24,915 bases of DNA from a virus: IMG/VR virus record IMGVR_UViG_3300024518_002266, positions 1-24,915 of that record; one strand, written 5' to 3'. Shown here piece by piece: positions 1-24,915 of this stretch. The translations under genes and the position numbers were made by a program. The notes under the pieces are model-generated. The model searched no databases and was not told the origin of the DNA. It saw only the letters and a list, made by a program, of their open reading frames with translations. How positions within the stretch are numbered: position 1 is the stretch's first letter; every line of letters begins with the position of its first letter.

Positions 1-1
1 A

Positions 2-61
2 TTAAAGACTATCGAAGGTGTTGTTAAATTGGAAGTTGGTGATGCTAAAGAATATTTATAA
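2..61 (+). CDS. 3' end of an unidentified protein (partial)
   Basis: An open frame enters from the left edge and stops at a TAA at 59-61, leaving 19 residues ending in GDAKEYL. It is followed 17 bases later by the next start codon in the same direction, which fits a tightly packed plus-strand operon. Too little remains to name the product. It could be a chance frame, but the spacing and direction suit a real upstream gene. Confidence 0.5.
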   Translation, partial: LKTIEGVVKLEVGDAKEYL

Positions 62-78
62 ATACCAGAGGATCATGT

Positions 79-432
79 ATGACAAATAAATATAAAACAG
101 CACGAGAAGTATTAACAGCGATTACTATTGAAGAAGGGAGTGTTCTAGAAACAGTTGTCGAAATTAATGAAGAAATCTTAGAAGAAACCATGCGAGAGAA
201 TGGTGAATGTGTTTGGGATGGAGACTATGAGGAACATCGATGGGCAACTTTCTTCACTGTAGTGTCTAAGTATGAGGTAGAAGGAGAGACTTATTACTTA
301 TCTTTCTCAGATTACACAGCAGGTGGTGATAATGATGCAGAGGGATGTGGTTATCATTTTGAAGGTATTGATAATGTTCAGGTGATGGAACCTTATGAGA
401 AGATGGTTATTGATTACAGAGTTATAAGTTAA
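79..432 (+). CDS. Hypothetical acidic phage protein (117 aa)
   Basis: I do not recognise this protein. It is strongly acidic and rich in Glu, Asp and aromatic residues, with no signal peptide or membrane segment. The first half looks helical (IEEGSVLETVVEINEEILEE) and the second half looks like beta strands around YYLSFSDY. An AGAGGAT ribosome-binding site lies 7 bases before the ATG, which supports this start. It sits 28 bases upstream of thyX in the same direction, so it is probably co-transcribed with the nucleotide-metabolism genes. Small acidic proteins of this kind are common early phage products, but no function follows from that. Confidence 0.75.
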   Translation: MTNKYKTAREVLTAITIEEGSVLETVVEINEEILEETMRENGECVWDGDYEEHRWATFFTVVSKYEVEGETYYLSFSDYTAGGDNDAEGCGYHFEGIDNVQVMEPYEKMVIDYRVIS

Positions 433-460
433 TTTGCAAAAAGAGGAGAGGATTTAGAGA

Positions 461-1123
461 ATGAGAGCAGAGTATATTACACATATGGGTGATGATTTAA
501 TGATCGCCAACACAGCTAGGGTGTCTTTTGATAAAACTAGTGAAGAATTTACCTACAGGAAGGATAAACCAAGGGGAAGTGATGAAGGAATCCTTGAGTA
601 TTTAGCCGATCATAATCATTGGACGCCTTATGGACACGCTATAGTTTCCTTACGGATGAAGGCTCCTGTTCCTATCAGAACTCAATGCTTTAAACATAAG
701 CAAGGTTTTGTAGAGAATGAGGAATCTCGGAGGTATATTAGCTCAAGTCCAGAACTATTCATACCAGATCACTTCAGGAATAAACCATCTGGTAATGCAA
801 AGCAAGGGAGTGAAGGGATTCATGTAGGGTCTGATTTATATTTAGAGGTTTACAAAAAACAATGTGAATCTTCAATAAAAATCTATGAGAATATGGTAGC
901 AGATGGAGTAGCCCCAGAACAAGCACGTTTTATCCTTCCTCAAGGTTGCCAAGTTAATTGGATTTGGACAGGAAGCTTATCAGCATTCTCAAGGTTTTAT
1001 AATCTACGTATAGATTCTCATGCTCAAAAAGAGATTCAAGATTTAGCTAAGGAAGTTGGTAGTATAATTGAGCCGTTATTTCCAGTGGCGTGGAGTAAGT
1101 TAGTTGGTGGTAAAAATGATTAA
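461..1123 (+). CDS. thyX: Flavin-dependent thymidylate synthase ThyX
   Basis: ThyX converts dUMP to dTMP in the cytoplasm using FAD, NAD(P)H and methylenetetrahydrofolate, so the phage need not rely on host ThyA. At 220 residues it has normal family length. The signature lies at residues 78-92: a KHK in place of the usual RHR, then GF, NE at 86-87 and SRRY at 89-92. The conserved His-rich start (HNHWTPYGH, 51-59) and the C-terminal block ARFILPQ...SRFYNLR...HAQKEIQDLA (155-196) are both present. An AGGAGAGG site precedes the ATG. It sits with nrdA and nrdB, so dTMP and dNTP supply form one cluster. The FKHKxGF-type signature is, as I recall it, a variant found in phage ThyX, so this is probably active enzyme rather than a relic. 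Confidence 0.95.
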   Translation: MRAEYITHMGDDLMIANTARVSFDKTSEEFTYRKDKPRGSDEGILEYLADHNHWTPYGHAIVSLRMKAPVPIRTQCFKHKQGFVENEESRRYISSSPELFIPDHFRNKPSGNAKQGSEGIHVGSDLYLEVYKKQCESSIKIYENMVADGVAPEQARFILPQGCQVNWIWTGSLSAFSRFYNLRIDSHAQKEIQDLAKEVGSIIEPLFPVAWSKLVGGKND

Positions 1124-1159
1124 TCGTAGGAATGAATTACTGATAATGTTATTTTCCGC

Positions 1160-1333
1160 TTGTGTTTTATATACGTAGCGGTATTATGTATGTCCTATTT
1201 ATACGACGCCACTGAGCACATCAGAGAAGAATCGAAAGATTACAGAAAATCTTGTCATAAACTCGGTGGTGAATTTGTGTATATAGAGTTTCATGGTAAT
1301 GTTTGCATAAATGATTTAATAAAAGATAACTAA
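1160..1333 (+). CDS. Small membrane-type ORF, possibly frameshifted
   Basis: An open frame ends at a TAA at 1331-1333. From an ATG at 1190 it encodes 47 residues (MSYLYDATEHIREE...). From a TTG at 1160 it encodes 57 and gains a hydrophobic stretch (CFIYVAVLCMSYLY). Neither start has a convincing ribosome-binding site. In another frame a 20-codon reading frame (MINRRNELLIMLFSACVLYT) begins at 1116 inside the end of thyX, behind a GGTGG, and stops at 1176-1178. A single -1 shift joining the two would give a roughly 70-residue protein with a basic N-terminus, one membrane helix and a soluble tail. I cannot tell whether this is a decayed gene, a sequencing error or recoding. Confidence 0.4.
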   Translation: MCFIYVAVLCMSYLYDATEHIREESKDYRKSCHKLGGEFVYIEFHGNVCINDLIKDN

Positions 1334-1351
1334 AAACATATACATTACACA

Positions 1352-1380
1352 GGCTCCTCTTCATGGAGTCTTTTATTTTA
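1352..1380 (+). terminator. Weak intrinsic terminator before nrdA
   Basis: GGCTCC (1352-1357) and GGAGTC (1365-1370) pair with one G-U and a 7-base loop, followed by TTTTATTTTA. The nrdA ribosome-binding site starts immediately after the T-run, so some read-through is likely if nrdA has no promoter of its own. No convincing promoter for nrdA was seen. Confidence 0.5.
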
Positions 1381-1392
1381 TTAGGAGAATAG

Positions 1393-3669
1393 ATGTTAAA
1401 TTATGTAGTAAAAAGTGACGGAGAGAGAGAGAAGTTCTCTCCAGATAAACTTAATAAGATGGCGCAATGGGCAGATAATGTAGGAGTTAATTGGTCAGAG
1501 GTTGTATTATCTGCAGTTAAGAAAGTATCAGATGAATGCACCACTCAAGAGCTTCAAGACGCATTAATTTCTTCTTGTGCAGAGAAACAAACAACTGAAC
1601 ATATTAATATGGCTGCACGTTTGTTTCTTGGAACTTTATATAAGAAAGCTCACGGAGGTTTTGAAAACAGACCACATTTATATGACTTCTATTATAAGAT
1701 GGTAATAGAGGGTGTATGGGAGCAGATGGATTATGACGCTGATGACTTAGAGCACATTAACGAATTAATTGATCACGATAAAGACCTTTCCTACAAGTAC
1801 ACCACAGTTAAGCAGATCTCAGATAAATACTCTAAGAAACTTAACGGAACAGTATGCGAGACTCCCCAGTTTACTTTTATCGGTATTGCTATGAAAGTAA
1901 TGGAAAGTCAACCAGAAGATAGACGACTTGATGATATAGAAAAACTTTATAATTACTTAAGTGATTTAAAGATTAATATGCCAACTCCATTCCTATCAGG
2001 ATTAAGAACCCCTTTTAAAGGGTATGCCTCTTGTGCTGTATTTGTTGCAGAAGATGACGCTAAGTCATTAGGAATTTCAGATTTCATGGCATATACAATG
2101 ACTTGTGCTAGTGCAGGTATCGGAGGGACGATCAGGACACGTTCTAAGGGTGATAAGGTTAAAGGTGGTGCAATCACCCATACTGGGAAGTTACCTTACT
2201 ATAGATCATTACAAGGCTCTGTGAAGAGCACTAAACAGTCCATTCGGGGAGGAAGTGCAACTATCCATTACACATGCCTTGATCCTGAAGTTTATGATTT
2301 ACTTAGATTACGACATCCTACCACTGTCTCAGAAAAACAAGTTAATGGACTAGATTACAGCTTAGGTGTTAACAAGTTCTTCATGGAAAAGGTAGCTAAG
2401 GATGAAAAGTGGATGCTTGTCTCTCTTGGAGATGGGAGAGAGTTACATGATTCTTTGTATAAACCTTTAGAGTACTTTATTAAAGAGTACGAAGCTTATG
2501 AGAAATCTGAGAAACCTCGTACTTATGTTAGTGCAAAAGAATTAGCTGAACTTGCCCTTATTAACAGACAAGATACAGGAAGAGGAGTTTACATTCATTG
2601 GTTAGACGAGATGAATACTCATACCTCATTTAAAGACCCAATTTATTCTTCAAATTTATGCAAAGAAATCTTCCTAAGAACAAAACCATACTACAACATG
2701 ACAGAGCTGTACGACGATACCACTAACCCTGACACAGGTGAAATGGCCTTATGCTTCTTAAGTTCTATTGTAGCGGGAAGGGTAACCTCTGAAGAGTATG
2801 AGGATGTTGCATATTACACATGCTTGGCGATTGATAATGTGATCGATATTATGGAATACCCTTTTGAACATTTAAAACGTACAGCACAAGCCACTAGGAG
2901 TATCGGTGTAGGTATTACTAACCTTGCACATTACATGGCTAAGAATAAGAAAAGTTATTGTGATGTAGATGGTAAGAATTTTATACACAGACATGCAGAG
3001 ATGCATAGTTTCTTCTTACACAAAGCTTCAGTTCGTTTAGCACAAGAGAAAGGGGCGTGTGAGTGGATGTACAGGACAAAGTATAATGAAGGGTGGTTAC
3101 CTATCGACACTTATAATAAGAACGTTGATTCAGTACATACACAAAGCCTCATGTACCCTTGGGAAGAGTATCGTGGACTTCCTGTAAGATTTAGTGTTAA
3201 TGAAGCCACAGCACCTTATGAGTCATCTTCTGGAGCTACTGCGACAACTAACAGTCTTTACCCTATCAGGTCTTATGTAGTTATTAAGAAATCAGGAACT
3301 AATAAGATAGTCTTTGATGCACCTGATATAGATGATCCTGAAGTTAAAGAGTATTATGAACTTGCATGGGATATTGATACTAAACATATGATCGATGTGT
3401 ACAGTATTGTTCAGAAGTTTAGTGGACAAGGTATAAGTGCTGACTTCTATAAAGATTATAGTAGATACCCTAATGAGAAGATTCCTGTATCTGAACTAAT
3501 AGGAGATGCATTGTACGCAACTAAAATGGGAATGAAGAGTTGGTATTATCAGAATGCACGTGCTGGTATTAAGAGTTTAACAGATGTACCAGATACCATA
3601 AATATTAAGCAATTAGAAGTCGTAAACGAAGAAGATAGTGAAGATGACTGTGAAGCTTGTAAAATGTAA
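1393..3669 (+). CDS. nrdA: Class I ribonucleotide reductase large subunit NrdA
   Basis: The alpha subunit of aerobic ribonucleotide reductase reduces ribonucleotides to deoxyribonucleotides, working with the radical-generating NrdB encoded 15 bases downstream. At 758 residues it matches the class Ia length. Residues 1-90 form an ATP-cone with overall activity control. The catalytic set is complete: Cys214 (CAVF), Asn421/Cys423/Glu425 (SNLCKEI), Cys454 (LCFLSS), the radical-transfer tyrosine pair Tyr718/Tyr719 (WYYQNARAG), the phosphate-binding loop near 609-613 (YESSS), and a C-terminal redox pair Cys753/Cys756 (CEACKM). An AGGAGAATAG site precedes the ATG. The C-terminal cysteines need a glutaredoxin or thioredoxin, and one is fused to the neighbouring NrdB. 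Confidence 0.97.
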   Translation: MLNYVVKSDGEREKFSPDKLNKMAQWADNVGVNWSEVVLSAVKKVSDECTTQELQDALISSCAEKQTTEHINMAARLFLGTLYKKAHGGFENRPHLYDFYYKMVIEGVWEQMDYDADDLEHINELIDHDKDLSYKYTTVKQISDKYSKKLNGTVCETPQFTFIGIAMKVMESQPEDRRLDDIEKLYNYLSDLKINMPTPFLSGLRTPFKGYASCAVFVAEDDAKSLGISDFMAYTMTCASAGIGGTIRTRSKGDKVKGGAITHTGKLPYYRSLQGSVKSTKQSIRGGSATIHYTCLDPEVYDLLRLRHPTTVSEKQVNGLDYSLGVNKFFMEKVAKDEKWMLVSLGDGRELHDSLYKPLEYFIKEYEAYEKSEKPRTYVSAKELAELALINRQDTGRGVYIHWLDEMNTHTSFKDPIYSSNLCKEIFLRTKPYYNMTELYDDTTNPDTGEMALCFLSSIVAGRVTSEEYEDVAYYTCLAIDNVIDIMEYPFEHLKRTAQATRSIGVGITNLAHYMAKNKKSYCDVDGKNFIHRHAEMHSFFLHKASVRLAQEKGACEWMYRTKYNEGWLPIDTYNKNVDSVHTQSLMYPWEEYRGLPVRFSVNEATAPYESSSGATATTNSLYPIRSYVVIKKSGTNKIVFDAPDIDDPEVKEYYELAWDIDTKHMIDVYSIVQKFSGQGISADFYKDYSRYPNEKIPVSELIGDALYATKMGMKSWYYQNARAGIKSLTDVPDTINIKQLEVVNEEDSEDDCEACKM

Positions 3670-3684
3670 AAGAGGAGATATTAA

Positions 3685-5025
3685 ATGACAGTACTTAATT
3701 TAAACAATACAGGATGGCAGACAGGAAAGTATCCCCTATTCTTAGGAGAGGATCTAGGACTTCATGATACAATGAATCGTCCTTACCCTGAGTTGTTTGA
3801 TTTATTCAAAACTTTAAAGTCTTTAGATTGGGCTGAAGATGAAATTGACTTATCTCAGTCTAGAATGGACTTCATGGAGTGTGATGCTGCTAGTTATGAT
3901 GTGATGATCAAAACATTAGCTTGGCAATATGAAGCTGATAGTGTTGCTTCTAGGTCAATCATTTCACTGTTTGCACCATTCATTACTAATAGTGACTTAA
4001 ATCAACTAATGTTAAGATGGTCAGACAATGAAGCCTTACATGCAACGACTTACTCAGAGATTGTAAGACAATGTATAAGTAATCCTGATGAAATATTTGA
4101 AGAGATAACTAAGAATAAAAACATTACAGAACGTTCAGGTAAAATTGTTGAGTCTTTTAATAACTTAAAAACTTTAGGAGCTGTGTATACTTTAAATAAG
4201 AACGCTGTTCCTGAAGAAGAGATAATGAAGACTATTCTTAAAGCTTTAGTAAGTTTATATTGCTTAGAGAGTATGGAGTTTATGCCATCATTTGCTTGTA
4301 CTTTTGCACTTGCAGAAAGGGAGTTATTCTTATCAGCGGCGAGTCTTGTACAGAAGATTATGATTGATGAGACTATTCATACTAAGTTTGGAGAGGCTAT
4401 TCTTAATATATTACTTAAAGACCCTAAGTGGTTAAAAGTTTACAACAGTATTAAACATGAAGTTAAAGATATTGTTGATAGTATATTTTATCAAGAGTTA
4501 AGTTGGAGTAGGTATATCTTTTCGGAAGGGAGAAGTATTGTAGGGTTAAATACTCCTTTACTAGAGGACAGAGTTAAGTATGTATCTGCACCTACCTACA
4601 ACTTCCTAGATTTAGATATGCCTTTTGAGGAAGTTTTAGAGAATCCATTACCATGGATGGATGATTGGTTAGATATTGACTCTCAACAAACTGCTGCACA
4701 AGAGACAGATCTTAATAATTACAGATTAAATTCAGTAATTAAGGATACTTATGATTTAACTGACTTTGACTTTGGTGACAGGGATTCAGTAAATAAAGAG
4801 GAAACTTTTATAGTTTTCTCTAAAGATAACTGTCCCATGTGTACAATCCTTAAAAGTAGGATGAAGGAGAATAATATACCTTACGAAGAAAGTAATATTA
4901 CTAATGATGAAGAAGGTAGAAACTTTCTTATTAGTGAAGGACTAAGATCTCTTCCTCAAGTATTCACTTCAAACTTAAATTACATAGGAGACGCTAAGTT
5001 CTTCTCAGACAACTATTTAAGTTAA
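3685..5025 (+). CDS. nrdB: Ribonucleotide reductase small subunit NrdB with fused C-terminal glutaredoxin
   Basis: NrdB holds the di-iron centre and tyrosyl radical that drive NrdA. Likely metal ligands are Glu83, Glu116, His119 (NEALH), Glu195 (LESMEF), Glu229 and His232 (DETIH); the radical tyrosine is Tyr123. The NrdB part runs to about residue 350 and ends in DLNNYRLN, which resembles the tail peptide that docks on NrdA in E. coli (DLSNFQL). After a short acidic linker, residues 374-446 are a glutaredoxin-like domain: CPMC at 383-386, the cis-proline in SLPQVF at 422-427, and a final IGD. At 446 residues it is longer than plain NrdB by this domain. AGAGGAGAT lies before the ATG. The fusion probably supplies the reductant for the NrdA C-terminal cysteines; that role is inferred. 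Confidence 0.95.
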   Translation: MTVLNLNNTGWQTGKYPLFLGEDLGLHDTMNRPYPELFDLFKTLKSLDWAEDEIDLSQSRMDFMECDAASYDVMIKTLAWQYEADSVASRSIISLFAPFITNSDLNQLMLRWSDNEALHATTYSEIVRQCISNPDEIFEEITKNKNITERSGKIVESFNNLKTLGAVYTLNKNAVPEEEIMKTILKALVSLYCLESMEFMPSFACTFALAERELFLSAASLVQKIMIDETIHTKFGEAILNILLKDPKWLKVYNSIKHEVKDIVDSIFYQELSWSRYIFSEGRSIVGLNTPLLEDRVKYVSAPTYNFLDLDMPFEEVLENPLPWMDDWLDIDSQQTAAQETDLNNYRLNSVIKDTYDLTDFDFGDRDSVNKEETFIVFSKDNCPMCTILKSRMKENNIPYEESNITNDEEGRNFLISEGLRSLPQVFTSNLNYIGDAKFFSDNYLS

Positions 5026-5054
5026 CCTACTTGAGTTAAACCAACAAATCCCGC

Positions 5055-5102
5055 CCAATAAAAACCCGTTAAGGAAAGTATCTCTACTTCTCTTAACGGG
5101 TT
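5055..5102 (-). terminator. Strong intrinsic terminator between convergent blocks
   Basis: An 11-bp perfect inverted repeat (AACCCGTTAAG at 5063-5073 and CTTAACGGGTT at 5092-5102) surrounds an inner stem AAGTA/TACTT capped by a GAGA tetraloop. On the minus strand it is followed by TTTTTATT, giving a good terminator for the long leftward operon. On the plus strand the stem also forms after nrdB but lacks a proper T-run, so termination there is probably weaker. Confidence 0.88.
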
Positions 5103-5125
5103 GTACCTTTCAAACAGATAAACTA

Positions 5126-5431
5126 TTAATCTAATTCAGATTTTACTATTACGTTATGGATCATATCGTTTATCATTTCATTATTCAGTTCATTACCTTT
5201 TCTTACCCATTCCAGATCATTCTTTATTACCGACACGTTACTATTCAATTCTGAGAATTTCTCACTCATCATTGCTATAAGTTTAATAGCATCTTTCAAC
5301 TCTTCTATATCCTTAGTATTAGCTTGTACTTTGCTGTAGCCAGAACTTAGAGTTAAGAGAAAGGAAGTTATTAGTGCAACCAGTAATGCTTGAATGCCAC
5401 CTGTAATGAGACCTTTAGACTCTTGAGGCAT
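5126..5431 (-). CDS. Small one-TM coiled-coil protein, holin- or spanin-like
   Basis: This 101-residue protein has one clear membrane helix near residues 9-31 (GGIQALLVALITSFLLTL), preceded by a short N-terminus. A charged heptad-like stretch follows (about 34-95: KDIEELKDAIKLIAMM, FSELNSNV). Size and layout suit a holin, an inner-membrane spanin or an accessory lysis protein, and it is the last gene of the leftward late operon, where lysis genes often sit. No endolysin is visible in the window to support this. The ATG lacks a Shine-Dalgarno sequence: the 25 bases before it are an AT-rich run of TTAAC/TTAA units. A possible promoter and two hairpins lie just upstream. The function is a guess from topology and position. 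Confidence 0.7.
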   Translation of the reverse strand: MPQESKGLITGGIQALLVALITSFLLTLSSGYSKVQANTKDIEELKDAIKLIAMMSEKFSELNSNVSVIKNDLEWVRKGNELNNEMINDMIHNVIVKSELD

Positions 5432-5456
5432 AATTAATTAGGTTAATTGGTTAAGT

Positions 5457-5492
5457 TAAAAATAAAGCTTGATCACATCCTTGTGAAGCAAG
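5457..5492 (-). terminator. Terminator-like hairpin upstream of the holin-like gene
   Basis: On the minus strand CTTG(CTT)CACA AGGA TGTG(AT)CAAG forms an interrupted 8-bp stem from 5492 to 5468, followed by CTTTATTTTT. It may end the fibre transcript, or act as an attenuator between the possible promoter at 5533-5561 and the gene starting at 5431. The stem is short and has an internal loop. Confidence 0.45.
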
Positions 5493-5532
5493 ACAAACTC
5501 TTGTTGAAAAACCTTTCACCAATCTTCCTATG

Positions 5533-5561
5533 ATTAAGTGAGATAAATTTAAATTTGTCAA
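5533..5561 (-). promoter_or_regulatory. Possible sigma70 promoter for the holin-like gene
   Basis: On the minus strand a perfect -35 TTGACA (5561-5556) overlaps the stop codon of the upstream gene. A spacer of exactly 17 bases leads to CTTAAT (5538-5533), a 4/6 match to the -10. The expected start point near 5526 lies about 4 bases before an imperfect hairpin at 5522-5501 (TGAAA/TTTCA core). The weak -10 keeps confidence low. Confidence 0.4.
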
Positions 5562-6163
5562 ACTCTAGTATCAACTATTAAGTCTAGTGCAGTTTGATCC
5601 ACTGCTGCTAAAATATCGGTAGTGAGCTGAACCTGCCCTATTGACCCATCGTCATTTGAAATACTTGTATATAAATACTGCATCCGATCAACTGAATTTT
5701 GAACTAATGTATTTATATCTGGAAGTAATGTAGTCTCACTAATACCGCCAGAGAGTGTGAATATCAAGTATGGTGTTGCCGCTGAAAGCTTCAATGGGTT
5801 GTTTCTAAGGTACTCGTAATCAGTGTAATACTTATCTGCATCAGATTTTGTCAGTATAACTTTATTACCATCCCAATCATCCACACCATCATTCATTAAT
5901 TCATCACTTCTTAATCCCAATCCATCAATGAGGTTCATTTTATTTGAGAATAAACTACCAGAGGTAGCCATCGCTATAACAGCATCACATTGTGCTTCAG
6001 TTGAAATGTCAGTACTAATAGAAATCAATTGATCGTCGGTAAGGACACCATTAAGTGACTCATCAATTATATTAAAATTAGCATCCATCACACCAACTGC
6101 GGATAAAGCTTTCTGTAGTGTGCTAGCACTTCCTAAGTCAATCGTATAATTAAAAGTTGGCAT
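5558..6163 (-). CDS. Hypothetical protein after the beta-helix fibre (201 aa)
   Basis: I do not recognise this protein. It has no membrane segment or signal peptide and is rich in Asp, Ser, Thr and Leu, with a mix of helical stretches (LTKSDADKYYTDYEYLRNN near 105-125) and beta-like stretches. Its ATG overlaps the stop of the 487-residue fibre gene in a TAATG, so translation is probably coupled and the product made in proportion to the fibre. That position suits a fibre chaperone, a fibre cap or a further structural subunit. None of these is shown by the sequence. Confidence 0.8.
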   Translation of the reverse strand: MPTFNYTIDLGSASTLQKALSAVGVMDANFNIIDESLNGVLTDDQLISISTDISTEAQCDAVIAMATSGSLFSNKMNLIDGLGLRSDELMNDGVDDWDGNKVILTKSDADKYYTDYEYLRNNPLKLSAATPYLIFTLSGGISETTLLPDINTLVQNSVDRMQYLYTSISNDDGSIGQVQLTTDILAAVDQTALDLIVDTRV

Positions 6164-7626
6164 TATATAATCATCTCTTTAACTAAAATTAATATGTCTG
6201 AAACTGTAGCCAAAGCTCCACCTGGACCATTACCAACTCCATACTTAACTTCAATAGTATTATTTCCTATAAGCAAGGGAGTATCTACATTCTTACATTG
6301 ATATGAATGATTATTTGCGTCTTTTTGTTCAATATCAGACTCAAGGCCTTGAAGAACTCCATTGACAAAGAGACCAACTACCGTACTTCTGTTAGCAGTA
6401 GAATTTGAACTTTCAAAACTAAATGATATTTCAGCTCTGTCATAGTCCACGTTAATTACCTCAGAAAGTGCAGTTTGTGGTGACGTGGTATACACACTTG
6501 ATGTTGTAGCATCACCTACTAGTTCCAGGACTTTTGTTCTTCCTTGTACCCAATCTCCGTAATGCTTCCCCCCAATAACTCCATTTAACGTCCCATTAAC
6601 TGTTAAAGTTCCTGTCATAGAACCAATGACCACAAAAGCTCTAGTACCTGCACCGATGGTAAGGTCACCTTGCAACTGATTACAATGTAAAGCAAGGTCA
6701 CTATTACCTGAAGATTCTACACTTCCGAATACTGTTGAACCTCGGTGCTGCAAAACACCCACTCCAGATACTGTCATATTTCCGAAGACAACGCCAACTG
6801 TGTCATAAATACATGATCCATCCGTAACGATGGTACTTCCCGCAACGGTATTGGCACTTACGGTCAAGATGCCGTTAGCTTGTACATTTGCAGCAGTACC
6901 TGCCGCAATAGAGCCTGCTCGTACCTTTAAGATACCATTTTGCACCAAGAGTCCTGTAGTACCTGTGTAAGCAACACCACTAGCATTAAACAGACTTGAT
7001 ATATTTACATCAGCAACATTTACAGGAGAGAGGGGATTATAGTCAAAAAATGTGGCGTTATTATTACTAAATGAAACTGTGTTGAAGTTGAAATCAATAG
7101 GAGTGGCACAATCCCCTGTGACCATAACACCTTTACTTCCATCACCCCTCAACTGTAACTGACTGATAGTGAAAAATATACTATCACAATTATTCTTTAT
7201 CTCTACTCCAAGTCCATTATCACCGCCAACGATCAAACCACTCATTGTTGTACCAAAAGAAGATAATGCATCCACCTCCAGTACTGTTGCATTATCTGTA
7301 TTGTTAACCAGTGTCTGTGGTTTGAAAGATAGAGAGTTAGCTCCAGAAACCCCAACGAGTCCTGTACTTACAATAGTTGTATGTTGACCTTCAAATAACA
7401 CACTATCATATAACGTCAAATCTTCTACGTATACCCCACCTTGTGCTTCGTTTACAAAACCAATACTACTAGGACTAGGTGTTGGAATTAAACCAGAAGC
7501 TCCATCTAAAGCAGCCTGTATGGTTTTCTTAGGATGCTCAATACTTTTACCGTCTAAAGTATCTCCACCAGAATCGGCATAAAAGAATCCTCTAACTTGA
7601 TGGTTTATATTAGATCTATATCCCAT
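6163..7626 (-). CDS. Beta-helix fibre or tailspike protein (487 aa)
   Basis: This is probably a receptor-binding fibre or tailspike. Residues about 15-45 (ADSGGDTLDGKSIEHPKKT...) match the short lead-in found at the start of many pectate-lyase-like phage spikes (D-G-x-S-x-x-x-P-x-x-T-I-Q-A-A). Residues about 60-370 consist of short Gly/Asn/Thr/Val-rich units such as GVMVTGDC and GNMTVSGVGVL, typical of a parallel beta-helix. The last 110 residues look like a beta-sandwich cap (VGLFVNGVLQG, NNTIEVKYG). No catalytic residues can be assigned, so enzymatic action on host polysaccharide is unproven. It starts one base after the 101-residue gene and overlaps the 201-residue gene, so the three are likely made together. 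Confidence 0.82.
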   Translation of the reverse strand: MGYRSNINHQVRGFFYADSGGDTLDGKSIEHPKKTIQAALDGASGLIPTPSPSSIGFVNEAQGGVYVEDLTLYDSVLFEGQHTTIVSTGLVGVSGANSLSFKPQTLVNNTDNATVLEVDALSSFGTTMSGLIVGGDNGLGVEIKNNCDSIFFTISQLQLRGDGSKGVMVTGDCATPIDFNFNTVSFSNNNATFFDYNPLSPVNVADVNISSLFNASGVAYTGTTGLLVQNGILKVRAGSIAAGTAANVQANGILTVSANTVAGSTIVTDGSCIYDTVGVVFGNMTVSGVGVLQHRGSTVFGSVESSGNSDLALHCNQLQGDLTIGAGTRAFVVIGSMTGTLTVNGTLNGVIGGKHYGDWVQGRTKVLELVGDATTSSVYTTSPQTALSEVINVDYDRAEISFSFESSNSTANRSTVVGLFVNGVLQGLESDIEQKDANNHSYQCKNVDTPLLIGNNTIEVKYGVGNGPGGALATVSDILILVKEMII

Positions 7627-7627
7627 A

Positions 7628-7933
7628 TTACACCTCCACCCAAGCTAAAGTTCCTGGTGCGAAACCTCTTACTTCTGTTGGAGATATTGTCAATGAATTT
7701 GGAACGGTAGATCCATTACCATCAACTGTATCGTTAGTTACACCTTCATTAATTATGTAAACAGGTTGAGTTGCATTTGCTAGTAAAGGAAGTGTTAAGG
7801 TATTACCTCCATCACTTATCACATATTGATCTGTTACAAGTATTTGGTAATCTCCACTAACTCTTACTAAGTTAGCACCTTCACTAGGAACACCACCGCC
7901 ACTAGTAGATAATTTACCCATCAAGATAGTCAT
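7628..7933 (-). CDS. Small beta-rich structural protein (101 aa), fibre-associated
   Basis: The protein is all-beta in character, with a Gly-rich N-terminal linker (STSGGGVPSEGANLVRV) and repeated short hydrophobic strands (DQYVISDGGNTLTLPL, QPVYIINEG, GFAPGTLAWVEV). It looks like a small fibre-tip or collar domain. Its first residues, MTIL plus a Ser/Gly linker and a xLRV/LVRV strand, resemble the start of the 574-residue fibre protein. Both genes begin directly behind a copy of the 93-residue gene in a TAATG overlap. This suggests both carry the same N-terminal attachment piece left by the duplication. The exact role is unknown. Confidence 0.75.
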   Translation of the reverse strand: MTILMGKLSTSGGGVPSEGANLVRVSGDYQILVTDQYVISDGGNTLTLPLLANATQPVYIINEGVTNDTVDGNGSTVPNSLTISPTEVRGFAPGTLAWVEV

Positions 7934-8214
7934 TACACAACCTCCTGAACAGCCAAGATAACTCCATTATCACTGGAACACCTACACCAAATTCTATCAG
8001 AACCAAAAAGTACATTAGCTACAGAGTAATTCTTCCCCCTACTTGTTATCAGTTTACCCACTTCATCCTCAGTGGGGATAGATGAGTCTTCTGTAATGAA
8101 TACTTTATAGTTACCTTTATTCATTAATTCCATTGCAGTACCTACCGCAATAGTTGAAACTGTGTTGATATCTACCCAACTGTCAGACACAGCCACTTCG
8201 AATACAACTGCCAT
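7933..8214 (-). CDS. Duplicated 93-aa fibre-module protein, copy B
   Basis: This paralogue of the gene at 10162-10443 has the same length and most residues identical by eye (DSWVDINTV, YKVFITED, IPTEDEVGKLITSR, SDRIWCRCSS and NGVILAVQEVV all shared). It is a compact beta-rich protein without a signal or membrane helix. Two cysteines (CRC) are conserved in both copies. AAGGAAA lies 9 bases before the ATG. It overlaps the downstream 101-residue fibre gene in a TAATG. Copy A likewise sits directly before the 574-residue fibre, so an adaptor or assembly role for the fibre that follows is a reasonable inference. I do not recognise the family. Confidence 0.85.
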   Translation of the reverse strand: MAVVFEVAVSDSWVDINTVSTIAVGTAMELMNKGNYKVFITEDSSIPTEDEVGKLITSRGKNYSVANVLFGSDRIWCRCSSDNGVILAVQEVV

Positions 8215-8266
8215 TATAAATTTCCTTAGTAATTTTAAATTATATCAGTGGTGTGCCTAACCAACT

Positions 8267-8404
8267 TTATTTCAAAGTTTTAGGACAATATGAAGAACAC
8301 TCTTCATATTGATTGTATTTTATTGGGTTGTCTCTGTTGATAAATATATTACCTTCTTTAAGACCACCTAAGGTAACTAATGAACAACCTGATCCATTGT
8401 TCAT
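8267..8404 (-). pseudogene. 45-codon remnant of the RREIE/PQCR domain
   Basis: From an ATG at 8404 the minus strand reads 45 open codons to a TAA at 8267 (MNNGSGCSLVTLGGLK..., ending SYCPKTLK). They match the last 45 residues of the 181-residue protein at 10494-11039 almost residue for residue. The first three quarters of that protein are missing. No ribosome-binding site precedes this ATG, so it is best read as the truncated end left behind when the fibre module was duplicated. The frame has no stop, so the duplication is recent or the fragment is still translated. Confidence 0.75.
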
Positions 8405-8437
8405 TAGTTATAAAAGTCAATACTTAAGGAGGTAATA

Positions 8438-10162
8438 TTACCTCTCTGTTAGTATCATAAAAGATTCCAACTCTGCCGTTACATTACTAGTTGATGAAAG
8501 GTTAGCAACTTGCCACTTAACATAATCGTTAACCTCTAACCTGACCGCGAACTGTCCGTCAAAAAAAGCTACATCCCTACTACCGAGTAAACTGCTTACA
8601 GGCCGTCGTTGTATACCGACATCTTCAAAAGATGAAGTATTGTCATTCCATTTTACAATTTTAAGTGCTAAGTCATTATTTGCAGTCCCCTCCAATACTG
8701 CATCGAAGTAGATTTTATAATCATGAGGACTAGAACCTAAATGACGAAGTTGTGAAGGAGACGGACTGTCAAAATGCTCAAGGAGTGAAGTGGTCGTACT
8801 TCCGAGTATATCGTAATAATCGCCTTGTACTGTAATTACTGTAGCCACCTCAGTTGTAATAGTGGACCTACCTCCAACATGAGTATTGTTTACACCAACA
8901 TTACCTTCCCAGTGACATGGCAGTTCAGAAGCCTCTATATTAGGTGTGATGTTAGCATCACTAGGGTTTTGCGCCCCATTTCTTGTTAAGAGCATACCCT
9001 CAAGTTGCAACGTAGATGGATTTGGAAAATTAGATGAGGTGAAATCGAGATAAGATGCGCTGGCAGGAAGGTCTACATTTTGATTAGTTTTAAACCTACT
9101 ATTCATAACAAAACCAGCCCCAGCCTCAAATACAGGACTAGTCATAGCTGGATCTAAACGCCTAACTACAGAACCTTCTAAAAAATAACCCCCACCCCAA
9201 ACTCCTGCTAAGGTTAAGGTCGGTTGTCCTCCAAACCTTCCCGTACCTGTCTCAAAACCTTGCATGTATTCTGTTATAACACCAAGACTAGTACAGTCGT
9301 TATAATTAACCCGTGACATCTCTATAGCACGAAAAGTATCAAGTGCTGTTATGTCATAAACCCTAGAGTTAGTTGTCCCTGTAATCTCTATCGCGAATTC
9401 TGCCCCGATAATATCTCCGCTTCCACCGACAGGAGAAGTGAAAAGTGTGTAGTTGTCATCAGAACAGATTAATTTAGATATATTAAAAGAATGACCTCTT
9501 AATGTAAGTCCTCCTGAAGGAACCTCTATATTTATACCTGTTCCCGTGAAATCTATAACACCATCTAAGAAATATTCAACACTAGATGACAAAGTACCTG
9601 ATAACTCATTAGGAGTCTTAACTGCCACCTGTAAGTCATAGGGATTAGGAGAACCAATTACAGTTAAACCTTGAACTAAGGCTATATCTATGTAGTTATA
9701 CTGTCCATTGGACATGGAAGGTCCATTAGCTAAAGTGTTTAAGGCTACCCCTCTATCATGATACATTTGTATCTCTACTGTATCCCCTGCTGACAAACTT
9801 ACATTAACAGATCCTTGCACATGTGCATTCATAACGCCTGTGACTTCAGCATAGGTCGTGGATAAGTAATCATTAAGTGCACCATTTACATGAAGTTCTA
9901 GTATACATTTCTCTCCAGCAGTCCAAGATTCTTCACTTGAAACAGATGCAGATATATTATAAACTCCTTCAACTGTTGCAGTAAATATACCTAAAGTTCC
10001 ATTCCATTCCCCCAGTACATCATAATCAGTTTCATTATAAATAATAGTGGTGGCCACAGTTGAAGGTATAGCTTGTGTTGTCCCTCTAACAACCCTTAAG
10101 GATGTTACAGGTCCACTGGAGGTAACAGTCCCTCCATTACCAGAAGAATGAAGTATAGTCAT
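8438..10162 (-). CDS. Fibre protein with C1q-like and beta-helix domains (574 aa)
   Basis: After a Ser/Gly-rich start, residues about 25-170 look like a C1q/TNF-type jelly roll (GIFTATVEGVYNISASVS, CILELHVNG, VSLSAGDTVEIQMYHD, IDIALV). This type of trimeric domain is common in phage fibres. Residues about 175-400 are beta-helix-like (FTGTGINIEVPSGGLTLRGH and similar). The C-terminal 150 residues form another beta-rich domain (TTEVATVITVQGDYYDI, FAVRLEVNDYVKWQVAN). It begins in a TAATG overlap with the 93-residue copy A. A perfect 16-base palindrome spans its stop codon. It is most likely one of two alternative or co-existing receptor-binding fibres; the ligand is not predictable. Confidence 0.82.
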   Translation of the reverse strand: MTILHSSGNGGTVTSSGPVTSLRVVRGTTQAIPSTVATTIIYNETDYDVLGEWNGTLGIFTATVEGVYNISASVSSEESWTAGEKCILELHVNGALNDYLSTTYAEVTGVMNAHVQGSVNVSLSAGDTVEIQMYHDRGVALNTLANGPSMSNGQYNYIDIALVQGLTVIGSPNPYDLQVAVKTPNELSGTLSSSVEYFLDGVIDFTGTGINIEVPSGGLTLRGHSFNISKLICSDDNYTLFTSPVGGSGDIIGAEFAIEITGTTNSRVYDITALDTFRAIEMSRVNYNDCTSLGVITEYMQGFETGTGRFGGQPTLTLAGVWGGGYFLEGSVVRRLDPAMTSPVFEAGAGFVMNSRFKTNQNVDLPASASYLDFTSSNFPNPSTLQLEGMLLTRNGAQNPSDANITPNIEASELPCHWEGNVGVNNTHVGGRSTITTEVATVITVQGDYYDILGSTTTSLLEHFDSPSPSQLRHLGSSPHDYKIYFDAVLEGTANNDLALKIVKWNDNTSSFEDVGIQRRPVSSLLGSRDVAFFDGQFAVRLEVNDYVKWQVANLSSTSNVTAELESFMILTER

Positions 10163-10637
10163 TACACAACCTCCTGCACTGCTAGTATAACGCCATTACC
10201 ACTGGAACATCTACACCAGATCCTATCAGAACCTGTAAGGACATTTACCACAGCGTAATTCTTCGATCTACTTGTTATTAACTTACCTACCTCATCCTCT
10301 GTAGGGATAGACGCATCTTCTGTAATAAATACCTTATAACTTCCTTTGTTCATTACTTCTACTGCAGTCCCTACTGCAATAGTTGTTACCGTGTTAATGT
10401 CCACCCAACTATCAGATACAACCACTTCGTATACAACTGCCATTTTTAATTTCCTTAGAGTTTTAAATTAGTATCAGTATTGCCTAACTAACTTTATTTC
10501 AAAGTTTTAGGGCTGTATGGAGAACACTCTTCATATTGATTGTATTTGTTAGGGTTGTCTCGGTTAATAAATATATTATCTTCCTTAAGACCGCCTAATA
10601 TAACTTGTGAACAACCTGATCCATTGTTCATAAATTC
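10141..10637. repeat. Direct repeat, fibre-module duplication copy A
   Basis: Counterpart of 7912-8410. This copy is attached to the intact 181-residue gene, so it is probably the original arrangement, with copy B the truncated derivative. Homology includes noncoding bases between the genes (atttccttag and tttatttcaaagtttta), which shows a DNA-level duplication rather than protein convergence. Confidence 0.8.
10162..10443 (-). CDS. Duplicated 93-aa fibre-module protein, copy A
   Basis: Partner of the gene at 7933-8214, with substitutions mostly conservative (F5Y, A8V, S20T, M28V). Absolute conservation of the CRC pair and of the C-terminal VILAVQEVV, with no length change, indicates that both copies are under selection as proteins. 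AAGGAAA precedes the ATG. It lies between the 181-residue gene and the 574-residue fibre, in the same order as copy B relative to the remnant and the next fibre gene. Its role as an adaptor for the next fibre is inferred from context only. Confidence 0.85.
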   Translation of the reverse strand: MAVVYEVVVSDSWVDINTVTTIAVGTAVEVMNKGSYKVFITEDASIPTEDEVGKLITSRSKNYAVVNVLTGSDRIWCRCSSGNGVILAVQEVV

Positions 10638-11039
10638 TGTTCTGCATTGAGGTAATAAATTCCAAGGAGCTTTTAAAAAGTTACTTAAAGCTAAGTACCA
10701 TTCTTCCTCTTTACTTGATTCCTCAATTTCTATTTCTCGTCTACCTCTCTTTTCTCTGATACGACCTTTAACAGACCCCGCTAAAGCAGTTTCCATTAGC
10801 CAAAAGTAAACAAATTTAATTGTGTTAAATAAAACAAGACATTCATTGTCAGGGTATAACTGTTCCCATTGTTCTAAAAAGTACGCTACGACAGCCCTTG
10901 GAATATCCTCCTCAGTTAGACCTAAAAGTAAATAAATAAGATCAACTAAAGAAGAATCGGGAGGGATGATATCTTCACCACCTCCCCATTTAAATATACC
11001 AGAACCAAAAATACCTGATTGTCGTATTCCTGATCTCAT
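10494..11039 (-). CDS. Stand-alone RREIE/PQCR-domain structural protein (181 aa)
   Basis: I do not recognise the family. After about 35 Gly-rich N-terminal residues (SGIFGSGIFKWGGG) comes a conserved domain of about 145 residues that is also the C-terminus of the 801-residue protein directly upstream. The two share IYLLLGLT, DIP, YPDN, REKRGRREIE, NFLK, LPQCR, NQY and SPYSPK. The first part looks helical, the middle is highly charged, and the end is rich in Asn, Asp and Tyr. It starts 12 bases after the 801-residue gene with AAGGTG before the ATG. The domain may anchor fibres or necks to the virion; this rests only on position in a fibre cluster. Confidence 0.8.
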   Translation of the reverse strand: MRSGIRQSGIFGSGIFKWGGGEDIIPPDSSLVDLIYLLLGLTEEDIPRAVVAYFLEQWEQLYPDNECLVLFNTIKFVYFWLMETALAGSVKGRIREKRGRREIEIEESSKEEEWYLALSNFLKAPWNLLPQCRTEFMNNGSGCSQVILGGLKEDNIFINRDNPNKYNQYEECSPYSPKTLK

Positions 11040-11051
11040 AATACACCTTAC

Positions 11052-13457
11052 TTAAAGTTTAACGTTACCTCTTAAACCTCTTCTACCTATTCTAGGTTTT
11101 GGACTATAAGGGGATGTTTCACTGTACTGGTTAAAACTATTAGGATCATCACGAACTCTTTCAACTTCATCCTTTTTAGTTCCCCCGACAGTTAACCTTG
11201 AGTTACCTGCACCGTTAGCTACAAAATCCGCTCGGCATTGTGGTAGTATTTCCCATGGAGATTTCAAGAAATTATCAAGAGCTGTTTTCCAATTAACCGC
11301 GTTATTTGAATTCTCTACTTCTATTTCACGACGACCTCTCTTCTCCCTACGTTTACCACTCACTGCTTTAGCACTAGCACTCCCGACTAACCAATTGTAG
11401 ATAGACTTAACAGTGTTATAAATAACCATGCAATTATTATCAGGGTAAATTAAAGACCATTGAGCAATAAAGTAATCTATCACTTCAGCAGGAATATCTG
11501 CTGGAGTTAGTCCAAGTAGTAAGTAAATAATACTAGAACCTAATGCAGATGTTGTTACATAGAATGAAGAATCTGCAGTACCTACAGTTACCGTTACTGT
11601 GCTTGTGGTGTTATTATCTAATGAAGAAAGAACTCTAAGAGTTACAGTATCATCATTAACAACTGTTCCTGCTACTGTAGTAAAAGCTCCACCATTAATA
11701 GAATAACTTCCACCTTCAACTTCAATAGGAGATGCACCAGTTAACCCTAGTACAATTTCTACATTAGAAGGGGTTAAGGTATTTACATCAACATCAATTA
11801 CACTGTTAAAAACAAGTTCTGGTATAGGATTTAAATTACCTGCAGTCGTTACTGAGTAATCTGTATCTAATTCACCAACACTTAATGTGATTACAGTCTC
11901 TGTTAAGTATGAAGCAGATGAAGTTTGTCTTACAGAAACAGTGTCATTTAAATCAATGGTTCCTGTTACAGAAGTGAAAGCACCTCCGTTAATAGAGAAC
12001 TCACCACCAGCAGTAACACTTATATCAACTGTATCTGTAATACCTGTTACAGTTTCTGTGTTAGAGGTGTAAACTGTAGATAAATCAGCATCAACTACCG
12101 GAGTAAATACTATTGCATCTGGTAAGAAGCTTTTTACCGTTGTCACAGTCCAATCTGTTGACCATCCTCCAGCATCTAAGGTCGTTATGACGGGAGTAAA
12201 GTGAGAAGATGAAGAAGTAGTCCTTAATTGTAAAGTGTCCCCTGTATCAACTACAGAAGGCGCTGAGGTGTATGCTGCACTGTTTAATGAGTACTCACCA
12301 TCAACCACACTCAATGCTACAGGATTTATTAAACCTTCTACTGTTATTATATCAGATATAGTGACAGTATTTAAAACTATATCACTTTGATCTGTGAAAT
12401 TAAAAGGATATGGCGTTGTATCAGGTCGTGTTATGGAGAATTCTAAAGGAGGAAGTACAGTGCTTGTACTTATGTCTAAAACTTCCCAATTCCCATACAC
12501 ATCGTCTTCAGGATCAACTGTAGGTAACCATGAACCATCTACTGTTAGTCCTACTTCCGATGAAACTCTTAATTGATCTCCAACTTCTGGAGTAAAAGCT
12601 CTGTCATTTACTGACAACCAATAGAAACTTTCTGTACTTCCTTCAGCAGGAATAGGTCCTGTAAATAACTCAGAGAACCAACCAACTCTATTGAGAAGTG
12701 TTAAATCATCTACTTGGACTACAGAAGTAGAGTCATCTGCTATTAAACTTAGTCCTGTAGTTTCCCAAGGAATATTAATATCATCAGGAATAGTACAAGT
12801 TACTGTAGTCCCGACCTGACCATCAATTACTAAAGATTCTCCGCCAAGAGTTACAGATGTAATTGGGTCAAATATATCAGGAACATCAAAAGTAATAACT
12901 CCATCAGGAACAATGTCCCCAGTTAAGTTTTCTATTAATGGTTGAAAAATATCATATGTTTGTTCAGCAGACCTACTATCTGTACTTACATCAAATACTG
13001 CCCAAGAACCTTCTACATTTAAAGCAGGATCTATTGTAGGAACCCATGAACCATCTACAGTCAATCCAACACTATCTTCATACTGTAATTGGTCAGGGAT
13101 TAAAGGAGTTATTCCTAAGTCATTAACTGTTAACCAATAAAAGCTTTCAGTACTTAACTCAGCAGGGATAACTCCGTCGAACAGAATAGAACTCCAACCA
13201 ACCCTATCTAGTAAAGTTAATGCTGGGATATCTGCTGAATCTGTTCCATCACTTGCAGTAAGTGTAAGTCCTGCCGTCCCCCATACAATATTTATATCGA
13301 AAGGGATAGTGCAAGTGACTAAATTAGCCACCTCACTATCAATCGTAAGAGATTCACCGCCTAAAGTAGCAGAAGTGATTGTGTTAAGATCTGTTGTAGT
13401 AAATGTTATAATTTCATTTGGGGCTATAACACCCGTTAAATCACCTATTGCTGGCAT
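11052..13457 (-). CDS. Ig-repeat virion protein with C-terminal RREIE/PQCR domain (801 aa)
   Basis: The protein is modular. Residues about 5-165 and 175-335 are tandem copies of one all-beta unit (TLGGESL, VTCTIP, DINI, STESFYWL, VGLTVDGSW, PTxDP in both). Residues about 350-440, 447-538 and 547-636 are three Ig-like repeats of the kind common in phage and bacterial surface proteins (EYSxNxxAFT, DTVxxRxxSS, VTT). Residues 641-786 are the conserved domain shared with the 181-residue protein, followed by a basic tail (RIGRRGLRGNVKL). This is probably a virion fibre or decoration protein in which Ig domains bind carbohydrate or host surface and the C-terminus attaches to the particle. The latter is inference. 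AGAGG precedes the ATG. Confidence 0.8.
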   Translation of the reverse strand: MPAIGDLTGVIAPNEIITFTTTDLNTITSATLGGESLTIDSEVANLVTCTIPFDINIVWGTAGLTLTASDGTDSADIPALTLLDRVGWSSILFDGVIPAELSTESFYWLTVNDLGITPLIPDQLQYEDSVGLTVDGSWVPTIDPALNVEGSWAVFDVSTDSRSAEQTYDIFQPLIENLTGDIVPDGVITFDVPDIFDPITSVTLGGESLVIDGQVGTTVTCTIPDDINIPWETTGLSLIADDSTSVVQVDDLTLLNRVGWFSELFTGPIPAEGSTESFYWLSVNDRAFTPEVGDQLRVSSEVGLTVDGSWLPTVDPEDDVYGNWEVLDISTSTVLPPLEFSITRPDTTPYPFNFTDQSDIVLNTVTISDIITVEGLINPVALSVVDGEYSLNSAAYTSAPSVVDTGDTLQLRTTSSSSHFTPVITTLDAGGWSTDWTVTTVKSFLPDAIVFTPVVDADLSTVYTSNTETVTGITDTVDISVTAGGEFSINGGAFTSVTGTIDLNDTVSVRQTSSASYLTETVITLSVGELDTDYSVTTAGNLNPIPELVFNSVIDVDVNTLTPSNVEIVLGLTGASPIEVEGGSYSINGGAFTTVAGTVVNDDTVTLRVLSSLDNNTTSTVTVTVGTADSSFYVTTSALGSSIIYLLLGLTPADIPAEVIDYFIAQWSLIYPDNNCMVIYNTVKSIYNWLVGSASAKAVSGKRREKRGRREIEVENSNNAVNWKTALDNFLKSPWEILPQCRADFVANGAGNSRLTVGGTKKDEVERVRDDPNSFNQYSETSPYSPKPRIGRRGLRGNVKL

Positions 13458-13472
13458 TTTATAACCTCTACG

Positions 13473-15344
13473 TTATGCTTGAATTTCTGAAGTTGTCCAA
13501 CCGTATTCAAAAGAAGGAATGGGTCCAATAAGTGCAATCAATGCAGGACGTGGATCATAAACGAAAGCTCCATTACCACCACCGTTAATAGAAACATCTG
13601 TACCAGCTCCAATATTAGAAGAGGGACTGTTACAGTAAATCATAGGAACTAAAGGAGTTCTAGCACACCATAAATTAAATACTCTCGTAATTCTAGGTAC
13701 TGCAGGAGCAGCTAAGTCTGCATCAATTATATAAACAATAGGAGGTGCAGTTTTATCAGTTGTGTCTACACAAACACCTAATGTACCGCCACCTGAATGA
13801 AAAGCTGTGTTGTTGTTAGGTAAGAAGAATGCATTTCCAGTTGGAGTTAAGTTACTTCCATTAACCCATTGCTGTCCTAAGAAATCTCCAGGATTTACAG
13901 CAGGTATAAAACTAAAACCACCAGCGTTATCTGCTATAGTACCGGCTGTTGCACCAGACCACATTCTAGAAGTAGTGGCTAAAGGTAACATATTCAATAC
14001 AGATGACAGACCACAACCAAATTCACCATCACCAGCAACTGCTGTAATTTCGAAGTAGCGAAAGGTTCCCCAGTTTGCATGATTTGCACCAGTACTCAAC
14101 TTAAACGGATCTGAAGTTTCAAATCTTACATTATTATCTGTTATATCAGCAATATCAGGATGAGTTTTAGCGGCATCGAATACTGTATTTCCAACATGAG
14201 TTAAAGTACCATCTACTAAAATATTAACCGTGTCAGTAAATACACCACCGTAGGTATCTTCATAAGTAGCCCTAATACGGTAATAACCTTCTACTTCAGG
14301 GGTAAACGTTAATTGTCCTCCTGTAGGAGTTGCTACACCACTATCAGTCCAATTAATGAAATCATTGAACCATTGAATGTCAGAGGTTCTGTCTACACCA
14401 TCAGCATCTGTACATACAGCATCTAATATAATCTCTACACCAACAGCAGGAGATACAGGAGGAGTGGTTGTAATGTTTAATGACGTAGATCCTGCAGGAG
14501 TAGGTCTATTGCCTTCAATACCCCATCCTAGTACTAATCCAGTTGTATCAGCTCCAGCGTTTGTTAACAGCGTGTCAACGTCAACGGGAAATGGTCTGTT
14601 ATTAACATCTCCACCAGTGTTAAGTTTAAAATACCAATCTCTTTCTTGGTCTGTATCGTTTTCTGTTTTAGCAACAAAAGATACAGGAGTTGTAATACTT
14701 AACAGTTGATCAAACACTACAGTATTTAAGTCAACATCTATTACATAGACATGTGGGTTAGTTTGATAGTTAACAGCAACTACATAATCTCTACCATTAG
14801 CAGAAACAGACGCACCGTTATAATAAGCACTTTGTCCAATTAATACAGTATCTAAACCACCACCACCTTGATCTTGTGCAGAGAGGATATCAGCTTCCAC
14901 TCCAACTCCCCAAAAAGATCTGAATGTTGGAATAGTTTTCCCTTCACAATGTATAGTTGACCAACCTTGTCCTTGAGTAATAGTTGAATCTACTTTGTAG
15001 ACCGAATTACCACCTGGAGCACGTACTCTCAGCCTTTGTCGAGATATGTAAGGAGTCACAGAACCTACAGGTAATGATCCTTCCAAAATAAAACGTGGCA
15101 TAACGATAATGGCGTCAATTCTTATTTGTAATGCTGTTTTAGTTGCACTTGCATCTAGTGCAGTAACTAATGATTGTGCTGTAGATACATCAGCTTGTTC
15201 TGTGGTATATTCAGCTAATTCAACAGCTTCTGTTGCTACTTCTTCTGGTGTGGGAGGTGGTACGAAAGAACCGTCAGGATATGCACCATACATAATTCCA
15301 TCGATTGAAGCTAGGATAGGAATTCTACCGTTGATACTAGCCAT
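13473..15344 (-). CDS. Virion protein with coiled coil, SPRY-like and Ig-like domains (623 aa)
   Basis: The N-terminus (MASINGRIPILASIDGIMYG) is followed by a short Ala/Glu/Thr coiled coil at about 33-75. Residues about 83-260 and 385-623 look like two related SPRY/B30.2-type beta-sandwiches: both have a YxxG/ANWGTFRYFEIT-like entry and a strand with VYVIDVDL or VYIIDADL. An Ig-like domain lies between them (about 285-380, DIQWFNDFINWTDSG...YYRIRATYED). Such proteins act as fibres, head decorations or host-binding appendages. It is the first gene after the capsid terminator, with GGAG 8 bases before the ATG. I could not see a promoter of its own, so expression probably comes from read-through. 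Domain names rest on pattern alone. Confidence 0.78.
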   Translation of the reverse strand: MASINGRIPILASIDGIMYGAYPDGSFVPPPTPEEVATEAVELAEYTTEQADVSTAQSLVTALDASATKTALQIRIDAIIVMPRFILEGSLPVGSVTPYISRQRLRVRAPGGNSVYKVDSTITQGQGWSTIHCEGKTIPTFRSFWGVGVEADILSAQDQGGGGLDTVLIGQSAYYNGASVSANGRDYVVAVNYQTNPHVYVIDVDLNTVVFDQLLSITTPVSFVAKTENDTDQERDWYFKLNTGGDVNNRPFPVDVDTLLTNAGADTTGLVLGWGIEGNRPTPAGSTSLNITTTPPVSPAVGVEIILDAVCTDADGVDRTSDIQWFNDFINWTDSGVATPTGGQLTFTPEVEGYYRIRATYEDTYGGVFTDTVNILVDGTLTHVGNTVFDAAKTHPDIADITDNNVRFETSDPFKLSTGANHANWGTFRYFEITAVAGDGEFGCGLSSVLNMLPLATTSRMWSGATAGTIADNAGGFSFIPAVNPGDFLGQQWVNGSNLTPTGNAFFLPNNNTAFHSGGGTLGVCVDTTDKTAPPIVYIIDADLAAPAVPRITRVFNLWCARTPLVPMIYCNSPSSNIGAGTDVSINGGGNGAFVYDPRPALIALIGPIPSFEYGWTTSEIQA

Positions 15345-15370
15345 TTAAATTCTCCATTGTGTTTTTTAGA

Positions 15371-15400
15371 AACAAAAAACCCGCCAAAAGAGGCGGGTTT
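15371..15400 (-). terminator. Intrinsic terminator after the major capsid gene
   Basis: A 9-bp perfect stem AAACCCGCC/GGCGGGTTT (15377-15385 with 15392-15400) and a 6-base loop are followed on the minus strand by TTTTTTG. This is a textbook Rho-independent terminator. It separates highly expressed head genes from the fibre genes, which would then be made by partial read-through at lower copy number. Confidence 0.9.
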
Positions 15401-15421
15401 GTATAAAAGACTAACCCGTTA

Positions 15422-16471
15422 TTAAGTTAGTTGGATAATAGCTCCAGGCTTAGTAGTCCAATACAGCTTACGGGCTTGAGTTTCCAAAGTATGACCTTCA
15501 TCATTAGCTTCAGTTTGTTCGAAAGAGAACAATTCAGCACCGCCTTTATTAGCCATTGACAACTTGTTAGCAGGACCCCAGTAACCACGGAATAGATCAC
15601 GTGTACCACTAGGAACAGCAATACCTTGACCAGCACCTAGTACTTTAACTTCATTACCATCTGCATCGGTGAAAGAAGGATTATAAGCCATGAAGCGAAC
15701 TCCACGATGCTCAAAGTTATCAACAACACCCCATTTATAATAATCTACGTTTTCATCACGTAAACGTTGCTTACCGCTGTTTTGGTACATGTTGTATACA
15801 TCACGGAACTCAGGATTAGCAACGATCTCATCAAACAAAGCTGGATCAAGGTAAAAGTCAAAACCGCTCATCGCAGAACCAGCTTTATATCCAGCAGAAC
15901 TTTTACGTTTAACTAGAGAGATTTGCTCGTCTAAAGTATTAGCAGCAAGGTCTACTGTGAAATCTGCGGCTTTGTTCAAACCAAACATGTCATACATGTC
16001 AGTGAAACCTGTAGCAGCTCCAGCAGGGATATTACCAACCATTGCTTCAAATCGTAAATACTCATCAGTTTGGTCATGAGCTAGTCTAAGATCCATCAAC
16101 TTATCAGCACGTACAGCAGCAAAAGTTTCTTCCATATCAGAATCACCTGGACGACGTTGACCTTGAATGTCTTGAACATCGATATAGTCATCATCTGAGT
16201 AATAAAGAAGAGCCATTGCAAATTGTTGAACGTCACGATCTTTACCAACATTACTACCTTTAGCACGAGGGTTACTCGCAGGGATCAAACGAATCTCGTT
16301 AGAGATACGATCAAAGATAATAGAAACTTGTGAAGTTGTTTTAATATTGAAATCGCCGTTAGCTCGGATAAAGCCAAACTGGTTATCAATTTCATTAATC
16401 TCGGTAGTCCAATCAGACAAACCGTTGATGTTACTAGGATCGCGTGTTACCGCTTTAAGTAATTCAGTCAT
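15422..16471 (-). CDS. Major capsid protein, lambda gpE-like (HK97 fold)
   Basis: This is the main shell protein. The 349-residue length and pattern fit the lambda gpE family: an N-terminal receptor-like strand region (GFIRANGDFNIKTTSQVSIIFDR), the acidic hinge (DYIDVQDIQGQRRPGD), the spine helix (TFAAVRADKLMDLRLAHDQTD) and a conserved C-terminal segment with VPSGTRDLFRGYWGPAN near residues 288-305. It lies right after the decoration gene, in the order lambda also uses (D then E), and before a strong terminator. AAGGAAA lies 12 bases before the ATG. Family assignment is from motif recognition without a search. Confidence 0.93.
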   Translation of the reverse strand: MTELLKAVTRDPSNINGLSDWTTEINEIDNQFGFIRANGDFNIKTTSQVSIIFDRISNEIRLIPASNPRAKGSNVGKDRDVQQFAMALLYYSDDDYIDVQDIQGQRRPGDSDMEETFAAVRADKLMDLRLAHDQTDEYLRFEAMVGNIPAGAATGFTDMYDMFGLNKAADFTVDLAANTLDEQISLVKRKSSAGYKAGSAMSGFDFYLDPALFDEIVANPEFRDVYNMYQNSGKQRLRDENVDYYKWGVVDNFEHRGVRFMAYNPSFTDADGNEVKVLGAGQGIAVPSGTRDLFRGYWGPANKLSMANKGGAELFSFEQTEANDEGHTLETQARKLYWTTKPGAIIQLT

Positions 16472-16485
16472 TGTTATTTATTTCC

Positions 16486-16893
16486 TTAAACCTGAGGGCG
16501 TGTCTTAATACCAGTATTACCAACTAAAGCGGTAATAACAGCATCGATTTCTGGTTGAGTATCTACATCTGCACCATAAGATAATGCACCATCAGAAACT
16601 TGTGAAGGACCATCAGTTAACACAGCAAGTGTGAAGTCTGCAGGTAGTGAAGTTTGATCAACAGCGTAAATGCTTTCATCAAGCAAGACACCATCAGCGT
16701 TAGCAGTAGTAGCAACTGTAACAAGTGTATATTTACCTGCAACAGAAGTTGATTCTAGAACAGCACCTACTTCCATGCCAGCGGTGACGGTTACTACAAC
16801 ATCTTCACGACAGTAACCTGATTGCGGATCATATTCATTTTTAAGAACGTCACCGACTTTAGTACCACGTGTACCAATTTGACCAGTAGCCAT
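16486..16893 (-). CDS. Head decoration protein, lambda gpD-like
   Basis: This 135-residue beta-rich protein caps the threefold axes of the expanded capsid and stabilises it in the family. The pattern fits the HDPD/gpD group: a disordered N-terminus, GDVLKNEYDPQSGYCREDVVVT, VGAVLE, YTLV, ADGVLLDE and a terminal strand. It sits between the scaffold and capsid genes, where gpD homologues are expected, 14 bases upstream of the capsid gene. TGGAG precedes the ATG. Confidence 0.88.
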   Translation of the reverse strand: MATGQIGTRGTKVGDVLKNEYDPQSGYCREDVVVTVTAGMEVGAVLESTSVAGKYTLVTVATTANADGVLLDESIYAVDQTSLPADFTLAVLTDGPSQVSDGALSYGADVDTQPEIDAVITALVGNTGIKTRPQV

Positions 16894-16912
16894 TTATATA
16901 TTACTCCAGTAA

Positions 16913-18148
16913 TTATTTATTAGTTTTAGCGTTGCGAGCTTTGATGATTTCAGAAGTAATACTTCTTGATTTTTCTAGGGAATTTTCTGTTGGCTTAATG
17001 TCGCCATCTTTACCTTCCTCTGCTTCACCAAAACTTTTCTTAAGGTCTTCAATTTTATTATGAAGGGCTTCCATTGCTTTCAAAAGTACTTCAGAGTTAC
17101 TTGCTTTATGTAAAGCTTCAACAACCTCTTCAGTATTCTCAACACCTTCCCAAGCTTTAACAACTTCGGTCAGCTCTTCTTTAGCTGCAGTTTCTTTTTC
17201 AAGTGCTGCAGCTTTTTGAATTTCTTCTTTTTCTTTTTCAGCAGCTTCTGCACGAGCTTGACTAGCTTTAGCAAGGGCTGTTAAATCTTCAATAGATTTC
17301 TGAAGGTCTTCAAGTTTAGGAGCGTCAACTTCAGCTTCAACGGCCTTAGCAACTTCCACTACTTCTGTTTCTTTTTCTTTAGACATATTTTTCTCTATGT
17401 TATCGATGCCGCTAGGCACAGTGGGGTTATTATCTGATGCGGCATCAGATATCTTTTCTTCGAAGGACTTCAATACCATTGGTAATTCATCTTCTGGGAA
17501 AAATTCTTTGTAAGCTTTAGTCACCTTTCCGTAAACTTCACCTTTAACATCAGAATCAATATCTTTATCGAAACGTGTTAGATGTTCTACCGAAGCTTTA
17601 GTAAGCTTTTCACTATCAATCCTAAACTTCCAAGAACTATCGTCCTCAGCGTCAGGTGTATATGCGTAGTTTTTATTTAACATAGAAGCTGCTTTTTCTA
17701 CTTCTACATAAACAGTCTTTCTCTTGACTTCTACTTTGTCATCACCTATAGTTACTTCACCTGAAGCATTTACAGTATAAGAAGAACAATATGTTCTATA
17801 ATCCAAGGAGTAATAAACTTTGTCATGAGTAAGCTTTTCAATCCAAACTGAGATATAAATATCTGGAATCAATGCTTTGACTTTATCTTCGATAGCTTTC
17901 TCAACAGTATCTTCAAGACTCATACTGTTTACATCAACTTCAGCTTTTTTAATTTCCGACAAGAGTGATTCCTGTGCTTCAGTAAGTTCTACTTTAGATT
18001 CCTTACCTTTTAATAGGTATGGTTCGTTATTTTCAATAGCATTACCGTTGAATCCATCTGTATTTAGACAGTAGGCAATATGCGCAGTTGGGGAAGACAT
18101 GTCAATATCACTAAGTAAAAACTCAGCTTTGGTATTCTTTACTTCCAT
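16913..18148 (-). CDS. Capsid scaffold protein with beta-rich N-terminal domain (411 aa)
   Basis: The C-terminal part (about 255-411) is a long, highly charged Lys/Glu/Ala coiled coil (LEDLQKSIEDL, AAEKEKEEIQKAA), typical of scaffolding proteins that shape the procapsid and are then digested. Residues 1-250 form a separate mixed domain of unknown kind (SVWIEKLTHDKVYYSLDYRTY). The gene overlaps the protease stop in a TAATG, so protease and scaffold are translationally coupled. An internal ATG at 17386 (Met255) behind AGAGA could make the coiled coil alone, as with lambda Nu3. I am confident of the scaffold role for the C-terminal half and unsure of the N-terminal half. Confidence 0.82.
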   Translation of the reverse strand: MEVKNTKAEFLLSDIDMSSPTAHIAYCLNTDGFNGNAIENNEPYLLKGKESKVELTEAQESLLSEIKKAEVDVNSMSLEDTVEKAIEDKVKALIPDIYISVWIEKLTHDKVYYSLDYRTYCSSYTVNASGEVTIGDDKVEVKRKTVYVEVEKAASMLNKNYAYTPDAEDDSSWKFRIDSEKLTKASVEHLTRFDKDIDSDVKGEVYGKVTKAYKEFFPEDELPMVLKSFEEKISDAASDNNPTVPSGIDNIEKNMSKEKETEVVEVAKAVEAEVDAPKLEDLQKSIEDLTALAKASQARAEAAEKEKEEIQKAAALEKETAAKEELTEVVKAWEGVENTEEVVEALHKASNSEVLLKAMEALHNKIEDLKKSFGEAEEGKDGDIKPTENSLEKSRSITSEIIKARNAKTNK

Positions 18149-18642
18149 TAAGTGTCACCTTCGTAATCAGGATTAGGTATTCTTTTACCTTCACCTCCAA
18201 TACTTACCCCACCAAGTTCTCCAGACTTTCTCTTTTCCCAAAGAAACTTATCGGTGAATTGCATCTCAACAACAGGTTGGCCTCTCTCTATAATCTTTAA
18301 AGAACTAGGTACATTAATATCACCAAGATGTACAGTGAAAGGGAGTCGGTAGGCTTTTACAGGATAGAATCCATCAGTATCGAAAGAGTGGTGAATATTA
18401 CCTGATATGTTTTCAATGTTTTTATTAAAATTATCTACAAATTTATCTAACTCTTCATCTGTAATTCCATCACCATGAGCATCTACTTCCCCCGTATTAA
18501 GGTAAAGTGGCTCAAAAGCTATCATCTCTTCTTCATCAAGTTGCTTGACGATTTCAATAGTGGTAGGTTTTGGGTTAGATTTAGAGATACTATTTGAGAT
18601 ATATTTATCTAACTCTTCCTCGGAAGTGTCTTCAATATCCAT
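18148..18642 (-). CDS. XkdF-like prohead serine protease
   Basis: A prohead protease cleaves scaffold and capsid termini during head maturation. This 164-residue protein has the XkdF/S78-type pattern: VDAHGDGITDEELDKFVDNF (53-72), the histidine motif NIHHSFD (82-88, likely catalytic His84 or His85) and the serine motif GGVSIGG (144-150, Ser147). It is short but spans both catalytic motifs. The gene is the first behind the strong promoter at 18739-18767 and is followed at once by the scaffold. The ATG has no clear Shine-Dalgarno sequence, so translation may be deliberately low, which would suit a protease needed in few copies. Confidence 0.88.
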   Translation of the reverse strand: MDIEDTSEEELDKYISNSISKSNPKPTTIEIVKQLDEEEMIAFEPLYLNTGEVDAHGDGITDEELDKFVDNFNKNIENISGNIHHSFDTDGFYPVKAYRLPFTVHLGDINVPSSLKIIERGQPVVEMQFTDKFLWEKRKSGELGGVSIGGEGKRIPNPDYEGDT

Positions 18643-18738
18643 AGTATGTATTCTGTTTATTAATTACCCTTGAAGAGGGATATAAGAAGCCACTACAAGA
18701 ATGTAATAGCTTATACGAAATGTCGTATGGTTTAACTC

Positions 18739-18767
18739 ATTATATCATAAGTTATACAGACGTGCAA
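18739..18767 (-). promoter_or_regulatory. Extended -10 sigma70-type promoter for the head operon
   Basis: On the minus strand TTGCAC (18767-18762), a 17-base spacer and a perfect TATAAT (18744-18739) preceded by TGA form an extended -10 promoter. It lies in the 144-base gap between portal and protease. A perfect 6-bp hairpin ATACGA/TCGTAT (18728-18713) would start about 4 bases into the transcript. It probably drives protease, scaffold, decoration and capsid genes. Confidence 0.8.
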
Positions 18768-18786
18768 CAAGATAAGGGCAATTAAA

Positions 18787-20433
18787 TTACCCCTTTAAGT
18801 TAAAACCATCTCTTAGTTCTTCTGGTAATGACTCTGGATCGAAATAAACCTTCACATCACCTTTTGTTTTATAAACACCAACAGAATCTACACGGTAAGG
18901 AGATGTTGACTTATTCTCCATATTGTTATCACCACCAGTAGAGTTTTGAGTATTACCTGTACCAGAAGTACCGTTAGATTCCCCTGCCCTCGTTTTCCCT
19001 TCTACCAAACTCCCCATAGATTTGATAAGTTCCTCTTCCGTCATAGCTTCCATCAATGAAGTATCAAAGTTAAGAAGTTGATGATAGTAAATAATATTAT
19101 CTTTTGTTGGAACAAATCCACCGACTGATATAATACGTTGAACCATCTTACTAACTTCATCATAAGATGCTTTATCAATCTCACCGGCAACGATCTTAGG
19201 CATTTCATCAACAGTTAAATCAAACTCATTCATCACATTAAGTAACTGAGGTAACATGTCCTTATTAAGACCATCTTCAATAACTTTAATGTCACGTTTG
19301 ATATAATGTAAGTGTGATGCATTCTTAACTTCAGCACTGTTATAACTACTAGCACCTTCACCTGTTAATGCATGTCCTGCACCCCAAACATCAAAGATAG
19401 CTTTACGTCTATTCTGAATCATTCCAGATGGATCAAACTGTCTACCGGAACCTTCTAACCCTAATAATTTAATACCAAAATCTGAAACAGAGGAGCTACC
19501 TTCTTGCAAATCACTTGGACGTACAAAGTAAGGTTGTTCTCCAGCATGAACATTAGCTGCAGTGATTAATAAATCTTGAACCATCAAATATTCAGGTGAA
19601 GTAGGATCACTATGAGCGATGTCTAATATATCTGCAGGGATAGCAAGTTCAATAATACCTGCTAAGTCTTTTGATGCTCCGTTAACTTCTAGGTCTTCTA
19701 AGAGGACTTTCTCTTTCCACAACTTGTAACAAGCTTTTAATACAGGAGTTCCGAAAGGTGTAGAGTCTGTAGCATTTTCTCCAAATAAGATAAATTTCTT
19801 ACGTGGGATTAACTTATAACCTCTACCTCTTGAATTTTCATTAGGGTCAATGAATAAGTTATTATTATGATAATTTTGGAAGTACTGTGTGTTCTGTCTG
19901 GCAGCTACTATCCTTCTACCGCCATTAGTAACTTCAAAAGGTTGACTTTGATCTAAACTTGCTTGAGGTCTGTTTGCAAGTTGAGATAACTTCCACAAAC
20001 CTGCATATTCACCTTTTAACTCTTTCCTATAAACTTTTTCTAGGATAGAGAAACCTTTCTCTTTAAATGTCTCAGCATTACGAATTGTTTGTAAGAATGT
20101 CTGACCTTCTAAAGTTTCAAGATTATTCCTTACAAAATCGGCAGCAGCTTTACTCTTCTCGCTACCTTTCTTATATTTAACTGTGTACCTAGACCAAGCA
20201 CCCTCAATAAGGGTGTAGTCGTAGTTAAGTACCGTACTGATAGCATCATCATACTTCATAACTTCATATGTTCTCATACTCTGAGGCCATTTAAGTTCGT
20301 ATGGAGCTATCCTGTTAATAACATCTTGATAGAAAGAGATACCTGTAGTACCAATACCTGATCTAGGAATTCTTACAGTAGAGGCTTTCTTTTCTTTCTT
20401 AAGGGTTACTTTAGGTTTTCTTGGTTTTGACAA
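18787..20433 (-). CDS. Portal protein, DUF935 (Mu gp29-like)
   Basis: The portal forms the dodecameric ring through which DNA is packaged and ejected. The 548-residue protein shows the DUF935 pattern: a basic N-terminus, QSMRTYEVMKYDDAISTVLNY (56-76, where family members read similarly), the helix AETFKEKGFSILEKVYR, PRKKFILF, PFGTPVLKACYKLW, and a long helical stem to about 450, followed by a Gly/Ser/Asn-rich hinge (GTSGTGNTQNSTGGDNN) and a short final domain. The start is a TTG behind AGGAG at 9 bases, which gives MSKPRKP; no ATG upstream fits better. It lies between the unknown 212-residue gene and the protease, in the usual head-gene order. Confidence 0.9.
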   Translation of the reverse strand: MSKPRKPKVTLKKEKKASTVRIPRSGIGTTGISFYQDVINRIAPYELKWPQSMRTYEVMKYDDAISTVLNYDYTLIEGAWSRYTVKYKKGSEKSKAAADFVRNNLETLEGQTFLQTIRNAETFKEKGFSILEKVYRKELKGEYAGLWKLSQLANRPQASLDQSQPFEVTNGGRRIVAARQNTQYFQNYHNNNLFIDPNENSRGRGYKLIPRKKFILFGENATDSTPFGTPVLKACYKLWKEKVLLEDLEVNGASKDLAGIIELAIPADILDIAHSDPTSPEYLMVQDLLITAANVHAGEQPYFVRPSDLQEGSSSVSDFGIKLLGLEGSGRQFDPSGMIQNRRKAIFDVWGAGHALTGEGASSYNSAEVKNASHLHYIKRDIKVIEDGLNKDMLPQLLNVMNEFDLTVDEMPKIVAGEIDKASYDEVSKMVQRIISVGGFVPTKDNIIYYHQLLNFDTSLMEAMTEEELIKSMGSLVEGKTRAGESNGTSGTGNTQNSTGGDNNMENKSTSPYRVDSVGVYKTKGDVKVYFDPESLPEELRDGFNLKG

Positions 20434-20455
20434 AGAAATACTCTCCTGAGGTGTA

Positions 20456-21094
20456 TTAACCTAACTCTTCTTTAAGTTGTAAGATCATATTAGGGAACGA
20501 TTTGCTTCTTGAAAGATCGATGTTATAAGTATCTTTTACGTAAGTTTCTAATTTAAGTTTACTTCCACTTTTATCTTCTTTATCTAAGAGAGATTTTAAG
20601 AAGTCATAATCTACTTCGACAGGAGCAGGAACCTGAGATTGATCATTAAAGACAAACTCTTCTCCTGAGATAACTTCTTCAGGTTTACTTAGATCTATTT
20701 CATTAAGTTCTACTGGAGTTACAACGGGAGTTAATTGAGTAATCTCTTCTTCACTTCCCACAAATACCAATTTCTCATTTTCAGTATCAAAACGTACTTT
20801 ATCTTTTAAAAATAAAGAGAAATTAGAAACACCTGCAAATGATCTCATTGTGTCAATAGGGATACCGAAATCTTCTTCAATCTTAGGGAAGAATTTATAC
20901 CATGTGTAGTAGTTCTTTAAATCTCCGTCATCCATAATAAATCTGTAATTATATAAGTACTGTGAATCACTTAATGATAATTTCTGACCTTTAGTTTGCA
21001 ACATGTCAATCAGTTTGATAAACTCACGGTAACCATAACAACGAATACGATTAACACCTTCATCATAGTAATAAAATTTGTTTTTATTGGACAT
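20456..21094 (-). CDS. Hypothetical protein between TerL and portal (212 aa)
   Basis: I do not recognise this protein. Residues 1-110 are rich in Tyr, Phe and Asp and contain FYYYDEGVNRIRCYGYREF and YTWYKFFPKIEEDFGIP. The middle (about 115-165) is acidic and Pro-rich, probably a flexible linker. The last 35 residues (LKLETYVKDTYNIDLSRS) look like a small helical HeH/SAP-like unit of the type seen at the ends of some phage virion proteins. It is the first gene behind the promoter at 21151-21179, with AGAGGA 10-11 bases before the ATG, and is followed 22 bases later by the portal. A head-related or packaging role is likely by position only. Confidence 0.8.
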   Translation of the reverse strand: MSNKNKFYYYDEGVNRIRCYGYREFIKLIDMLQTKGQKLSLSDSQYLYNYRFIMDDGDLKNYYTWYKFFPKIEEDFGIPIDTMRSFAGVSNFSLFLKDKVRFDTENEKLVFVGSEEEITQLTPVVTPVELNEIDLSKPEEVISGEEFVFNDQSQVPAPVEVDYDFLKSLLDKEDKSGSKLKLETYVKDTYNIDLSRSKSFPNMILQLKEELG

Positions 21095-21117
21095 TTAAAG
21101 CCAATCCTCTTATAATT

Positions 21118-21142
21118 AAAAAGAAAGGGCAAAACCTGCCCT
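21118..21142 (-). terminator. Hairpin with U-run after terL, at the start of the portal transcript
   Basis: On the minus strand AGGGCA, loop GGTTT, TGCCCT (21142-21126) is followed by TTCTTTTT. It has terminator form for transcripts coming from terL. For RNA starting at the promoter just upstream it would be a hairpin at the extreme 5' end, too close to the start point to terminate but able to protect the message. Confidence 0.7.
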
Positions 21143-21150
21143 AATTCCGT

Positions 21151-21179
21151 ATTGTATCACAAAAGCAACATCTTATCAA
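21151..21179 (-). promoter_or_regulatory. Extended -10 sigma70-type promoter for the portal genes
   Basis: On the minus strand TTGATA (21179-21174, 5/6), a 17-base spacer and TACAAT (21156-21151, 5/6) preceded by TGA lie directly after the terL stop. The predicted start near 21144 is 2-3 bases before the hairpin at 21142-21126. It would express the 212-residue protein and the portal independently of terL. Confidence 0.75.
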
Positions 21180-21181
21180 TA

Positions 21182-22351
21182 TTACCTAGCTCTAAAAGTC
21201 TTAACACTTCTGTTTCCCATACTTCCCCTCATTGCTGATAGTTTAGTTTTAGTATTATTAGTCGGCATTGGGGTTGGTTTATGTGTCTTAGCTTTAACTA
21301 AGTAGTTGTAGCAACTGGCTGCTCCATCAGGGATATCATCTTTACGACTTGAAGTAGATCTCTCTCCATCAAATGTCTCCAGTTCTTTGTAGAAATGATC
21401 TAATGTCTCCTTATTAAAAGTAGATTCAACTATACTTATAAGTCCATTTTGCGCCGCAGAAGAGAATGGTTCAAATCGAGTTAATTTAGACTTATTAGAG
21501 GGTGTTGGGTCTGATTTAACTCTAAAACCTTCAGCACTGATCTTCTTTGCAATTTCACGATAAGCTGTTTGACCAGATGCCCCAGGATCTATCGGAAGTA
21601 CTACATGGCAATCATCTCCATCAATTTTAGATTGTCTTATAATACTGTTATCACGTTGTCCAGGTCTCTGGAAGACTCTCCCTTTAACCTTAGTGGCCTT
21701 ATCTTCTGTCTCTGGGTCATAGTCCCCAACGATAATGAACTCTCCGTCACGGGTCTTGAGCATCTTCACAGAGGCAGTTGCATCGGGGTGTCTATTCTTA
21801 TCAGATGGTTCAGAAGACGCTAAATCCCAAGCACGAGCCTCTTTACAACCAAAAGGTCTCTTATCTAGCTTATGAAGCCATTCTCTTTGGAAGTAATTAG
21901 ATCCTTCAGGTTGAGCGTGCCAACATCCATCTAACAGACGCATACGGTTAACACGGCTTTGAGCTTTCAAGGCAGAGAGATATTTAGGATTGCTATTAAT
22001 TAATGCTGGGTTATCAAAGATCGTTCCTCCGATAAACAAGAATGTTAAAGGTGCTACATAAACTTCCTTCCCTTCATTCTCATTATAAACCCAACATAAA
22101 TCAGGGTACTCTTTTTCTAACTCTTCAGCAGTGTCAGCAAACTTAGGCATATCATCAACAATTACAAAATGACGGACAACTCCTAGTTTATTTTCATCAA
22201 AGTATCCTTCTTCATCAAGATACCAACTTACCCAATGATATACCCAAGATTGATAATCAGGGTTAGTTGTTGCTAAGAGGAATGAATCATTATCTGCTGC
22301 AGATCGTAACCTTCCAATCAAGTAAAGGAATTGACTTTGTTCAAAATGTGT
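21182..22351 (-). CDS. terL: Terminase large subunit TerL, exon 3 (nuclease domain)
   Basis: TerL is the DNA-packaging motor: an N-terminal ATPase pumps DNA through the portal and a C-terminal RNase H-like nuclease cuts the concatemer. Joining exons 23929-24009, 23385-23681 and 21182-22351 gives 515 residues, normal family length. Exon 3 starts at ACA CAT TTT (Thr127-His-Phe), directly after the Walker B Asp-Glu-Leu of exon 2, restoring FDELTHFEQSQFLYLIGRL. It also carries the coupling motif LLATTNPD (151-158) and the nuclease acidic residues Asp302 (ARAWDLA), Asp381 (LPIDPGASG) and Asp468 (DIPDGAAS). Its frame is open from the predicted splice site with no stop. A TTG at 22321 can be mistaken for a start codon; it is Leu137. 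Confidence 0.93.
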   Translation of the reverse strand, partial: THFEQSQFLYLIGRLRSAADNDSFLLATTNPDYQSWVYHWVSWYLDEEGYFDENKLGVVRHFVIVDDMPKFADTAEELEKEYPDLCWVYNENEGKEVYVAPLTFLFIGGTIFDNPALINSNPKYLSALKAQSRVNRMRLLDGCWHAQPEGSNYFQREWLHKLDKRPFGCKEARAWDLASSEPSDKNRHPDATASVKMLKTRDGEFIIVGDYDPETEDKATKVKGRVFQRPGQRDNSIIRQSKIDGDDCHVVLPIDPGASGQTAYREIAKKISAEGFRVKSDPTPSNKSKLTRFEPFSSAAQNGLISIVESTFNKETLDHFYKELETFDGERSTSSRKDDIPDGAASCYNYLVKAKTHKPTPMPTNNTKTKLSAMRGSMGNRSVKTFRAR

Positions 22352-23384
22352 CAGTTATGTTCAAAGAAGATCGCTACATCTTCTCCAGTTCTCTTATGAA
22401 CTTCTGCATGTTTCCATACAGCTCAGACTATATCATCACCCTTTCAAGAGGGTGCTGTGCGCTTCGGTCATCAAAAGCTTATGACCTACTCTACTAACTC
22501 CTTTTCAGGGTTTTCGATAGTCGTTGCACGCCATGTTTATAAGTATAGTAATTAAAATTTTAAGTTTTTTGTTATTCTTTTATAGCTCTTTCTGTCTCTA
22601 ATACTCTTAATCTTCCTGACAGTTAAAGAATTGTTAGTACTAATATTAAGTACCTCTTTATCTGTTAATCCACTAGAGATCTGATGACATATCCATTTTA
22701 TAGTATTTTCTGATAACAAGTTATAATCCTTAGTACTATTAAGGTCATAGTTAAGTGTTATATTTTTGAAACAACTTTGGTTTTGTATATTCTTTACTAC
22801 AGACTTACTCACCCTTTTAATCTTAGCAATGTCTATAGGTCTTGTACCTTCCATTAAGTACTGGCAGATACTTATTACATCTCTCTCTGTAAGTTTCGTA
22901 TTTGGACTGTCAGTACTAGAAGCTTTATGATGAAGTCCTGAATCATATGCATGTTGCACGTTTTCTGAGACTGTACACCATTCAAGGTTACTTATACTAT
23001 TGTTTCTTTTATTACCATCTTTATGGTTAACTACTGGTTTATTATCAATATTATGTAAAAAACTTTCAGCTAATAACCTGTGAACATATTTAGTTTTTCT
23101 TACACCGTTGTCATTTATAATAGCAACAGTTAAGTAATTACCAAATCCAGTACCTCTTGGTATTAACGTATAATCTCTTTTTATATTAACAACATCACCA
23201 TTTCTTGATATTGTATAATTACTAAAATTTTCTATAACTTTCTTCATAAGTATTTCCCCTACTGAGATTCGTGGTATACTTATAAACACATCGCTCAGGA
23301 TTACCTCCAACATAACTTGGTAAGGCTTCCCCTGAATTCACACAGTTTTCGATGTACATTACTGTACAAAGGCTCTACAAATTA
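22352..23384 (-). mobile_element. Group I intron 2 in terL, carrying an HNH homing endonuclease
   Basis: This 1033-nt intron follows exon bases GAGCTT and ends in G before ACACAT. P1: exon GCUU pairs with intron GAGC, with a U-G at the splice site. P3: CUGUGU with GCACAG. P4 elements are AAUUCAGGGGAA and AAUCCUGAGC. P7: GACUAU (22522-22517) with AUAGUC (22431-22426). P8: CACCCU/AGGGUG. A hairpin insertion between P7 and P3 (GGUCAU/AUGACC) points to subgroup IA. The endonuclease gene sits in the P6a loop, closed by a perfect 13-bp inverted repeat (22535-22547 and 23275-23287). Invasion here interrupts the Walker B region of an essential gene, the usual choice of such elements. Confidence 0.92.
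22552..23247 (-). CDS. Intron-encoded HNH homing endonuclease (231 aa)
   Basis: The enzyme cuts intron-less alleles of the target gene so that the intron is copied in. From the ATG at 23247 (AGGGG 8 bases before it) it starts MKKVIENFSNYTISRNGDVV, a NUMOD4-like start. An HNH_3-type core follows: YVHRLLAESF, VVNHKDGNKRNNSISNLEW, CTVSENVQHAYDSG, with the His-Asn-His residues in place. Two C-terminal helix-turn-helix repeats (KLTERDVISICQYL... and LLSENTIKWICHQI...) should contact the target DNA. The frame stays open to an ATG at 23313, but that would run through the intron P4-P6 core and lacks a ribosome-binding site, so I reject the longer form. It appears intact. Confidence 0.92.
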   Translation of the reverse strand: MKKVIENFSNYTISRNGDVVNIKRDYTLIPRGTGFGNYLTVAIINDNGVRKTKYVHRLLAESFLHNIDNKPVVNHKDGNKRNNSISNLEWCTVSENVQHAYDSGLHHKASSTDSPNTKLTERDVISICQYLMEGTRPIDIAKIKRVSKSVVKNIQNQSCFKNITLNYDLNSTKDYNLLSENTIKWICHQISSGLTDKEVLNISTNNSLTVRKIKSIRDRKSYKRITKNLKF

Positions 23385-23681
23385 AAGCTCATCGAACCCG
23401 ATCGCGGAGTATTGGAGACCCTGATGGTTCTTTTCTGCATCTTGCTCATGTTCAATATGAGTAAATTCAATACTACCTGCACCATTAAAAGTAACCTTCA
23501 TTGGCTGCTCTTTAGATCTTATACCAATAGGTTTGTACAGTTTCTTAGCTTCTGTAAATAAACCACCTGCAGCTTTTAAAGGAGGGGATGTTCTTCGAAA
23601 GATTACCCCTTCGAAATTATCATCAGTTGCTGCATAATAACCTACTTTGTTTAAAAGAAGTCTACTCTTACCACTACCTGC
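23385..23681 (-). CDS. terL: TerL exon 2 (ATPase domain, Walker A to Walker B)
   Basis: This exon gives residues 28-126 of the joined terminase. It begins AGSGKSRLLLN, the second half of the P-loop with Lys32 and Ser33. It continues through VIFRRTSPPL, with an arginine pair typical of TerL adenine or trans-acting motifs, and ends at GFDEL, Walker B with Asp124 and catalytic Glu125. A TAA stop appears at once in the unspliced frame (23384-23382), so exon 2 alone would make a dead fragment. The frame is open across all 99 codons. The only in-frame ATG, at 23684, belongs to the last bases of intron 1 and has no ribosome-binding site, so it is not the true start. Confidence 0.93.
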
Positions 23682-23928
23682 CATAATGGTTAAATGTTAC
23701 AGTGCAACCGTCTCCGCTACACCTCTGTATGTTTCTATACAGATCAGATCATATCTTCATCCTTTCTCATAAAAGGAGCCTCACGTTTCGAATCTACTTA
23801 GACCCTACGAGCACAATGCTCTGATCGTTACACCCATGAATTTAATCATTCGGCTCGGTATTGCCCTCATCTCAATGTTAGGGGTTCCACCGAATTAGCG
23901 AGGTTTAAAGGCACCACAGGAATTATTT
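23682..23928 (-). ncRNA. Group I intron 1 in terL, ORF-less ribozyme (247 nt)
   Basis: The intron follows exon GGUGGCGCU and ends in G before GCAGGU. P1: exon GGCGCU pairs with intron GGUGCC, with the expected U-G at the splice site. P3: CCUCGC with GUGAGG. P4: CGGU with ACCG inside AAUUCGGUGGAA and AAUACCGAGCC. P7: GAUCA (23826-23822) with UGAUC (23751-23747). P8: UCCUUU/AAAGGA. P6a is a tiny GAAU/AUUC hairpin exactly where intron 2 holds its endonuclease gene. It interrupts the P-loop codons between Ala27 and Ala28. It contains stop codons in the exon frame (first TAA 3 bases in), so splicing is required for terminase. Confidence 0.92.
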
Positions 23929-24009
23929 AGCGCCACCGTAAATCATCACATCTACATTTGTAAGAGCTGCTAACTCTTGTTTACCCTTTTGAGGTGCTAA
24001 TACACTCAT
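23929..24009 (-). CDS. terL: TerL exon 1 (27 codons, first half of the P-loop)
   Basis: The exon reads MSVLAPQKGKQELAALTNVD then VMIYGGA, the typical N-terminal adenine-binding and Walker A lead-in of phage terminases, and stops at the intron 1 boundary. With exon 2 it makes GGAAGSGKS (residues 25-33). The ATG at 24009 has AGAGAAT 6 bases upstream, the same leader as the gene at 24633. It overlaps the last 29 bases of the 116-residue gene, so translation may be coupled. It is easily missed because the unspliced frame ends two codons after the splice site. Confidence 0.9.
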
Positions 24010-24331
24010 TATTATTCTCTTCTAGTTTATCAAGCAGTTCATATACTGGTATGTCTAAGTTTTTAATAACTTTAGCTATAGATTCTATTTTCCTGTGTTT
24101 AGATTCTGATGGGTCATGACTCTTATAGTACCTAACCACATCATAACTTTCTTTAGGATCAAGATGTTCAAAGAAGTAATCATGTGCCTCTTGAACCGTA
24201 ATTAAATCTAACTTAAGCTTACATAAGATATAAGCAACCTCATTGAAGCTTTCACCTGTGTCAATTTCTAAAAGAAACTTTTGATCTAATGTATGTATTC
24301 CCCCAGACTCTTGTTCGTATATAAAATTCAT
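23981..24331 (-). CDS. Hypothetical protein upstream of terL (116 aa)
   Basis: I do not recognise this protein. It looks mainly helical and acidic (SFNEVAYILCKLKLDLITVQ, KIESIAKVIKNLDIPVYELLDKLEENNN), with no membrane segment. Its ATG overlaps the stop of the preceding gene in an ATGA and its own end overlaps terL by 29 bases, so the three are a translationally coupled string. A position before terL might suggest a small terminase subunit, but there is no clear helix-turn-helix, so I do not assign that. Confidence 0.78.
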   Translation of the reverse strand: MNFIYEQESGGIHTLDQKFLLEIDTGESFNEVAYILCKLKLDLITVQEAHDYFFEHLDPKESYDVVRYYKSHDPSESKHRKIESIAKVIKNLDIPVYELLDKLEENNNECISTSKG

Positions 24332-24633
24332 ACTAAACCTCCCTTAAGTTTATCCTTCAACAAATACCCTTCCAACAACCAAATCTTTTCCCTAGCATTC
24401 TTCTTAGCTATATCTTTACCAATCTCTTCATTAAAATTCTCAGGAGAGACACAATTACTTTCACCTGAAATTTTAAATCCATTCTTAAGGGTCAATAGAC
24501 ATACCATAAATGTAGTGTTTGGGAAAACGTAATAGTCCTCATTGACAATACATGAATCAATGTAATCTGGGGTTAATCTTGGTGCGTTGAGATTCTTATC
24601 TTGGATCTTTCTTTCAAGTTCCTGTTCGTTCAT
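24328..24633 (-). CDS. Gp49/gp66-family phage protein (101 aa)
   Basis: The sequence fits the N4 gp49 / Sf6 gene 66 family of small phage proteins. It has LTPDYIDSCIVNEDYYVFPN near the start, then TTFMVCLLTLKNGFKISGES, the N-x-F segment PENFNEEIGKDIAKKNA, and the end REKIWLLEGYLLKDKL. Length is typical. The function of the family is unknown to me; members are found in many tailed phages, often among small accessory genes. It begins just after the 50-codon gene with AGAGAAT before the ATG and overlaps the 116-residue gene. Confidence 0.9.
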   Translation of the reverse strand: MNEQELERKIQDKNLNAPRLTPDYIDSCIVNEDYYVFPNTTFMVCLLTLKNGFKISGESNCVSPENFNEEIGKDIAKKNAREKIWLLEGYLLKDKLKGGLV

Positions 24634-24635
24634 TA

Positions 24636-24788
24636 TTATTCTCTTATTTGTTTATCCATTACAACACTCATAAGCGTTCTTTTTGGATTGAAATCATTAC
24701 CCTTTACATAAGATAATCTGAAGTATTTATACTTAGTTATAAGATTCTCTAATCTCTTGAAAGGCTTATCAGATTTCATTCTAAGCAT
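24636..24788 (-). CDS. Small basic hypothetical protein (50 aa)
   Basis: A 50-codon frame starts at ATG 24788 and ends at TAA 24636, two bases before the next gene. The product is basic (MLRMKSDKPFKRLENLITKY, KGNDFNPKRTLM, DKQIRE) and has no membrane segment. The start codon is preceded by AGAAGA at about 6 bases. It is not recognised. Its tight fit between two genes in the same direction supports it as real. Confidence 0.6.
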   Translation of the reverse strand: MLRMKSDKPFKRLENLITKYKYFRLSYVKGNDFNPKRTLMSVVMDKQIRE

Positions 24789-24803
24789 GGTTATCTTCTT
24801 CTG

Positions 24804-24914
24804 TCATTTATTCGCCCACTCATACAACTCATCACAATTATTAAAATCAGGAATCTTAATGAACCCCTGCTTTGCCTTCTCTTGTAATTCTTCTAAATAT
24901 TTGATTGTCTCTTT
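24804..24914 (-). CDS. 3' end of an unidentified protein (partial)
   Basis: An open frame enters from the right edge and runs 36 codons (KETIKYLEELQEKAKQ..., ending LYEWANK) to a TGA at 24804-24806. It is helical and charged at first, then has a PDFNNCDELYEW end. It lies 15 bases before the next small gene in the same direction. No family is recognised. Confidence 0.6.
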   Translation of the reverse strand, partial: KETIKYLEELQEKAKQGFIKIPDFNNCDELYEWANK

Positions 24915-24915
24915 A

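Follow-up and report, generated by a model that had tools for sequence, protein, structure and literature searches.

Paired head-tail connector adaptor genes, one of them fused to a long repeat array, in a viral genome fragment

In the usual description, a connector adaptor forms a homomeric ring from the product of one gene, and the appendages of the neck are separate neck-binding proteins. In the solved necks of other phages, a ring of twelve adaptor subunits lies below the portal, and the beta-hairpins of these subunits form the DNA exit tube. The adaptors of phage 812 (gp96), Milano (gp14), T4 (gp13) and T7 (gp11) combine the adaptor core with an outer beta-sandwich which, in 812 and Milano, is located at the periphery of the neck and contacts the capsid (PMC12886913, PMC10491603). 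The hairpins of the twelve adaptor subunits of phage 812 together build a narrow tube for the DNA, reaching into the stopper (PMC12886913). The whiskers of phage Sf14 (gp30/gp31) are attached via the adapter gp37 (PMC11821841), and the neck ring of A-1(L) bears fibres (gp82-gp81-gp80; PMC10966104).

The stretch of DNA analyzed here (the window; 24,915 nucleotides of the IMG/VR virus record IMGVR_UViG_3300024518_002266) encodes two intact copies of a domain of ~150 residues (Table 1). One copy spans the 181-aa protein from about residue 30 onward and the other is the C-terminus of an 801-aa protein, in agreement with the preliminary description of this sequence except for the end coordinate given there, 11970, which falls within the repeat region of the 801-aa protein, outside the domain. 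The similarity between the copies is not due to chance because phrog_2663 matches both proteins (E 3.5e-21 for the 181-aa protein and E 7e-27 for the 801-aa protein); searches of Pfam and NCBIfam with the domain returned no matching model. A profile built from six family members, the 181-aa protein included (A1), retrieved from the PDB the "PhiTE adaptor protein" (9cc7, 9mjn; E 8e-55 for chain 9cc7_D) and "Phi92_gp126" (21vl; E 5.5e-17), and the 801-aa sequence alone, when used as a phmmer query, matched 9cc7_D over residues 645-792 with E 3.5e-12 and Phi92 gp126 with E 4e-5. In one Vibrio phage record (H121), the match is annotated as "putative head completion adaptor". The domain can be identified, with little room for doubt, as the adaptor ('neck 1') of the head-tail connector in contractile-tailed phages of the phiTE/rV5 type. 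The preliminary description could not place the domain in a known family, guessed at a docking or head/neck attachment role and named a profile match to a well-characterised family as grounds for abandoning that guess; the search did return a characterised family (the unnamed phrog_2663 together with the PDB chains), yet one of the kind that was guessed, a neck-ring protein by its matches to 9cc7/9mjn and 21vl. The assignment also provides a functional name for phrog_2663, which is listed in PHROG as of unknown function and, in the majority of the phage records with a match that were examined, is annotated as 'hypothetical'.

Table 1. Features of the adaptor locus and its surroundings (positions in the window)
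Feature	Coordinates	Strand	Basis
Downstream cassette copy: adaptor tail, spacer, 93-aa gene, start of next ORF	7926..8409	-	Repeats D1, D2
Stub: 45-codon copy of adaptor 3' end (138 bp)	8267..8404	-	88% identity; in-frame stop before
Upstream cassette copy, covering the 93-aa gene 10162-10443 and the last part (3' end) of the 181-aa gene	10155..10636	-	Repeats D1, D2
181-aa ORF, stand-alone head-tail adaptor (phrog_2663 type)	10494..11039	-	phrog_2663 E 3.5e-21; model top match 9cc7_C
801-aa fusion ORF, repeats then adaptor domain	11052..13457	-	Self-comparison; phrog_4924; twin contig
Second adaptor domain, residues 641-801 (C-terminus of 801-aa protein)	11055..11537	-	phrog_2663 E 7e-27
Predicted beta-hairpin of fused copy, residues 702-715, REKRGRREIE inside	11313..11354	-	DSSP of model
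Major capsid protein (phrog_29)	15422..16471	-	PHROG E 1.5e-40; 54% identity to Aeromonas Plateaulakevirus MCP

Structure prediction, proposed as a check in the preliminary description, points to the same protein. The AlphaFold2 models of both copies, built from 15-16 sequences only, consist of helices and a single beta-hairpin and accordingly display the helical core of a phiTE-type adaptor, with pLDDT mostly 80-95 in the core and 65-68 in the hairpin for the fused copy, and 70-88 and 50-54, respectively, for the 181-aa copy. In Foldseek searches, the PhiTE connector chain 9cc7_C was the top match (E 2.5e-5 for the 181-aa model and E 1.1e-6 for the fused-copy model) and, for each model, the sole match below 0.001. 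Given that alignment with 9cc7_C yields moderate TM-scores (181-aa model, 0.50 and 0.56; fused copy, 0.53 by target length) and a large rmsd, this fold match, which also rests on the sequence, is a corroboration rather than a proof. In the fused-copy model, DSSP assigns the hairpin strands to positions 307-312 and 315-320 of the modelled stretch. The REKRGRREIE motif, identical in the two copies, lies within this predicted hairpin, in which 11 of 13 residues are identical between the copies vs 81 of 149 overall (p 0.02, for a region chosen afterwards). If phage 812 is taken as a guide, the near-invariant EKRGRREIE block is predicted to form the hairpin that lines the channel for DNA in the adaptors of other phages.

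The two adaptor genes lie side by side and apparently derive from a single ancestor within the virus's own lineage. The paralogs share 81-82 identical residues out of 149 (~54%) and 59.5% of the DNA; dS is saturated and dN is 0.39. The basic C-terminal tail of the fused copy is comparable to that of the relatives and is missing in the 181-aa copy, which terminates in SPYSPKTLK. The N-terminal extension of ~28 residues (MRSGIRQSGIFGSGIFKWGGGEDII...) is unique to the 181-aa protein; this short SGI-repeat stretch (10956-11039, minus strand; SGIRQSGIFGSGIF) has no counterpart in the other aligned adaptors. Branch lengths in the tree (0.98 for the 181-aa copy vs 0.28 for the fused copy) hinted at asymmetric evolution of the copies, an idea that was dropped after relative-rate tests with four outgroups detected no difference between them (p 0.42-0.58).

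Possession of two copies sets this virus apart from its relatives. A tblastn search with the 181-aa query found four phages only, and the fused-copy query, at an E-value limit of 1 such that the weakest matches are unproven relatives, found 210 phage records, mostly of phages of enterobacteria, each with a match in one place. A second copy detectable by tblastn is excluded in these 210 records, the count being one of matches and not of ORF lengths. Profile searches of the fetched loci and of eight whole records showed a single adaptor in all cases apart from this virus and a twin contig (IMGVR_UViG_3300024520_000403, hereinafter L003) that contains the adaptor twice along with the stub. The stand-alone adaptor ORFs in the other fetched loci are 165-225 aa long, and a single stand-alone gene is the usual, although not strictly defining, organization, whereas here there are two intact copies, one of them fused. 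When viral contigs were searched for further fused relatives, with A1, A2 and A7 as well as with the repeat part and the isolated fused domain, the twin contig alone was recovered, and a genome scan for prophage relatives with A7 yielded 93 pattern matches, none of which was confirmed.

In the 801-aa protein, the adaptor domain is preceded by ~640 residues of tandem repeats. Self-comparison reveals two tandem repeats of 172 aa starting at residue 1 (offset 172), followed by units spaced by 98 aa, likely three, that begin at about residue 345-370 and extend to about residue 640 (offset 98). The phrog_4924 family (short tail fibre) matches the protein in three stretches, the best one at 396-584, and the nearest annotated relatives of the repeats are cyanophage fibre and outer-capsid proteins. 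The label of 'Ig protein' that was initially attached to this ORF was not borne out: Pfam Ig families, sought as the mark of a Hoc-like protein, match neither the 801-aa protein nor two cyanophage relatives of the repeats, and the repeats, although predicted to be beta-rich, yielded a poor fold model with pLDDT mostly below 50. The fusion is not an assembly error because it is intact in the twin contig; across 16,262 bases, this contig is 99.84% identical to the window, with 26 substitutions and without indels. No ATG, GTG or TTG start codon is present near the junction of the repeats and the adaptor domain; the fused domain should therefore be made only within the 801-aa protein.

The major capsid protein (MCP) gene is located 5' of the adaptor genes, and the adaptors follow it within the head/neck block, an order shared with Vibrio phage 1.101.O, the IMG/VR contig L008 and Vequintavirinae. 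The portal is encoded at 18787-20433. In Serratia and Escherichia Vequintavirinae, the adaptor gene sits between the MCP gene and the neck, sheath and tube genes; in 1.101.O, the adaptor follows the MCP, and the neck, head-closure and sheath genes form a separate block. Since the window is a 24.9-kb fragment without tail genes, the myovirus morphology is deduced from the relatives (1.101.O has a sheath). Of the 26 substitutions that distinguish the window from the twin contig, 15 cluster in a 54-bp segment of the MCP gene (15890-15943), which has the appearance of a local tract of recombination or conversion. An HNH endonuclease ORF (22552-23313) splits the gene for the terminase large subunit (21182-23684, minus strand) into two parts, 23382-23684 and 21182-22321; this may reflect either an intron or an intervening homing gene and resembles the arrangement in Aeromonas phage phiA047.

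A third, partial occurrence of the domain is the stub, which encodes MNNGSGCSLVTLGGLKEGNIFINRDNPIKYNQYEECSSYCPKTLK followed by a stop codon and has an in-frame TAA two codons ahead of its ATG. Compared with the end of the 181-aa gene, the stub matches in 39 of 45 residues and in 88% of the bases. The stub is present where it was originally noticed but is not an isolated survivor: it lies within repeat D2, where it forms the leading edge of a duplicated cassette of ~480 bp (82-88% identity between the copies). The earlier argument for docking from repeated use of the domain beside fibre genes accordingly applies to the 801-aa fusion but not to the stub, a duplication remnant, and in the stub the SPYSPK block, previously regarded as nearly invariant, reads SSYCPK. 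The differences between the stub and the 181-aa gene, 6.5 nonsynonymous and 9.5 synonymous, fit either a constrained stub or free drift beside a constrained gene; probably, the stub is a relic of recombination or duplication without function. Because of its position at the leading edge of the cassette, it suggests that the second set of fibre genes (7933 down to 5558) was gained or duplicated through cassette homology. The 93-aa proteins encoded in the two cassette copies (phrog_4770; 7933-8214 and 10162-10443) are 87% identical (dN 0.07, dS 1.1), and each of their genes is located directly upstream of an ORF starting with MTI. In the relatives L004, L008 and L009, there is one phrog_4770 gene, likewise upstream of a fibre-like ORF, and the 93-aa protein is possibly a fibre partner or attachment protein. 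At its N-terminus, the neighboring 574-aa protein (8438-10162) has a domain resembling C1q (PF00386, E 3e-7), and its body belongs to phrog_16509. PDB searches with the 93-aa, 574-aa and 623-aa neighbors gave no credible match.

On balance, it is probable, albeit far from certain, that this locus encodes a pair of adaptors that are both ring-competent, with the fused one anchoring a neck whisker and the stub being a mere relic. The stand-alone 181-aa protein and the 801-aa fused protein would both enter the connector ring, the fused subunits would carry their arrays of ~640 residues outward from the neck, and each array would be a covalent whisker or collar fibre, not one clipped on via a separate protein. 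In its most specific form, which is tentative and falls somewhat short of probable, the proposal is that the adjacent paralogs supply plain and array-bearing subunits to a hetero-oligomeric adaptor ring, such that the ring around the DNA channel carries covalent whiskers. There are 31 alignment columns in which 80% or more of the remaining family members agree; the 181-aa copy retains 22 of these and the fused copy 23. Because the hairpin and the conserved columns are kept equally, comparison of the sequences favours two functional adaptors over one adaptor accompanied by a docking module; membership of both in one ring would be a separate step.

Under a different scenario, the 181-aa protein alone would form the ring, and the fused domain would be an adaptor-derived docking module that binds to the exterior of the neck or to a vertex of the capsid without ever becoming part of the ring. 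One adaptor suffices in every other genome checked, and fusion to a long array resembles a fibre anchor, but this scenario is unlikely considering that the fused domain retains the REKRGRREIE hairpin unchanged along with the conserved residues, both of which should have been lost from a module that served for docking only. Alternatively, the 801-aa protein alone could form the ring, the 181-aa copy being a spare or a diverged accessory such as an assembly factor. The basic tail typical of the relatives is indeed retained only by the fused copy, and the 181-aa copy has an unusual terminus, an odd N-terminal extension and the longer branch. Nevertheless, the relative-rate tests indicate no excess change in the 181-aa copy, most of the conserved columns persist in it, and crowding is expected from twelve arrays of 640 residues, making this possibility quite improbable. 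The two adaptor genes could also be specialised for different jobs. That the copies and the stub are debris of recent recombination, and the fusion a read-through accident without a role in the virion, is highly improbable: the stub and the duplicated cassette do show that the region recombines, but the full copies are old, open throughout and intact in the second genome. If the pair of ring-competent adaptors is real, a paralogous pair with an array fusion would represent a direct route for the origin of neck whiskers and a natural test of whether a 12-fold ring accepts two kinds of subunits.

Among the characterized systems, the adaptor of Pectobacterium phage phiTE (PDB 9cc7/9mjn) is homologous to the domain described here over its whole length and occupies the same place in the head block, but is encoded by one stand-alone gene of 175 aa, without fusion or a second copy (one match in L016/G004, a record equal in length to phiTE). 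Gene 110 of Vibrio phage 1.101.O (MG592473) and its counterpart in L008 are among the closest stand-alone adaptors, with 36-38% identity to the 181-aa copy. As in the window, the adaptor in these genomes is followed by a gene of ~120-135 aa, a phrog_4770 gene and long fibre genes; unlike in the window, there is a single adaptor of 165-175 aa without a repeat array. The Aeromonas Plateaulakevirus phages (phiA047, TS9 and PhAER-3) have the MCP that is 54% identical to the one in the window and is likewise followed by the adaptor, and phiA047 also has a homing endonuclease gene in the terminase region. These phages, however, possess a single adaptor (one match in the whole record of phiA047), and head/neck-sized and structural genes directly follow it, without intervening fibres.

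With respect to architecture, the adaptors of 812, Milano, T4 and T7 each carry one beta-sandwich, inserted in the helical domain in the case of Milano, whereas here there is an N-terminal array of ~640 residues and a second adaptor gene. The appendages that project from the neck in Sf14, T4 (fibritin) and A-1(L) resemble the projection that is proposed for the arrays. However, all of these appendages are proteins in their own right that attach to the neck (PMC11821841 for Sf14, PMC10966104 for A-1(L)), in contrast to the array in the window, which is covalently joined to an adaptor domain. Altogether, the unusual aspect of this locus is the arrangement, with two intact adaptor copies one of which is fused, and not the domain family, which is already known.
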